A stretch of DNA of 64,000 bases. It comes from Nostoc sp. ATCC 43529. GTDB lineage: Bacteria > Cyanobacteriota > Cyanobacteriia > Cyanobacteriales > Nostocaceae. Numbering within the stretch: position 1 is the first letter of the stretch; each line of letters opens with the position of its first letter. The notes beneath the pieces are model-generated. The model was not told the origin of the DNA, did no database searches, and saw only the letters and a program-made list of their open reading frames with translations. This document shows positions 1-64,000 of the stretch, in pieces. Location: NCBI GenBank assembly GCA_003326205.1, contig LWTK01000044.1, positions 1 through 64,000 of the forward strand. The letters are read 5' to 3'. The position numbers and the translations under genes were made by a program.

Positions 1-30
1 CCGTGCTAACAGACCGAGGGCTTGACCTCT
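1..30 (+). rRNA. rrl: 23S rRNA, 3' end only
   Basis: The first 30 bases read as the last part of a bacterial 23S rRNA (gtgctaacagaccgaggg followed by cttgacctc), and a 5S gene follows about 70 bases later in the usual operon order. The body of the gene lies outside the window. The exact 3' end is an estimate. Confidence 0.8.
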
Positions 31-98
31 ACAACAAACAAAAAAGCAATCTTCGCATTCCTTGCAGCCTTCAGGGTTTTGTAACAATTCAAAAGCTT

Positions 99-217
99 TC
101 CTGGTGTCTATTGCGCGGTGGAACCACACTGAACCCTTCCCGAACTCAGAGGTGAAACGCTGCTGCGGCAACGATAGTTTAGGGGTTGCCCTACGCTAAA
201 ATAGCTCGATGCCAGGT
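99..217 (+). rRNA. rrf: 5S ribosomal RNA
   Basis: The segment starts tcctggtgtct and ends gccagg, which pair as the closing helix of 5S rRNA. The internal block cccgaactcagaggtgaaac and the later gctaaaatagctcgatgcc are typical of cyanobacterial 5S. Length is about 119 nt. It follows the 23S 3' end directly and is followed by a strong hairpin, so this is the end of an rRNA operon. Confidence 0.95.
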
Positions 218-230
218 TTATTTTTCTACT

Positions 231-267
231 AAAACCCTCTTGCTCTCATCAATAGCAAGAGGGTTTT
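231..267 (+). terminator. Rho-independent terminator of the rRNA operon
   Basis: Perfect inverted repeat (aaaaccctcttgct / agcaagagggtttt) with a 9-base loop, 14 bases after 5S rRNA, ending in a T-rich stretch. Position and shape fit a transcription terminator for the rRNA operon. Confidence 0.85.
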
Positions 268-404
268 ACTTTATCCTGTATTTAGTATTTGGATGAATAC
301 GCTATGTTTCAGTTCCACTGTTGAGGTACTTGTTTGGTTTTACCAACATCAATAGTATTGCTATATTTTTTAATTCGTGGAGTGGATATGTCTAATAAAA
401 AAAT

Positions 405-441
405 AAAAGCCGTGTAAATTTAGAAAATTCCACGGCTTTTT
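405..441. terminator. Hairpin with A/T flanks, probable bidirectional terminator
   Basis: An inverted repeat aaaagccgtg / cacggctttt is separated by an A/T-rich loop. It is preceded by an A-run and followed by a T-run, so it could act in either direction. It lies between the plus-strand rRNA operon and the minus-strand arsS gene. Confidence 0.55.
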
Positions 442-714
442 AGTGTGGTGTAAGGAGACTTAAGTAATTATCATCATAAGTCCATTGGACTATTAGTGAT
501 AAGTAGGTAGACATAATTAAATGTAAGATTGGAGCTTTGTTCGTAGTCAGCGATTTATCGCTCTTAACAAACGTTTTAATGGCTCAAGCCCATACTACGA
601 ACTTTAGTTTAATTGAGTCCTTCTACTTACATACGTAACGTAATTTGTAACAAAATTGTCCTTTTATTACTTGAAGTAGCCTCAATTTCTAATGACCTGG
701 TATTTTTGCTGCCT
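442..714. other. Gene-free stretch with a palindromic repeat
   Basis: No coding region is supported. The stretch holds a 9-base perfect inverted repeat (gttcgtagt at 539-547, actacgaac at 594-602). Inside it lies a smaller palindrome, agcgatttatcgct, at about 549-562. This looks like a dispersed palindromic repeat of the kind common in Nostoc intergenic DNA. Confidence 0.5.
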
Positions 715-1722
715 TTAGAGCAAAGCGCCACCACAACTGGAACCCCAGCCAGCAGTACAACCATAGCAATAAGCAGCAGTTTGCACTTCACTAATTAAGT
801 CTAAACTACCAGCTTCTAGCAATTTGGCAACTGTCAAGATTTCACCGTTACGAGTTTGTGCGGGCAAATTCATCATCTGGTTAAAGTCACAATCATATAC
901 ATTACCTAGATAATCTATTGAAAGTTCATCACGACACATTAAATGTTCAATGGTACTGGGATTAAAATGCGATTCTAAAAACTGCAAATAACTGGTGTAC
1001 AGTTTTCTTCGTTCTAAATGTATTTTAGTTCTACCAACTGGCAGATTGGTAATGGTGAATAGGTTATTAAATACAATATTAAAATGTTCTTGTAAGAACT
1101 TTTTGTAATCTTGTTCTAAGTTGCTCTGTTCTGGAGCTAAAGAGAAATTTTTACCTGTAGGTAACTGAGGATTAAATACCAAGTCCAAAATTAAGTTTGG
1201 CTCTTTACCATAGCCGAGTTTGTTAAGCCACTGCAAAGCTTTGATTGAACTATCAAAGACACCAGTACCCCGCATTTTATCAACATTATCTGATAAGTAA
1301 CAGGGAAGGGAAGCCACAATTCTTAGCTGATGTTTAGCGAAATATTCTGGTAAATCGCCAAAACCATTTTCAAAATAAATAGTTAAGTTAGACCGGACAA
1401 TTACCTGTTTACCCGTTGACTTTCCTGCTTCTACCAGTGCTTTAAATCCATAATTCATTTCGGGTGCGCCACCAGTCAAATCCACAATTTTTATTTCTGG
1501 AAACTTATGAATTAGTGAAATCAATTGTTCACAAATTTCTGCGGAAAGTTCTTCTGTACGTTTTGGGCTAGCTTCAACATGACAGTGGCTACAAGCCAGG
1601 TTACAGCGTTTACCAAGATTAATTTGTAAAACAGTGATTTCTTTTTTTCTTAAAGAAGAGTTAAGTTTGTATTTAAATTGCGTAACAGATGTATCTAGTG
1701 TATTTTTTGATTGAGTTTGCAT
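715..1722 (-). CDS. arsS: ArsS, radical SAM protein of arsenosugar biosynthesis
   Basis: 335 aa radical SAM enzyme. The CX3CX2C cluster motif is at residues 40-47 (CNLACSHC), followed by the SAM-binding GGAPE segment. The C-terminus carries a second Cys-rich motif, CYGC at 319-322 and SSCGG ending at 332. This architecture is that of ArsS, which attaches the 5'-deoxyadenosyl group of SAM to dimethylarsenic on the way to arsenosugars. In some relatives the last Cys is selenocysteine, to my knowledge; here it is a plain Cys codon. It is the last gene of a minus-strand run, 44 bases after the PiT gene and downstream of arsM, its pathway partner. Family call is firm; substrate is inferred from family and context. 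Confidence 0.88.
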   Translation of the reverse strand: MQTQSKNTLDTSVTQFKYKLNSSLRKKEITVLQINLGKRCNLACSHCHVEASPKRTEELSAEICEQLISLIHKFPEIKIVDLTGGAPEMNYGFKALVEAGKSTGKQVIVRSNLTIYFENGFGDLPEYFAKHQLRIVASLPCYLSDNVDKMRGTGVFDSSIKALQWLNKLGYGKEPNLILDLVFNPQLPTGKNFSLAPEQSNLEQDYKKFLQEHFNIVFNNLFTITNLPVGRTKIHLERRKLYTSYLQFLESHFNPSTIEHLMCRDELSIDYLGNVYDCDFNQMMNLPAQTRNGEILTVAKLLEAGSLDLISEVQTAAYCYGCTAGWGSSCGGALL

Positions 1723-1766
1723 TATTTACCACTCCTTAAATTTGATTAAAATATATTTCAATATTT

Positions 1767-2726
1767 TTAGCCCTGTAATAATCTGTAGGTTATTCCACTA
1801 ATAACTGCGGCAATAGGTAAAGTTAAAATCCACGACATTAGTATTTGATATGAAACACGGAGATTAAATTTTTTACCAATCAGTCCAACTCCAAAAATAG
1901 AACTGACTGAAAGGTGAGTTATGTAAAGCGGAAGCCCAAACTGACTAGCTATAATAATTAGAACTCCTGTTACTATATTTGCTGATAATCCTTGAGTATG
2001 ATTAATTAAGGTAATTTTTTCACTCATTGTTATTGCTACTTTTTGGGAGTTGAGTAAGCCGCCAAGTGCCATTGCGATCGCAACGGTAATCATTGCTCCC
2101 TGAATCGAAAAATACTCAATAATCAAAATCAGTGACACAATCTTAGGAGTATAATTAAATCCTCTAGCAAAACTAATAATTCCTGCGCTGATAAAATGAC
2201 AAGTATCAATCATTTTCTGGTTAATTATTAAGTTATATTTGTAGTTGATATAGGTAGATAAACTGTAAATTAATGCTCCTAACAAAGTAGCAATAATTGG
2301 ACTGAATAATAAGGGTAAAACAAAAGAAGCTACCAAAGCTGCAAAATTAACTTTGAGTCCGATCGCTATTAATCCAGCACCAACAATAGCGCCGATTAGA
2401 CTGTGAGTTGTGGAAATAGGAAAACCCATGAGAGTGGCAATGAGTACGGTTATACCAGCAGCGATCGCCACTGCTAAATGGAACTCTGGTGCATTGGCGA
2501 TCGCATTTGGTACTAGTCCTTTTCCTGAAAAATTTTGAATTGATGTACTTGCTAAAAAAGTTGCAGCTACCGCACCAGCAAAAGTTGTAAAAGTTGACCA
2601 CAAAATTGCTGTTTGATAACTGCATGTCCGGCTACCAAATAGTGTTGCTACACCTTTAAAATTATCATTTGCACCATTAGAATATGCTAAAAAAAGCGTA
2701 GCTAAAAATAAACCAATTAACAACAT
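1767..2726 (-). CDS. PiT-family inorganic phosphate transporter
   Basis: 319 aa, strongly hydrophobic, with about 8-10 predicted membrane spans. It carries the duplicated PiT signatures: GANDNFKG near residue 18 and FPISTTHSLIG near residue 103. PiT proteins are low-affinity phosphate carriers driven by H+ or Na+, and in many bacteria they also admit arsenate. It sits between arsM (257 bases upstream) and arsS (44 bases downstream) on the same strand, so it is probably co-transcribed with arsenic-modifying enzymes. Whether it moves phosphate or an arsenic compound cannot be told from sequence. Length is shorter than E. coli PitA, as in many archaeal and cyanobacterial homologues. Confidence 0.85.
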   Translation of the reverse strand: MLLIGLFLATLFLAYSNGANDNFKGVATLFGSRTCSYQTAILWSTFTTFAGAVAATFLASTSIQNFSGKGLVPNAIANAPEFHLAVAIAAGITVLIATLMGFPISTTHSLIGAIVGAGLIAIGLKVNFAALVASFVLPLLFSPIIATLLGALIYSLSTYINYKYNLIINQKMIDTCHFISAGIISFARGFNYTPKIVSLILIIEYFSIQGAMITVAIAMALGGLLNSQKVAITMSEKITLINHTQGLSANIVTGVLIIIASQFGLPLYITHLSVSSIFGVGLIGKKFNLRVSYQILMSWILTLPIAAVISGITYRLLQG

Positions 2727-2983
2727 TTTAGGATTTATAAATAAGAAATCAGAATCTAGAATTCAGAATGTTATTAGTCAAATATTAAAATTTTACATTG
2801 ATTTTTTCAGCCTACAGAATTATTCCCAATTTTGAAGGGCAGTGCCTCCCGAAGTAGAACAACTTCGTTGGACGGGTTTCGCTGCTAGTTCGCTGACAGC
2901 GTTCCCAAAGGGTAGCATCTAGCGCGAGACCCCTACTTACCCGTCACTACCTCCTCCTGATAACTGAATTATTAAATAAAAAA
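2727..2983. repeat. Intergenic dispersed palindromic repeat
   Basis: The 257 bases between arsM and the PiT gene hold a GC-rich block at about 2838-2935. It contains inverted pieces (gctgctagttcgctgacagc) and the string cgttcccaaagggtagc, which recur in Nostoc intergenic DNA. No ORF is supported. Confidence 0.45.
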
Positions 2984-3952
2984 TTAACAGCAACCACCAC
3001 CGCTATAATGCCAAGTGGAATTGGTAACAATTATTTCTGCTGGCTTAATAGCTGCTAATTTCGCAGCAGTTTTATCGCACACGGCTGCGGGAATACCTCG
3101 TTGAAGTAAATGACCTGCTAAATCATCGAAGAAGGGTTCAGAACCAGCGTAAATTGCTGTTTTACCTGTGAAAATACAAGCGCCATCTTCTGGAATCGCA
3201 ACTTTAAAACAAACAGAATCCAGACTTTCTAAAAGTAGGTTTTCTTCTAAATTATAAGTCTGGGAATCTAGTAGACGATAAGGACGACGCGCACGAATTT
3301 CAACTTGACCAAAGCCAGCATTGATAATCCTTTCAGTATACTCTTCATAGGTGAGTGCCCCTGATAAACACATGGCTCTGAGTCGCTCATCTTGTTGAAG
3401 ATGTACTGGAATTGAACGAGTAGCAATAGGATCGCTCATCTGCAAGCGTCCACCTGGTTTTAATACCCGATGCGCTTCTTTTAAAGCACGAGTTAAATCT
3501 TCTGGTTCAAAGATGTTGAAAAGACAATTCTGTGCCACGATATCGACAGTAGCATCAGCAACAGGTAAGTTGAAAGCATCGCCTTCCCTGATTTCTACAA
3601 AACTGGTGTCAAACCAGGGGTTCTCTTGAGCAGCAATTTCTAGGTTGCGTGCCGCGGCTTCTCGCATAGCCGCAACTGGTTCAACGGCAATTACAGCACC
3701 TGCATAACGGGAAAAATAAGCAAACTGCAAAGCTTCTAAGCCACCGCCAACACCGACATACAGCACAGTCGGCTGGTTTCCTAGTTCAGTCGGGTGAACA
3801 GTAGTACCACAACCATAGTTCATTTCCTGCATTGGCAAAGGAATTTTTAATCCTGGTAGTTGCAGGGGGGTACTTTGCACACAACAAAGTCCAACTTCTG
3901 GGGTTTGGGCGACTTCGCGGTAAAATTGCGCTGCTGTTTCTAAATAAGTCAT
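2984..3952 (-). CDS. arsM: ArsM, arsenite S-adenosylmethionine methyltransferase
   Basis: 322 aa class I SAM methyltransferase of the arsenosugar-type ArsM family. I start at the ATG at 3952 (MTYLETAAQFYRE), where family similarity begins; the frame stays open to 4060, but that extension looks non-coding. Visible are the Cys pair CC at residues 23-24, the SAM-binding loop VLYVGVGGG, the acidic end of the next strand (AVEP), the conserved Cys in AQNCLFN, and a C-terminal GGGCC. Three or four Cys positions are expected to bind As(III). The enzyme methylates arsenite stepwise and would feed ArsS, encoded two genes downstream. Confidence 0.88.
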   Translation of the reverse strand: MTYLETAAQFYREVAQTPEVGLCCVQSTPLQLPGLKIPLPMQEMNYGCGTTVHPTELGNQPTVLYVGVGGGLEALQFAYFSRYAGAVIAVEPVAAMREAAARNLEIAAQENPWFDTSFVEIREGDAFNLPVADATVDIVAQNCLFNIFEPEDLTRALKEAHRVLKPGGRLQMSDPIATRSIPVHLQQDERLRAMCLSGALTYEEYTERIINAGFGQVEIRARRPYRLLDSQTYNLEENLLLESLDSVCFKVAIPEDGACIFTGKTAIYAGSEPFFDDLAGHLLQRGIPAAVCDKTAAKLAAIKPAEIIVTNSTWHYSGGGCC

Positions 3953-4145
3953 GCCACTTGAGATTTTGAATGATGACAGCTTTGTGCATCCTAATATAAT
4001 TAACTCGCAGTTGCATGAGTTGTTGCTGAGATTGCCAAAAAGCCCAAATTCTCCTAACATAGAAAAATTTGGGTTTTTAAATTATTTAAAACTAGACTGG
4101 AGAGATGGGGGTAGAGGAAGCACGAAAGACAAATACCCAATGCCA

Positions 4146-4820
4146 CTAACTAGATAATGTGTAGCCGACACCAGTGACGGTTTGAATAAGGCACTTTTCG
4201 TTATTAGCTTCAAGTTTTAGCCGCAGGTAGCGGATATAAGGGCCGATGACGTTAGCATCACCCATCAAATCGTAACCCCAGACTTCTTCTAAAATGCGAT
4301 CGCATGTAATTATTTGTCGCGGATGGATCAGAAAATATTCTAGTAAATCAAATTCCTTAGCGGTTAATTCAACTAACCGTTGACATCGGTACACTTGGCG
4401 CGTGCGACGATTTAAACTCAAGTCTTCAAATTCTAAAATATCTGCGGTGTCTGCTTGATGTCTTCTTCGCAGGTGAGTGCGGACTCTGGCTAATAATTCA
4501 TCAATGCTGAAGGGTTTAACTACGTAATCATCAGCACCAGCGTCTAAGCCTGCAATGCCATCGCTCACTTCATCTTTGACGGTTAGTAAGATTATTGGCA
4601 CTTCATTACTAATACTTCGCAGACGGCGGCAAATTTCCAACCCTGACAAACCAGGCAGCATTAAATCTAAAATCACTAAATCTAGATCCAATTCCCGTGC
4701 TGCGGTCAGTCCAGTTAATCCATCGTAGGCGATGCTAACTTGATAACCTTCATAATTCAACTCGGATTCAATAAATCGTGCCAGTTTGACTTCATCTTCA
4801 ATCAGTAAGATGTGCGTCAT
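4146..4820 (-). CDS. OmpR/PhoB-family response regulator
   Basis: 224 aa. The receiver domain (about 1-115) has the acidic pair at 9-10, the phosphoacceptor Asp near 52 (ILDLMLPG) and the KPF lysine. A C-terminal winged-helix DNA-binding domain (about 128-222) has the ELTAKEFDLLEYF and GVGYTL motifs. It resembles the cyanobacterial RppA/ManR/NrsR group. No histidine kinase gene lies beside it, so its partner is encoded elsewhere. It lies 193 bases upstream of arsM on the same strand and could regulate or be co-transcribed with the ars genes, but this is inference from position. Confidence 0.85.
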   Translation of the reverse strand: MTHILLIEDEVKLARFIESELNYEGYQVSIAYDGLTGLTAARELDLDLVILDLMLPGLSGLEICRRLRSISNEVPIILLTVKDEVSDGIAGLDAGADDYVVKPFSIDELLARVRTHLRRRHQADTADILEFEDLSLNRRTRQVYRCQRLVELTAKEFDLLEYFLIHPRQIITCDRILEEVWGYDLMGDANVIGPYIRYLRLKLEANNEKCLIQTVTGVGYTLSS

Positions 4821-5013
4821 GATGATGTTAATAATTTCAGCAGGGTACGGTAAGCAACAATCCGGTTTGGAAACACTGTCTTCGAGGTGTCAGCTACTAA
4901 ATAGCCAGACATCTAATTAGGTGTACGCTAGCTTAGTATAAATCTGAGGGAGTAACAACCGTAAATCTGCAATTACCGATAGCTGCTAGATCGAACAACG
5001 ATACCATTAACTA
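4821..5013. other. Intergenic region
   Basis: 193 bases between the regulator start and the Mo-nitrogenase-like gene end. A promoter for the regulator-ars run is expected here, but I do not see a convincing box or a clear terminator. Confidence 0.3.
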
Positions 5014-5307
5014 TTAACAATAGGCTGTGACATCTTCACCGCATTCATCGGCAAGATAACAGAGCGCTCTGAAACGCAATCCAACTACTTCCTCGTACAG
5101 AGGGTTTAATTTACACATTGGTGGAATGTGAAATAGCTTGCGACCAAACACAGTGATGTCTCGTTCAAATGGACACTGAGCAGGAATAGCTTTGCAGAGG
5201 AAATGAGCCAATTTAGAGTTATGAATTTCTAACGTTTCCAACCATTCGCGGACTGGATGCAATAGATCTTTGTGTAACTGCATTTGAATAAAGCTTGACA
5301 TAACCAT
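5014..5307 (-). CDS. Mo-dependent nitrogenase C-terminal family protein
   Basis: 97 aa small soluble protein matching the cyanobacterial family named for similarity to a Mo-nitrogenase C-terminal segment. Typical features are the central CPFERDI segment, LFHIPPMCKLNPLYEE and the ending RALCYLADECGED. The conserved Cys residues are visible but no metal ligand set is established. Such proteins are common and multi-copy in heterocystous cyanobacteria, and their role is unknown. The name does not imply nitrogenase activity. It is upstream of the response regulator on the same strand. Confidence 0.75.
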   Translation of the reverse strand: MVMSSFIQMQLHKDLLHPVREWLETLEIHNSKLAHFLCKAIPAQCPFERDITVFGRKLFHIPPMCKLNPLYEEVVGLRFRALCYLADECGEDVTAYC

Positions 5308-5625
5308 TCTCCTTGATATTTTTAAAATAGATTGGGTTTCTTTTATTTGAACCTCTATGAATACATACGGTCGGGTTTAATAGTTTTATGCAGCGATCGC
5401 TCGTTTTTTAGTTTTCCATTAAAGATAGCTAAACTCTCTAGGAACACTATTAACTACACATTCAAGTGCTAAAATTCCAGATAATTTGCCGAGGTGAGCA
5501 TAAGTATTTTGCCAAACGTTAGGCTAGATATTACCGGACTGCAAAGCTATAGTTAACCAACTTCAAAGGAGGCGCAGCCACTTACCCTAAACAAGCATCG
5601 GGCTTTAGGTAAACTGCGAAAACTA
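5308..5625. other. Divergent intergenic region
   Basis: 318 bases between the minus-strand Mo-nitrogenase-like gene and the plus-strand methyltransferase gene, so it should hold two divergent promoters. It contains one GCGATCGC octamer at about 5393. There is a possible Shine-Dalgarno (ggaggcgc, about 5568) in the leader. Nothing else was recognised. Confidence 0.35.
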
Positions 5626-6243
5626 ATGACTTATGACTTTCTGAATAACAAAAAGTTCCTTTTCGATCGTTGGGCATCAAGCTACGATTGGCTGTTTCCT
5701 TCAGTATTTTATCGAGCCATCCACAAACGCTTGCTAGAGTACGTCAATTTGCCAGAGCGAGCAAATATACTCGATATTGGGTGCGGCACTGGACGCTTAC
5801 TTGGACGCCTTGCCACTGAGTTCCCAGATTTGCAGGGCACCGGATTAGATTTATCTAGTAATATGTTGCGGATGGCAAGGCTGACCAACCGCCACCATCC
5901 ACGCTTGATTTTTGTTGAGGGCAAAGCTGAGTCTCTTCCTTTTGCTAATGGTCAGTTTGATGCTGTTTTCAGCACCATTAGCTTTTTGCATTATTTGGAA
6001 CCTCAACAGGTGCTTAATGAGATATCACGGGTACTTTCTCCCGATGGATGCTTTTTTTTAGTTGACTTTACTTGCAAAAAACAGTCAGGATCTCAACTAT
6101 TGCCAATTTCGCCCCGTGGAATTCGATTCTACAGCCCTAATCAACGTCAGGTTCTAGCTTCTTCTGCTGGGCTATCGTGTTTGAGTCACCATTATTTATT
6201 AGGACCCGTGTTGCTAACGATTTTTGCTAAACCTGGGATTTGA
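5626..6243 (+). CDS. Class I SAM-dependent methyltransferase
   Basis: 205 aa. Methyltransferase fold with the SAM-binding motif I ILDIGCGTGRLL (about residues 47-58), motif II region LDLSSNML, and the post-motif LPFANGQFDAVFSTISFLHYL. It resembles the UbiE/Methyltransf_11 group, whose members methylate quinones, sterols or unknown small molecules. The substrate cannot be assigned. The start used is the ATG at 5626. The gene stands alone between divergent and convergent neighbours. Confidence 0.8.
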   Translation: MTYDFLNNKKFLFDRWASSYDWLFPSVFYRAIHKRLLEYVNLPERANILDIGCGTGRLLGRLATEFPDLQGTGLDLSSNMLRMARLTNRHHPRLIFVEGKAESLPFANGQFDAVFSTISFLHYLEPQQVLNEISRVLSPDGCFFLVDFTCKKQSGSQLLPISPRGIRFYSPNQRQVLASSAGLSCLSHHYLLGPVLLTIFAKPGI

Positions 6244-6556
6244 AAATGGGGAGTGGGGAATAGGGAAGTAATAAGCTGCCAAGAGCATTTAATTTGCACA
6301 TCTTTTTGTCTTGACTGTTGACTGTTGACTGTTAACGTTAGCGGTCAACAGTATGAGGAATCGTGCTATTTAAAAGCTTAATAGCTTATCATATATATCC
6401 TGTTAAAGACTTATCATTTAGAGGGCGGGAGAGGAGGAGGAAAAAGCTTTTGGGATTTTTGCACAAATACGGTAATCATAAGTGATTAGCGGGGCATGAT
6501 ATCAGGGGTTGGGAAGGGCTAATATCAAGCTTTGTTGTGTATTGTGCATATCTTAA
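6244..6556. repeat. Intergenic region with tandem heptamers
   Basis: Gene-free. It contains three tandem copies of tgactgt (about 6312-6332) followed by an imperfect inverted copy (ggtcaacagt, about 6342-6351). A G-rich low-complexity run lies at about 6421-6440. These are typical short tandem repeats of heterocystous cyanobacteria. Confidence 0.5.
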
Positions 6557-7069
6557 TTAAGAATTCGGACGATACTCCATAAAAACTACAGGAACTTTGA
6601 GTAGCTTTTTAGCTAATTGTGAGAATCTAAATTTATCCTTGAGTGCAGACGAGACTTTTGTCTTGGGGAGTTGTGGCAATTCTGCAAAAGATATTGGCAC
6701 AAACCCAAAGCGACTGTAAAACTTTGCCAATCGCTGACCCAAACATTCAAGATAAAGTGGTTGCTGGCTTGTGTTAATCAAATGCTGGGTTAGTAAAGTA
6801 CCCAAACCGCGGCCTCTCCAAGGTGGTGCAACTACTAAACTACCAAGTTCTTGTGCCCCTGAGAAATTACGTAGCTGTCCACAGGCTACCAGATGGCGTA
6901 GGCTTTGCCCGCCGTAGGCATCGCATTCAATTACCCAAAATTGCTGCCAATTTAATTGCGTTGGGTCGAGTTTCGCTGAAAACACCAGCAATCGAATCGA
7001 CCACTGATCCCCAGATGTTGCTTTGCGAAGCACACAGCCAGGTGGTAAGTATACATTACTTTGATTCAT
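6557..7069 (-). CDS. GNAT-family N-acetyltransferase
   Basis: 170 aa. GNAT fold with the acetyl-CoA-binding motif A visible as LGSLVVAPPWRGRGLGTLL (about residues 74-92) and the later YSRFGFVPI strand. Members transfer an acetyl group from acetyl-CoA to amines; the substrate is unknown. Residues about 50-63 (CDAYGGQSLRHLVACG) are encoded by a piece identical in style to the dispersed gcctacggcgggc repeat. The coding region may therefore have absorbed a repeat between the second strand and motif A. It is transcribed convergently with the upstream methyltransferase gene. Confidence 0.75.
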   Translation of the reverse strand: MNQSNVYLPPGCVLRKATSGDQWSIRLLVFSAKLDPTQLNWQQFWVIECDAYGGQSLRHLVACGQLRNFSGAQELGSLVVAPPWRGRGLGTLLTQHLINTSQQPLYLECLGQRLAKFYSRFGFVPISFAELPQLPKTKVSSALKDKFRFSQLAKKLLKVPVVFMEYRPNS

Positions 7070-7407
7070 TAATTATGCTTGAGTAGCTCCATCGCAATTA
7101 TCACACCATATTCTTAAGTGAGTCACACTCAAATTACGATGCATTTTTTGGTAACAATTAATCAAGCAATTTCAAAAGTATAGTCGATAGTAAATTTGTT
7201 CTGATTTTTTACTTAATAGCTGGTCTGTTTTTCGGATTAACTAGTTACTAATTATTTATTTTCAACGTTTCATAAGTATAGATAATTATTACTAATTAGT
7301 ACTTTTGATAGAGGGGGAAATCAGGAATAACTATATTCTAGATAGATGAAGACACAGCCCTAATTTTCTTAAGATACTGCTAAGAGTAAATGATTAGGAA
7401 TCTAATA
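7070..7407. other. A/T-rich intergenic region
   Basis: About 340 bases without a supported gene, A/T-rich. It lies between divergent genes (GNAT on minus, small protein on plus) and should contain both promoters. No clear operator or hairpin was seen. Confidence 0.35.
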
Positions 7408-7602
7408 ATGTCTGAACAACAAAAATCTAGTAATCAAGATACTACACCTACCTCTTCTGGAGGCTACCAAACTACACTTGACGAAGCTACCCGCCAAACT
7501 GGCGATGCTGAAAAAAGTGATGCTAAAACTTCTGCTACCCCAGAAGCACCAGAAAATGATACCGTACAAGGCAGCCCAAATCAAGGAACTGAGTCACGTT
7601 AA
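7408..7602 (+). CDS. Small disordered hypothetical protein
   Basis: 64 aa, rich in Ser, Thr, Gln, Glu and Asp, without hydrophobic stretches; probably intrinsically disordered. I prefer the ATG at 7408 (MSEQQKSSN) because an agga ribosome-binding sequence lies about 10 bases upstream. An in-frame ATG also exists at 7390. The composition is protein-like rather than random for this A/T-rich DNA, and similar short acidic proteins occur in Nostoc. No function can be proposed. Confidence 0.5.
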   Translation: MSEQQKSSNQDTTPTSSGGYQTTLDEATRQTGDAEKSDAKTSATPEAPENDTVQGSPNQGTESR

Positions 7603-8059
7603 TTAATTTAAACCTTCCCAAGTTTTCATTATTTTGTGGCGGTTTTGAATGAGTTTAATCTAGTAATTTGAGAGTGGATATGTGGTGTACCCCCCCCACA
7701 ATTATCCACTCATTTTTTATGAACGGCATTCACAATCTAGAATAGAGCGATACTTGGGTGAGCTGAGTCGCAAAGCGACAGGCTGTGGGAGCGCTAATGG
7801 AGATTTCAATATAGTAGAGAAATTCAAGATTAAGATAAATGCTGGAAAAAACTAAATTCCTAAGGATTCAGCTTAATAGGATGCCATCCCTTCTAGTTCA
7901 CTACAAGCTTGTCAATAGTTAAAATAAATAAGTTAATTTGTATAATTTTTTCAAAAAACTTCGTTTATTTTACTAGTATAATTTCATCCAACAGTCGCCA
8001 CGGCTTGCCGTGAGAGCTAAAACTCATTTAGTTATTAGCTATAGTTGGGCGAATATTCT
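7603..8059. other. Intergenic region before the histidine kinase
   Basis: Gene-free. It holds a run of nine C at about 7690-7698 and a repeat fragment (gagtcgcaaagcgac, a short palindrome, about 7765-7779). The rest is A/T-rich. The kinase promoter should lie here; none was recognised. Confidence 0.35.
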
Positions 8060-10327
8060 ATGAATAAAGTATCAGAAAAATTTGTCGGCGGTGGTTTTAG
8101 CTTGGCATTACTGCTAATGTCTGGCGTCGGAATAGCTTCCTACTTAAGTATTCAAAGCTTAACAGCAGAAAAGCAATGGGTAGTTCATACTCAACAAGTT
8201 ATAGAATCAATAGATCATGTACGTATTCACCTTGGTAATGTTGAGAGGGCACAAAGTAATTATATTTTTACAGAAAATATAGTTTACCAAGAAATCTATA
8301 AAAAACAGAAGCAGGAAGTTTACAAACTGCTTAAAACCATCCGAGCGCTAAACAGTGATAACTTTAATCAACAAAAGCGACTTGATACACTCGAACCTTT
8401 GATTGTAAAGAAATTTTCTCTGCTTGAGCAGTCCATTGATTTGTTTGAGCAAAAAAGTTTAGATAAGGCAACTCAAACAGCTATTGTTAGTCGCGGCATA
8501 GAGATAGGTAAACAAATTCAAGCAATCACCAAAGCAATGGAAAATGACGAGAAAACGTTATTACATGAGCGAACAGCAGCTACTGACAATCTTTTTGAGG
8601 AAGTCGTTATTGTTGTGAGTTTGGGATATGTTTTAAGCGTGGTTTTGCTAATTTTAGTTTACTTATTGCTGCAAAAGCAAATTCAGATGAACAAGGCTTT
8701 ATCACAAGAAGCTATTCGTCTGGAACAGCAAGCTGCAAAAACAAAACTAGCAGATATTTTAGAAACTATTACAGATGCTTTTGTTGCCCTCGATCGCGAT
8801 TCATGTTACACCTACATCAATCACAGAGCCGAACAAATATTCAATCGCCGCTCGGCAGATTTGATTGGTAAAAACATCTGGGAAGTATTCCCTGAAACTG
8901 TTGAATATAAGTTTTATCAAATTTACCATCAGGCTGCGGCAGAACAGCGAGTCATTCACATGGAAGAATATTATGCACCATTCGATCGCTGGGTTGAATA
9001 TTCCATGTACCCCTCACCAGAAGGAATATCAATTCTTTTTCAAGATGTCACTCGCCGCAAATTAGCGGAAATTGCTTTAGAAGAAAGTGAAAAACGCTAT
9101 CGTTCGCTAGTGATTGCTACTTCTCAAGCTGTCTGGGTAGCTGATAGTAATGGGATGCCAAAAGAACATTCATCTTGGATGGCTTTGACTGGGCAAACTG
9201 ATGCCGAAGTTAAGGATGGGGGATGGCTAAATGCAATTCATCCTGAAGATCGAGAGTTGGCGCAGTTGTTGTGGACTGAGGTACTAAAAACTAAAAATCT
9301 TTACTTTAGTGAATATCGCGTGCGGGTTGCGGATGGCAGCTATCGATTTTTTGCCGCCCGTGGAGTTCCTGTCTTAGATGCTAACAACGAGATTCAAGAA
9401 TGGATAGGCACTTATACGGACATCACAGAACGCAAACTAGCACAACAGGCACTGCAACGGGTCAATGAAGAACTAGAAATCAAAGTTCAGGAACGAACAG
9501 CAGAATTACAAAAGCTTAATGAAGATTTAAAACATTCTAACCAAGAGTTAGAGCAGTTTGCTTATGTGGCTTCCCACGATTTACAAGAACCATTGCGAGC
9601 TGTGACGGGTTATACCCAATTATTAAAGAACGAATATCAAAGCTATCTAGATGATTCTGCTAAAGAATACCTAGCTTACATTGTAGATGGGGCAAAGCGG
9701 ATGCAGCAGTTGATTCAAGACTTGTTAGCTTATTCTCGTGTGGGGACTCATGGTCAGGAATTTGTCCTTGTTGATTGTAATGTTGCACTGAGTCTTGCTC
9801 TGAGTAATTTACATGTAGCGATCGCCGAAAGTAAAGCCATCATCACTCATGACCCTTTGCCAAAGTTACTCGCAGAAAAAACCCAAATGGTGCAACTATT
9901 CCAGAATTTGGTCAGCAATGCCATCAAATTTCGCCGAAAAGAACCACCCAAGATTCATATTAGCGCCCTCAGAAGAGATGGGGGAGCAGGGGGAGAAGTC
10001 CTCACTCCTAACTCTCCACTCGCTACAGACACAATTAATGAGGTAGCGGGTTGCTTATTTTCCCCCCGTTGTAGCGACTGGCGTCTCGTCTGTAGCCAGT
10101 CCCAATGGCTCATCTCGGTACAGGATAATGGCATCGGTATTAAGTCTCAGTATCTTCAGCGGATTTTTGAAGTTTTCCGACGCCTTCATACTCGTAGAGA
10201 ATTTTTTGGCACAGGTATTGGTCTGGCTATCTGCAAAAAAATTGTCGAGCGGCATGGAGGTTGCATCTGGGCTGAGTCTGAGCCAGGTGTAGGAACTGTA
10301 TTTTATTTTACCCTCAATGCAAATTAA
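8060..10327 (+). CDS. CHASE3-PAS-PAS sensor histidine kinase
   Basis: 755 aa from the ATG at 8060; a TTG 15 bases earlier is also in frame but less likely. N-terminal membrane span (about 8-28), periplasmic CHASE3-like helical domain (30-175), second span (about 185-205), two PAS domains (about 230-345 and 350-470) with a PAC-like end, a coiled coil, then HisKA with phospho-acceptor His near 506 (ASHDLQEPL), and HATPase_c. N, G1 (DNGIGI) and G2 (GTGIGLAI) boxes are present. Between the N box and G1 about 43 extra residues are encoded by a repeat-like insertion. It is followed after 54 bases by its probable partner regulator. The signal is unknown. Confidence 0.85.
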   Translation: MNKVSEKFVGGGFSLALLLMSGVGIASYLSIQSLTAEKQWVVHTQQVIESIDHVRIHLGNVERAQSNYIFTENIVYQEIYKKQKQEVYKLLKTIRALNSDNFNQQKRLDTLEPLIVKKFSLLEQSIDLFEQKSLDKATQTAIVSRGIEIGKQIQAITKAMENDEKTLLHERTAATDNLFEEVVIVVSLGYVLSVVLLILVYLLLQKQIQMNKALSQEAIRLEQQAAKTKLADILETITDAFVALDRDSCYTYINHRAEQIFNRRSADLIGKNIWEVFPETVEYKFYQIYHQAAAEQRVIHMEEYYAPFDRWVEYSMYPSPEGISILFQDVTRRKLAEIALEESEKRYRSLVIATSQAVWVADSNGMPKEHSSWMALTGQTDAEVKDGGWLNAIHPEDRELAQLLWTEVLKTKNLYFSEYRVRVADGSYRFFAARGVPVLDANNEIQEWIGTYTDITERKLAQQALQRVNEELEIKVQERTAELQKLNEDLKHSNQELEQFAYVASHDLQEPLRAVTGYTQLLKNEYQSYLDDSAKEYLAYIVDGAKRMQQLIQDLLAYSRVGTHGQEFVLVDCNVALSLALSNLHVAIAESKAIITHDPLPKLLAEKTQMVQLFQNLVSNAIKFRRKEPPKIHISALRRDGGAGGEVLTPNSPLATDTINEVAGCLFSPRCSDWRLVCSQSQWLISVQDNGIGIKSQYLQRIFEVFRRLHTRREFFGTGIGLAICKKIVERHGGCIWAESEPGVGTVFYFTLNAN
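9972..10102 (+). repeat. Repeat-like insertion inside the kinase ATPase domain
   Basis: About 130 bases that look like intergenic repeat DNA (gggggagcagggggagaag, then ctcactcctaactctcc). The segment ends in a hairpin gactggc / gccagtc (10077-10102). It keeps the frame and adds about 43 residues between conserved parts of HATPase_c. Boundaries are estimated from where family similarity stops and resumes. Confidence 0.55.
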
Positions 10328-10381
10328 GGTATCTTTATAATACATATACTCCATATAAATTAATAGCTTTCAAATAACTGC

Positions 10382-10828
10382 ATGACTGACGAGCGGGCAT
10401 TGCGACCTATTGAAATTTTGCTAGTTGAAGACTCTCCTAGCGATGCAAACCTCACCATCAAAGGCTTCTTAAATGCGAGAATTGCCAACAACTTGCACTG
10501 GGTTGAAGATGGTGAAAGCGCTATGAACTACTTGCTTTCCCAAGGAGAGTTTGCTGATGCTCTACGTCCAGACTTAATCCTTCTTGACCTGAATCTTCCA
10601 GGAATGGATGGACGCGAACTGTTAACAGAAATCAAATCAGATCCAAATCTCAAATCGATTCCTGTTGTCGTCATTACTACTTCAAATAATGAGCAAGATA
10701 TATTACGTTCTTATAATGTTAGTGCTAATTGCTATGTCACAAAACCTATTGATGTCTACCAGTTTATTCAAGTTCTACAGTTGATAAAAGATTTTTGGCT
10801 GATAGCAGTAACACTACCACCAAGGTAA
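10382..10828 (+). CDS. Rcp1-type single-domain response regulator
   Basis: 148 aa, a receiver domain only. The acidic pocket is ED at 16-17, the phosphoacceptor Asp is near 69 (ILLDLNLPG), the switch Thr lies in VVVITTS, and the Lys is in YVTKPID. It resembles Rcp1, the partner of cyanobacterial phytochrome-like kinases. It begins 54 bases after the histidine kinase, so the two very likely form a phosphorelay pair. It has no output domain, so it acts by protein contact or passes phosphate onward. Confidence 0.85.
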   Translation: MTDERALRPIEILLVEDSPSDANLTIKGFLNARIANNLHWVEDGESAMNYLLSQGEFADALRPDLILLDLNLPGMDGRELLTEIKSDPNLKSIPVVVITTSNNEQDILRSYNVSANCYVTKPIDVYQFIQVLQLIKDFWLIAVTLPPR

Positions 10829-10896
10829 TTGAATTGCGAGTTTCATATCATGTCCGCCTAAAGATGTATCATCACAGTTTTTAGTTTTGAATTCTT

Positions 10897-11616
10897 TTAT
10901 TTTGGTCCTTGAGGGTTTGGCGTTGGACAAGTTTGATTAGCAAAATCACACTGATAAAGGTGCTGTTCTTGCCAACTCAGGGGAATTTCTATTAAATCTC
11001 GCGTTCCTGTTATACCCTGCCCAATAAATAGCAATAAAGCAATACAATTTAAAATTGTATGGATGATGCGCCAGCGATGGGATTTATCTTGATAAATATC
11101 TTGAACAATTGCTAACGAAAAAATCATCAACAGTGCTGCGGTCATCCCAATATAAAAATGTGACCAGTACCACTCATTGTCACGGCGAAATACTCCGTCT
11201 TGAAAGCCAAGAATTATTAAACCTGCACCAGTTAAAGTGGCAAAAACTCCTCGCCATACTCGCTGTTTAGCGCGATAAAGTAATGCTAAAGAAGCGATAA
11301 CTCCGGCAAATATTAATATAATAAAACCAACTTGGAAAGGTGTTTGATTCCACAATTGATTTTTAATAATATTTTTGCCAATAGGGTAAGATAATCCTAT
11401 TAAAGTTACTCCCACAACTGCACTTGTTAACCATTCACCTAATTGCTTGTGTTCTGGCCCCACCACTGGAGGAATTTTGCTCTTACTTCCAGCTAAAATT
11501 TGCAATCTCCGTTGACGTGTTTGCCAAGCAAAATGAACTACTATACCAATGAGTGGAAAGACAAATATAACTGCGATCGCTGGATGTAAAATACCCAAAA
11601 TATCTGTTATTTGCAT
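10897..11616 (-). CDS. DUF4079 family membrane protein
   Basis: 239 aa with about six hydrophobic segments (near 10-30, 65-80, 95-112, 120-138, 150-172 and 190-205) and a short polar, Cys-containing tail. It fits the DUF4079 family of cyanobacterial and plastid-lineage membrane proteins of unknown function, distantly like cytochrome b561-type proteins. Conserved His residues appear in HPAIAV and near the later spans. No neighbour suggests a role. It is convergent with the Rcp-type regulator. Confidence 0.65.
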   Translation of the reverse strand: MQITDILGILHPAIAVIFVFPLIGIVVHFAWQTRQRRLQILAGSKSKIPPVVGPEHKQLGEWLTSAVVGVTLIGLSYPIGKNIIKNQLWNQTPFQVGFIILIFAGVIASLALLYRAKQRVWRGVFATLTGAGLIILGFQDGVFRRDNEWYWSHFYIGMTAALLMIFSLAIVQDIYQDKSHRWRIIHTILNCIALLLFIGQGITGTRDLIEIPLSWQEQHLYQCDFANQTCPTPNPQGPK

Positions 11617-12137
11617 AGAACACCTTTTGATGAATTATTGATAGCTGGGAAAATCAAATATTAATAAAAATCAGAATCCTTCAATAGCAGCATTCTTTTT
11701 GTCAATTGCAGTAGCCATGTGCGTAAGGTTGGTTAAATACTAGAATTTCATAGTTTTACTATGGGAAAATCTACTTGGAAATAATTTTTCAGACATTATA
11801 CCATTAATGAAATTAATTTAAGCTGAGAATTCGCTTAAAATTTATTTTTCTGATTTCCAGTTGATTTTCAGCAAACAAATATATATTTGGGTATTTTCTA
11901 AAAACTTTGAATTACAGTGCAAAAGACATACAGCAAAATTCAGAATTATAATATGTTCTGGGTCTAGCTACCAGACCTTGATGGTGTACTTGATTAACCT
12001 GAAATCTGCTGCAAAAACACTATTGATTATAAAAAATTAAAAAATTATTAAAATTATTGTTATAATATTTCAAAAAATAGTCACAATTCATATTTAATAC
12101 TTTTTTCGGAGAAAAATTGTAGGCGAAAAAGGGCGAA
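11617..12137. other. A/T-rich divergent promoter region
   Basis: 520 bases between the DUF4079 gene and the glycan synthase, strongly A/T-rich toward its right end. It should carry the promoters of both divergent genes. A weak ribosome-binding sequence (cggaga, about 12107) precedes the synthase. No terminator or operator was recognised. Confidence 0.35.
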
Positions 12138-14411
12138 ATGTCAGAATCAAATTTTAGCTACAAACCATCCAAAACTCGCTTTGATAAAAGAGTTAAACAG
12201 TTGCATACAGCAACTCTAGTTCTATTAGGCATTATTTTCTTATCTGCCATTGTTGTAGTAGGTTGGTTTGCTGGTGAAGAGAGACTTAGCGAAATTTTTG
12301 CTCAAATCCATGATTGGCAAATGTATCCACCAATGTGGTTAAAAGTGCCAACAAACCAGGGTAAATATTTGCTATTACCTACTATAGGATTTTTGCTTGC
12401 TGTGTTTGTGGTGATGAAAATCTCTCCACAACCCCGTGTTTGGTCGCAACGATTAGTGGTAGTAATTTTAATCATTGTAACTTTGCGATATGTTCTCTGG
12501 CGATCGCTCTCAACTTTGAATTTAATAGATCCGTTAAATGGAGTATTTAGTCTAGGATTATTTTTCGCAGAGATGCTGGTGATAGTTAATAGTATTATTC
12601 AGCTGTTGTTCATGTTTCATATCAAAGAACGCCACCAGGAAGCAGATGCGAAATCTCTAGCTGTAGTTCGTGGTATTTTTCTTCCATCTGTTGATGTTCT
12701 AATACCAACTTATAACGAACCAGTTTTTATTTTGCGGCGTACCATTATTGGTTGTCAAGCCCTAGATTATACTAACAAAAAAATCTATCTTTTGGATGAT
12801 AACAATCGTCCAGAAATGAAATATCTAGCCAAAGAATTAGGTTGTTACTACATAACACGGTGTGATAATAGTTATGCTAAAGCGGGAAATTTGAATAATG
12901 CGATCGCTCAAACAAATGGAAAATTAATAGTAGTTTTTGACGCTGATTTTGTTCCCACAAAAAACTTTCTCATTCGCACTGTTGGCTTTTTCCAAGATAA
13001 AAAAATTGGTTTAATACAAACACAGCAAAGCTTTTATAATAGTGACCCTATAGCTCGTAATCTCAGCTTGGAAAATGTTCTCACACCTGAAGGAGAAGTC
13101 TTTCATCGACAAATTCAGACAAGTCGCGATCCTTCAGGTAGTGCAATTTGTTCTGGTACATCCTTTGTGGTTCGTAGAAGTGCTTTAGAAGAAATTGGTG
13201 GATTTGTAACTGAGTCCTTAAGTGAAGATTATTTCACAGGTATTCGCTTATCTGCTCAAGGCTATCGTTTAATTTATTTAAATGAAAAATTAAGTGCTGG
13301 GTTAGCACCAGAAAACATTGCTGCTTATGCAACTCAACGATTAAGGTGGGAGCAAGGTACAGTACAAGCGTTATTTATTAAAACTAACCCTTTAAAAATT
13401 CCTGGTCTAAACTTCATGCAAAGATTAGCTGGTTTAGGCGGGGTAGTGTATTGGTGTAGTAATATATCTCGGATTTATTTTTTGCTTATACCATTAGCAT
13501 ATTCATTTTTAGATGTGATTCCTATCAACTCAACCCCAGAAGAATTGATATTTTTTTTATTGCCTTATTATTTAGTCACTATTGCAACATTTTCCTGGTT
13601 AAATTATCGTTCCTCTTCAGCTTTTGTCTCAGATATTTATTCATTAATTCTATGTTTCCCTTTAGCAATAAATTTAATTCAAGTTATGATTTATCCATTT
13701 GCTAAAGGATTTAAAGTGACACCTAAAGGTTTAGCCAATAATCGCTACAGTTTTAATTGGAATTTAGCGCTACCTCTAGTAATTTTGTTTATCGTTAATG
13801 CTGTTACTTTTTGGCGAAATCTCGGAATTTGTATTTATCAAGCTTGGTGCTATGCTACAGTTTCACCAGAAACAGCCCAACAAATTACAGGTATCAGTTT
13901 GGGTTGGCTGTGGAGTATTTATAATTTAATACTAATTAGTATTACGCTACTAATTTTATTAGATGCGCCGAAAGCAGATATGTATGAATGGTTTGATTTA
14001 CAGCGAGTAATACAGTTAAAAGTTGGCGAAGATAATTTATGGGGCGTGACTAAAATGATTTCTGAAGGAGGTGCTGAAATTGCTCTCACTCAAAAGTCAC
14101 CCTTTGATTTATTTCCTCATCAGCCAATAGATGTAGAAATTGTAGAGGAAAATTTACAGCTTGCGGGCGAGATTGTACATACTACTATTAAAGATGATTT
14201 TTTAATAGTGCGTGTTAGCTTTAAATCAGTAAGTTTAAATCAATACCGCCGCCTTGTAGAAATGTTATTTTGTCGTCCGGGACAGTGGAAGCACCAGAAT
14301 ACACCAGGAGAGTTATATTCTCTGTTCTTGTTATTTAAAATTTTGTTGAAGCCACGAATTTTATTTGATAAAAAAGTAGAGATAATACCGATGAAAGTTT
14401 CCAATGTCTGA
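12138..14411 (+). CDS. BcsA-like family 2 glycan synthase with PilZ-like domain
   Basis: 757 aa, the size of bacterial cellulose synthase catalytic subunits. N-terminal membrane spans (about 28-48, 75-92, 100-115, 130-155), a GT2 domain with DVLIPTYNEP, the first Asp motif LDDNN, FDADF, SEDY and the QRLRW acceptor motif, then several further spans and a C-terminal PilZ-like region (about 620-720). The enzyme would polymerise a beta-glucan-type polysaccharide from a nucleotide sugar and export it. The PilZ c-di-GMP motifs look degenerate: RVIQL in place of RxxxR, and MISEGG where D/NxSxxG is expected. No bcsB or bcsZ lies nearby, so the product is uncertain. Confidence 0.8.
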   Translation: MSESNFSYKPSKTRFDKRVKQLHTATLVLLGIIFLSAIVVVGWFAGEERLSEIFAQIHDWQMYPPMWLKVPTNQGKYLLLPTIGFLLAVFVVMKISPQPRVWSQRLVVVILIIVTLRYVLWRSLSTLNLIDPLNGVFSLGLFFAEMLVIVNSIIQLLFMFHIKERHQEADAKSLAVVRGIFLPSVDVLIPTYNEPVFILRRTIIGCQALDYTNKKIYLLDDNNRPEMKYLAKELGCYYITRCDNSYAKAGNLNNAIAQTNGKLIVVFDADFVPTKNFLIRTVGFFQDKKIGLIQTQQSFYNSDPIARNLSLENVLTPEGEVFHRQIQTSRDPSGSAICSGTSFVVRRSALEEIGGFVTESLSEDYFTGIRLSAQGYRLIYLNEKLSAGLAPENIAAYATQRLRWEQGTVQALFIKTNPLKIPGLNFMQRLAGLGGVVYWCSNISRIYFLLIPLAYSFLDVIPINSTPEELIFFLLPYYLVTIATFSWLNYRSSSAFVSDIYSLILCFPLAINLIQVMIYPFAKGFKVTPKGLANNRYSFNWNLALPLVILFIVNAVTFWRNLGICIYQAWCYATVSPETAQQITGISLGWLWSIYNLILISITLLILLDAPKADMYEWFDLQRVIQLKVGEDNLWGVTKMISEGGAEIALTQKSPFDLFPHQPIDVEIVEENLQLAGEIVHTTIKDDFLIVRVSFKSVSLNQYRRLVEMLFCRPGQWKHQNTPGELYSLFLLFKILLKPRILFDKKVEIIPMKVSNV

Positions 14412-14428
14412 GATTGAGCATTCGGAAT

Positions 14429-16021
14429 TCAATTTTGAATTTTGAGTACTTTCCAAACTGAATAATAATTGTCGTTATATACAACCTCTGTTTTAGAATT
14501 GTAAGTGGTTTCTATTTTTTGACGCCAGATATCTGAAGGATTTAGCAAAAAAATCTCAGTGAATGCATCAGGAATATTCGGAATACTTTGCTCTTTTAAC
14601 AATTGAAACTTTACTTTTGAATCTAAAAGATAGCTGAGGGAAAAGACATTTCCATAATTTATCCCAGAAGCATCACTAATCAAAACTGGGCGATTAGCCT
14701 GATTAATAATTCTAGCAACTTGTGGATTACCATAGCTAATAACCTTACTCCACCATGTTTCTGCTTGAGAACTCACCCCATAAGAAACTAGTCCACAAAT
14801 AATTACTAGTCCCAAGATTATTTGCCAGATTCTTCGAGATACAAAACTCTTGTTCCTTATGTGGATAGCTAATAAATAGATAATAGATAATTGAATTCCC
14901 AAATAAGAAGGTAATAAATAACGTTCTGAAAGTGAGCGTATCCCGCCAAAAATTAAATCTGGTAGCATTAAGGGTAGTGCAGGAACCAGAATTAACATTA
15001 CAATAAACAACCAAACTTTGTAGTTAGTTGTCCGATAAAGAAAATAAATTGAATATGCAATCAACGTGAAAAAAAATGTTGTGATTAGATAGCTAAGCTG
15101 GTTTTCAAAACCAAAGTTTAAATCGATAAAAATCCGGCTCAACTGTAGTAACCAAGATTTAATTAAAGTTTCTAAGGGAAATTGGCTTTTTGTCCATGCG
15201 GTTGAACTATTAAATTGCAAAAAGTTAGTTATTACAACTAATATCCAATGGGTGAAGGCTAAAAATCCTGCTATAGATGCTAGCAAATAAGCTTTTACTG
15301 TTCGAGTGAATCTAAATCTAGCAATGATAATTACATAAATTCCATGAGCAAGTGCTACAAATCCACTTAATAAAAACGTATAAAGACTAATTGTTAAAGT
15401 TACTGCATAAATTCCCCAGTTTAACATGCGTGGTGCTTGCTGTGTTGATTCCAATCTTAATGCTCGTAAAAATGACGCATTGCATAATAAAATTGTTACT
15501 ACCCAAAGAATATATTCTCGTGCTTCTTGGGCGTATACTAGATGAATAGGAGAGATTGCCATAATTGCGATCGCAATCTCTGATACCCATAATTCTGTTC
15601 TAAATAATTCTCGGCATAGCCAATAAATACTAGGAAAAATTAACAAGCTAATCAATGCAGATAAACTTCTAATCGCCGTCACCGAATTACCAAAAATTCC
15701 CACCCACAACCGAGCGATTATATAATATAGCGGAGGATGCTGTGGATCTTCAACTTCTAAAGACTTGATTGTATTAATTAAGCCTTTTTCACCATTCAGA
15801 CTTTGGAATTTAACAAAACTTTCTTTAGTAATTAAACGACTATTAAAGATTTGCTCTTTTACTTCATTTGCTGTATATCCAGAAATCCGCAATGAAGTAA
15901 AAGTTTCATCATGCCAATAGACTTTACCATCAAGGTTAAAAAAACGAAAAAAAATCCCCGCCATTAACAAAACGGCAATAAAAAACCGTAACTTATTTTG
16001 AGCGAGTTTGAGATGCCGCAT
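14429..16021 (-). CDS. GT39-like (ArnT/PMT-type) membrane glycosyltransferase, copy 1
   Basis: 530 aa with about ten membrane spans. Near the N-terminus it has the HDETFTSLRISG segment, with the acidic residue expected in the first external loop of PMT/ArnT-type enzymes, and QHPPLYYIIARLW about residue 98. These enzymes move a sugar from a polyprenyl-phosphate carrier to an acceptor outside the membrane. It is a close paralogue of the next gene upstream (16093-17754), and both are on the minus strand 71 bases apart. They lie convergent to the BcsA-like synthase. Donor and acceptor are unknown. Confidence 0.65.
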   Translation of the reverse strand: MRHLKLAQNKLRFFIAVLLMAGIFFRFFNLDGKVYWHDETFTSLRISGYTANEVKEQIFNSRLITKESFVKFQSLNGEKGLINTIKSLEVEDPQHPPLYYIIARLWVGIFGNSVTAIRSLSALISLLIFPSIYWLCRELFRTELWVSEIAIAIMAISPIHLVYAQEAREYILWVVTILLCNASFLRALRLESTQQAPRMLNWGIYAVTLTISLYTFLLSGFVALAHGIYVIIIARFRFTRTVKAYLLASIAGFLAFTHWILVVITNFLQFNSSTAWTKSQFPLETLIKSWLLQLSRIFIDLNFGFENQLSYLITTFFFTLIAYSIYFLYRTTNYKVWLFIVMLILVPALPLMLPDLIFGGIRSLSERYLLPSYLGIQLSIIYLLAIHIRNKSFVSRRIWQIILGLVIICGLVSYGVSSQAETWWSKVISYGNPQVARIINQANRPVLISDASGINYGNVFSLSYLLDSKVKFQLLKEQSIPNIPDAFTEIFLLNPSDIWRQKIETTYNSKTEVVYNDNYYSVWKVLKIQN

Positions 16022-16092
16022 AGCTAAATTTCACAATCAATAATGTTTAACCAATTACTTACTCTTTCTCTCAGCATGAGATAAATAATATC

Positions 16093-17754
16093 TTACAAAC
16101 TAGCAGATAATTTATTATTCAATGGCATATTACGTCGGCGCAAATTACGATTTTTATTTAATTTCCAAACAGAATAATAATTATCACTGTAAATAATATT
16201 TATCTTAACGTTATACTTTTGTTCTATTAATTTGCGCCAACTGTCTGAAGGATTAAGTAAAAATATATCAGTAAATTCATTAGTAATTTTGGGAATTTTT
16301 TGATTATTGACTAGCAAAAATCGTACTTTTGGTTCTAACAGATAACTCAAAGAAAATACATTTTCATAATTATTATCTAAAGAATTACTAATTAAAAGTG
16401 GGCTAGTACTCTGATTAATAATTTGAGCAAATTGCAAATTACTATCATTGATGCCTTTATTCCACCAAGTTACTGCTTGGGAATTGACCCTAGAAGAAAT
16501 TAGACCGCAAATAATCAACAACCCCATGATTATGTGCCAAATTGTTCGACGTGGCAACCTCCTATTATATAATTGTGTAGCCACTAGATAAGCAACAGTT
16601 AGTTGAATTCCTAAAGAAAATGGAATTAAATATGGTTCAGCAGAAGATTGTATCCCCCCGGCACTCAAAGCTGGTAGTATTAAAGGCAGTGTTGGCACTA
16701 CAATTAATGTAATAATAAACAACCAAACTTTGTAACTAGTGGTAACGCAAAGAAAAGAAATTGCATACACTATAAAAATCAAAAAAATTGGTGTAATTAA
16801 ATATATTAGAGGATTGTCTAATGTTAAATTTATATCAAAAAAAATCCGACTACTCTGCATTAATATAAATGGAAATAGAGGTATTAAATACGACTGTGTT
16901 GTTGTTTTTTCTCCGGAAATTAGAAATTGAAAAAATTCTCCGATCGCAACTGTCATCCAAGGCATAAAAGCTAAGAAACTTACCAGTGATGCTATCAGAT
17001 AATTTCTCACAGTTTGAGTCAACTGAAATCTGGCTATGGCAATTACATAAATTCCGTGAGCAAGTGCGATAAATCCACTCCAAAGAAACGTATAAAGGCT
17101 AATCGCCAAAGTGATTGCATAAACACTCCAGGTACTAAAAAGGTCTGGTGGTTGTTTTGTTAGTTCATCTTTATCTTGTAATTCTAAATGCACTGCTCGC
17201 AACAATGAAGCGCTAGATAATAAGATAGTAATTAACCAAAGAATATATTCTTGTGCTTCTTGGGCATATACTAAGTGAATTGGAGAGATCGTCATAAGTG
17301 CGATCGCAACACCAGGAATCGGTAATGGCACATCAAATAATTCTCGACATAACCGATAAACACAGGGAAAAACTAGCAAGCTAATGAACGCAGATAAACT
17401 TCTGATTGCTGTCACAGAATTACCAAAAATTTCTGTCCACAATCTGGCGATTATGTAATACAACGGTGGATGCTGAGAATCTTCTTTTGCCAAAGACATA
17501 ATTGTGTCATTTAAGTTTCTTGAAGGATTTGCACCTTGAAATTTCTCCAAACTTTCTTTAGCAATGACACGATTGTTAAAAACTTCCTTTTTGACTTCAT
17601 TTATGGTAAAGCCAGAAATCCGCAACGAAGTATAAGTTTCATCATGAGAGTAAACCTTGCCATCAAGGTTAAAAAAGCGAAACAATATACTCATTGTCAA
17701 CAAAAAAATAATTAAAATTCGCAACCAACTCGGCGCAAATTTGAGATGGTGCAT
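16093..17754 (-). CDS. GT39-like (ArnT/PMT-type) membrane glycosyltransferase, copy 2
   Basis: 553 aa paralogue of the adjacent protein, with matching landmarks in order: LDGKVYSHDETYTSLRISG, QHPPLYYIIARLW, SPIHLVYAQEA(Q/R)EYILW, a C-terminal FSLSYLLEPKVRF, and LLNPSDSWR near the end. About ten membrane spans. The two genes almost certainly arose by tandem duplication, and similarity runs over the full length. The C-terminus extends about 15 residues further, with a basic tail. Function as for copy 1. Confidence 0.65.
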   Translation of the reverse strand: MHHLKFAPSWLRILIIFLLTMSILFRFFNLDGKVYSHDETYTSLRISGFTINEVKKEVFNNRVIAKESLEKFQGANPSRNLNDTIMSLAKEDSQHPPLYYIIARLWTEIFGNSVTAIRSLSAFISLLVFPCVYRLCRELFDVPLPIPGVAIALMTISPIHLVYAQEAQEYILWLITILLSSASLLRAVHLELQDKDELTKQPPDLFSTWSVYAITLAISLYTFLWSGFIALAHGIYVIAIARFQLTQTVRNYLIASLVSFLAFMPWMTVAIGEFFQFLISGEKTTTQSYLIPLFPFILMQSSRIFFDINLTLDNPLIYLITPIFLIFIVYAISFLCVTTSYKVWLFIITLIVVPTLPLILPALSAGGIQSSAEPYLIPFSLGIQLTVAYLVATQLYNRRLPRRTIWHIIMGLLIICGLISSRVNSQAVTWWNKGINDSNLQFAQIINQSTSPLLISNSLDNNYENVFSLSYLLEPKVRFLLVNNQKIPKITNEFTDIFLLNPSDSWRKLIEQKYNVKINIIYSDNYYSVWKLNKNRNLRRRNMPLNNKLSASL

Positions 17755-18469
17755 AAGTTACATTTCCCAAAAATTTATCTAAAATAATCCAGTTTACTTG
17801 GTTAGATGAGGTGTCCGGGGGTAGCTCATCGTAGACATTATCGAGACATCAACTGATGTGAGTTCGAGCAAAGTGATTTGGCCTCTCTCTCAAAAAGCTG
17901 TCATGAATAAAACCTCCGCTCAAACTTTTCCTTCTTCAAACCTCTCCCAGAGGAGAGCCTTAAAATCCTCTCGTGGTAGGATACAGCGATAGCTTAGGGG
18001 GTCACACCCCTCATTTGGTACATCTCTCATTTTCTTATGAAATAACCTTTGGGATAAGCTAGATTTAACCCTAAAAAATCAATGGTGGTGTGAGGGGTAA
18101 CATGCCTGAATAACGAGCAGTATCCTACTAGCAGGGGGAGGCTGAAGGCAAGGAGGTTTATTAAACTCGCTCTCAAGGGTAACTACTTGTCAGATATCGC
18201 CAACCTAATTGAGAATCGCTTAATTTGCTAGATTGGTAATAAACACCCTCCTCAATACTTGTTGGGTTTTGGGGAAAAGGGGAAGGGGAAAGGGGAAAGA
18301 AAAAACCTTTAACCTTTTCCCCAAACCAAATTACGAGTTAAAAATGCACAAAGTGAGCAGTATTGAGTAAGGTTGTATCAAATCCTGCAAAACTGGCTTG
18401 AATCAACATTCATTTTTTTAGTCGGCATAGCCACGACTGGCTGTTGCCAAGACAAAATATATATAATTT
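17755..18469. other. 715-base gene-free stretch with repeats
   Basis: No supported coding region. It contains a 153-base element with perfect 9-base inverted ends (17976-18128, listed separately). A fragment of the dispersed cctccgctcaaactttt repeat lies at about 17911-17927, and a G/A-rich tract of tandem ggggaaa at about 18269-18300. Confidence 0.5.
17976..18128. repeat. MITE-like element with 9-base inverted ends
   Basis: The segment starts gtaggatac and ends gtatcctac, a perfect 9-base inverted repeat. It also carries an inner imperfect inverted pair (cacccctca / tgtgaggggt). Length is 153 bases. No ORF, and no clear target-site duplication was seen. Confidence 0.45.
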
Positions 18470-19282
18470 TTAAAAAATTTGATACCCCCATCTAACAAAA
18501 TCTTTACTATTAGATATAGTTAAAAAATCAATAGTTTTAAACTGGCGATCAATAGCTGGAAGACTACATATTTTAGCACCAATATTCAAATATGCCTGCA
18601 AAATTTTTGGAATTTCCACATCACATAAATCCGAACAATTTTGAGGCAATTCTAGACAATATTCAGAATTTGGATAAACTAAAATACTTGGATGCATCAA
18701 GTTATTCTGGCAAAAATAATTATAAACGCAAGTAGCTTGCCAAGGAGATTGTGTTAGTAATGATGCACAGCCAAAGAAATACTGATTTTTAGTCCAGATG
18801 AGATAATTTGCTAGACCTTCCCAGAGTAGCAAAAGTGTTTGACCACTGCGATATTCTCTAGCTATACATGCACGCCCAACTTCTACCGATGCTTGAAGTA
18901 CAGAATCAGGAATCGCATTAAGATTAAATATATCGGCAGCATCAAAGCCTAGTCTTTGAGAAGCCATTTCATAAGTTTGCATCCGATAAGTTCCAATGGT
19001 TTTACCTGTCTGTTTACAGATAAGAATTAAATGATGGCAAACCTCATCAAACTTATCTTCATCCCTCTGAGTAAAACTAGAAGTAGATAATCCCAAGCCT
19101 AGTTCCAGATTAAAAACTTCAAAACGCAATCGAAAAATTGATTTTAATTCTTCTTCAGTTGAGGCAAGCCGTAGGATATATTTTTTAGTCTGAACGACAG
19201 GAAAATCTTGAAGAGAAGGAGAATTCAGTGGGTAATTGATGTTGCGTCCAGGAATTTCCATCTGTCTTCCTACTTGTAACAT
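18470..19282 (-). CDS. GNAT-type N-acyltransferase (OlsB/N-acyl amino acid synthase-like)
   Basis: 270 aa. The N-terminal 40 residues are variable, followed by the Acetyltransf_5-like domain (about 38-220). Landmarks are the IFRLRFEVFNLELG segment, the acyl-donor-binding EVGRACIAREYRSG loop (about 132-145) and a GCASLL strand. This family uses acyl-ACP to acylate an amino acid such as ornithine, or makes N-acyl amino acids; the exact substrate is not visible. There is no olsA-like second acyltransferase next door, so ornithine lipid synthesis is not supported by context. Confidence 0.7.
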   Translation of the reverse strand: MLQVGRQMEIPGRNINYPLNSPSLQDFPVVQTKKYILRLASTEEELKSIFRLRFEVFNLELGLGLSTSSFTQRDEDKFDEVCHHLILICKQTGKTIGTYRMQTYEMASQRLGFDAADIFNLNAIPDSVLQASVEVGRACIAREYRSGQTLLLLWEGLANYLIWTKNQYFFGCASLLTQSPWQATCVYNYFCQNNLMHPSILVYPNSEYCLELPQNCSDLCDVEIPKILQAYLNIGAKICSLPAIDRQFKTIDFLTISNSKDFVRWGYQIF

Positions 19283-19540
19283 TTTGGATTTTGCGAAAAT
19301 ATCCTACTAGAATTTAAGCATTATGCATTAATGCCTCGAAGTGTCATTGAGACAGTTTTCGATAAAAAATTGCCTAGAGAACTTTTTTCATTGTGATTAG
19401 CAATATAGTGTTTTTATTATGGACATTAATCCCAGAAAAATCTGGCAATAAGATACAAAATTTTACTTTCATATAAGCTATAAATGCAAGTAATACTATT
19501 TGCAAAAATCTTTACAAAACATAAATTAGTTAGGGCAAAA
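19283..19540. other. Intergenic region
   Basis: Gene-free A/T-rich DNA upstream of the acyltransferase. It should contain that gene's promoter; none was recognised. Confidence 0.3.
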
Positions 19541-19564
19541 AGCCCCTAGATTCATCTAGGGGCT
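19541..19564 (-). terminator. Rho-independent terminator of the ndh-nadK run
   Basis: Perfect 10-base stem (agcccctaga / tctaggggct) with a 4-base loop. On the minus strand it is followed by a run of five T. It lies about 100 bases past the nadK stop codon and fits the end of the minus-strand transcript. Confidence 0.8.
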
Positions 19565-19666
19565 GGGATAATATATTAATTGTGATGTCTGGTTTCGGCG
19601 TAGCGATGTCTTTGACAACCCCTTCGGGGAACGCCATTTTTAACAAAAGCGCTCTCAAATACTTTA

Positions 19667-20587
19667 TCAATTACGGTGATTATTGCTGTAACGAACCCTT
19701 GTACCTGCCCACAGCAACTTCTCCCGCAGTGTTTGATAGTAAGAGTTGTTCTCGCGCAAAATGATAAACTTAGCTCGACAATCCGCTATCCGCACATCAA
19801 CACGGTGTCCAGGCCAAATCGAAGTCCCTAACACTCCATCAGTCCACAACTTGGTACTTAAATCGTAATCCCCCAAAGGCCAAATACTCACCACAGAACC
19901 AGGGGGTAAAACGAGGGGACGACTAGAAAGACTCATTGCACAAATCGGAGTAACGGTAATCGCCTCCATACCATCGTGCATAATTGGGCCATTAGCAGAA
20001 ACGGTGTAACCAGTAGAACCAGTGGGAGTGGAAATAATCAACCCGTCTCCAACGTATTGATCGACTACCTCACCATCAATTTCCATTTCTAGAATCGAGG
20101 TAATCATGCGGTCAGCAGAAGCCGGTTTGACGCAAAATTCATTCAAAGCCAGGTAACGTTCGCTGACTGCCTCCAAATTAGACCCATGACCCTCATACAC
20201 CGCAGCTTGTAACATCATCCGCCGTTGGATAGCATAGCGATCCTCAAACAGCCGATCCCAAACTTTCTCCGTATCCTGAAACTCTTCCACTGACTCAGTT
20301 AAAAACCCCAGATGACCTCCCACATTCACTCCCAGAATTGGGATGCCAGCTGGGGCTAAATGTCTAGCACCAGTCAAAACAGTGCCATCACCGCCAAGTA
20401 CCAAAGCGAGATCGATTGGTTGACCTGCTGAAGCCAAAAAGACTGGATAGGGGTTGTCTTTCGGCCCGCTAGGCCCCATCAACACCTGGCACTGGCGATT
20501 TTCGAGTTGTTTAGCGCACATTTCAGCCCATTCTTTACTCCGGGCATCCCGCGCTTTATAAGCAATGATTACCTGCTTGAGTTGCAC
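19667..20587 (-). CDS. nadK: NAD kinase
   Basis: 306 aa. ATP-NAD kinase with the GGDGT phosphate-binding motif (about residues 65-69), the NVGGHLGFLTE segment and the C-terminal glycine-rich TPTGSTGY block. It phosphorylates NAD+ to NADP+ in the cytosol. It starts 6 bases after the ndhE stop on the same strand, so it is probably transcribed with the NDH-1 genes. Cyanobacteria usually have two NAD kinases; this sequence alone does not settle which type it is. Confidence 0.92.
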   Translation of the reverse strand: MQLKQVIIAYKARDARSKEWAEMCAKQLENRQCQVLMGPSGPKDNPYPVFLASAGQPIDLALVLGGDGTVLTGARHLAPAGIPILGVNVGGHLGFLTESVEEFQDTEKVWDRLFEDRYAIQRRMMLQAAVYEGHGSNLEAVSERYLALNEFCVKPASADRMITSILEMEIDGEVVDQYVGDGLIISTPTGSTGYTVSANGPIMHDGMEAITVTPICAMSLSSRPLVLPPGSVVSIWPLGDYDLSTKLWTDGVLGTSIWPGHRVDVRIADCRAKFIILRENNSYYQTLREKLLWAGTRVRYSNNHRN

Positions 20588-20593
20588 GCACAG

Positions 20594-20899
20594 TTACCAC
20601 TTCAGGAGATTAAACTGCTCCATATCGACGGTATCACGGTTGCGATAAATGGCAAGCACGATCGCTAAACCCACCGCCGCCTCGGCTGCGGCCACGGTAA
20701 TCACAAACACGGTGAAAACCTGACCCTTAATTAATGTTGAGTCAAGGAAGTTGGAAAATGCCATTAAATTGAGATTAACAGCATTGAGCAGCAACTCAAT
20801 CGACATCAGCACCCGCACAGCGTTGCGGCTGGTAATTAAACCGTAGATGCCGATGCAGAATAAAGCAGCTGCTAATAATAAAAAGTACTGGAGTTGCAT
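20594..20899 (-). CDS. ndhE: NDH-1 subunit NdhE (NuoK-like)
   Basis: 101 aa with three membrane spans. The NuoK family landmark [15 protein letters not shown] contains the conserved membrane Glu near residue 36. A second conserved acidic residue lies in [13 protein letters not shown]. It is a proton-channel subunit of the thylakoid NDH-1 complex, which takes electrons from ferredoxin for respiration and cyclic flow. It sits between ndhG (74 bases upstream) and nadK. Confidence 0.95.
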
Positions 20900-20973
20900 G
20901 AATCTGAGTATTCCTTCTGAAAAAACACCACTTTCTATGAAAACAGAATTCAGAATTCTGAATTCAGAATTCT
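20900..20973. repeat. EcoRI-type palindromic repeat between ndhG and ndhE
   Basis: The short spacer contains gaattcagaattctgaattc (about 20946-20965), a chain of palindromic gaattc units. The same units recur at 33872 and 34262 in this window. Its role, if any, is unknown. Confidence 0.5.
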
Positions 20974-21582
20974 TTACTCTCTTGTTTCGCTGCTGCTTGA
21001 TACCAGTTCTCTGGGGCGTTCTGGCAAAGTCAAAACAGTTTGTGGCAATTCAGATGGTGTCAGGTCTGGCAAATACTCGCGACGTGCCAAAATAATCGCT
21101 CCTACCATCGCCATCAGCAGCAAAATCGAAGCTAGTTCAAAGGGTAGTAAAAAGTCACTGAAGAAATGTTCGCCGATTAAAACTATAGAACCTTGAGTAC
21201 TTGCTGGAGTAGTTGAGTAAGCCCAAGGAGTCGCCAGCACCATCGTACTCAAAAGCCCAAACAATCCCAGGCTAACTACACCTGTTAGTGCCTTCCGCAC
21301 CCAAGAGTTGGGAAATGGCACAAAATTCTGCCGTTTGTTCACCAACATAATGGCAAACAAAATCAGCACGTTCACCGCCCCAACATAAATCAGCACTTGT
21401 GCGGCTGCAACAAAATCACCATTCAGCAACAGGTAAAGTCCCGCCATGCTGATGAACACGCCCCCTAGCATAAAGGCAGAATAGACGATGCTAGGTGACA
21501 GCACCACGCCAAGGGCTGCCCCAATCATCATCACAGCCAGTATGCTAAGGGATACAATCTGTACTCCTTCCGCTAGATTCAC
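20974..21582 (-). CDS. ndhG: NDH-1 subunit NdhG (NuoJ-like)
   Basis: 202 aa with five membrane spans followed by a polar C-terminal tail (from about 170). The NuoJ/ND6 landmark [18 protein letters not shown] appears as [20 protein letters not shown] near residues 63-82. It is a membrane-arm subunit of NDH-1. Gene order ndhA-ndhI-ndhG-ndhE matches other cyanobacteria. A heptamer-repeat array separates it from ndhI. Confidence 0.95.
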
Positions 21583-21604
21583 TGTTTTTTGTCCTTAGTC
21601 AATT

Positions 21605-21703
21605 TTCATTGGTCATTAGTCATTGGTCATTGGTCATTAGTCATTAGTCATTTGCTTTGGACAAATCACAAAGGACAAAGGACGAATAACAAATGACAAA
21701 TGA
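21605..21703. repeat. Tandem heptamer array between ndhI and ndhG
   Basis: Tandem units tcattgg and tcattag (21605-21653), then inverted-sense units of the acaaatg/acaaagg type (about 21659-21703). The two halves are partly complementary and could fold. It lies inside the ndh operon. Confidence 0.75.
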
Positions 21704-21706
21704 AAT

Positions 21707-22291
21707 TTATTTTTCGGTTTGTTCCACAAGGTCTTCTGGACGCGCACCCGCAGGCGGCGCATCGGCAGGCAGTCCGTGGGGTTCGAGGACGCCTTTGGGT
21801 AGGTAAACTAGTTCGCGTAGTGGTGTTACCATTGGGTCATTTGTTACCTTATAGGGCAGACGACCTAACGCTACGTTGTCATAGTTCAATTCATGGCGAT
21901 CGTAAGTGGAAAGTTCATACTCTTCTGTCATGGATAGACAGTTAGTGGGGCAGAATTCCACACAATTACCGCAAAAGATACAAACTCCAAAATCAATACT
22001 GTAGTGCTTGAGTTTTTTCTTTTTGCTAGCTTTGTCAAATTCCCAATCTACTACAGGCAGATTTATAGGACAAACGCGAACACAAACTTCGCAGGCGATA
22101 CACTTATCAAACTCAAAGTGAATTCTACCGCGAAACCGTTCGCCAGGAATCAGTTTTTCGTAAGGGTACTGTACAGTAATCGGACGCCGCCGCATGTGGT
22201 CGAAGGTAACAGAAAGTCCCTGACCAATGTAACGCGCAGCTTGTACTGTTTCTTTGGCGTAATCACCAACTTGTTTCAGGAACTTTAGCAT
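21707..22291 (-). CDS. ndhI: NDH-1 subunit NdhI, 2x[4Fe-4S] protein
   Basis: 194 aa. Two ferredoxin-type cluster motifs: [12 protein letters not shown] (about residues 63-74) and [12 protein letters not shown] (about 102-113). It is the peripheral-arm subunit that carries electrons toward plastoquinone in NDH-1. The C-terminal 30 residues are Pro- and Ala-rich, as in other cyanobacterial NdhI. It sits between ndhA and ndhG in the conserved order. Confidence 0.96.
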
Positions 22292-22324
22292 TGTGTTTCA
22301 CTCTCTCTGTTTAAGCTATCAGCG

Positions 22325-22477
22325 TTATTTGTCTTTTGTCCTTAGTCATTTGTCCTTTGTCCTTAGTCATTCGTCCTCTCTTACAAAGTTCCGATCGCAG
22401 GGAACCTCCGCTCAAACTTTGCGCTTTGTCTTTTGCAAATGACTAATGACTAATGACCAATGACTAATGACTAATGA
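22325..22477. repeat. Heptamer repeat array between ndhA and ndhI
   Basis: The left half has tttgtcc and tcattag units and the right half tandem tgactaa units. The right half (22437-22477) runs straight into the ndhA stop codon. Between them lies a copy of the cctccgctcaaacttt repeat (about 22407-22422). Confidence 0.75.
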
Positions 22478-23596
22478 CTAACCGCCAAAGGCGAAAGGAA
22501 AGGCTAGTTTCAGGGCGGCGGTTAATAGCAGGTTAACCAAACCGACTGGCAACAAAAACTTCCATCCTAAATCTAACAATTGGTCAATCCGTACCCGTGG
22601 CACTGTCCAGCGTAACAAAATGGCGATAAACACTAGTAGATAGGCTTTGAGTACGGTCATAGTAATACCCAAAGCAGCAGTTACTATCTGCAACACGGGA
22701 TCGGCTTCACTGATTCCCAGCCAACCAGCTATGAGATTGAGGGGAATGGGAAAGTCCCAACCACCCAGGTAAAGAATTGCTACCAGTAAGGAAGAAAGTA
22801 TTAAGTTAACGTAGGAACCCAGGTAAAAAAGACCGAATTTCATGCCTGCGTATTCAGTCTGATAACCTGCTACTAGTTCTTCTTCTGCTTCGGGTAAGTC
22901 AAAGGGCAATCTTTCGCACTCAGCTAGGGCGGCTATCCAAAAAATCAGGAAACCGACTGGTTGACGCCAAATATTCCAGCCCAGGATGCCGTAACCAGAT
23001 TGTTGATTCACAATGTCAATGGTGCTGAGGCTATTAGACATCATAGCGATCGCTAATACTGCCAGCGCCAATGGAATTTCATAACTAATAGATTGCGCTG
23101 CTGCCCGCAAGCCCCCTAAAAGGGAATATTTGTTATTAGATGCGTAGCCAGCCATCAACAAGCCAATGGGCTGAATGCTTGACAAGGCAATCCATAAAAA
23201 TACGCCCATGCCCACATTGCTAATCACGATGTTCTGCCCAAAGGGGACAATCAGGAACGACAGAAACACCGGAATCACAACAATAATTGGGCCGAGGGTA
23301 AACAGCCAGCGGTCAGATTTAGCTGGCACGATATCTTCTTTAAATACCAGCTTCAGACCATCCGCTACAGGCACCAGTAACCCAAAAGGCCCTTGGTATT
23401 CTGGGCCAATTCGCTGTTGTGCGGCAGCGGAAATTTTTCTTTCTAGCCAGGTGGCGACTAATACCCCCACTGTTGCCCCAATCAGCATTAGTACCATTGG
23501 CAGTGGCATCCAAATTGCTTTGGCTGTTCCTGCTGGTACACCTAAATCCGTGAGGGATTGAATAAAAGTTCCTTGGAGGTCAATTCCTGAATTCAT
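22478..23596 (-). CDS. ndhA: NDH-1 subunit NdhA (NuoH-like)
   Basis: 372 aa with about eight membrane spans. The NuoH family landmark [19 protein letters not shown] (about residues 61-79) and the quinone-site loop [20 protein letters not shown] are both present (motifs given in part). It anchors the peripheral arm of NDH-1 and lines the plastoquinone site. It is the first gene of the ndhA-I-G-E cluster. gltA lies upstream on the same strand, separated by 340 bases. Confidence 0.96.
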
Positions 23597-23935
23597 GTTT
23601 CCGCTCTTTAAGACATGAGTCAGAGTTAGTTACAAATATTACTGAGTTAATACCTGTAAATTCACTCATTGATAAATTTTGCCTAGTTCAGGTCTGATTG
23701 AAGATTTGTTGCCAATTCCCATGTTTAGTATATCGTTGGATGGTTTTACCACCCTGAAGCGAGATAAGAACTTCTACTTATGGTTGGCATTGACGTTGAC
23801 TATTGAGTCGAAGGGAGACGCGGGGACGCTGGGACACGGGGACGCGGGGAGATGAGGAAGCAGAGGAGCAGAGGAACAAGTAAGCAGATGAGAATAATAA
23901 TGCCCAATGCCCCATGCCCAATGCCCCAATTTGAG
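23597..23935. repeat. Low-complexity spacer between gltA and ndhA
   Basis: Gene-free. It contains G-rich imperfect repeats (gacgcggggacgctggga and similar, about 23817-23860). On its right it has catgccc/aatgccc units (about 23900-23925). The ndhA promoter should be in the left part. Confidence 0.45.
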
Positions 23936-25072
23936 TTAACGTTGGTCGATGGGAATATAAGGAACTTCGTGATGACCGTTGTAAACTTGGGTGGGACGGA
24001 AAATCCGATTTTCTGCTAGCTGTTCTTTCCAGTGAGCTAGCCAACCAGCAACGCGGGCGATCGCAAATATTGGTGTAAACAAGTCAGTGGGAATTCCCAT
24101 TTTCCTGTACACCAAACCCGAATAAAAGTCAACATTGGGATAAATCCCTTTGCCACCGAGTTTTTCCTCTACCACTCGTTCCATTTCTTGGGCAATGTCA
24201 TAGTACTTGTCATACCCAAACTTGTCAAACAACTGTTCGGCTAACTTTTGCAAAATCGTGGCTCGTGGGTCTTTGACTTTATAAACACGATGTCCAAAAC
24301 CCATAATCTTGGATTTACGTTGCAGACAGTCCTCTATGTAGGGGCGGACATTTTCCACAGAGCCAATGTCTTCTAACATCTGAATTACTTCTTCATTGGC
24401 TCCACCATGCAGTGGGCCTCCCAAGGTTCCCACAGCACTAGCAACCACAGCGTAAGGATCGGTCAAGGTGGAAGCTGTCACCCTAGCGCTGAAGGTGGAA
24501 GCATTCATTGTATGCTCGACATGTAATATCAAGCAGATATCGAAAATTCTCGCTGCCAAAGGATCCGGTTCTTGCTCATTGAGCATGTATAGGAAATTGG
24601 CAGAGTAGTCTAAGTCATCGCGGGGACGCACGGGGTCATTGCCTTTTCGCATCAGTTGGAATGCGGCCACCATTGTGGGAATGGTTGCTATCAAGCGCAC
24701 CACAGAATCTCGAATGTAGGCTGGATTATGTAAATCCCGGAGCGAATAAAACAACCCTAAAGCCGCAGCAGAGGCTTGTAGGGCATCCATTGGGTGACCG
24801 CTTTCGGGAAAGCATTTCATCATGTCGCGAATGCGGTATTTTATTCGCCTATGGTGAAGAACTTCATGTTCAAATGCTTGGAGTTCTTGTTTACTGGGCA
24901 GTTCACCCCAGATTAAGAGATAAGCAGTTTCTAGGAATGTACTTTTTTCTGCTAATTCCTCAATCCGGATGCCACGATATTCTAGTATTCCCTTTTGCCC
25001 ATCAACATAACTGATACTCGATTGGGCGGCGGGAATGCCTTCTAAACCAGGCTTGTATTCGCACACCATCAT
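23936..25072 (-). CDS. gltA: Citrate synthase
   Basis: 378 aa, the length of the dimeric type. Landmarks are the LEYRGIRIEELAEKSTF N-terminal region, the catalytic-site blocks HVEHTMNAS, GPLHGGANEEV and MGFGHRVYK, and the DFYSG segment with the catalytic Asp. It condenses acetyl-CoA and oxaloacetate to citrate, feeding 2-oxoglutarate synthesis in the open cyanobacterial TCA pathway. It is transcribed toward the ndh genes. Start is at 25072 (MMVCEY); the second Met is equally possible. Confidence 0.95.
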   Translation of the reverse strand: MMVCEYKPGLEGIPAAQSSISYVDGQKGILEYRGIRIEELAEKSTFLETAYLLIWGELPSKQELQAFEHEVLHHRRIKYRIRDMMKCFPESGHPMDALQASAAALGLFYSLRDLHNPAYIRDSVVRLIATIPTMVAAFQLMRKGNDPVRPRDDLDYSANFLYMLNEQEPDPLAARIFDICLILHVEHTMNASTFSARVTASTLTDPYAVVASAVGTLGGPLHGGANEEVIQMLEDIGSVENVRPYIEDCLQRKSKIMGFGHRVYKVKDPRATILQKLAEQLFDKFGYDKYYDIAQEMERVVEEKLGGKGIYPNVDFYSGLVYRKMGIPTDLFTPIFAIARVAGWLAHWKEQLAENRIFRPTQVYNGHHEVPYIPIDQR

Positions 25073-25180
25073 GGCAACACCATTTACTTTTTGAAATATC
25101 CGATCAAGTTAACTTACCAGAAATTTATTGTCGCCATAACAGTAGCCCTTCTAACAACAATCGGAAATGTTGAAAAACTG

Positions 25181-25675
25181 TTATAGCAAGTACCTGGGTG
25201 GTGTCAACCAAAACATCTGACTACGACCCAGAGGAGAACCAGTTTCTGGTAGTTTTATCCCAATCATACCTGCTTTTTTCAAGACTAGGCTGGCTTTGAT
25301 TTCTCCCCATAGCAGAATTTCTGCCCAATTGGTTAAACCAGGTTCATGTCCAACTAAGGCCAGTTGGGTATTTTGGGAATAATTTATTGGCTTTAACCAA
25401 TCTACCAACCAACTAGAAATTTCACCTCCAGGGGCGAGGTGGCTAGATTCCTCTAGCTGCGAACTTAATCCTGTTTCTATGAGGATTTCAGCCGTTTGTC
25501 GGGCACGCACTAAGGGGCTGGTGACAATCAAATCAAAGTTTAAATCTAATTTGGCAAGTTTCTCGGCAACTTTTTCAGTTTTTTGCCTTCCTTCTTTGGT
25601 AAGGCTGCGCTCCTCATCTTTGATGCCTAAATCTTTATCTTGGGCGATCCCATGACGAAATAGATACAGTTCCAT
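25181..25675 (-). CDS. sixA: SixA-type phosphohistidine phosphatase
   Basis: 164 aa. Histidine phosphatase superfamily with the catalytic RHG motif at residues 7-9 (LFRHGIAQDKD), the second Arg in TSPLVRARQTAEIL, and the second catalytic His in VGHEPGL. The short SixA form removes phosphate from phosphohistidine on signalling proteins. The gene lies 108 bases upstream of gltA on the same strand. The exact target is not visible. Confidence 0.85.
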   Translation of the reverse strand: MELYLFRHGIAQDKDLGIKDEERSLTKEGRQKTEKVAEKLAKLDLNFDLIVTSPLVRARQTAEILIETGLSSQLEESSHLAPGGEISSWLVDWLKPINYSQNTQLALVGHEPGLTNWAEILLWGEIKASLVLKKAGMIGIKLPETGSPLGRSQMFWLTPPRYLL

Positions 25676-25879
25676 ATTTTGAATTTTATTAGCGTATCTT
25701 ATGCTGAGTTATTTAGTTACGCTTGTTGTGTATTCATCTATCGTAACCTTAATCATCATTACCTATTCGTTCATCTGCCATCTGTTTGGTGTAGCCAAGT
25801 GTTACGCGTTCTAATCTAATATGTTAGGGATATGACAATAAATTTAAACCTTGAATAAATTTATAATTCCGTTAGAATG

Positions 25880-25990
25880 CTATCCACCACTGAGCAATTT
25901 GTCATATTCTGGATGCGACCCAATCCAAAACCATGCAAAATTCCATCTTCTTCTACAGCAAGCGCCCGATAATGTATACCAATACATACA
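25880..25990 (-). pseudogene. Remnant of a RelE/ParE-like toxin C-terminus
   Basis: On the minus strand one frame reads GIHYRALAVEEDG, and after a one-base shift a second frame reads FAWFWIGSHPEYDKLLSGG and stops at 25880. Joined, these match the C-terminal end of a cyanobacterial RelE/ParE-superfamily toxin (HYRA then WIGSHxEYDKL). The 5' half of the gene is missing and the frame is broken, so it is a dead fragment. Identification rests on the short motif only. Confidence 0.5.
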
Positions 25991-25992
25991 GG

Positions 25993-26421
25993 CTAAATAT
26001 TTTGACACCATTCACACTGCTCAAATCTCGTTTTCAAAAATTGTTGGTTGGGACGGCACATTTCATCTTTTGGTACTTGTAATTCTTTACCATCGATTGT
26101 TTTATATTCAGTTTTTTTGAGAATAGGGGAAATATGTACCTTCAATGTTTTTGGATCGATGGCAATGAGATTTAAGTCAAATAAGGTGTGCAAGTCAGCA
26201 CGTAGTAATAAACCATTTGAGGTATGGTTATTTTCTGTTTCAATATAAGGAATTATGTGAGCAGCTTCGAGCGCTGCTTCAGCGTCAAAATTTGTAATAG
26301 CACACTTACTAGAGTAAGCATCTAGCAAAGATTTACGAAATTGTGATTGTCCTTGTCTTCGAGCTATTGATACAGTAATTTTTTTGCGAGCATCAGCATC
26401 ACTTTTAAAATTGAAAAATTT
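25993..26421 (-). pseudogene. 5'-truncated HNH endonuclease remnant
   Basis: The open frame (from a stop codon at 26422-26424) reads through SIARRQGQSQFRKSLLDAY into an HNH domain: CAIT, AAHIIPY, TSNGLLLRADLHTLFD and an HISP strand. This is the C-terminal domain of a larger HNH restriction-like nuclease. The N-terminal part is gone and no ATG is available; only a TTG inside the domain (26328) could start translation. I read it as a decayed gene. If the TTG works, a 111-residue HNH protein could still be made. Confidence 0.6.
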
Positions 26422-26544
26422 TTAAATAAAACTGACTAATCATGATTATCATGATGCTAGCCATTTTAAATACTAAACATAAGTCGTATATTTACTTAAT
26501 TTTGGTTACGGTTTGCGGTCGTTATAGCGTAAATAACCTTATGG

Positions 26545-27015
26545 TTATTCCTCAACGTTAGGATAAAAGTCTAAGTCTAATATCTCATCAACAGAAAAGG
26601 GACAGGCGATCGCAAAATTTTCTTCTGATAAATCTGTTTCCACCATTGCCTCTCGCCGCGCTCTTTGATAACTAGTATTTATCCATTCGGCATCGTTTAA
26701 AAAACGGCGCAAGCTCGGACTTTCTTGCAGCAATTCATCTATATTCAGTCGCTCACGGGTAATGGTTACTTGCCAACTGTGGCTACGACGTTCAGATTGA
26801 TATTTCCACTTCAACAAATGCGACAACACTAACCGCAATGCACTTTGTAACGCTCGCTGTTGACTCTTACCCAAGTCCACCACTTCCTCAATTAAGTGTT
26901 CTAAATCCAACGTGTCCCACTGATGCGATTGTAAAAGTGCTGCGGTCTGCTCTACCCAAGCATAAAAATCTTGCTCATAGAGAGTTTTTAACATTTGAAG
27001 TTCTGTAGACTTCAT
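26545..27015 (-). CDS. DUF29 family protein
   Basis: 156 aa, helical and charged, with the DUF29 hallmark YEQDFYAWVEQTAALL near the N-terminus and LDLEHLIEEVVDLGKSQ after it, then HLLKWKYQ. The family is abundant and multi-copy in cyanobacteria and has no known function, though copies often lie near toxin-antitoxin and mobile genes. Here the neighbours are the HNH and toxin remnants. It is downstream of, but separated by a terminator from, the DHH protein gene. Confidence 0.85.
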   Translation of the reverse strand: MKSTELQMLKTLYEQDFYAWVEQTAALLQSHQWDTLDLEHLIEEVVDLGKSQQRALQSALRLVLSHLLKWKYQSERRSHSWQVTITRERLNIDELLQESPSLRRFLNDAEWINTSYQRARREAMVETDLSEENFAIACPFSVDEILDLDFYPNVEE

Positions 27016-27125
27016 GGCGCTCCTTTTTTGTAAAAAAATAGGTAAGCACGAGTTAACTTTATTTGTACCAGCTTACTTTAGATTAGGCATCAACTACATT
27101 TCCAAATTAATTAATAAAAAACAAA

Positions 27126-27151
27126 TTCCCGACTCTTAAAAAAGTCGGGAA
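27126..27151 (-). terminator. Rho-independent terminator of the DHH gene
   Basis: A 9-base perfect stem (ttcccgact / agtcgggaa) with an 8-base loop. On the minus strand it is followed by a T-rich run. It lies about 75 bases after the DHH gene stop and before the DUF29 start. Confidence 0.75.
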
Positions 27152-27224
27152 GGGATGTTATGTAACGAAACACACTTTGACTGCTACATGAGTTAGGAGT
27201 TTTCCCCATCTCCTTCTCCTTCCT

Positions 27225-28508
27225 CTACTCCGATTGAATCGGGTTATCTTTAGGGTTTACTAACCTCAGTAGTTTTTGCTTAATTTGAGCGTCGAAGACT
27301 TCCCATTTCATTTTCGCGTATGCAGAATTTTCGTTACTGCCAGATAAGAAACCCATCGGGATTTCAAAGCCGCCTGCGCTTGTTCTTCCACCACCAAAAA
27401 AGCGCCCTGTGCTATCTTGCCCAAAGGCTTCTTTGATAAATTCATCAGGATCGAGGGTAAGTTTGGTGGTTCTCAAGGAACCAATGACTATTTCTAATTC
27501 TTCGTCTTCATCGTGAACAATGCCGTAAACTACAGCGGTATGGACGTTTTCTTCGGTGACGAGAAAATCAGCTGCTTGCGGGATGGCGTCACGGTCGTCG
27601 TAGCGGAGGTAACCGACACCAGCAATGGAAAAGTTATTTTGAACGATGCGATTTTTAAGCGATCGCTCAATCACATCCATCACCCGCTTGGAACGATTCG
27701 CCTGTAAAATAGCATTTAGCAGTTGCGCGTCATAAAATCGGCTTAAATATGCAGCTGCTATGAAATCTTCTTCTTGCGCTTGCATGAGGCGATTTGTATC
27801 CGAACGTAAGCCATGCATCAAGGCAGTAGCACATTTCACGTGTTGATTGATGCTGCTATCTAATGCTAGTAATCCCGCTTGCAGATATTGAGTAAAAATT
27901 GTCGCCGTCGCTCGTACATAAGGACGAACATCCACAAACTCTGATTCTAGTTCACCTTGTAAACTGTGATGGTCAATCAGCGCCACTAATGGAATTCCTG
28001 CCTGCTGAACCGCTGATATTAGCTGTGAAGTAGTTCCTTGGTTATCAATTAATACAAAACCTTGATAACATGACAAATCTTTGGTTTTCAAGGTTTGCTG
28101 CGTCCAGCGTTGGATAGGTAAATTAGTGAGTCTAACCAAGGCAATATTTTCTTGATGACTCAGAGCGCCAGCATATACTATTTCACATTTGATATCGTAT
28201 TGCTGGGCAATTAATTGATAAGTCCAAGCACAAGAAAGAGCGTCTGGGTCAGGAAAATCTTGCAAAATTACTAGTTGGCGATCGTGTCGGTGGGCTAGCA
28301 GAGTTTTTTGCAGTTCTTCTGACTTTTGTTGTGTCAGGGAATTACCACGCTGGCTAAGAAAGATAGCTCCTTCACTTAGCGATGGTTGTAATGATGGACT
28401 TTTAAGTGCAACTTCCACTGGGTCTTTCTCTATTTCAGCTTCCTCTGGGTTTGGCTCTGCGGTCAATGACAAACTCTCAAACTCATTAACAGGAGAATTT
28501 AAGTACAT
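27225..28508 (-). CDS. DHH-family phosphoesterase (NrnA-like)
   Basis: 427 aa. After a variable acidic N-terminus (about 1-70), a DHH domain has the first metal motif DFPDPDALSCAW (about 84-95), VLIDNQG, and the DHH motif itself in LIDHHS (about 180). A DHHA1 domain follows, with the substrate-binding glycine-rich GGGRTSAGGFE near residue 375. Relatives degrade nano-RNA or cyclic dinucleotide products, or dephosphorylate pAp. Which of these it does is not visible. Single gene with its own terminator. Confidence 0.8.
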   Translation of the reverse strand: MYLNSPVNEFESLSLTAEPNPEEAEIEKDPVEVALKSPSLQPSLSEGAIFLSQRGNSLTQQKSEELQKTLLAHRHDRQLVILQDFPDPDALSCAWTYQLIAQQYDIKCEIVYAGALSHQENIALVRLTNLPIQRWTQQTLKTKDLSCYQGFVLIDNQGTTSQLISAVQQAGIPLVALIDHHSLQGELESEFVDVRPYVRATATIFTQYLQAGLLALDSSINQHVKCATALMHGLRSDTNRLMQAQEEDFIAAAYLSRFYDAQLLNAILQANRSKRVMDVIERSLKNRIVQNNFSIAGVGYLRYDDRDAIPQAADFLVTEENVHTAVVYGIVHDEDEELEIVIGSLRTTKLTLDPDEFIKEAFGQDSTGRFFGGGRTSAGGFEIPMGFLSGSNENSAYAKMKWEVFDAQIKQKLLRLVNPKDNPIQSE

Positions 28509-29520
28509 AGGGAACTTTTTTTAAAGTGTGAGGCTCCATTAATTCAGAAACACTACAATCAGCAATTTACTGAATTTAGCCACATTATTTCGATCTTCGC
28601 AAAAATATCAAGACATTGCACTATATACCTAAGTATATTTTTTGTCAGTAACAACGCTCAGCAATTAACTATATTTTATTAGGACATATATATAGGAAAT
28701 AATATAAGTAGATGCTGGAAAAAAGAAAGTTTTGTATATCTGGCTTTATCTTGGAGCATAAACGTCTTTTATGACCTTTTTTCTTCTCTGGAATTTCAAA
28801 GGCAAGGATTTTTATTCAAGGTTGATAACCGAACTTTAAAATTTGTCTTACTTAGGGTATACTTTCCATCTAATACTTTAGAGTTAGTTTTTGATATTTA
28901 AAATAATCTTATGTTCAATAGTCTCATTATTTTGACTGTTGAGCAATTAATAATTATATCTTCAAGCAACAGGGCATGTTTTGTTTTTTGTGTAAAAGGG
29001 ACTAAAGATTCGGGACTGGTAAATCGGGGGATGGGGGGCAGGGGGCAAAGGAGCAAAGAGGCACAGAAGCAGAAGGGAAAATTCCTAACTCAGCACTCAA
29101 CAGTCAACACTCCTTGTTTGGCCGTAGTCAATTACTCTAGTAATCTCAAGGAATGCTAGAAAATGGCAAGTAAGGATTCGTTCAAAATTTCAATATAGCG
29201 GTTGATGCCTAGTTGAAGACACAAAGAGCGTTTCAAGCCTCTTGCCTGTTCCCTGCTACATTTTTCATCGCATCCTAGCTATTTGCGATTTTATGCGGTA
29301 TAGTAGGAAGCTGTTGTCTTTTTTGCTTGGATTCGATAAAACTGGTATGTTAGCTTGTGCCGAACAGTGTCCCTCACAATCAGTGGACATAGCTAATTCA
29401 ACACACAATTTGTCAAAGGCAAATGTGTGCAGGTCGGCTTTAGCCTTATTTCAAAACCAAGTACAAAGGCAAAGCTGTGACTATTGCTGTATGGTTTTCG
29501 GGCTACTGGGCTATGTCATA
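28509..29520. other. 1-kb gene-free stretch
   Basis: No convincing coding region. Short open frames here overlap low-complexity DNA (for example gggggatggggggcagggggc, about 29027-29047, given in part) and have no family-like content. The left end carries the DHH promoter region. I see no RNA gene or operator. Confidence 0.4.
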
Positions 29521-30018
29521 TCAAAGTCCTATAACATATTTTTGCCACTCTGTGTGCAGTCCACTTTTGAGATGTTTACTGACCTCAAAATAAAGGCTGC
29601 TATAAGGTTGGCGAGGAAGATGGCGCAAAGGCATATGAGCTTCGTGGGGAGTGCGACTACCTTTTTTAACATTGCAACGGACACAAGCTGTAACAATGTT
29701 CTCCCACGTATCCCCTCCGCCGCGCGATCGTGGTATTACATGGTCTAAGGTCAATTCGTCTCCTGTGTAACCACAGTATTGACAGGCATGACCGTCACGA
29801 TGCAATATATTTCGACGAGTGAGAGGAATTTCTTTATAAGGAACGCGGACATAATGACGCAACCTAATTACGGTTGGCAGCGGGAAATCCGAATAAAGGA
29901 ATTTACCGTTGTGTTCCACGCGTTCTGCCTTGCCCTTAATTAACAGAACCGCAGCGCGACGCCAACTCGTTATATTGAGAGGTTCGTAAGAGGCGTTTAA
30001 GACTAAAACCTTCCCCAT
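29521..30018 (-). CDS. HNH endonuclease family protein
   Basis: 165 aa. N-terminal segment VLVLNASYEPLNITSWRRA is typical of a widespread cyanobacterial HNH family. The zinc-binding, nuclease-like domain has CQYCG (about 97-101), LDHVIPRSRGG and CVRCNVKKG, so both CxxC pairs and the catalytic DH are intact. The family is strongly conserved across cyanobacteria and not linked to a particular mobile element. The biological substrate is unknown. It stands alone. Confidence 0.85.
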   Translation of the reverse strand: MGKVLVLNASYEPLNITSWRRAAVLLIKGKAERVEHNGKFLYSDFPLPTVIRLRHYVRVPYKEIPLTRRNILHRDGHACQYCGYTGDELTLDHVIPRSRGGGDTWENIVTACVRCNVKKGSRTPHEAHMPLRHLPRQPYSSLYFEVSKHLKSGLHTEWQKYVIGL

Positions 30019-30382
30019 TGATCTGCGTTTAGGGTATTAGTTTTACATATATTAACACAAATATACTCTTCTAGGGAGATGATAAGAAATTATACTTTCC
30101 GGAATAATTCGGAAATTAATTTAGTCATTGGTCATTGGTCATTGGTCATTAGTCATTAGTCATTAGAGTATTGACTGAAAAGTTAGGAGTTATTCCACTT
30201 GTCTTTCCATCTCCTCATCTCCCCATCTCCCCACACTCCCCGCTCCCCACTCCCCACTCCATCACCAGCATCTTGTATCAATTCCAAGTGAGAGTTAAAC
30301 TTCCTGTTTAATCTGATATCGCTTTTAGGAGCGTGTATAGATTATCTGTAAGTTGAGCTACGGTGGATAGGAGTCAGTACAA
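30019..30382. repeat. Intergenic repeats before alr
   Basis: Tandem tcattgg/tcattag heptamers occupy 30122-30164. A C-rich tract of ctccccat/ctccccac units follows (about 30210-30260). The remaining 100 bases before alr should carry its promoter. No gene is supported. Confidence 0.6.
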
Positions 30383-31570
30383 ATGTTAAGTCGCAAGGAA
30401 ATTCCCGGTGTAGTTCCTAATGAGCAGTGCGATACCTACGCGTGGTTTTCGCAACGAGCTTGGGTAGAAATTGATTTAGAGGCGTTGTCGCACAATATAC
30501 AACAACTAGTGCAGTTTTTATCGCCGCATACTCAATTGATGGCAGTGGTGAAAGCTGATGCCTATGGACATGGAGCGGTAACGGTGGCTCAAACTGCAAT
30601 TCAATCGGGAGCTAGTTGGCTGGGAGTTGCTACGCTTCCGGAGGCGATTCAATTGCGAGAAGGCGGGATTCAAGCACCAATTTTGATCTTAGGGGCGACT
30701 CATACACCAGAGCAGATTCATGCCATCGCTCAGTGGAAACTTCAGCCGACACTATGCAGCCCGAAACAAGCACTAGTATTTTCTGATACTCTAGAATCAA
30801 TGAACTATAGATCTCCCGTACCCGTACACATCAAATTAGACACGGGAATGTCTAGGTTGGGAACTAATTGGCAGCAAGCTGCTGAATTTGTGCAACTAGT
30901 ACAGCGGTTACCACATCTTTCCATTGCCAGCATTTATTCTCATTTGGCAACGGCAGACGATCCTGATACTACCGCGATGAAGGAACAGCATAGACGATTT
31001 GAGGAAGCGATCGCTCAAATCAAAGCAATGGGAATCCAACCACCTTGTTTGCACTTGGCAAACTCAGCAGCTGCACTTACAGACCGAGCATTACACTACG
31101 ATATTGTGCGAGTAGGTTTAGCAGTTTACGGACTTTATCCAGCACCGCATTTAGAGAATGCGATCGACCTCAAACCCGTTTTACAACTTAAGGCACGAGT
31201 TACCCAAGTCAAAACAATCGCCCCAGGAACCGCTGTCAGCTACGGGCATAAATTTATTGCTCCGCGCGAACTTCGCCTAGCTGTGGTAGGAATTGGCTAT
31301 GCTGACGGTGTTCCTCGTAATCTTTCCAACAAAATTCAGGTGTTAATTCGCGGTCAGCGAGTGCCGCAAATCGGGACAATTACAATGGATCAGTTAATGC
31401 TGGATGTGAGTGCTATACCCGATATCCAAGAAGGAGAAGTAGTTACCTTACTTGGAGAACAGGGAAAAGAAAAAATTTCCGCACACGATTGGGCAGAACA
31501 ATTAAATACTATTTCTTGGGAAATTCTCTGCGGCTTCAAACATCGTCTGCCTCGTGTTGCGGTTATGTAA
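30383..31570 (+). CDS. alr: Alanine racemase
   Basis: 395 aa fold-type III PLP enzyme. The PLP lysine is near residue 57 in VVKADAYGHG. The second domain holds the catalytic Tyr in VGIGYADGVPR, and GTITMDQLMLDV is typical. It interconverts L- and D-alanine and supplies D-Ala for peptidoglycan. An N-terminal extension of about 20 residues precedes the usual family start. The region upstream has heptamer repeats, and a tRNA-Leu gene follows. Confidence 0.95.
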   Translation: MLSRKEIPGVVPNEQCDTYAWFSQRAWVEIDLEALSHNIQQLVQFLSPHTQLMAVVKADAYGHGAVTVAQTAIQSGASWLGVATLPEAIQLREGGIQAPILILGATHTPEQIHAIAQWKLQPTLCSPKQALVFSDTLESMNYRSPVPVHIKLDTGMSRLGTNWQQAAEFVQLVQRLPHLSIASIYSHLATADDPDTTAMKEQHRRFEEAIAQIKAMGIQPPCLHLANSAAALTDRALHYDIVRVGLAVYGLYPAPHLENAIDLKPVLQLKARVTQVKTIAPGTAVSYGHKFIAPRELRLAVVGIGYADGVPRNLSNKIQVLIRGQRVPQIGTITMDQLMLDVSAIPDIQEGEVVTLLGEQGKEKISAHDWAEQLNTISWEILCGFKHRLPRVAVM

Positions 31571-31696
31571 TAGGCAAGGGGGCATGGGGTATTGGGCATT
31601 GGGCATTGAGGATTACTTATTCTTTCTCCCCCTGCCTCCCCATCTCCCCACTCCCTATTCCCAAAAATAATTTCTTATGGTAAGATAAGAACCTAT

Positions 31697-31778
31697 GCGG
31701 ATGTGGCGGAATTGGCAGACGCGCTAGATTTAGGTTCTAGTTCCGAAAGGAGTGAAGGTTCAAGTCCTTTCATCCGCA
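31697..31778 (+). tRNA. tRNA-Leu (anticodon UAG)
   Basis: 82-nt cloverleaf. The acceptor arm gcggatg pairs with catccgc, and the D arm region is tggcggaattggcagacgc. The anticodon arm is ctaga-tttaggt-tctag with anticodon TAG. A long variable arm follows, and the T arm contains ggttcaagtcc. The long variable arm and anticodon fit leucine. The CCA end is not encoded. Confidence 0.97.
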
Positions 31779-31818
31779 TTTTTGATAGATTGCCTGACAA
31801 TAAATTTAAAACCAAAAG

Positions 31819-31860
31819 AATCTGTACAGTAACAAGTAATTGTCGCGGTACAGATTTTTC
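31819..31860 (+). terminator. Terminator after tRNA-Leu
   Basis: A 9-base perfect stem (aatctgtac / gtacagatt) with a 20-base loop, then a T-run. It lies 40 bases after the tRNA. Confidence 0.7.
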
Positions 31861-32823
31861 TCATTGAGGCAGATTATTTGTCATTTGATTAATGGTGGCA
31901 AATTAATCTCGCAAAGGTAATAACTTTGGTGTTCCATTGCCATTTGATTGATGAACTTAGAGACCATTCATAAAGTAACCTGAGTTCGGGATAAGCCCAA
32001 ACCATTATTCTATTGTTGTCTCAAACTCTTATAGGACTTATGCAAAACGCCTCTCAAACTCTTATTCCTCTGTGACGCGCCAGTTGCTTCAAGTCTCTTA
32101 ACCCGCCCAACGCACTGGCTTCTCTGCGCCTGGAGTGGTTCGATATTTCAGAACTTGTGCTGAAGTTAGCAGCAAAATCTTTTTAACCCGAATTGAGGTT
32201 AAACTTAATAGCTTATTCCCAAGTATTTTTAGATGGGGACTGGGGAAATCATTTTTGTTAAAACCCACACTTCTACTCAGCAGTATGCAGTTAAAAATTA
32301 GTATTAAATTTTACTTAAATAATTTTGTTCTTGGATTTTGGTTTTTTAATTATGTTTAATTTTTCTAAATAAAATTCAGTATTATTGCTGTGGTTACAAG
32401 GGAAACATTTAATTAAAAGTGGCACTAATTACTATTTACATCCTTAAATACTGAATTCAACTCAAGTGTAAATACAGAAGTTCAAATATATTCTTTTAAG
32501 AAAATCAGTATTATTCCTGTGGTCAGAATGGGGTTACTCAATGGAAAGTGGCTTCATCTAGTCTTGACATTTATATGTCTTAGTTTCCAAGAATGTCTAT
32601 ATATCTCAGTAACAGGAAGTAAATTAATCAAAATTTACGAATTTACTGAGATTTGAGCATTTGAGAATAACGCTGCTTTCGTTGAGTTTCACCACAAATT
32701 CTAGAGGACAAATTTGTGTACTTTAAAATACAAAATTTTGAAGCCTTTTACTTAATTGGAATTGTGGAAGAACTCTGCACGAATTTAGTTTACACATACT
32801 GAATTTAGCTGAGTAAAAGCAAA
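31861..32823. other. Long leader region before the taxis operon
   Basis: About 960 bases without a gene. It contains a copy of the aggacttatgcaaaacgc repeat end (about 32034), related to the MITE-like element at 61476. Two imperfect direct copies of a block starting with cagtattatt.ctgtggt lie at 32371-32423 and 32501-32552. The operon promoter should lie between the second copy and 32824. Confidence 0.45.
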
Positions 32824-33867
32824 ATGAGCACAACTCCTATAGGTAGCTACAGGTTGTTCCAAAAACTACATCCGCTATCTCTGTTGGCACAATTAACTAG
32901 TCGGCGTGCTACAGGTTGTTTAAGCGTATTTACTGGGATAGTTTATTGGTCAATTTATCTAGAGGACGGTAAACTTACTTATGCCTCCTATTCAGATAAA
33001 CTGTTTGAGCGGCTTGATAGCCACTTGCGGCGCTTGAGTCAGCAAATTCCTGCTCTCAACAGCGCTACTCGCATCCAGATGCGGCTGATGTTTGAGACGA
33101 AAAATGAACATCAATCAATACCAAACGCAGATTATCAAGCTATTTGCTGGTTAGTCAATCAAGATTTGATTACTCCTGTGCAAGCAGGAAATCTGATAGA
33201 CGAATTAGCAAAAGAAGTACTGGAATCATTTCTGTGCTTAAAAGAAGGTAGCTATGAATTTAGTCCGGAGAACTCTTTGGATGAGCTACCGAAGTTCTGT
33301 CGTCTGGATTTGCGATTACTTGTGGAACATTGTCAAAAGCAGTTAAGAAATCGACAAAATATTCAATCATCAATTCCTGCTGGTGCCAGTTCTCAAGTTT
33401 TGCCAAATTTACAAATCAAACTTGGGCAAAAATCGCCCAGACAAATCAATTTTGATATTTCTGAAAATAACAATCTAACGACTCAGTTACCTGTTGGCAA
33501 AAATACATATACAATTGCCTGCATTGATGATAGTCAAACAGTGTTGAATTCAATTAAGCACTTTTTGGATGAAAACACATTTTCAGTTGTAATGATTAAC
33601 GATCCAGTAAAAGCTTTAATGCAAATTCTTCGGAGTAAGCCAGATCTGATTTTACTAGATGTGGAAATGCCTTCTTTAGATGGCTATGAGCTATGTTCCT
33701 TGTTAAGGAAACATTCAGCTTTTAAAAATATACCTATCATTATGGTAACTGGCAGAACAGGGTTTATTGATAGGGCAAAGGCTAAAATGGTCAGGTCATC
33801 AGGATATTTGACCAAGCCTTTTACCCAGTCAGAATTGCTAAAAATGGTTTTTAAATATCTTGATTAA
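32824..33867 (+). CDS. PatA/PixG-type response regulator
   Basis: 347 aa. The N-terminal DUF4388-like PATAN domain (about 10-175) begins LHPLSLLAQLTSRRATGCLSV, and a linker follows. The C-terminal receiver domain (about 230-346) has DD at about 237-238, phosphoacceptor Asp near 279 (LLDVEMPS) and the Lys in TKPF. It is the first gene of a five-component taxis operon, in the place occupied by pixG in Synechocystis or hmpA in Nostoc. Such proteins act with a CheY-like partner in type IV pilus-driven motility. Confidence 0.85.
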   Translation: MSTTPIGSYRLFQKLHPLSLLAQLTSRRATGCLSVFTGIVYWSIYLEDGKLTYASYSDKLFERLDSHLRRLSQQIPALNSATRIQMRLMFETKNEHQSIPNADYQAICWLVNQDLITPVQAGNLIDELAKEVLESFLCLKEGSYEFSPENSLDELPKFCRLDLRLLVEHCQKQLRNRQNIQSSIPAGASSQVLPNLQIKLGQKSPRQINFDISENNNLTTQLPVGKNTYTIACIDDSQTVLNSIKHFLDENTFSVVMINDPVKALMQILRSKPDLILLDVEMPSLDGYELCSLLRKHSAFKNIPIIMVTGRTGFIDRAKAKMVRSSGYLTKPFTQSELLKMVFKYLD

Positions 33868-33911
33868 TTGAGAATTCAGAATTCAGGAGTCGGAATCTAG
33901 GAGTCAGGAGA
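33868..33911. repeat. Left flanking repeat of the four-helix-bundle gene
   Basis: Chain of gaattcag and aggagtc units just before the start codon. A related chain in inverted sense (ctgaattctg, ctgactcctg) covers the gene's 3' end, 34258-34291. The two flanks are imperfect inverted repeats. Confidence 0.55.
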
Positions 33912-33912
33912 T

Positions 33913-34278
33913 ATGAGAGAGACGGCGAAGACATTTCAAGACTTGATAGTTTGGCAGAAAGCTCATCAATTTATTTTATTAGTATACCCATTTACTGCTG
34001 AATTTTCTAAATCAGAAATATATGGGCTTACCTCTCAATTTAGACGGGCAGCAATTTCTATACCAGCAAATATAGCAGAAGGATTTAAGAAAAAAGGGCT
34101 AGCAGATAAAGCTCGTTTTTTAAACATTGCACAAGGTTCTCTAGAAGAATTTCGTTATTATCTAATTCTTTCAAGTGACTTAGAATATGGTGATACTTCG
34201 CCATTAAAACTTCAACTTAAGGAGGTTAGCAAGCTCCTAACAAGCTATGCTAATTCCATTCTGAATTCTGATTTCTGA
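33913..34278 (+). CDS. Four helix bundle protein (S23/23S rRNA-intervening-sequence family)
   Basis: 121 aa, all-helical. Family landmarks are FQDLIVWQKAHQFILLVY near the start, YGLTSQFRRAAISIPANIAEG in the middle, and LEEFRYYLILS later. The family is found in intervening sequences of 23S rRNA and as stand-alone genes, and it is related in fold to the Avd protein of diversity-generating retroelements. Function is unknown. It has a good ribosome-binding site (aggag, 6 bases before ATG). It separates two genes of a taxis operon that are normally adjacent and is flanked by repeat chains, so it looks inserted. Its last codons are themselves made of the repeat. Confidence 0.85.
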   Translation: MRETAKTFQDLIVWQKAHQFILLVYPFTAEFSKSEIYGLTSQFRRAAISIPANIAEGFKKKGLADKARFLNIAQGSLEEFRYYLILSSDLEYGDTSPLKLQLKEVSKLLTSYANSILNSDF

Positions 34279-34293
34279 ATTCTGACTCCTGTT
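34258..34293. repeat. Right flanking repeat of the four-helix-bundle gene
   Basis: Units ctgaattctg, atttctgaattctg and actcctg overlap the last seven codons and stop of the gene. They mirror the left flank at 33868-33911. Confidence 0.55.
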
Positions 34294-34316
34294 AATTTAC
34301 TTTTAGGAGATTTATA

Positions 34317-34694
34317 GTGAGCCTGACTTTACTTGGCACAATTCTAATTGTAGAAGATTCTCCCAGTGAATTGGAATTAATGAGCCATTATCTCAAAGAA
34401 AGTGGTTACAACGTAATTAAAACTACTGGTGCAAAAGAAGCTTTAGAAAAAGCTGTGTTAGAAAAACTAGATGTAATTGTTACTGATGTTGTGATGCCGG
34501 AAATGAGTGGATTTGAGTTGTGCCGTTCCCTGAGAAGAAATCCAATTACTGCAAAAGTGCCGATTATAATTTGTAGTTCTAAAAATCAAGAAATTGACCG
34601 TTTGTGGGCGATGAGACAAGGTGCAGATGCTTATATAACTAAACCTTACACCCGCGAACATCTCTTACGCACTATTAAATCAGTGGTAATTTGA
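34317..34694 (+). CDS. CheY/PilH-like response regulator
   Basis: 125 aa single receiver domain. Acidic pair ED near 13-14, phosphoacceptor Asp near 57 (VTDVVMPEMSG), and Lys in ITKPYT. It starts with GTG after a good ribosome-binding site (aggag, about 34305-34309). It corresponds to pixH/hmpB in related operons and would be phosphorylated by the CheA-like kinase encoded at the end of the operon. The next gene starts 4 bases after its stop. Confidence 0.88.
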   Translation: MSLTLLGTILIVEDSPSELELMSHYLKESGYNVIKTTGAKEALEKAVLEKLDVIVTDVVMPEMSGFELCRSLRRNPITAKVPIIICSSKNQEIDRLWAMRQGADAYITKPYTREHLLRTIKSVVI

Positions 34695-34698
34695 ATCA

Positions 34699-35196
34699 AT
34701 GACTACTACAAACATTACACTTTCCCCAAAACCAGCCGAAAATAACTTAGCAGACGGTTATTTAAAATTTCAGTTAAATCAACAGACTGCTGCCGTTTTA
34801 TCAATGAAACATACTCAAGAAGCAATTCTTGTGCCTGTTGAGTCTGTTACTTCTATGCCTAATATGCCTCCTTGCATATTAGGGTTAATGAATTGGCGCA
34901 GTCGGATCATTTGGGTAGTTGATTTACCAAGAATGCTGAATTTAGAATCTCTTGATTATCGGGTGCGGCAGTATAGCGCGATTATTATCCGAGTAGAATC
35001 ACTTTTGTTAGGGTTAGTTGTACAAGAAATTCAAGGTACTATTAGGTTTGTTGCTGATGAAATTCATTCTCCCATAGGACAAGTAGCATCGAGCTTAGTT
35101 CCTTATTTATGTGGGTGTGTAGTGCAAGAAAAAGAAATATTATTGGTGTTAGATTCCCAGGCTATTGTGCAGTCTTCTATACTCCGCAGTGATTAA
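34699..35196 (+). CDS. CheW-like adaptor protein
   Basis: 165 aa. CheW domain from about residue 20: ILVPVESVTSMPNMP, then the CILGLMNWRSRIIWVVDL block (given in part) and the GLVVQEIQ strand. It links the chemoreceptor to the CheA kinase. It begins 4 bases after the CheY-like gene, so the two are likely translationally coupled. It corresponds to pixI/hmpC. Confidence 0.88.
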   Translation: MTTTNITLSPKPAENNLADGYLKFQLNQQTAAVLSMKHTQEAILVPVESVTSMPNMPPCILGLMNWRSRIIWVVDLPRMLNLESLDYRVRQYSAIIIRVESLLLGLVVQEIQGTIRFVADEIHSPIGQVASSLVPYLCGCVVQEKEILLVLDSQAIVQSSILRSD

Positions 35197-35282
35197 GGTT
35201 TACTAAAAAGAATTCATGAGTCATAATTCGTTATAAAAAATAATTTTTAGTTTACTTATTCACATATTGGAGAAATAATCTT

Positions 35283-38111
35283 ATGTTTAATAAAACTGGC
35301 ACAAACAATGGTAGTAGTCCTCAGAATCGGGCATCGCTAATTTCATCTCAAAAAGTAACTGGAAGTGTAGTAATGATGCCAAGTAAGGTAACTACTGAAA
35401 CTGCGAGAAATTCTTCTGTAAATCAAGCTTTTGGCTATTTTACAAGGCTGAGTTTAGTTACGAAAGCGACAATTTTAGCGATCGCCATTGGTACGCTACC
35501 AGTATTGGCCATAGGTGCGATCGCTTTTGGCTTTGCCAACAAATCCATTACTAAGCAAATTACCCAGTCTCAACAAGCCCAAGCCACTGGTTTAAGCGAT
35601 AAAATCAACCGTTTCATGTTGGGACGTTATGGAGATATCCAAGTAATATCTAGTTTGCCATTTTTGACAAATTCTCAAGCTAGTAACAACACCAGTAATC
35701 AAGAAAAACAAGCAGTATTAAATCGTGTTGTTGAGGCTTACCAAGCTTATGATAGTGTTGCGATTTTCGATCGCCTTGGCAACTTAATCGTTCAATCTAC
35801 AGGCGAAGTTCTGGAAAACCAAAAAGACCAGAAGTATTTTCAAGAGGTTCTGCAAAAAGATGCTCCTGTTATTAGTAATCCAGAAGCAGTAGCAAATACT
35901 GGTGCAGTGAATATTTACATAGCGGCACCGATTAAAAATACATATACAGGTCAAACCATTGGTATAATTAGAGCGCGGATGCCCGGCAAATCTTTAGATG
36001 AAGTCATCAAAAACTACGCAGTCAATGGACAAAAATATCATTTACTTGATGCTGCGGGGACAATTTTTTTAAGTCCGCAACAAAAAATCTTGGGTAAACA
36101 AGCAAAGGCAGAATATCGGAGTTTAGCTAAACTGCTAACAGCAAAAAAAGTAGATAGTTTTATTGAAGTTCCCAAAAATTATCAAAAACAACAATTAGTT
36201 ACTTACGTACCATCGACTAAGTTAGCTGGCTTGCCAGATTTAAATTGGCAGGTACTGTTATCTACAGACACGGCAATTGTATTTGAACCGCAACGACAAT
36301 TGTTGTGGATTATAGGCATAGGCACTGGATTGACGGCTTTGATTGTCGCAGCGATCGCATCTTGGTTAGCGAAACTAACTGCACAGCCAATTCTCAATGC
36401 CACTGCGGCATTAACAAAGCTCAATCAAGGCAAATTAAATACCCGTTTGGATAATGAAAGAGAAGATGAATTAGGGGTATTGAGTGCAAATATTAACCAA
36501 ATGGCCGAACAGTTAGAGGTATTATCCAAAGAACAAGAACTAGATGTTGAAGGGCCAAAATTACTAGCAGACATTACCCTAAAGATTCGGAGAACTCTGA
36601 AAACAGAAGATATTTATCAAGCAGCAGTTAAAGAAGTTCATCGAGCGATTAAAACAGACCGGGTAATTGTTTATCGTTTAAATCCTGATACTAAAGATGG
36701 TGTCGTTGTTGCTGAATCGGTAAGTGGCAATTGGCCAGAAGCGATGGGAGTGCGAATCGACGATCGCTATTTTTGGGAACAGCATATAGAAAATTATCAA
36801 GATAACCGAGTGCAAGCAGTTGCCAACATTTATCTAGACCAAAGCTTGAAAAATGCTGATACTTACATTCAATTATTAGATAAATTTGCCGTCAAAGGCT
36901 ATCTGATTACACCGATTATTATCCAAGAACAACTTTTCGGCTTATTAATTGCTCATAATTGCCAAACTTCTCGTGTTTGGCAACAGCCGGAAATTAACTT
37001 GTTTCAACAGATAGCAACTCAAATCGGTTATGCATTAGAAGAAGCGAAGTTAATAGAAGAAATAGAACAAGCCAAAAATGTTGCATTCAAAGGTTCTGAT
37101 GAAGAAAGGCAAGAAAAAGAAACACTGCAACAACAACTTTTAGAACTACTCGATGACATCGAAGGTGCAGCTAGAGGCGACTTGACAGTGCGTGCAGACG
37201 TAACTGCCGGAGAAATAGGCACTGTTGCCGACTTTTTCAACTCCATCGTGGAAAGTCTGCGTGATATTGTTACCCAAGTCAAACAAGCTGCTACTCAAGT
37301 AAATACTGCCATCGGCTCTAATGAAGGAGCCATCCACCAACTAGCAGAGGAAGCACTCACCCAAGCAGCTCAAATCAACCGCACTCTCGATGCTGTTGAC
37401 CAAATGACCCAATCTATGCAAGCCGTAGCCGAAAGTGCTGAAAAAGCAGCTTTTATTGCTAATCATGCTGCTCACAACGCCACTCAGAGTGGCCACGCGA
37501 TGGATTTGACAGTACAAAACATTTTATCTATGCGAGAAACAGTTGGGGAAACTGCCAAAAAAGTCAAGCGCCTTGGTGAATCTTCACAACAAATTTCTCG
37601 CGTGGTTTCGTTAATTAATCAAATCGCCATCCAAACTAACTTGCTTGCCATTAACGCTGGTATTGAAGCAGCCCGCGCGGGTGAAGAAGGTCAGGGTTTT
37701 GCTGTAGTTGCAGAAGAAGTCGGCGAACTAGCGATTCGGAGTGCCGCTGCAACCCAGGAAATTGAGGAAATTGTCGGGAATATTCAACGAGAAACTAGCG
37801 AAGTGGTGCAGGCGATGGAAATCGGCACTACCCAAGTGGTGGAAGGTACTCGAATTGTAGAGGAGGCCAAGGAAAGTCTAAGTGAGATTTTGGATGTATC
37901 CCGTCAAATTGACTTCTTAGTGCAGTCAATTTCCACTGCAACTGCATCTCAAGTAGAAACATCACAAAGCGTTAGCCAATTGATGAAAGACATCGCTTCT
38001 GTATCACAACGCACCAGCGATTCTTCTGTGCAAATTTCCCAATCTCTGCAAGAAACCGTGGAGATTTCCCACCAATTGCAAGAGACTGTCGGAACTTTCA
38101 AAGTTAGTTAA
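35283..38111 (+). CDS. Methyl-accepting chemotaxis protein with Cache, HAMP and GAF domains
   Basis: 942 aa. Membrane span at about 62-84, extracytoplasmic Cache-like sensor (about 90-335), second span at about 339-362, HAMP (about 363-415), GAF (about 440-595), coiled coil, a second HAMP-like segment (about 620-680) and the MCP signalling domain, whose hairpin tip is around [19 protein letters not shown]. The GAF lacks the Cys-His pair that holds a bilin in PixJ-type photoreceptors; A-D-T-Y stands there near residue 525. It is therefore probably not a photoreceptor, and the Cache domain is the likely sensor. It occupies the place of pixJ/hmpD. Confidence 0.88.
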
Positions 38112-38390
38112 GTATTAGTCATTAGTTATTGGTCATTTGTCATTTGTCCACAATCTTATTTCTTCCTTTCTTCCTTTGCGCGGCAGTCGCTCATGGGGGA
38201 AACCCCCAAGACCGCGCTGCCTTGCCTTTGCGCCTATCCTACGGGAACGCCTAAAAGCGAATGCGTGAGATAACAATAATGTGGTTCATTTACTTTAAAA
38301 TCCTTGTAATTAACAATAACCAATGACTAATGACTAATGACTAATAACTAATGACTAATGACTAATGACCAATGACTAAGGACAAAAATA
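38112..38390. repeat. Repeat-filled spacer between the MCP and CheA genes
   Basis: Tandem tcattag/tcatttg heptamers at 38118-38146 and tgactaa units at 38322-38378 flank a palindromic repeat. The palindrome spans about 38178-38224 (ggcagtcgc, then gggggaaaccccc, then gcgctgcc). The two heptamer arrays are in opposite sense and could pair. Confidence 0.7.
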
Positions 38391-41372
38391 ATGCTAAATG
38401 ACAAAGAATTAGAAATCCAGATGCAGTTTCTTGAAGAAGCAACTGATTACTTGAATACCTTGGAAGGGGTATTGCTAGAAATAGATACTAGTAACCGCAT
38501 CGATTTAGATAAAATTAATGCTGCACTCAGGGCTGCTCATTCTATTAAAGGCGGCGCGGGGATGATGGGATTTAAATCCCTCAGTGATTTATCTCATCGT
38601 TTAGAAGATTCTTTTAAAGTTTTAAAAACTCGCAAAAATTCTTTAGAAATTGATACTCAGTTACAAAGTTTATTGCTTTCTGGTGTTGATTGGTTGCGTC
38701 AAATTGTTGACTTGCTAGCACAGGGAAATCTGGTTGAAGAACAGTGGTTAGCAACTTTTTGTTACCCAATTTTTGATGAGTTGCACGAACGCTTGGGTGA
38801 CCCCAGCCCTGAAGATGCAACAACCATGTTATCTCCAGAAGATGGGCAAGATGTTATTCCTTTGCTATTTGAAACAGAAGTAGAGGAATGTTTGCAGCGC
38901 TTAGAATCTGCGTTGGCAAATAGCGAGCAGTCTAATTTACAAGAAGAATTTGCCGTGATGGCAGGGGAATTAGGCGGCTTGGGGGAAATGCTGCAACTGC
39001 CAGCTTTTAGCAAACTTTGTGAGTCAGTAAGCCAGCAATTGGCCACTGCAAGCAGCGATAGCATTTATGAAATTGCTCAGTTAGCATTGCAAGCATGGCG
39101 GCGATCGCAAGCTTTGGTACTAACAAATCAATTAGATAATTTACCTACAGAAATTCAATTTAGTAATTCTACCCAATCCCAGCCAATATTAAAAACAGAA
39201 GTAATACCACAGTTTATTCCCACAGATGCAACTGACACAGATATTCTGGAAACAGAAATCGTGTCCCCATCTACAGAAAATGAGAACAAAGATGAAACAG
39301 TTGCTGCCAATTTTACATTTTTAGATGCAGAATTTACCGATGATGTCAATGCTGTAAATATTACAGAGCAAAATACAATATTTGCTAGAGAGAGTCATGC
39401 TCCAGATGGCAAATTAACTGTTGGTAAAGAACGAGAAATTCAAGAAAATACCGTTCGTGTTCCCAGCAAACAACTAGAACACATTAATGATTTATTTGGG
39501 GAACTGATTGTTCAACGCAATGGTTTAAATGCCCAATTAGAAAGATTACGCAAACTCGTCCGGAATCTCAACCAGCGAGTGCAAGTTCTCGATAGAGAAA
39601 ACCAAGAATTACGTACAGCTTACGCAAAAGTTTCAACTCAATTCGCCGTGGCTGCTGGTGGGCAATTGCCAGTTGAAAATGGTAACCATATAACAGACGC
39701 AGACAGTTTAGGGATGGATCGCTATAACGATTTAAACCTGCGATCGCAGGAAGTTATGGAAACCATTGTTCAGCTGCAAGAAGTCACAACCGACGTGCAA
39801 TTAAGCGTAGACGATACAGACCAAATTGCCCGCAAAATTAACAAAACATCAAAACAATTACAAACAAAACTCAATCATATTAGAATGCGGCCGCTGTCCG
39901 ATTTAGTTGACCGTTTTCCCAGAGCTTTGCGTGACTTAAATGTAGAGTATGGAAAGAATGTACACCTAAAAATTGAAGGCGGTAATACTTTAATTGAACG
40001 CAGCATTTTAGAAGCATTGAACGAGCCGTTAATGCACCTATTAAGGAACGCCTTCGATCATGGTATCGAAGATGCTGCAACTCGTCGCCTCCTTGGTAAA
40101 CCAGAACAAGGATTAATTGAAATTAAAGCAACTCACCATAGTAATCGCACACATATTAGTATACGTGATGATGGTTGGGGCATTTCTCTAGAAAAAATTC
40201 GCACCCGCGCCTTAGCTATGGGATTAGATGCTTCTCTTATTACTAATGCTAGTGATGAAGAACTGTTATCACTAATTTTTGAACCAGGTTTTAGCACTTC
40301 CAACCAAGTGACAACATTATCTGGTCGCGGTGTTGGTATGGATGTGGTTCGCAACAATCTTAAATTGGTTCGAGGAGATATCAAAGTTGATACTGAACCG
40401 GGAGTTGGTACAACCTTTACCCTCTCAGTACCATTTACACTTTCTGTGGGACGGGTATTGCTAGTAGAAATTAACAAAATGTTATTAGCATTTCCCACAG
40501 ATGTTATTTCCGAAATATCGCTACTCCAAAACGAGCGAGTCTTCCAAATGGCGGGTAGCGAAGTCCTCAATTGGCAAGGAACTATGTTGCCATTAATTCG
40601 TTTGAGTCGCTATTTACAATTTAATTGCCTGCGTTACGATAGCGCGGAACTAGAAACTCCAGCAGCAATTAATGTTAACAGCGTGTTAGTAGTTAAAGGT
40701 AATAATCAACCAGTAGCTATACAAATAGACCGCTGTTGGGGTGAACAAGAAGTTGCTATTCGCCAAATCGAAGGAAATATACCTCTACCTCAAGGCTTTA
40801 CTAACTGTACAATTCTTGGAGATGGTCGAGTAGTACCATTAGTTAATATCAATGAATTGCTGTATTGGATTGCTAGTAATCAACGGACTCCTAGAGGTAC
40901 TCAATTACCATCAGCAAGATTAAAGACACCGTTCCTGATATTTGACGAAGAGAAAATATCAGCAGCATCTAGCAAATTTAAAGGCACAATTTTAATTGTG
41001 GATGACTCAATTAATGTTCGCCGCTTCTTAGCTTTAACCCTGGAAAAAGGAGGATATCAAGTAGAACAAGCCAAAGATGGTCAAGACGCTTTAGAAAAAC
41101 TCCAAAATGGATTGAAAGTTGAAGCAGTCATTTGTGATATTGAAATGCCTCGTCTTGATGGTTATGGATTTTTAGGTCGAGTCAATTCAGACATTGATAC
41201 AAAAAATATTCCAGTTGCAATGCTAACTTCTCGTAGCAGTAATAAACATCGGCAATTGGCTATGCAATTAGGTGCTAGAGCCTACTTTTCTAAACCGTAC
41301 AACGAACAAGAATTACTCCAAACCCTGGAAGAAATAATTCATAATGTTGCACAAAAGGCAGCATCTAATTAA
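38391..41372 (+). CDS. CheA-like hybrid histidine kinase
   Basis: 993 aa. Hpt domain with phospho-His near residue 50 (AAHSIKGGAGMMG), linker, CheA dimerisation helices (about 360-530), HATPase_c with the LMHLLRNAFDHGIE N box and GRGVGMDVV glycine box, CheW-like regulatory domain (about 690-830), and a C-terminal receiver domain (about 865-985) with a DIEMPRLDG phosphoacceptor site. It resembles PixL/HmpE. It should phosphorylate the two receiver proteins encoded upstream and so control type IV pilus motility or hormogonium behaviour. It is the last gene of the operon. Confidence 0.9.
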   Translation: MLNDKELEIQMQFLEEATDYLNTLEGVLLEIDTSNRIDLDKINAALRAAHSIKGGAGMMGFKSLSDLSHRLEDSFKVLKTRKNSLEIDTQLQSLLLSGVDWLRQIVDLLAQGNLVEEQWLATFCYPIFDELHERLGDPSPEDATTMLSPEDGQDVIPLLFETEVEECLQRLESALANSEQSNLQEEFAVMAGELGGLGEMLQLPAFSKLCESVSQQLATASSDSIYEIAQLALQAWRRSQALVLTNQLDNLPTEIQFSNSTQSQPILKTEVIPQFIPTDATDTDILETEIVSPSTENENKDETVAANFTFLDAEFTDDVNAVNITEQNTIFARESHAPDGKLTVGKEREIQENTVRVPSKQLEHINDLFGELIVQRNGLNAQLERLRKLVRNLNQRVQVLDRENQELRTAYAKVSTQFAVAAGGQLPVENGNHITDADSLGMDRYNDLNLRSQEVMETIVQLQEVTTDVQLSVDDTDQIARKINKTSKQLQTKLNHIRMRPLSDLVDRFPRALRDLNVEYGKNVHLKIEGGNTLIERSILEALNEPLMHLLRNAFDHGIEDAATRRLLGKPEQGLIEIKATHHSNRTHISIRDDGWGISLEKIRTRALAMGLDASLITNASDEELLSLIFEPGFSTSNQVTTLSGRGVGMDVVRNNLKLVRGDIKVDTEPGVGTTFTLSVPFTLSVGRVLLVEINKMLLAFPTDVISEISLLQNERVFQMAGSEVLNWQGTMLPLIRLSRYLQFNCLRYDSAELETPAAINVNSVLVVKGNNQPVAIQIDRCWGEQEVAIRQIEGNIPLPQGFTNCTILGDGRVVPLVNINELLYWIASNQRTPRGTQLPSARLKTPFLIFDEEKISAASSKFKGTILIVDDSINVRRFLALTLEKGGYQVEQAKDGQDALEKLQNGLKVEAVICDIEMPRLDGYGFLGRVNSDIDTKNIPVAMLTSRSSNKHRQLAMQLGARAYFSKPYNEQELLQTLEEIIHNVAQKAASN

Positions 41373-41401
41373 AAATTGATAATTAGATTTCAGAGATTTT
41401 C

Positions 41402-41437
41402 GTAGGGTGCGTTACGCCAAAGGCTAACGCACCGCTT
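41402..41437. repeat. Dispersed hairpin repeat after the taxis operon
   Basis: The sequence gtgcgtta...taacgcac forms an 8-base perfect stem. It belongs to a common cyanobacterial 'gtgcgttacgc' repeat. It could also terminate the operon, but no T-run follows. Confidence 0.6.
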
Positions 41438-41588
41438 GTTTTGACTTATAATGCCTTGGCGACTAGAAGTCGCGGCTATACAGACAAAACCCGCCTGCGC
41501 GGGTTAAAAGGCTGAGTTATGTCAGTAATAATCGCCCAGGTTTTGCGTAATACTATTTGTATTATTTAATTCAATTTGTAGTGAATTT

Positions 41589-42029
41589 ATGGTAACTGTA
41601 ACACTGACGGCTGTTGCTACTGCGATCGCAACTACGCTTTGGACTAAAGCACAGGAGAAAATCGGCGAAAATATCGGCGATGCTACATGGACGCTAGGTG
41701 GTAAGTTAATCGGATTACTCCGCCAAAAGAATAAATCGCCATTACTCACCAGTGCTGTAGAGGGAAATGAACCGCAGCGTTTAGATTATGGTCAAGCAGT
41801 GCTGGAACTGAAAGCAGCAGCAGAACAAGACCCAGAAATTGCTCAAGCTGTTGTAGAAGTGGAAGCAGCAGCAAAAGCAGAACCAAAACTAACTCAAAAA
41901 ATTCAAGAAATAGAAAATACTCTCAAGTCTCAACAGCCAACCATTCAAAATCTGACGCAGCTAGCAGAAAAAATTGGGGTTGTAAATCAAGGACAGATAA
42001 ATAACCAAACTAATAATTTTACGATTTGA
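41589..42029 (+). CDS. N-terminal piece of the NACHT gene (146 aa)
   Basis: If translated alone, this frame gives a 146-residue protein. A short hydrophobic start (VTLTAVATAIATTLW) is followed by an Ala/Glu-rich helical, coiled-coil-like stretch and the Asn/Gln-rich tail NQGQINNQTNNF that in relatives links to the NACHT domain. It is the effector/adaptor-like N-terminus of the broken gene described above. Whether it is still made is unknown. Confidence 0.5.
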   Translation: MVTVTLTAVATAIATTLWTKAQEKIGENIGDATWTLGGKLIGLLRQKNKSPLLTSAVEGNEPQRLDYGQAVLELKAAAEQDPEIAQAVVEVEAAAKAEPKLTQKIQEIENTLKSQQPTIQNLTQLAEKIGVVNQGQINNQTNNFTI

Positions 42030-43912
42030 CTACCGTCGTCCCCAGGGGAGGATGGGACAAAGTTAACTCTCGATGACTGGCGTGAAATCTGCCGTGAAAT
42101 ACTCGCAGAACGGCGAAAGCTGACTACAAATCTTCTGACATCAATTGAAGGAGTCGCCCTGCAAGTTGATGATGTTTATATATCACTGGGATTAGTTGAG
42201 CGCAAAAAACAATCTAAGCGTCAGGATGATATTTCTCCAGAACAGGGTTCAGAACTGTACAAAGAGACAGAAATCACTAAAACATTTGAGTATGATGCTT
42301 TTCTCGAAGAAGTTTTTAAACAGAAGAACACGCCTAAAAGTCAAGGTAAGCGAATAGCAATTATTGGCGAACCAGGAGCAGGAAAGACAACACTGTTACA
42401 GCAGATTGCTGATTGGGTACCTCGTGAGATTCACCAGTCGATTGTCATTTGGATATCTTTAGCAGATTTGCGAGGTCAGGAACTAAAATCTTATCTGTTC
42501 GATACTTGGTTAACTCAGGTTGCTGAGAAAACAGGTAAAGCTGAAGCCACTAAGCAACTCGTTTTCGCTTGCGGCAGGATTTTGTTAGTCAGTTCTTGGG
42601 AAATGTTGATGATAAAAATTCGCTGCTGAAATTGGCACTAAATCGCGGCTGGCTAAACTGTGTAGGAATAGATACAAATAGGAAACCTGTTTATGCTTTT
42701 TTTCATGCTTCATTTCAAGAGTACTTTGCTGCTAAAGCAATTGATGACTGGCATTTCTTTCTTAACCATGTTCCCAACAATCCTAGTCAAGGAACTTATC
42801 GCATCTTTGAGCCGCAATGGAAGCAAACAATATTACTTTGGCTAGGACGTGAAAATTTAGCTCAGGAGCAGAAAGAAGCGTTTATTCAAACATTAGTAGA
42901 ATTTGATGATGGATGTGGAAATTGGCACAGGAGAAAAGTAGATAAGGGGTTCTATGAGTATCAAGCCTATTTAATAGCTGCTGCGGGAATAGCCGAGTTT
43001 AGACATTGTTCCCGAACAGATGAAATAGTAAACCAAATCGTTAAATGGGGCTTTGGTTATTTTAAAACTCAAAAACAGAAGTGGGTAACATTTCTTGATC
43101 CGATTGAGAAAGAAGCCAAAATGGCACTGCGCGAAACGGAACGCACAAAAGCTATCACGGTCTTAATACAACTCCTGGAGTCAACATATGCACATAAAAA
43201 CGCTCGTTTGCAGGTTGCTTACAGCTTAGGGGAAATTGGCATTGGCAATAAACAAACAATCACTGCTTTGGAGCAATTATTAAAGTCAACAAATTTAGAT
43301 GAGCGTACCCGTGGACAAGCAGCAGTGAGCTTATGGGAAATTGATCCAGGCAATAAAAAAGCGATCTCGGCTCTGGTGCAACTGTTGGAATCAGCAGATG
43401 TGGATTCCATTAGCCATGAGATAGATTTGCTTGCACCAAGACGAATCTATATGCATTACCTCACCTGTGGGCTGGCTGCTCATAGCTTAGAGCAAATTGA
43501 CCCAAGCAATGAACAAGCGATCGCTGCTTTAGTAAATCTCCTGGCATCAACAGATTCGGTGCAACAATTTAGAAAAATATATATAGATGAACCCACTAAG
43601 CATATGGCAACAGAGTTTTTATTGCCATTTGAAATTTACTATGAGAACATCCGTAGGCAGGTAGCAGAAAGCTTAGGAAAAATTTTACAGAATAATCAGG
43701 ATCGCTTTGAAGTAGTCAAAACTTTAAGTGGTTATTGGCTATTGTATGGGGAGTACTACGATTTAGCCTGGAAATGCGCCCAGAATATGCCTTACCCGGA
43801 TTTCTATCAAGCTTGGCATCAGCATAATGTTGCTACTCGTACAATGCAAAGTTTAAAGAGAATCCTCTTCCCAATAATTTGGGTGTTTTTGCAACTGCAA
43901 CGTTACAAATGA
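41589..43912 (+). pseudogene. Decayed NACHT-HEAT (NLR-like) NTPase gene
   Basis: Three pieces of one former gene. Piece 1 (41589-42029) encodes 146 residues ending NNQTNNFTI, then an in-frame TGA. Piece 2 (42030-42626, same frame) reads LDDWREICREIL into a NACHT Walker A, GEPGAGKTT, near 42370. It runs to about 42556 and then meets a frameshift. Piece 3 (from about 42554 in another frame, to 43912) reads DFVSQFLGNVDD, FHASFQEYFAA, then HEAT repeats and the C-terminal YPDFYQAWHQ region. The rest of the NTPase domain (Walker B, sensor and winged helix) is missing. Such cyanobacterial genes encode NLR-like proteins, some of which act in phage defence. This copy cannot make a functional protein. 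Confidence 0.8.
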
Positions 43913-44052
43913 AGTTCCCTTAGCAATAACAGCCGCTAAATAATTTAAGACTATGGAGGTTAACACAGGCCAACCTCCACAAAATTTAGTTTGATGATTG
44001 CTGTAAATACTGAATCAATTCTCTGGAAATAAAATACTTCCAGAAAGTTTTA

Positions 44053-44073
44053 TTAAGCCTCAACTTTTACGCC
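44053..44073 (-). CDS. DUF427 protein gene, exon 2
   Basis: Minus-strand reading from 44073 gives GGC GTA AAA GTT GAG GCT TAA, that is G-V-K-V-E-A-stop. This is the normal C-terminus of DUF427 proteins (FWK followed by GVKVEA). The rest of the gene is exon 1 at 46677-46940, and the 2603-base group II intron lies between. After splicing the product would be 94 residues, the usual family length. Confidence 0.8.
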   Translation of the reverse strand, partial: GVKVEA

Positions 44074-44112
44074 GTTAACTAAGCAGGCAAGTCGCCTTAC
44101 CTACTCGTCTTC

Positions 44113-44147
44113 AAAACCGGACGTGAGACTTTCACCTCATCCGGCTC
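44113..44147 (-). ncRNA. Group II intron domain V
   Basis: Catalytic hairpin of the intron: gagccggatgaggt, GAAA tetraloop, then tctcacgtccggtttt. Sequence and shape match the conserved domain V. Confidence 0.85.
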
Positions 44148-44179
44148 CTCAAAAACTTGGCGATTGTCATTCGTACTTC

Positions 44180-46063
44180 TCATTTAGACCTAGTTCTTTT
44201 GTCCTTTGAAGGCTTGTTAGAACTGATTTGATTTTTATCATTGATGGTCTTTTCTACGTGGCAATGTTTATGTAGTAGCTGGAGGTTGGAAAGTGTGTTT
44301 TTACCACCCAATATTCGGGCTTCTTTGTGGTCGAGTTCCCATTTATCTCCATACCTAAAATAATCGTCACACCAGGGACATTTCCCAGATTGTAACTTGA
44401 GCAGTTTTATGGATATTCCAGAAAGTTCTGGATGTTTCCCTAGTCGTTGGCTCCAGTATATTGTGTCACCGTCAAAAGGGCTTTTATCCCCTTTTATTTT
44501 GATGTACTTATCTGTTCCGCATGATATTGAATCATGTCTGATAAGCATAAGAGAGTTTTCCCTCGTTCTGGGTGTAGAGAAGCACCAATGATTGTTGCCT
44601 ACTGTTTGCCAGTATTTCTTTACCCAGTATTTAGTTGGCTTGTTTGGGTGACGGTATTTTGCCCAGGCTCGAAGTTTACACCAAATTAAATGATCGAGAG
44701 TTGAATAGGTTTTACTACTATTTGCAGTAGAAAAGTAGTTTGCCCATCCCCGAATTTTTGGATTCAATTTCCAGATAAGTTTATCCTGTGACCAGGCTTT
44801 ACCTCTCTCGATTACTTCGGATATGTCTCGATAGTGTCTCTTGATGCTTTCTTTGCTTGGGGTAATGATTGTGCAATGCCCTATTCGATTTCCTTGGGTA
44901 TTTTTCCAAGCGTGTTTCTTTCCTATTGGATGTTGCCTAATATTAAAACCTAGAAAGTTGAATCCTGGTCGTTCATTCCCTTCTGAGTTTAGGGTATGTG
45001 CAATCCGGGTTTTGCTAGGTTTTAGCTCTAATCCGATAGTACTAAGCCAATTGGAGATAATCTCCTTACATCTTTGGACTATGGCTAGGTCTTCGTGTAT
45101 TACAACGAAATCATCTGCATATCTGATTACACTGAGGCTATTAACTTTATCCCTGGCAGCCATAGGATTTCCCCCTGGATATCTTAAGGGAACCTTTTTG
45201 ATGTAATCCATTAGCAGATTTTCTAAACCGTGGAGGGCAATATTGGCTAAAAGTGGAGAAATTACTCCACCTTGAGGTGTACCCTCAGATGTATCAACAT
45301 ATTGACCACAATCTATGACCCCTGATTTTAACCAGGCTTTTAGTTGTCGTCTAAACTTCGGGAAGGTTTGCACCTTCTCTAAAAGTTTTTCATGGTTGAT
45401 TTGGTCGAAACATTTTGCAATATCAGCATCAAGAACATACTTAGTTTTGTATCTAAGTGTTTCCCATATAGCTTTGATAGCATCTTGGGCATTGCGTCCT
45501 GGTCGGAATCCATAAGAGTTGGATTCAAATCGTGCTTCCCATTCTGGCTCAAGGGCTAGTTTGACAAGCGATTGCATGGCTCGGTCGTACATTGTCGGTA
45601 TTCCTAATGGTCTTTTTTCCTCCTTTCCGGGCTTCGGAATCCATACCCGGCGCGTGGATTTGGCTTTTGTACCAAATTTTAGGTTTTTAACTAGTTCAAG
45701 TCTTTGCTGGGGTGTTAAAGATTTAACACCGTCTATTCCAGCAGTTTTCTTTCCCTGGTTATCTTGAGTTACCCGACGTACTGCCATACATTTTGCTGAC
45801 CAGGAGTTTGATAAGGTCTTCTGGAGCTTACGGACTGCCTTAACATCACCACGGCGAGAAGCTTTGTAGATGCGCTTTTGCAGCTTAAATACACGACATT
45901 CTATTTCCCTCCAAGAAATTTCTCGCCATGATGGTGATTTATTTTCTTTTTCGGGATAAGGTATATCGTTTATCCATACCATCCTCAGATTTTGGGCATT
46001 AGTCTTATTCACTGCTATTTGTACCTCTACACTCCAAGTTTCCGTGGGGCTGTCTGCGTCCAC
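44180..46063 (-). CDS. ltrA: Group II intron reverse transcriptase/maturase with HNH domain
   Basis: 627 aa from a GTG at 46063; the start is uncertain. RT domain with GIPTMYDRAMQSLVKLALEP, YGFRPGRNAQDAI, EGTPQGGVISPLLANIAL (given in part) and the catalytic YADD near residue 316. A maturase (domain X/GIIM) region follows (about 400-470, IRGWANYF), and a C-terminal HNH endonuclease has CPWC and WELDHKEARILGG. All key residues are present, so splicing and retrohoming are plausible. It is of the bacterial LtrA-type lineage seen in cyanobacteria. Confidence 0.92.
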   Translation of the reverse strand: MDADSPTETWSVEVQIAVNKTNAQNLRMVWINDIPYPEKENKSPSWREISWREIECRVFKLQKRIYKASRRGDVKAVRKLQKTLSNSWSAKCMAVRRVTQDNQGKKTAGIDGVKSLTPQQRLELVKNLKFGTKAKSTRRVWIPKPGKEEKRPLGIPTMYDRAMQSLVKLALEPEWEARFESNSYGFRPGRNAQDAIKAIWETLRYKTKYVLDADIAKCFDQINHEKLLEKVQTFPKFRRQLKAWLKSGVIDCGQYVDTSEGTPQGGVISPLLANIALHGLENLLMDYIKKVPLRYPGGNPMAARDKVNSLSVIRYADDFVVIHEDLAIVQRCKEIISNWLSTIGLELKPSKTRIAHTLNSEGNERPGFNFLGFNIRQHPIGKKHAWKNTQGNRIGHCTIITPSKESIKRHYRDISEVIERGKAWSQDKLIWKLNPKIRGWANYFSTANSSKTYSTLDHLIWCKLRAWAKYRHPNKPTKYWVKKYWQTVGNNHWCFSTPRTRENSLMLIRHDSISCGTDKYIKIKGDKSPFDGDTIYWSQRLGKHPELSGISIKLLKLQSGKCPWCDDYFRYGDKWELDHKEARILGGKNTLSNLQLLHKHCHVEKTINDKNQISSNKPSKDKRTRSK

Positions 46064-46676
46064 TCCCCATTACAGAGAGCAGGAGTTGCTTTTGCCCCAA
46101 TCCCTCTCCTAAGTTGCCTGGATTTCCAGTGTGTTGCGTCTTAGCTGACTACTCAAAAATCGACCATTTCTGAGAGCAAATCTTAGGAGTTATTTCGTTC
46201 CTAACTGGCTTTGGTTTCTGGTTTTAGAGTCTCTCTGTCCACCGGGGTACTTTTGGATGCATTTCAAAGACACCAACATTCTCTGAACTTTTGCTAGGAC
46301 ACTGGAAAATTGCCTAGCCTTTCCCCTTGGTCAGTTTTTGACCCTTGCGTATTAGCCTCTTCCGCAAGTTGGCCTTTTACGATGGTTCATACGAGAGTTC
46401 GTATTCCTACTCATGACCAGTTGCTAGGGATTCCACCCCATTTTGAGGCTTAGAGTTTCCTCCCATTTTTCCCAGCTTCAGCGATTTGGATTGCTAGTTC
46501 AAACACTGTGGGAATGCTGTCAACCTTTGCATCTAGGCGGCTAGACTGAGGATTTGAATATCCTGGCACTAGCAAGCCAGTTAAGTTGTCAAAGTTCTAA
46601 GTTAGAACTTTGCGGCTAATCCTTCAAACCTTTATCCAGTAAGGATTATGGTTGATTTCTAGCCAACGAATCGCAC

Positions 46677-46940
46677 TTTCCAAAAAGCCACATAACCTTC
46701 AATATTTTTCGCTTTCTCCTTTGTGCTGGGATAGTACCAAGCAGCATCTTTGTTGACTTGCCCATCAACTTCGATATTATAGTAACTGCATACACCTTTC
46801 CAATAACAGGTAGTATGTGTGTCACTTTCATTGAAGTATTCTTTGTTAATGGTGTCAGCCGGAAAATAATGGTTGCCTTCCACCACTACGGTATTATCGC
46901 TCTCAGCTAAAACTGCACCATTCCAAATTGCTTTCGGCAT
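46677..46940 (-). CDS. DUF427 (NTP_transf_9) protein gene, exon 1
   Basis: 88 codons from ATG at 46940: MPKAIWNGAVLAES, the SDTHTTCYWKG motif with the conserved Cys-Trp-Lys-Gly, DAAWYYP, and ending YVAFWK. The frame then runs into the intron, where unspliced reading gives VRFVG-stop. With exon 2 (44053-44073) the C-terminus becomes FWK-GVKVEA as in family members. The protein is a small beta-rich domain of unknown function, widespread and often single-copy. It lies beside a truncated epimerase gene on the same strand. Confidence 0.85.
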
Positions 46941-47008
46941 AACTGATTTTGTAAATAAAGTTTACATATATATTTTGACACTTCCACCGACACAACAAAA
47001 TTTTCCAC

Positions 47009-47605
47009 CTAGCCTTTGCGTGCAAAATCCCAGAAACTGCCACGAGTTGGGGCACTACCATACACTGATGAAGGATACAAAATAGAAGCATTACCTCCAT
47101 TGTTGATATATTCTTCTACTAGTCCATCTTTTAAAACATTTACACCCACTAGTAAATCAATACATACTAAATATTTAGGCATTGTATAACCTTTTGGTGG
47201 AGGTGTTTCAGTGATTCGTCCTCCATCGGCAGTAATCAAAGAGAAATTCCCACTGGTTGCAATTACATGAATATCCGGCGAAACTGCCCTAGCACCGTGT
47301 AAAGCGGCTTCTAAGGCGATACGGTCTTTGGCAAATTGAGCTTCTTTGGTTGGCTCTGGAGGCATGTGCCAAGCTACATTAATTACTGTTGTGATGTCAT
47401 GTTTGCGAATTGCTTCGGTAACATCGTTGCTAGAAAAGTTTACCTCTTGAGAACGGATTATTTCCTTACAGAAAGGCTTGATAGTCTCAACATCACTGCT
47501 TGGACGCACAAGTGCAAACACAGCAAAATCTGGTGTCTGAGAAAACTTACGGCACAGCGCTCCGCCAATATAGCCCGTTGCACCTAAAATCAAGATATTT
47601 TTGAT
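47009..47605 (-). pseudogene. Truncated NAD-dependent epimerase/dehydratase
   Basis: About 195-199 aa of a short-chain dehydrogenase/epimerase. The NAD-binding glycine motif is in ILGATGYIGGAL, with VINVAWHMPPEP and the active-site-like SSVYGSAPTRGSFWDF near the end. The frame stops right after this, so the substrate-binding C-terminal third (about 100 residues) is absent. At the expected start, AxxIKNILILGATG, the codon is ATC where related genes have ATG. A TTG at 47593 is the only nearby alternative. Both ends therefore look damaged and I read it as a decayed gene. Confidence 0.65.
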
Positions 47606-47876
47606 GGAAGAGTTTTTTAAGTAATAATAGCTGCTTGTTGTATCCAGGGCAGTACTGACAATGCTGAAGCTAGCCTAATAATTAGAGTAGGTAGCGATCG
47701 CCCAATTAATTATAAATACTTAGCACAAATTATACTATTAAAATTGATTACTGCTTAAATCACAGAAAAGAATGAAATTCATAGATTTTTCTTTATTCGA
47801 GTATTTTTTCGGTTGTATATTATTACTAAGCTGAAAAAAATCTGTAATTTTACTAAATGTTTAACTTTTAATAACC
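47606..47876. other. Divergent A/T-rich spacer
   Basis: Gene-free spacer between the truncated epimerase (minus) and the STAND ATPase (plus). One GCGATCGC lies near 47695. No promoter box was recognised. Confidence 0.3.
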
Positions 47877-49250
47877 GTGGAAGAATTGCTAGACGCTGTT
47901 GAAAGAATTCTACAAAACAGGCCTCTCGATTCCATTCAGTGGTTTGTGCTGTATCAGTCGTGGTTGGGTAAAACTTACGATGAGATGGCAGAGGGAACAG
48001 GTTATGGTAGCAACTACATAAAGCAAGTTGGCTCTATGCTGTGGCAAGACTTGTCCGAAGCCGCTGGAGAGAGAATAACAAAAAAGAATCTGCATCTAGT
48101 GTTGAGCAAATACTTGCAAGGGATAACTAAACAGCAAAATCAACCACAAGAAGAACCTGTCAACAAAAAATTCAGATTCACAAGGCTTTATCCAAACTTC
48201 TTTTCAGCCGGCAAGATGGAATTTCCTAGCGGACCTTTGCCAGTAGGTTCTCCTTTATACATCAAACGTCCTCCATTAGAAGAACTTATTTGTAGCGAAT
48301 TGATACAACCTGGTTGCCTAATCAGAATTAAAGCACCCAAGAAAATGGGAAAAAGTTCGCTGCTCAACCAGATGATTGCTTATGCTAAAGAGCAGGATTA
48401 TCAAATTGTCTACTTGGATTTTCAAGAAGCTGACGAAGAAGTTTTTTCTTCTCTGGATAAATTTTTACGTTGGTTCTGTATCTATGTCACCAGGCAGTTA
48501 AATCTATTTCCCTGTCTCGATGATTTTTGGGATACAGACATGGGCAGCAAAGTCAGCTGCAAAATTTATTTTGAAGCATATCTATTACAATACATTGCAT
48601 CAAATCCTGTCGTTTTAGCTTTGAATGAAGTTCAGCGAGTTTTTGAACATCCAAAGATTGCCCAAGACTTTTTGCCAATGCTGCGATTTTGGCACGAACA
48701 AGCAAAGCAAGACCAAACATGGCAAAAACTCCGAATGGTGGTAGTTCACACCACAGAAATTTATGTTCCCCTGAAGCTCAACCAATCGCCTTTTAATGTG
48801 GGAATTACAATTACTCTGCCACCATTTACCAAGAGCCAGGTACAGGATTTAGCATTGCGTTACGGGTTAGAGTGGGCGGCAGATTCCCAAGGGTCAAAAC
48901 AGCTAGAACCTCTACAAGCAATGGTGGGGGGACATCCTTATTTGGTAAGCCTTGCACTATATCATTTATCTGGGGAAAAAATCACCCTAGAAATGTTATT
49001 AGAAACAGCATCGACACCGATGGGAATTTACAGCCAGCATTTGCGAGAACTATTAAACTTGCTGCAAAAAGAACCAGAATTAATGTCTGCGATGCAACAG
49101 GTAATTGCTAGTGATGACAAGGTAGAATTAGATGCGATCGCTGCTTATAAACTAGAAAGCATGGGTTTAGTGCAACTCAACGGCAATCAAGCTTGTGTCA
49201 TGTGTGAATTGTATCGTCTTTACTTTAGTCAACAGTTGGTAAAACTTTGA
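47877..49250 (+). CDS. vMAP/AAA_35-type STAND ATPase with helix-turn-helix N-terminus
   Basis: 457 aa, starting with GTG. The N-terminal region (about 1-85, VLYQSWLGKTYDEMAEGTGY then YIKQVGSMLW) resembles the vMAP helix-turn-helix found at the start of many cyanobacterial signalling NTPases. It is followed by the AAA_35-like domain: FPSGPLPVGSPLYI, Walker A KAPKKMGKSS (152-161), and a Walker B-like segment LALNEVQRVF. In close relatives the last reads LDEVDRIF, so Asp is replaced by Asn and ATP hydrolysis may be impaired. The C-terminal winged-helix-like part ends at 457 with no WD40 or caspase domain. It is possibly a stand-alone conflict-system or sensor protein. Confidence 0.7.
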   Translation: MEELLDAVERILQNRPLDSIQWFVLYQSWLGKTYDEMAEGTGYGSNYIKQVGSMLWQDLSEAAGERITKKNLHLVLSKYLQGITKQQNQPQEEPVNKKFRFTRLYPNFFSAGKMEFPSGPLPVGSPLYIKRPPLEELICSELIQPGCLIRIKAPKKMGKSSLLNQMIAYAKEQDYQIVYLDFQEADEEVFSSLDKFLRWFCIYVTRQLNLFPCLDDFWDTDMGSKVSCKIYFEAYLLQYIASNPVVLALNEVQRVFEHPKIAQDFLPMLRFWHEQAKQDQTWQKLRMVVVHTTEIYVPLKLNQSPFNVGITITLPPFTKSQVQDLALRYGLEWAADSQGSKQLEPLQAMVGGHPYLVSLALYHLSGEKITLEMLLETASTPMGIYSQHLRELLNLLQKEPELMSAMQQVIASDDKVELDAIAAYKLESMGLVQLNGNQACVMCELYRLYFSQQLVKL

Positions 49251-49378
49251 AGTTAAAATAGTAAAATTATTTGTGTTGTTAGGCAAGAGGCAATAGGCAA
49301 TAGGGTTATAGAATATTAACCCAAATTCTGTAATTGCTAAAAGTGCAGGACATTGCAAACTCGAAAAATATTCTATTT

Positions 49379-49741
49379 TTAGGGTAAAGGTAAATAAACT
49401 ATTCTGTCTTGATATTCATCGTCTTCTGATGCCAAAGCAAGTATTATGAGTTCTTCTATATTTTGACCAATACTTAAACTTGGATTGAGGATAAAAATTC
49501 CTGGTACGTGACGATTAACAGCAATATGGTCAGCTAAATGTACTGGCATAGAAGTTCGGTTATTTGTGACTAATATAAAATTACGATCCTCACACCAACA
49601 TAAAATTTCTGGATCGAGTGTACTTTTTGATGGAGTTCCTGATTCTCCTAGCACTTTGATTGTAATATCAGGTTCTCGTAGCCTAATTTGATTTGGATAT
49701 ACAGGATTGACATTTTCATCAATTAGGTATTGCAGCGTCAT
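49379..49741 (-). CDS. DUF5615 PIN-like protein, putative toxin
   Basis: 120 aa. The N-terminal YLIDENVNP motif contributes acidic residues of the PIN-like fold. The central FILVTNNRTSM is the family core, and GIFIL follows. PIN-like proteins of this type are thought to be RNases acting as toxins, partnered with DUF433. The start codon overlaps the stop of the DUF433 gene (ATGA), so the two are translated as a pair. Activity has not been shown for this copy. Confidence 0.75.
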   Translation of the reverse strand: MTLQYLIDENVNPVYPNQIRLREPDITIKVLGESGTPSKSTLDPEILCWCEDRNFILVTNNRTSMPVHLADHIAVNRHVPGIFILNPSLSIGQNIEELIILALASEDDEYQDRIVYLPLP

Positions 49742-50076
49742 ACTTGTTCTTTAGCTTGTCTTGCAATTCGGAGTTGGCGCAGTTTTTCTGACACTGGTGG
49801 GGGATTAAGCCTCTGTTGTTCTCGCATTCTATGACCGTGTTCTATCCAGTTTTTCATGTAAGCACTGACAGTTTCTTGATTTTGCAAATAATAAAGAATT
49901 GTTGCATAAACTTGCTCTAAAGATATTGTTTGATAAATTTGGGCAATTTCTTCTGGAGAGCGCCCACAGTCAATGTATTCATAAAGAATTGTTTCAATCC
50001 CAATTCTTGAGTCTTTGAGTCTAATGTCTTGAGAAGACAGGAAGTTGAAATACTCTGTAATTTGTTTGGTAGGCAT
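49738..50076 (-). CDS. DUF433 protein, putative antitoxin
   Basis: 112 aa. DUF433 helix-turn-helix-like domain: DSRIGIETILYEYIDCGRSPEEIAQIYQ, in two parts, then LEQVYATILYYLQN. The C-terminal tail is basic (RQLRIARQAKEQ) and probably contacts DNA or the toxin. It is the upstream gene of the pair with the DUF5615 gene and overlaps it by four bases. This is the usual antitoxin-toxin order, so autoregulation is expected though not visible. Confidence 0.75.
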   Translation of the reverse strand: MPTKQITEYFNFLSSQDIRLKDSRIGIETILYEYIDCGRSPEEIAQIYQTISLEQVYATILYYLQNQETVSAYMKNWIEHGHRMREQQRLNPPPVSEKLRQLRIARQAKEQV

Positions 50077-50535
50077 AGATTAACTTAATATTTATTTATA
50101 TATATAGTAATCATTTTGTAAAAGCGATCGCACTAAATTAACATCTTCTAAAACTCTTTTCTCTGCGTTCTCTGCGCCTCTGCGGTTAAAAATCTTTATT
50201 CACCACGGAGGCACAGAGGTCACAGAGAAGAAAAAAGCGATCGCTCTCTTTCTGGAATTCCTTTATGTTACACTGTAGTCAATATCAAACCTCATCACAA
50301 CTCTAACGAGATAGCACAAATGAAGTAGTACCAAAGCAACAAATGTCAACAAAGAATAAACGCAACTAGTTTGACAGGGTTACTTCACATAGTCATGCAC
50401 TAAAGATATTGTCATCACTACTATTTACATTCAACCGCTTACCAACAGTCTGCGGCTGAGTTTGTTTTGTGTCTAATCTACCCGAAATCTTTGCGAACCC
50501 GCGGGTGGAAGTTTGCGAATTGAGGTTTGAAAAGA
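50077..50535. other. Intergenic region with a large inverted repeat
   Basis: Gene-free. At 50157-50238 an imperfect inverted repeat of about 35 bases per arm is seen: left arm ttctctgcgttctctgcgcc, right arm ggaggcacagaggtcaca, with an A/T loop between. GCGATCGC-like boxes lie on both sides. The rest is leader of the ABC-F gene. Confidence 0.55.
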
Positions 50536-52149
50536 ATGCAGAAAAAATCAATATTATTAGGTGAGAATTTAAGCTATGAACTCAGCTTAGAAAGAACTTT
50601 GTTTGAAAAAGTTCAGGTAAGTATTGAGGCGGGCAATTCTATTGCTTTAGTCGGTAAGAACGGCGTAGGTAAATCAACCCTACTCAAGATTCTTGCATGT
50701 CAAATTACACCTAGCGCAGGTTCAGTTTGGCATCATGGTGTTGTTTATTATTTGCCCCAAATCAGCACTATCAGGCAAGAAATAAAGTCAGATACAGTAC
50801 TAAATTTTTTGATTTCTATCTCGGATGAATGGTGGAAAATTGAGGAAATTGTGCAAGCACAATTCAATACAAATCTTGACCTTTCTCTACCTATGGATAA
50901 CTTGAGTGGTGGAGAATTGACAAAATTATTTTTAGCAATTGGTTTGGCTCAAGAACCAAATTTATTATTGCTGGATGAGCCAACTAATCACATGGATTTA
51001 CAAGCTTTAGAAAGCTTAAAAGAATTTCTTGGTAATTTCAATGGTGCATTTGTGATTGTCTCACATAAGCCCTTTTTCTTAAACCAAGTGACAAATGTTA
51101 CTTGGGAACTGACACCTGTTGGTTTAAAAGTATATGGAGGCAATTTTTCTTACTATCGAGAACAGAAAAAAATTGAATTAGATGCAGCATTGCGATCGCA
51201 CGAAGTCGCCAGAAAGGAACTCAAACGCGCTCAAGCTGCGGCTATGCAAGAACAACAGCGTGCAGCCCAAGCTCAGCGCAATGGTCGTGCTAAGTTTCTC
51301 GATGGTAGTATGGACAGAACAGCAGCTGGAGCGATGAAAAGAAAAGCTGAAATATCAGCCGGAATTGCCAAAAATAAACATGAAGCAGCAGTAGATAAAG
51401 CTAATCAAAGAGTTGCAGATACGAAGGTAAAAACAACGAAAGTAACAAGTATTCAACTAGAAGAAAAAAGCCAAAAGCGCAGAAATTTAATTGATATTCA
51501 AGGTGCGAATCTGCGGGTATCAGAACGGGTACTTTTACACAACATTCAGCTACATGTTTCATCTGGCGATCGCATTGCCGTTGTCGGCGCCAATGGTTCT
51601 GGTAAATCGAGTTTGGTAAAGGCAATTTTGGGAATGGAAAACCAAGTCGCAGTTTTGGAATCAGGTGAGGTTTTGCTTGCACCAACGATGAAAGCTATAT
51701 ATCTCGATCAAACATATCAATTGGTCAATCGCCAATACACAATTTTGGAAAATATGCAAGCCGCTAATCCAAATCTCAGCTATCAGCTTTTACGGCAACA
51801 ACTCGGACATTTTCTATTTAAATACGATGAGGTTAATAAAAGTGCATTTGTACTCAGTGGTGGCGAGTTGGCAAGATTGGCGATCGCCATGATTAGCATC
51901 TCTGAAATTGACCTACTGATTCTTGATGAACCAACTAATAACTTAGATATTGAAACCGTCGAACAAATGGTAGTAGGTATCAACGACTATCAAGGAGCTA
52001 TTTGGGTAATTTCCCACGATTTAGATTTCCTCCGCCGGATTAATATTACTCAAGGTTTCAAATTGCAAGAACAAGTTTTACAAACGACAAGCTATTTACC
52101 GAGTACACCTAAGCAATATTATCGAGAATTACTGGAATGTAATAAATAG
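50536..52149 (+). CDS. ABC-F family ATPase
   Basis: 537 aa from the ATG at 50536; a TTG nine bases earlier is also open. Two ABC domains with Walker A GKNGVGKST and GANGSGKSS, signature motifs NLSGGELTK and VLSGGELARLA, and Walker B-EPTN segments LLLLDEPTNHMDL and LILDEPTNNLDI. They are joined by a charged, helical linker (about 215-310) rich in Lys, Gln and Ala. No membrane spans. ABC-F proteins act on the ribosome, some protecting it from antibiotics. The role of this copy is unknown and no resistance gene is nearby. Confidence 0.88.
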   Translation: MQKKSILLGENLSYELSLERTLFEKVQVSIEAGNSIALVGKNGVGKSTLLKILACQITPSAGSVWHHGVVYYLPQISTIRQEIKSDTVLNFLISISDEWWKIEEIVQAQFNTNLDLSLPMDNLSGGELTKLFLAIGLAQEPNLLLLDEPTNHMDLQALESLKEFLGNFNGAFVIVSHKPFFLNQVTNVTWELTPVGLKVYGGNFSYYREQKKIELDAALRSHEVARKELKRAQAAAMQEQQRAAQAQRNGRAKFLDGSMDRTAAGAMKRKAEISAGIAKNKHEAAVDKANQRVADTKVKTTKVTSIQLEEKSQKRRNLIDIQGANLRVSERVLLHNIQLHVSSGDRIAVVGANGSGKSSLVKAILGMENQVAVLESGEVLLAPTMKAIYLDQTYQLVNRQYTILENMQAANPNLSYQLLRQQLGHFLFKYDEVNKSAFVLSGGELARLAIAMISISEIDLLILDEPTNNLDIETVEQMVVGINDYQGAIWVISHDLDFLRRINITQGFKLQEQVLQTTSYLPSTPKQYYRELLECNK

Positions 52150-52194
52150 GTAGAGAACAAAAAATAGTGCGATCGCACTACTTCTAAAGACTTT

Positions 52195-52602
52195 TTAGCA
52201 AAGTATTGCCTTCGATGGATATAGTCTGACAATCGATTCGACTGTTAACATACATGGCCCTACTAAACCTTGTTGATGACTGTGATATGGGTCGGCGTAG
52301 GAAACAAATTTGCCTACCACAACAACTCGTTTATGTTCAAATTGAACAATTTCATCAGGCGATCTGATTCCAGACGGATGTCCAAATGGGTAAAGTAATA
52401 TTGCACTATCCTCCAAAATTATATGAACCATACCTACATGTAGAGGTGGTAAATTTGGGTTTCTGCTTGCGGCTTTGCTACCATTTGCTTGTTGATATTT
52501 ACCGATGACGCGTACCTGTTTACCATTTCCCCGTTCAGATCTTTGAGCAAAAAGTTTATCTATATCAGCTCGACTCTCAATAATTGGTAATTCGTGAATC
52601 AT
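52195..52602 (-). CDS. Conserved hypothetical protein, possible OB fold
   Basis: 135 aa soluble protein. Alternating strands (VRVIGKYQQ, VHIILEDSAILLYPF, KRVVVVGKFVS, CMLTVESIV) suggest a small beta-barrel of the OB type, in the middle of which IRSPDEIVQFEHKR is distinctive. I do not recognise a family. The gene is convergent with the ABC-F gene and 45 bases from its stop. Confidence 0.5.
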   Translation of the reverse strand: MIHELPIIESRADIDKLFAQRSERGNGKQVRVIGKYQQANGSKAASRNPNLPPLHVGMVHIILEDSAILLYPFGHPSGIRSPDEIVQFEHKRVVVVGKFVSYADPYHSHQQGLVGPCMLTVESIVRLYPSKAILC

Positions 52603-53057
52603 GCTTTTTAATTTTATATAATTTAATATTAATTTTTAGGAGAAAAGTCAAGTAATGACAGCATATAAAAGCAGAATTTATCTATATCCGTTTAATATAA
52701 ATCAATTGTTTCTCAATAATATTCTTGGCTCCATGTAGCTTGAGTTTTAACTTTTACCCAGGGTATTACCTTTTGCCTTTCTTGCTCATTCAAATGAAAA
52801 GCGATCGCTTCTAGCTCTATAATTGCCAAGTCTCGATTCAGCGCCCACACAATTAACGCTGCTCAATGGCAAATTCCCAAACTCACATGGGAATCTTCCT
52901 CTCAAATCAAGGGACAGAAACTGATTACGACTCCAAGCACTAGCTAAACAAGCTAGTCTAGCCATCGCCTGTTCGCAAAATCTCTAACTCTCGAACAGAA
53001 GCCGCAGAGCATACAGTCAAGTTATAATTCTTTTGCGGATGAACGTAACAAAAATTT
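52603..53057. other. Intergenic region with a possible gene remnant
   Basis: Mostly non-coding. On the minus strand, 52713-52850, a 45-codon frame reads WALNRDLAIIELEAIAFHLN and ends WSQEYY-stop. The composition is protein-like, but no complete gene is present. It may be the tail of a decayed gene. Confidence 0.4.
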
Positions 53058-53384
53058 ATGAGTAACCCCCTTGTACAAGCCTTTTTTGTAGGCAGAGCGG
53101 TAGCTGAAGTAGTTAACGAGCGTTTAGAGGTCGCCTTGACCGATGCTTTGAGCGAACTGGGCAAATTTGATGCTGAAGCTAGAGAGCAGTTGCGCCAGTT
53201 TACAGAAGAAGTCCTAGAACGGGCAAATCGAGCAGCCGAAACCGCTAATACTGGCCAAGGTAGCACAAGCACTAGGCAACCAGGTTCAGGGCCAGTAGAC
53301 GTGCAAGCAGAAATTGATGAATTGCGAGCTGAAATTGCCTTATTGCGAACAGAACTGCAACATCATCGCAGAACTTCTGCATAA
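53058..53384 (+). CDS. DUF6825-like conserved cyanobacterial protein
   Basis: 108 aa. N-terminal MSNPLVQAFFVGRAVAEVV, then an amphipathic helix (FDAEAREQLRQFTEEVL), a Gln/Thr/Ser/Gly linker and a C-terminal coiled coil (EIDELRAEIALLRTELQ). This matches a small family conserved in cyanobacteria and plant plastids, to my recollection; its role is unknown. It lies upstream of the UbiB gene on the same strand, separated by a heptamer array. Confidence 0.6.
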   Translation: MSNPLVQAFFVGRAVAEVVNERLEVALTDALSELGKFDAEAREQLRQFTEEVLERANRAAETANTGQGSTSTRQPGSGPVDVQAEIDELRAEIALLRTELQHHRRTSA

Positions 53385-53389
53385 ATTTG

Positions 53390-53515
53390 GTCATTAGTCA
53401 TTAGTCATTGGTCATTGGTTATTGGTCATTAGTCATTAGTCATTGGTCATCAGTCATTAGTTTTATCCAAAAGACAAAGGACAACTGACAAAAGACAAAT
53501 GACAAAGGACATATA
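53390..53515. repeat. Tandem heptamer array before ubiB
   Basis: Units tcattag, tcattgg and ttattgg repeat at 53392-53460. Inverted-sense acaaagg/acaaatg units follow at 53471-53512. It is the same type as the arrays in the ndh and taxis operons. Confidence 0.75.
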
Positions 53516-53577
53516 AAAACAGTTTAGGAATCAGAGTGTCTTTTCTTGCAGATAATTCGGTTGCAAACCAACGGTAA

Positions 53578-55272
53578 ATGGAGTATATGGAACAAGGTTA
53601 TTCAGATAAGGCATACCGTTGGAATAGGGAAAAATACTCCAGCAGACGGCGTTTTGTGGACATTTGGTCTTTCGTCTTGACCTTATTGTTCAAACTTTGG
53701 CTATATAACAAATCTTGGAGTTATCCAGGTGGTGTGACTGAAGCCAAGCAAACAGCAAGACGCAAAACCCAAGCAGTTTGGATTCGTAATACCCTGCTGG
53801 ACTTAGGCCCAACCTTCATCAAAGTTGGGCAATTGTTTTCTACCCGTGCTGATATATTCCCTGTTGAATATGTAGAAGAACTAGCAAAGTTACAAGACAA
53901 AGTACCAGCATTTAGCTATGAACAAGTAGAATCGATTATTGAGCAAGAACTAGGCAAAAAAATTCCTGAACTTTTCCAAAATTTTGAACCTATTCCTTTA
54001 GCTGCTGCTAGCTTGGGGCAAGTACACAAAGCTGTATTGCACAGTGGAGAAGCAGTAGTAGTTAAAGTGCAACGTCCGGGATTAAAAAAGTTATTTGAAA
54101 TAGATTTACAAATTCTTAAAGGAATTACCCGTTATTTTCAAAACCATCCCAAATGGGGAAAGGGACGAGATTGGCTGGGTATTTATGAAGAATGTTGTCG
54201 CATTCTTTGGGAAGAAATTGATTATCTCAATGAAGGTCGTAACGCTGATACTTTTCGCCGTAACTTTCGCGGGTATGACTGGGTAAAAGTCCCAAAAATT
54301 TACTGGCGGTACACTACCTCTCGCGTGCTGACCTTAGAATATGTTCCTGGAATTAAAATTAGCCAATACGAAGCTTTGGAAGCAGCAGGTTTAGATCGAA
54401 AAACCATCGCTCGTCAAGGCGCTCAAGCCTATTTATTACAGCTACTCAATAGCGGCTTTTTCCACGCCGACCCCCACCCAGGCAATATTGCCATCAGCCC
54501 CGATGGTTCTTTGATATTTTACGATTTTGGGATGATGGGGCAAATCAAGTCCAACATTCGTGAAGGACTGATGCAGACACTATTTGGCATTGCCCAAAAA
54601 GATGGCGATCGCGTAGTACAATCTCTGATCGATTTAGGTGCGATCGCCCCAGTAGATGATATGGGGCCAGTGCGGCGTTCTGTCCAATATATGCTGGACA
54701 ATTTCATGGATAAGCCCTTTGAAAACCAATCAGTAGCCGCAATTAGCGACGATCTTTACGAAATAGCTTATAATCAACCATTTAGATTTCCAGCAACTTT
54801 CACTTTTGTGATGCGAGCCTTTTCTACCCTAGAGGGGGTAGGCAAGGGCTTAGATCCAGAGTTTAACTTTATGGAAGTTGCCAAACCCTATGCAATGCAG
54901 CTTATGACCGATATGAATGGTTCTGAAGGGAATAGCTTTCTTAACGAATTGAGTCGTCAAGCAGCTCAAGTAAGTAGTACTGCGTTAGGTCTACCACGTA
55001 GGTTAGAGGATACCCTAGAAAAGTTAGAACGGGGAGACATGCGCCTGCGCGTTCGGTCTATAGAAACTGAACGTTTGCTACGGCGGCAGAGTAATATTCA
55101 GCTTTCAATGAGCTATGCTCTGTTAATCAGTGGTTTCACGCTTTCAGCTACTATTTTAGTAGTCAAGAATTTTGTATGGTTAGCACTGCTGCCTACTTTA
55201 ATCGCAGCAGGGATTTCAGTGATTCTGATCAGACTACTTCTACGCCTCGACCGTTATGACCGTATGTATTAA
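53578..55272 (+). CDS. ABC1/UbiB (AarF) family atypical kinase
   Basis: 564 aa. UbiB family landmarks: the KxGQ motif in LGPTFIKVGQLFSTRADIFP (given whole at 20 residues), the Ala-rich loop AAASLGQVH, a Lys in VVVKVQRPG, the catalytic FFHADPHPGNI and DFG in YDFGMMG. Two C-terminal membrane spans (about 510-530 and 532-552). These proteins support prenylquinone synthesis in membranes, probably as ATPases. It is followed 16 bases later by a PP2C phosphatase gene. Confidence 0.9.
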   Translation: MEYMEQGYSDKAYRWNREKYSSRRRFVDIWSFVLTLLFKLWLYNKSWSYPGGVTEAKQTARRKTQAVWIRNTLLDLGPTFIKVGQLFSTRADIFPVEYVEELAKLQDKVPAFSYEQVESIIEQELGKKIPELFQNFEPIPLAAASLGQVHKAVLHSGEAVVVKVQRPGLKKLFEIDLQILKGITRYFQNHPKWGKGRDWLGIYEECCRILWEEIDYLNEGRNADTFRRNFRGYDWVKVPKIYWRYTTSRVLTLEYVPGIKISQYEALEAAGLDRKTIARQGAQAYLLQLLNSGFFHADPHPGNIAISPDGSLIFYDFGMMGQIKSNIREGLMQTLFGIAQKDGDRVVQSLIDLGAIAPVDDMGPVRRSVQYMLDNFMDKPFENQSVAAISDDLYEIAYNQPFRFPATFTFVMRAFSTLEGVGKGLDPEFNFMEVAKPYAMQLMTDMNGSEGNSFLNELSRQAAQVSSTALGLPRRLEDTLEKLERGDMRLRVRSIETERLLRRQSNIQLSMSYALLISGFTLSATILVVKNFVWLALLPTLIAAGISVILIRLLLRLDRYDRMY

Positions 55273-55287
55273 TTGTTGAAAAAATTT

Positions 55288-56013
55288 ATGAAAATTAATT
55301 TCACCGGTCTTAGCGATCCGGGACTTATTCGTTCTAATAATCAGGATGCTTACTATATCGACCCACAAGGACGATTTTTTGTAGTTGCTGATGGTATGGG
55401 TGGTCATGCGGGAGGAGAAGAGGCAAGTCGCATTGCCACTAAGGAAATTCAGGGGTATTTAGTGGCAAATTGGGAATCTCCCAAGTCTTCTCAAGAATTG
55501 CTAGAGCAAGCTTTGTGGGATGCCAACCAAGCTATTTTGCAAGATCAGCAAAATCATCCCGAACGCGCCGATATGGGTACAACCGTTGTAGCAGTCATGT
55601 TTCGCTCCCCAGAACCGCCTTGGTGCGCTCATGTTGGCGATTCCCGACTGTATCGCTTCCGAGAATCACAACTAGAACAAGTAACGGAAGACCACACTTG
55701 GGTAGCAAGAGCAATTAAAATCGGCGACATCACCCCAGATGAAGCACGATTACATCCTTTCCGTCATGTATTATCGCGCTGTTTGGGGCGGGAAGACCTG
55801 CATCAGATTGACGTGCAACCACTGGATGTTAAAATTGGCGATCGCTTACTCCTATGCAGTGATGGTCTCACAGAAGAACTTATCGAACAAAAGATTGCTA
55901 GCTGCCTCCAAGACACTCCTTGGCTAGATAAAGCCGCCATCTCTCTAGTTGAGGCTGCTAAGGAGCAAGGAGGGCACGATAACATTACTGTTGTCCTAGT
56001 CTCACTTGAATAA
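55288..56013 (+). CDS. PP2C-family (Stp/PrpC-like) protein phosphatase
   Basis: 241 aa from the ATG at 55288 (MKINFTG); the frame is open to a TTG at 55273, directly after the ubiB stop. PP2C motifs in order: SNNQDAYY, DGMGGHAGGEEAS, MGTTVVA, GDSRLYR, SDGLTEE, and GGHDNITVV. All metal-binding Asp residues are present. It removes phosphate from Ser/Thr on proteins. A Ser/Thr kinase gene lies 1.4 kb downstream on the other strand and could act on the same proteins. Confidence 0.9.
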   Translation: MKINFTGLSDPGLIRSNNQDAYYIDPQGRFFVVADGMGGHAGGEEASRIATKEIQGYLVANWESPKSSQELLEQALWDANQAILQDQQNHPERADMGTTVVAVMFRSPEPPWCAHVGDSRLYRFRESQLEQVTEDHTWVARAIKIGDITPDEARLHPFRHVLSRCLGREDLHQIDVQPLDVKIGDRLLLCSDGLTEELIEQKIASCLQDTPWLDKAAISLVEAAKEQGGHDNITVVLVSLE

Positions 56014-56621
56014 AATAATCCCCAATCATTGGGTATGGGGCATGGGGCAATTGTACTGAGCGCAGCCTCTCGCAGAGAAGTATGGGGCATTGGGCATTGG
56101 TAACTGACTAATGACTAATGACCAATGACAAATCCGGTAAATATACCCATCAATTTGTTCAGCCTGAGCATTTTTGCTTTTGACAATTTGATACTAATAC
56201 TCTTAGCCTCCAAAGTTACCTAAGGAGGCTAAATTTCCATAAATTAGTAAATTGACATCTTGCACGTAATGGGGTAAAGCGACTATAATTCACGCTTATT
56301 ACCATTTATTCCCCGACCTCCTCCAACTCCCCAGCTTGGAAAGTTTTTTTCATAGATAGGAAGACGCCATCTGACGTTTTTCTTAACTAGGAAAACTATC
56401 GATGATTAGGCAAGACCTACATTCTCAAAGCAGAAAGGAGTAAAGAAGGTAGATTTACCTTTCTAAGACAAAACAGAGCATATTTTCTGGAATATGACTC
56501 GGCCGACTTGGGTGGTATATCAGTGGGATTAGGTGCAAGATATCAGAGCGGAGAAAATTCCACACTTAGGATGTGGGCAATCTGTCAAACACTTGTTATC
56601 TTTCTTAATACGGAGGAACAA
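56014..56621. other. Leader and promoter region of nblA
   Basis: About 600 bases without a supported gene apart from the leader ORF that follows. It holds heptamer units of tgactaa type (about 56105-56131) and a block agcgcagcctctcgcagag (about 56059-56077). An A/T-rich hairpin-like stretch (ttagcctcc / ggaggctaa) lies at 56203-56231. The nblA promoter should lie in the right half; I did not recognise NtcA or other boxes. Confidence 0.45.
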
Positions 56622-56714
56622 ATGCGGGACAGATACAAGTCCAAGTATTATCCCATTTGGACTTCTGTGAACGATATCACTTTTACGCGTTGTTTTTTCG
56701 GAGTTTACTTATGA
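56622..56714 (+). CDS. Possible leader ORF overlapping nblA
   Basis: 30 codons with a strong ribosome-binding sequence (ggagg, 56612-56616, 5 bases before ATG). The peptide is rich in Tyr, Phe, Lys and Arg. Its stop codon TGA (56712-56714) overlaps the nblA start in an ATGA. A 7-base inverted repeat (aagtcca/tggactt, 56637-56664) lies inside. The arrangement suggests translational coupling, but codon pattern alone cannot prove expression. Confidence 0.35.
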   Translation: MRDRYKSKYYPIWTSVNDITFTRCFFGVYL

Positions 56715-56908
56715 ACGAACCAATGAAATTATCCTTAGAACAGCAATTCAGTATATGCTCATTTGCCACTCAAGTGCAGCACATGAGCCACGAACAAGCC
56801 AAAGATTTTTTGGTTAAGCTGTATGAACAAATGGTAGTCCGCGAGGCAACCTATCAGGAGCTTCTAAAACACCAGTGGGGCTTGGATTCCGGTTCCACTA
56901 TGGCATAG
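56711..56908 (+). CDS. nblA: NblA, phycobilisome degradation protein
   Basis: 65 aa. NblA family landmarks: LSLEQQFSICSFATQVQ, MSHEQAKDFLVKLYEQM and the C-terminal REATYQELLKHQWGL. It is an adaptor that binds phycobiliproteins and brings them to the Clp protease for degradation during nitrogen starvation. A ribosome-binding site (ggag) lies about 8 bases upstream of the ATG. A short ORF overlaps the start (see the leader entry). Neighbours are a protein phosphatase and a protein kinase. Confidence 0.95.
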   Translation: MNEPMKLSLEQQFSICSFATQVQHMSHEQAKDFLVKLYEQMVVREATYQELLKHQWGLDSGSTMA

Positions 56909-57383
56909 AATCGTTCTGATGTCGCAGTGGGCGACCTCCTTCTCTTGCTTGGTTCCCACGGAGGAAAAGAGCTGGGGATGCCGGGGCGTCAACTCCGATC
57001 AAAAAACTCTACAACGCTGTGGCAAAAGTCAAATTCAGGAAGTTAGTCACGAATCGATCGGTAAAGTCTTCTAAGCTGACTTACTAGGTTCTAAAGTTAA
57101 CTTGACATTTTTGTTTAAATCTAGTGTGTACTTTAGCCAAACTTCTTTTTGTATCTTAATAGTGTGAAACTCACACCTGCGTAAATTTATACTAAATTTA
57201 GGGCATGTACACAGGAATATCTACACAGCAATTAGAGAGCCTAACTTTTGTAGCTAGTACTTTCACTATTTATACATATAACTAGAAGTTACAACATTAT
57301 ATATATTTTGTTTATAAAAATTTACAATTATTGCTCGGATACTCTTTGTTACACAGTAACCATGTAACATTCATCAATTATTC
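56909..57383. other. Intergenic region between nblA and the Ser/Thr kinase
   Basis: 475 bases without a supported gene. It is A/T-rich to the right. The end of the nblA transcript should lie in the left part, but no clear terminator hairpin was seen. Confidence 0.35.
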
Positions 57384-58940
57384 TTAATTGGAAAGATCGT
57401 ATGGAGAGTCTGTATCAATACTTTGAAGTTTTGCCAGGATTTGGGGCTTAATCTTTTCATATTCACTTTTGAGTAAGTTTTTACTAATTTGCGGGTCAGC
57501 AGCAGACATGAACGTATTGCTGATTTTGATCCACTCTTGCAGTCGTTGACGTTGGGCAGAGGCGACACTCGAAAGCAGGATATGAGTACAGCGACTGGGC
57601 GTTTCTCGTGCGAAAAATAACAGACGGTAATAACCTGTTTGGTGTAGCAAGCGGGCAATTTCTTGACCAAGACTGGTTTTGAGGTCAAGGTAATAGTGTA
57701 GCCATTTAGCACCGTGTTTGCGGTTGTAAATTACGGTAATCCACAACAGCATGGGGTGGGGAACCGAGATGAAAAGAAATTGATTGTAGCGGGTACAAAC
57801 TAACCGCTTTTGAATTTCCAGTTGTGGTAGCATTACCCACAACGCTGGTAAAATCTCACCATTTATGTGTACGGGTTGGGGAAAGACAATATCAGCAATG
57901 GGTTTATTTTGAGGCCAGGAAATGGTGTTAGCAATTTCATCATTTGATGAGGATATCCGCAAATCGGCTTTCGTCTTTTGCTCAACCTCAGCGCTAACCG
58001 TCAATGTAGTAGGAACTAGCGCATAATTGTTCTGTTTAATTTTGCGTGTGTGGTCGGGTTGTTCTACGGATGCCAAAACTTTCAGAATTTCGCTGATGCT
58101 TTGGGGGCGATCGCGTGGTACTTTAGCTAGACAACTCATCACCAAATCTTCTATTTCTTTTGGTAGTTCTAACCCTGGCGAAACCTCAGTAAAAGAACGC
58201 GGTTTTTGATAGTGATGTGTTTTATACCATGCTCCAAAAGAATGAGTCGGTGCTACCAATGGCATTTTGCCTGTGAGCATCTCAAACATCATCACGCCTA
58301 AACTATAAATATCAGAACGGTTGTCTAATTCCTTACCCTCCATCTGTTCGGGAGAAGAATAAGCCAATGTTCCCAAATAAAATTTTGTATGGTCGCCATC
58401 TGACTGTAATAACTTAGCAATCCCAAAATCTAAAACCTTGACCAATTCTCCAAAACTCGGATCTTGAATCACCAGCATATTACTTGGTTTGACATCACGA
58501 TGGATAATTGGGCAAATTGTACCCTCAACTGGGATACCATCATGAGCGCACTGTAAACCCAAGCTGAGTTGACGCGCCATGCTGAGAAATCTTGGCAAAG
58601 GAAGTCGTTGCTTGCGAATAATATTGTTTAAGCTTTGTCCTTGTAGGTATTCCATGACGTAGAACGGAGTATTATTGTCATCTACGCCATAGTCCATGAC
58701 TCGGACTATGTGAATGCTTTTTTGCCCTAGTAAAGCACAAGTTTTCGCTTCTCGCTCAAAGCGGTCTTGCAGTCGCATCTTTTCATTTTGGATTGATAAA
58801 GCGAGGAATTTCACAGCAACAGGTACACCACCCAACAAAATATCCTTAGCACGATAAACTCGACCCATCGCTCCAGTACCGATTAACTCCTGGAGTTGGT
58901 AGCGTTTGCTGAGTAAGCGACCAATGTTGGGGTCTGACAT
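57384..58940 (-). CDS. Ser/Thr protein kinase (Pkn2/SpkA-like) with C-terminal domain
   Basis: 518 aa from the ATG at 58940 (MSDPNIGRLLSKRYQ); the frame extends to 59069 but without kinase similarity. The kinase domain (about 15-275) has GTGAMGRVYRA, the VAVKFL lysine, HRDVKPSN, DFGIAKL and SPEQMEG. About 200 C-terminal residues form a separate domain without membrane spans: a mixed alpha/beta region with LPQLEIQKRLV and a TGYYRLLFFAR segment, of unknown role. It phosphorylates proteins on Ser/Thr. It is transcribed toward nblA. Confidence 0.85.
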   Translation of the reverse strand: MSDPNIGRLLSKRYQLQELIGTGAMGRVYRAKDILLGGVPVAVKFLALSIQNEKMRLQDRFEREAKTCALLGQKSIHIVRVMDYGVDDNNTPFYVMEYLQGQSLNNIIRKQRLPLPRFLSMARQLSLGLQCAHDGIPVEGTICPIIHRDVKPSNMLVIQDPSFGELVKVLDFGIAKLLQSDGDHTKFYLGTLAYSSPEQMEGKELDNRSDIYSLGVMMFEMLTGKMPLVAPTHSFGAWYKTHHYQKPRSFTEVSPGLELPKEIEDLVMSCLAKVPRDRPQSISEILKVLASVEQPDHTRKIKQNNYALVPTTLTVSAEVEQKTKADLRISSSNDEIANTISWPQNKPIADIVFPQPVHINGEILPALWVMLPQLEIQKRLVCTRYNQFLFISVPHPMLLWITVIYNRKHGAKWLHYYLDLKTSLGQEIARLLHQTGYYRLLFFARETPSRCTHILLSSVASAQRQRLQEWIKISNTFMSAADPQISKNLLKSEYEKIKPQILAKLQSIDTDSPYDLSN

Positions 58941-59829
58941 AGAAAATTTGACTCTAAAAGCAAGTTGTAGGTATTTGGGTTCAAAATTGCGTTCAAACTT
59001 ATACAGTATAATTGCTGAATTAAGAACAGAGAATGCAGGAGTCAAGCACCCTTTATTTCTGGCTGCCAAACTAAATTCTCTACCTCACTCAGTTACAAAC
59101 TGCTGTATCTGATTGTTGTGCCAGACATCACTTTCCAGGCTTGTAGTTAAAGTCCATCAGTGGACTAGCTTTTTTCAGTCTTCTCAAATAGTGCTGAAAC
59201 TATAATCTGGAAGTTGGCAACTAAGACAGTTATTACAACTAGTGCAACATGCTAGACCAAACAAGCAAAAAAGGTAAATGTATACTGACGTTATATACGA
59301 TTCCAGATTTTGATTATGATGTACTTTTAGTTTGCCCAATTTTGGCTAAATAAATAACTCTCAGATATGCCAAAAACGGAAGCTTGTAGGTTACTCAGAC
59401 AGAACTTCTCTTTCCTGGGGAAAGGCATCTAGTAAGGTTAAAGAACGGGAGTATGGCAACCGTAAATCAACAGACATCTAAACTTCGGGGGGAAACCTAA
59501 AGACGAGATTGGCTAACTACTCCTTTAATTTCTGGCTAATTCTGACGACTGACAACTTTATTCTTTAGAGTTCTTGCAAAAGCTCTTACTGTCGCCATCT
59601 TCTTTGTGCGGCAGTAGCTATAAGGGAAACCTTCTGCGCTGGCTTGCCTTTGTGTCTACCCTACATTAACGCCTAAAAATTTGTGTAAAGTAGGCTACAG
59701 ACTTTTCACAAAATATAAATTTTCAAATTTAAAACAGTATGATTTATCAAAATTTAAAAATATATATCCCCGACTTATTTGAGAAGCCAGGGATATTTTG
59801 AATCGTAAATAATTTACGACTTCTGAAGA
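58941..59829. other. 890-base gene-free stretch
   Basis: Upstream DNA of the Ser/Thr kinase and downstream DNA of the GT2 gene. It contains a hairpin (agtcca / tggact at 59152-59167, T-run after). A fragment of the ggcagtagctataaggg repeat lies near 59610. A terminator-like hairpin at 59764-59796 is listed separately. No ORF with family content was seen. Confidence 0.4.
59764..59796 (-). terminator. Terminator of the GT2 glycosyltransferase gene
   Basis: Outer stem atatccc / gggatat with an extended imperfect inner stem. On the minus strand a T-rich tract follows. It lies about 35 bases after the GT2 stop. Confidence 0.6.
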
Positions 59830-60843
59830 CTAATTAGTAGGTTTTCGTTTTTTTTCTATGTTATAAGACATGTGAAAAACCGATTTATCTCCGGTCATAA
59901 AGTATTGAATTCGGCGCTCAATTATCTTATTAATTCGCGAAATAAAATAATAAAAAAATTCTGGATTTTTGGTCATTTGTGTCAATGCTGTTAACCATTT
60001 ACGCTCCTTGAGAGGCTCTACAACTTTAAAGTAAGCTAGATTTTTTTTATAGACTGCAAGACTACGAGATAAAGCACGTGTTAAAGCTGTATTTTTTTTC
60101 ACAGCTTCTTGTTGCATGAAAGAATTGGTGGCTTTGCAGCTTTGATTTAAACGTGGCAATCGGCTTTGATGTACAAGTGAACCGGGGCGTGAACGATAAA
60201 AATAATAGGGTTTTGGCTCAACAAAAAAGCGGGCACCTTTGATTAGGCATTTCATATCAAGCCAATAATCTTGACCCATCCTGATATCTTCATCGTACTC
60301 AATACCGTGCTGAAGTAGAAATTCTCGCTTGAATAAAGGCTTACTTAAACCAAGATGTAAACCTGGCTCTCCAAAAATATCAGTCTCCACAAAATAAACG
60401 ATATCAACTTGGAAAATTTTATCTATACCTTTTCCACTTTCCTGAATCAATGTACTCCAAGGAGATGTTTCACCATCGTTAATGAAATAAATATCGTCAG
60501 CAATCATATCTGCATTTTTTTCATTTGCCAACGATACAAGCTTTTCTAATCTTTCAAGAGCATACCAATCATCTGAATCTAGCACAGCAATCCATTCGCC
60601 TTGGGCTGCTTTGAGGGCACGATTCCGCGCAGCAGCAGCCCCCAGGTTTTGTTGATTAACTATCACTTTGAGACGTTCGTCAATAAAACTTTTGGCGATT
60701 TCTACAGTTTTATCACTTGAAGCATCATCGACTACAATCACTTCAATATCATTGAGTGTTTGCTCTAGCGCTGACTTTATTGCTTTCTCAATATAAGCCT
60801 CAGTATTGTAAGCAGGAATAATGACAGATACTTTGGGATTCAC
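59830..60843 (-). CDS. Family 2 glycosyltransferase
   Basis: 337 aa. GT-A fold with VSVIIPAYNTEAYIEKAI at the N-terminus, DDASSD, LDSDDWY (the DxD-like motif, about residue 91) and a QDYWLD segment near 195. It would transfer a sugar from a nucleotide donor to an unknown acceptor. A basic, helical C-terminal region (about 240-337) without membrane spans may contact the membrane. No polysaccharide cluster surrounds it. Confidence 0.85.
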   Translation of the reverse strand: MNPKVSVIIPAYNTEAYIEKAIKSALEQTLNDIEVIVVDDASSDKTVEIAKSFIDERLKVIVNQQNLGAAAARNRALKAAQGEWIAVLDSDDWYALERLEKLVSLANEKNADMIADDIYFINDGETSPWSTLIQESGKGIDKIFQVDIVYFVETDIFGEPGLHLGLSKPLFKREFLLQHGIEYDEDIRMGQDYWLDMKCLIKGARFFVEPKPYYFYRSRPGSLVHQSRLPRLNQSCKATNSFMQQEAVKKNTALTRALSRSLAVYKKNLAYFKVVEPLKERKWLTALTQMTKNPEFFYYFISRINKIIERRIQYFMTGDKSVFHMSYNIEKKRKPTN

Positions 60844-61475
60844 GAATATTGATCTCCTAACGACACCGTTACGTAAAAATACTAAAGTCCTGACGATAAC
60901 TAAATTATTTCTTTTTTACTATGCACGTTACAATATGCTAATGAAATTAGCCGTGAATTTTTCAGGTCAAGCTTAGAATTTTAGACATTTGTAGCTATTA
61001 CACTGTGTATAAGTCCATCGCTGTCAGCGAGCTGAAAACCTAAGGGACTTGTGAAGCAGTCGGTTTTTATACGGAGTATTCATGCCATTTCCTTTTATAG
61101 AGGAGAATAGCTAACTCACAAGTAAGCTCCCTTGGTTACGACAGATAGTGTCAGCCTCAGAGATTTGTAGTGGCTCATGTAGAAAATCAGCAGTTTACAT
61201 TATTTAATATAATTTGTTTTGTTACTAACTAGTTACTGAGAGACCATTTATAAAGTAAATCTTAAGTAGAGAGGCAAGATGAGTTGCAAAAGCCACAGCT
61301 CATAACTGCCGCGGCCTTAGCCTAAAGCTATGGCACACCATGTTACTGACGGTGCGTTAAGCGCTTTAATCACGTTTTTCGTGACAAATCACATCGAAAT
61401 ATACACTTATAGCAGGCAATAGACAACAGGCAATAGTCTTAAAAGTGTCTGTCTTGAAAAGTGACGTTCCTATTT
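60844..61475. other. Gene-free stretch upstream of the GT2 gene
   Basis: About 630 bases with no supported gene. A block gagaccatttataaagtaa (about 61240-61258) recurs in similar form at about 31960. It should carry the GT2 promoter near its left end. Confidence 0.35.
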
Positions 61476-61664
61476 AGGACTTACGCAAAAACTCTCTCTT
61501 GCTCTTATTCCTCCGTGCCCTCTGTCTTGAAGAGTTCTGTTCGCCTTTGGCGTTGGCGTAGCCATCGCCGGAGACCTCCGCTCAGACTTTTCGCTGCGTT
61601 CTCTGTGATACCCTGCGGGAAGCCCTCCGCGTCTACAATTTTCCGTTACCTGTGCGTAAGTCCT
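61476..61664. repeat. MITE-like element with 12-base inverted ends
   Basis: Begins aggacttacgca and ends tgcgtaagtcct, a perfect 12-base inverted repeat, 189 bases apart. The inside is made of nested dispersed repeats (gcctttggcgttggcgtag, cctccgctcagacttttcg, ctgcgggaagccctccgcg). It has no supported gene. A related end occurs at about 32034. Confidence 0.6.
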
Positions 61665-61676
61665 GCTCTTAATACC

Positions 61677-62123
61677 TTAAATTACTTGGCGTTCTAGGCT
61701 AGCTTCCATTGTGTTAGTTAAAAAATGACCAGTCAAGATCCCGCTACTTAGGTAGTATGTATCTTCCGAAATCCTGTGCAGGGTTTCAAAGCCACTACGA
61801 CGCTGACGATCGCCCAGCACCCAGTAACGTTGGACAATGGTATCTAAACCAATCCAACCCTCGCCTTCAACCTGCCCCAAAATATTATGTTGTAGTAAAA
61901 AAGTGTACTGACGCTCTCCTTCATGCAAGCGTCCCTTGTATTGTAGAGAAATTTCCGAGCGATCGCTGCCTGGGAATATCAACTTTGTGGCCATAGTAAA
62001 CCAGTTATCTCGACTCCAAGCTACCAAGGTCATACCCTTGACACTGATTGGCATACCATTACGTTCTAGCCAATTCCCTTGTATTGTCCAGCGTCCTGAT
62101 TCCAATAAAAAAGTATGAGCCAC
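61677..62123 (-). CDS. Conserved hypothetical cyanobacterial protein
   Basis: 148 aa soluble protein, predicted as mostly beta strands: FLLESGRWTIQGNWLERNG, VKGMTLVAWSRDNWF, EISLQYKGRLHEGERQYTF, and WIGLDTIVQRYWVLGDRQRR. The pattern of repeated antiparallel strands suggests a lipocalin-like or similar barrel. I do not recognise a named family. It is downstream of anmK on the same strand, about 160 bases away. Confidence 0.6.
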   Translation of the reverse strand: MAHTFLLESGRWTIQGNWLERNGMPISVKGMTLVAWSRDNWFTMATKLIFPGSDRSEISLQYKGRLHEGERQYTFLLQHNILGQVEGEGWIGLDTIVQRYWVLGDRQRRSGFETLHRISEDTYYLSSGILTGHFLTNTMEASLERQVI

Positions 62124-62284
62124 CTTTTATATTTCCTGTCTCGATCGAGTGCCGCCAAGACTACAGTTATAGCAGTGCTAAGTGGGGCATTGGGCATTGG
62201 GAATTGGGCATGGGGCATGGGGTATGGGGCATTGGTTTATTCCCCGCGTAAGAGCATCTCCCTCATCTCCCTCATCTCCCCTAC

Positions 62285-63508
62285 TCAGCACTGGTGAATT
62301 TCCCCTAAAAGAACTTCACCAGGTGCTCCGGTGGCAGTAGGTAGGTTGCCAGGAATACCCAAATGTCGCCAGTAGGCTAAAACTGCAAAGGCGATCGCTT
62401 CTTTAAAATCTGCACTCAAGCCGACTTCATCTGTAGTTAAGACTGGTATTGATGCTAATAATAACTGTAATCTTTGCTTCAAATAAAGATTACGGCTACC
62501 GCCACCGCATAACAGTACCCGTTGTGGCATTTCTGGTAAAAAAGTCTGGTAACTATGAGCAATTGAACCAGCTGTCAGTTCTGTGAGAGTTGCCAATATG
62601 TCAGCAGAATTGAGTTGGTAGGCTTGGGCATCTTGTAAACACTCTTCCAAATATGTCACACCGAATAACTCTCGACCAGTGGATTTAGGCGGTGGCAGAT
62701 GAAAGTATTCTTGCTTGAGCCATTGGTCTACTAACGGATAGCAAGGAGTACCACTCGCTGCCCAATTGCCATTTTCGTCGTAAGTTCTGGCACCAGCGCT
62801 TAAATGCTGCACCGCCAGATCCAATAGACTATTTCCAGGGCCAGTATCCCAACCACGGATTTTTGAGAGCCAGTCCCCATACCGAGGCGGAATATAAGCT
62901 ACATTACCAATACCACCAATGTTTTGAATACAACGTCCTTCTTGGGGATGGCTGAGTAAATAGGCATCAACTCTAGGAACCAGAGGCGCACCATGACCAC
63001 CAATAGCGATATCAGCAGCACGGAAATTACTCACAGTTGTAATGCCTGTTAGATGGGCAATTAAAGCACCGCGCCCTAGTTGGAGACTGTAGCCTAGTGG
63101 AGAGACGCGATAACCCTTGTCTGTATCAAGGGGAGTGTTTTTCTTTTCTATTCCCGATTTCTCAACTGGTCTATGATAAACTGTCTGACCGTGGGAGCCA
63201 ATCAAATTAGCTGCCTGGTGACCATTTTGAATATTTTGGGCAGCTTGAGCAAAGCTAAAGGCGATCGCATCATCTATTAAAGCCAATTCTGCCATTGATA
63301 TGGCTGCACCTGCACAAAGGGCTAATATTTTTTCTCTTAGTTCAGCTGGATATGGGTATGTTTGTCCAGCTAGCAGCTCAATTTTGAGATCCAATTCTTG
63401 ACCGGAAATCTCTACTAAGGCCGCGTCTATGCCATCTACAGATGTGCCACTAATTAAACCAATAACACGAGTAGGGATAGCAGCTTTTTCATTCGGATAC
63501 ATTGACAA
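62285..63508 (-). CDS. anmK: Anhydro-N-acetylmuramic acid kinase
   Basis: 407 aa. ASKHA-fold kinase with the N-terminal [18 protein letters not shown] phosphate loop, [11 protein letters not shown], the [17 protein letters not shown] segment, [19 protein letters not shown], and the C-terminal LCGGGSRN. It phosphorylates and opens 1,6-anhydro-N-acetylmuramate from recycled peptidoglycan. No other wall-recycling gene lies nearby. Confidence 0.93.
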
Positions 63509-63756
63509 ATATTTTATTTTAGATTATTTACGGTAGTTTAACAGTTAAGAGTTACTAGTGTTCAGGCCACTGATAGCATCTCCAAAAGAATAGAAAGCTG
63601 AAAATGTTCATCACATTCAGATATTATCTATCTTTCATGCTGACTTCAACCTTTTATTTGCTATTCATCTGCTGGTTTTTATGGATAAGCAATCGGCTTC
63701 ATGGGGAGAAGTCGATATGATAGAAAAGTAGATAAAACTTCAAAAATATTTATCAA
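63509..63756. other. Divergent spacer
   Basis: 248 bases between anmK (minus) and the BT1-like transporter (plus), so both promoters should be here. No box was recognised. Confidence 0.3.
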
Positions 63757-64000
63757 ATGCTGATTCAATCATCTGGCTTGTCCAAGGTAAAAGATTCAGT
63801 CACAGAAAAAATCTTTTTGGGCAATCAACCAAATGCCGAGTTAATAGCAATCCTCGCAGTTTACTTTGTCCAAGGAATTTTAGGGCTATCGCGTTTAGCT
63901 GTCAGCTTTTTCCTTAAAGATGAATTGCTATTAAGTCCAGTCCAGGTGTCGGCTTTATTGGGAGCTGCCTTTCTACCTTGGATGATTAAGCCAGTGTTTG
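63757..64000 (+). CDS. BT1-family folate/biopterin transporter-like protein, partial
   Basis: The ATG at 63757 opens a frame that runs off the window: MLIQSSGLSKVKDSV, then a span AILAVYFVQGILGLSRLAV, then FFLKDELLLSPVQVSALLGA and FLPWMIKPVF. The KDELxLSPxQ...P(W)xIKP pattern is that of the BT1/folate-biopterin transporter family of the major facilitator superfamily. Only the first 81 residues are seen. Substrate unknown. Confidence 0.8.
   Translation, partial: MLIQSSGLSKVKDSVTEKIFLGNQPNAELIAILAVYFVQGILGLSRLAVSFFLKDELLLSPVQVSALLGAAFLPWMIKPVF

Follow-up and report, generated by a model that had tools for sequence, protein, structure and literature searches.

Liu and co-workers reportedly described, in 2003 and 2004, group II introns in the genes for thymidylate synthase (ThyX) and ribonucleotide reductase. 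The intron considered here likewise occupies a conserved coding host, but the gene and the site are different. In Trichodesmium many introns lie within protein-coding genes, and 17 group II introns are documented as splicing in vivo, according to the available part of that report (PMC4649490). The same part gives 10 of the 17 introns of Trichodesmium erythraeum as having no intron ORF (PMC4649490), whereas the present intron carries a complete intron-encoded protein (IEP); it also occupies a different host gene and site, and its splicing, which is documented for the Trichodesmium introns, is here predicted from the sequence. Introns of the CL classes are described as sitting in housekeeping genes, and those of class CL2 as almost exclusively cyanobacterial, in the portion of the source available (PMC4424553). 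Gene-splitting group II introns are already known in cyanobacteria, and the one in a DUF427 gene of Nostoc sp. ATCC 43529 is a well-formed new example. The window (the whole 64,000-nucleotide stretch of DNA that was analysed) very probably holds a mobile intron that inserted into this gene, that is most likely spliced with the help of its own maturase so as to give a 94-residue protein, and whose early stop codon would clear ribosomes from the ribozyme core.

The divided gene and its intron

Exon 1 of the DUF427 gene (46677..46940, minus strand), identified by direct reading of the sequence, translation and Pfam, is 264 nt long and runs from 46940 to 46677 as 88 codons, MPKAIWNGAV...VAFWK. Its frame matches the Pfam family DUF427/NTP_transf_9 (PF04248) at 3.5e-32, scoring 110.5 bits (cut-off 22.1). 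Exon 2 (44053..44073, minus strand), assigned by reading of the sequence and by comparison with relatives, is only 21 nt long: GGC GTA AAA GTT GAG GCT TAA, from 44073 to 44053, encodes GVKVEA and a stop. Translation joins FWK to GVKVEA in phase 0, giving 94 amino acids. The initial annotation had placed a group II intron exactly between codons of this gene, and coordinates and translation agree with that reading to the base. DUF427 domains are described as having a beta-tent fold and no known function (PMC4287342). The only solved structure to match at 0.001 is 3djm, and since the match ends at query residue 87 it is uninformative on the C-terminal tail.

The intron itself (44074..46676, minus strand; 2,603 nt) reads GTGCGATTCG...CTTAGTTAAC from 46676 to 44074. 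Group II introns begin with GUGYG and end with AY, and the boundaries here fit this consensus, with GTGCG at 46676 and, closing the 3'-terminal TTAAC, AC at 44074. Rfam places domain V at 44150-44110 and RF00029 (77 positions) at 44149-44074; the matches to RF04357 and RF00029 are both above the gathering score, and that to RF00029 stops precisely at the proposed 3' splice site. The stretch comprising domains V and VI (44074..44150, minus strand) folds far better than its shuffles (z -5.11, with 0/200 as good), and the A at 44080, seventh nucleotide from the 3' end of the intron, is a candidate branch point. The IEP (44180..46063, minus strand) has 627 amino acids if counted from the mechanical GTG at 46063; the GTG at 46012 (610 amino acids) is a more likely start, judged by comparison with loci L119 and L120, where an ATG start can be seen. 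Its frame is uninterrupted, with Pfam domains RVT_N, RVT_1, GIIM (maturase) and HNH and a YADD motif, and it passes the TIGR04416 model for group II reverse transcriptase/maturase proteins with 338.4 bits (cut-off 300).

Elsewhere in the window, on the plus strand, an open reading frame at 42569-43912 matches HEAT_2 and NCC-H alone (the C-terminal part of NACHT proteins), and another at 41589-42029 has no Pfam match; the two are suspected to be what is left of a NACHT-type gene that has lost its middle.

The intron-free gene in related genomes

The same-genus comparison set consisted of the 29 loci that were read out (L087-L115). In every one the DUF427 gene is uninterrupted and reads FWK|GVKVE at the intron site; residues 86-93 (FWKGVKVE) are invariant, with A as the final residue in 26 of these loci. 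The proposed junction is therefore not a chance one. The 119 nt directly downstream of the DUF427 stop codon show 96.6% identity with L088, so that the site in the relatives is the orthologous empty site. Two expectations of the initial annotation, an intron-free gene in near strains and a family alignment reading FWKGVKVEA across the junction, are thus borne out, at 29/29 same-genus loci for the uninterrupted gene and for FWKGVKVE and at 26/29 for the terminal A.

Some DUF427 match was obtained in 57 of 59 genomes searched, and none in G034 or G052. The window's own match stops at residue 88, whereas every other match with E of 1.1e-39 or better extends to 93 or 94; one of these, in G050, has an internal TAG. 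In G013, G022, G039, G043 and G046 the sole match is weaker and of a longer type. In an order-wide sample the last 44 DUF427 residues were matched in 230 of 291 genomes; among the matches listed, only that of the window's genome (G000) stops at the intron site, which lies between query residues 38 and 39, and the others reach residue 42-44. Recurrent homing into DUF427 left no sign among these listed matches. A candidate for an insertion at the same site, L007, was set aside: its exon 2 opens with GGAAGAAAAGTG, yet the exon on the 5' side is not DUF427.

Seen in this genome alone among those sampled, the insertion may be young. In comparisons of the spliced coding sequence with each of the 29 relatives, dN/dS lies in the range 0.050-0.132, but if the insertion is young, then this low ratio and the intact exons mostly reflect history before insertion and say little about later function.

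Recognition of the 5' exon

The last six nucleotides of exon 1, TGGAAA (46677..46682, minus strand), were identified in the pairing analysis as IBS1. They pair by 6/6 Watson-Crick matches with TTTCCA at intron nt 369-374 (46303..46308, minus strand), the EBS1 in the loop of a domain I hairpin, GGCTAGG...CCTAGC (46293..46319, minus strand), that was located from an alignment of 25 introns. The EBS1 stem is present in the minimum free energy fold, although the stretch as a whole is no more stable than its shuffles (z -0.74, 44/200 as good). For each of the 25 introns the aligned hairpin, about 25 nt, was compared with the intron's own exon end, and the best six-base match was scored with G-U counted as half. 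The scores, which are 6/6 in four introns and 4/6 in five, sum to 125, where exchange of the exons gives a mean of 105.2 (sd 3.0) and no sum as high in 5,000 trials; among the 25 introns, six belong to a single type and so are not independent. EBS1-IBS1 pairing thus covaries across the 25 related introns.

Sister introns in the same genome

The initial annotation had proposed a search for other intron copies. A genome-wide search found no second full-length copy of the DUF427 intron, but related sister introns are present. One of them, of 2,439 nt and in phase 0, divides the thymidylate kinase gene tmk (L129, G000:C33, 1982-4420, plus strand) between the GK and the TS of the P-loop. The joined protein matches PF02223 (Thymidylate_kin) at 7.1e-46 and is the sole PF02223 match in the genome. 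This family is matched in 13 of 14 control genomes, and thymidylate kinase in 38 of 39 genomes overall, G036 being the exception; in all 22 same-genus genomes searched, a PF02223-type match runs through the intron site. Since the only tmk is cut in its P-loop, its intron must be spliced, on the assumptions that the kinase is needed and that no unrelated enzyme replaces it, and this argues for splicing of the intron family in this cell. An intron seems to occupy this position of tmk in L160 too and, to judge from the bases at its junction, in L149. No report of a group II intron in a cyanobacterial thymidylate kinase gene was apparent in the literature searched.

A second sister intron (2,475 nt, phase 0) lies in a hypothetical gene on G000:C71 whose product has no Pfam match. 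Two further 3' intron parts, with 23S_rRNA_IVP as their 3' exons, stand at the ends of contigs G000:C44 and C77 (L130 and L131); their introns and that of L159 resume at the same protein position in the 23S_rRNA_IVP genes. Contigs C44 and C77 break off within the intron, which hides the 5' exons; such a break is expected of repeated copies. It had been supposed at the outset that the interruption of an ordinary gene is uncommon for a bacterial group II intron. That view is not supported in this genome: with tmk, the hypothetical gene and the 23S_rRNA_IVP genes as hosts, gene interruption is usual for the intron family in this cell. As a separate observation, a 5' intron end lies just downstream of a 5S rRNA gene (L133, 6876-6920, minus strand, C86) and a domain V-VI end near the start of a 16S gene (L132, 1384-1459, plus strand, C20); at a guess, these are the halves of an intron broken near an rRNA operon.

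The unspliced transcript and alternative explanations

The open reading frame list and translation place an in-frame TAG just inside the intron (46659..46661, minus strand; intron nt 16-18). Read on from exon 1, the intron begins GTG CGA TTC GTT GGC TAG in the host frame, so that five codons (VRFVG) are read before the stop. The unspliced product would accordingly have 93 amino acids, one fewer than the normal protein, with VRFVG in place of GVKVEA, and its frame retains the whole Pfam match (residues 3-88, profile positions 2-92 of 93, 110.5 bits). The claim in the initial annotation that expression of the protein depends on splicing is therefore too strong. It stands for the conserved C-terminus; the unspliced RNA still encodes a 93-residue protein with the full match, and splicing would not clearly be needed for all function.

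These properties of the unspliced frame are what could be expected if the intron splices poorly or never and the cell lives on the product with the VRFVG tail. Such a state of affairs is improbable: FWKGVKVE (residues 86-93) does not vary in any of the 29 relatives and, among the order-wide matches listed, all but the window's own run past the site, so that the tail looks selected. Moreover, the sister intron in tmk must splice if any full thymidylate kinase is to be made.

That the insertion killed the DUF427 gene and left a pseudogene, with a junction that is merely the trace of the target site, is very unlikely. The occurrence of the insertion in this genome alone would suit such a history, as would the same-genus genomes G013 and G022, where the distant, longer DUF427 type alone is present, and G034, a 72% complete genome with none, a pattern indicating that the gene can be lost. 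Both exons, however, are intact and in frame, dN/dS is at most 0.132 against each of the 29 relatives, and the IEP and the features of the ribozyme are intact. Misassembly of an intron from elsewhere into the DUF427 locus, which the sister introns at contig ends in the same assembly (C44, C77) might bring to mind, is scarcely credible given that the genome holds no other full-length copy, that the intron lies well inside a 143-kb contig, and that its EBS1 fits the DUF427 exon at 6/6 positions.

Related introns and their host sites

Of 217 same-family genomes, 92 match the IEP at E no higher than 1e-150. With at most five candidates scored per genome, the best match outside the window's intron has 60-62% identity, and the matches listed outside this genome are 50-62% identical; there is thus no near-identical copy to indicate recent mobility. 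IEP relatives of about 44-61% identity come from cyanobacteria except for a single contig labelled Gracilibacteria. A cyanobacterial label is carried by 42 of the 80 loci kept, and nearly all the best IEP identities are among these. It is in such labels of the IEP relatives, and not in a class tree, that the likeness to the CL2 introns lies, as these are described in the available part of the source (PMC4424553).

Intron junctions were sought by boundary patterns in 155 sources (the window, L006-L046, L080, L085, L128, L129 and L146-L254), with at most two 5' candidates per 3' end, sources without a recognisable end giving none; 110 distinct junctions resulted. A clear coding split was defined as an open frame of at least 20 codons on each side, at least 80 in total, and at least twice as long as the next frame. 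By this definition 57 of the 110 junctions qualify, with 46 in phase 0, seven in phase 1 and four in phase 2; the DUF427 intron is absent from the 57 because its exon 2 is only six codons long. Collapsing recurrent sites leaves 46, of which 36 are in phase 0 (5.4e-10 against equal thirds), six in phase 1 and four in phase 2. At other cut-offs the uncollapsed counts for phases 0, 1 and 2 are 49/9/4 of 62, 36/4/2 of 42 and 35/4/2 of 41. Rows in these phase counts, and in the early-stop counts below, share ancestry.

Hosts that we take to be ThyX-like and RNR-like (the latter by motif) recur among the surveyed relatives. Three loci have two introns in one gene: L085 (at 223 and 2849), L015 (at 2831 and 5375, the second intron beginning 1 nt past the end of the first) and L010 (at 68 and 2815), in hosts that are presumably peroxiredoxin-like, Dam-like and ThyX-like, respectively. 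The RNR-like name finds no backing in Pfam: a joined 97-residue piece from L236 has no match at 0.001.

An early stop in the host frame

A stop in the host frame within eight codons of the intron start occurs in 43 of the 57 clear splits, as against 19 of 114 for the other two frames; for collapsed sites the figures are 34/46 and 16/92. When the observed phases were reassigned among the introns, the mean was 28.5 and 34 was reached in 126 of 20,000 trials; with uniform random phases the mean was 16.7 and 34 was never reached in 20,000. The early stop is often the TAG of a CTAGAAA sequence, by eye in what may be a hairpin loop, and in 7/57 it follows directly as GTG TGA. Several phase-1 introns, in hosts that are presumably Dam-like and ssb-like, have instead a CGT TAG or CGT TAA stop in the phase-1 frame.

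It is tempting to suggest, if tentatively and at rather less than even probability, that the early stop is a translational brake built into cyanobacterial group II introns of this family, one that shields the ribozyme from ribosomes and makes phase-0 sites the tolerated landing places. Several results count against such a brake. Of 21 introns whose host frame is not clear, 13 have a frame-0 stop as well, and the needs of the ribozyme may be what conserves the stretch bearing the TAG. Frame-0 stops and phase 0 are associated at a borderline level (Fisher p 0.051, 56 introns). In two of the four phase-2 introns the first host-frame stop comes at codons 19 and 24, and several phase-0 introns, some of them in transposase-like hosts, have no stop before codon 17-34. 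There is a parallel in group I introns, most of which are described, in the available part of the source, as having an in-frame stop directly after the 5' junction that keeps ribosomes out (PMC3073962); the early in-frame stop is alike, but here it belongs to group II introns and is known from sequence alone. In the literature searched for an early stop or a phase bias in group II introns, no statement of such a stop was found for them, which is not proof of absence.

Proposed course of events and its significance

On the reading preferred here, that of a mobile and most likely spliced intron, a group II intron with its own reverse transcriptase/maturase/HNH protein would have entered the DUF427 gene once its host lineage had diverged from the same-genus species sampled, EBS1-IBS1 pairing directing the insertion to TGGAAA|GGC. 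Splicing, most likely aided by the maturase, would restore the 94-residue DUF427 protein. Ribosomes arriving at an unspliced junction would halt five codons in, at the TAG at 46661-46659, and release the 93-residue protein with the altered tail, and this early halt would keep them off the ribozyme core.

The DUF427 gene is a clean case, open to checking, in which a bacterial protein can have its conserved C-terminus only through RNA splicing. Set beside the phase-0 and early-stop pattern of the relatives, it allows the conflict of translation with ribozyme splicing to be put to the test in bacteria. That conflict is relevant to the way in which group II introns could have become established in coding genes, which models of the origin of spliceosomal introns take for granted.
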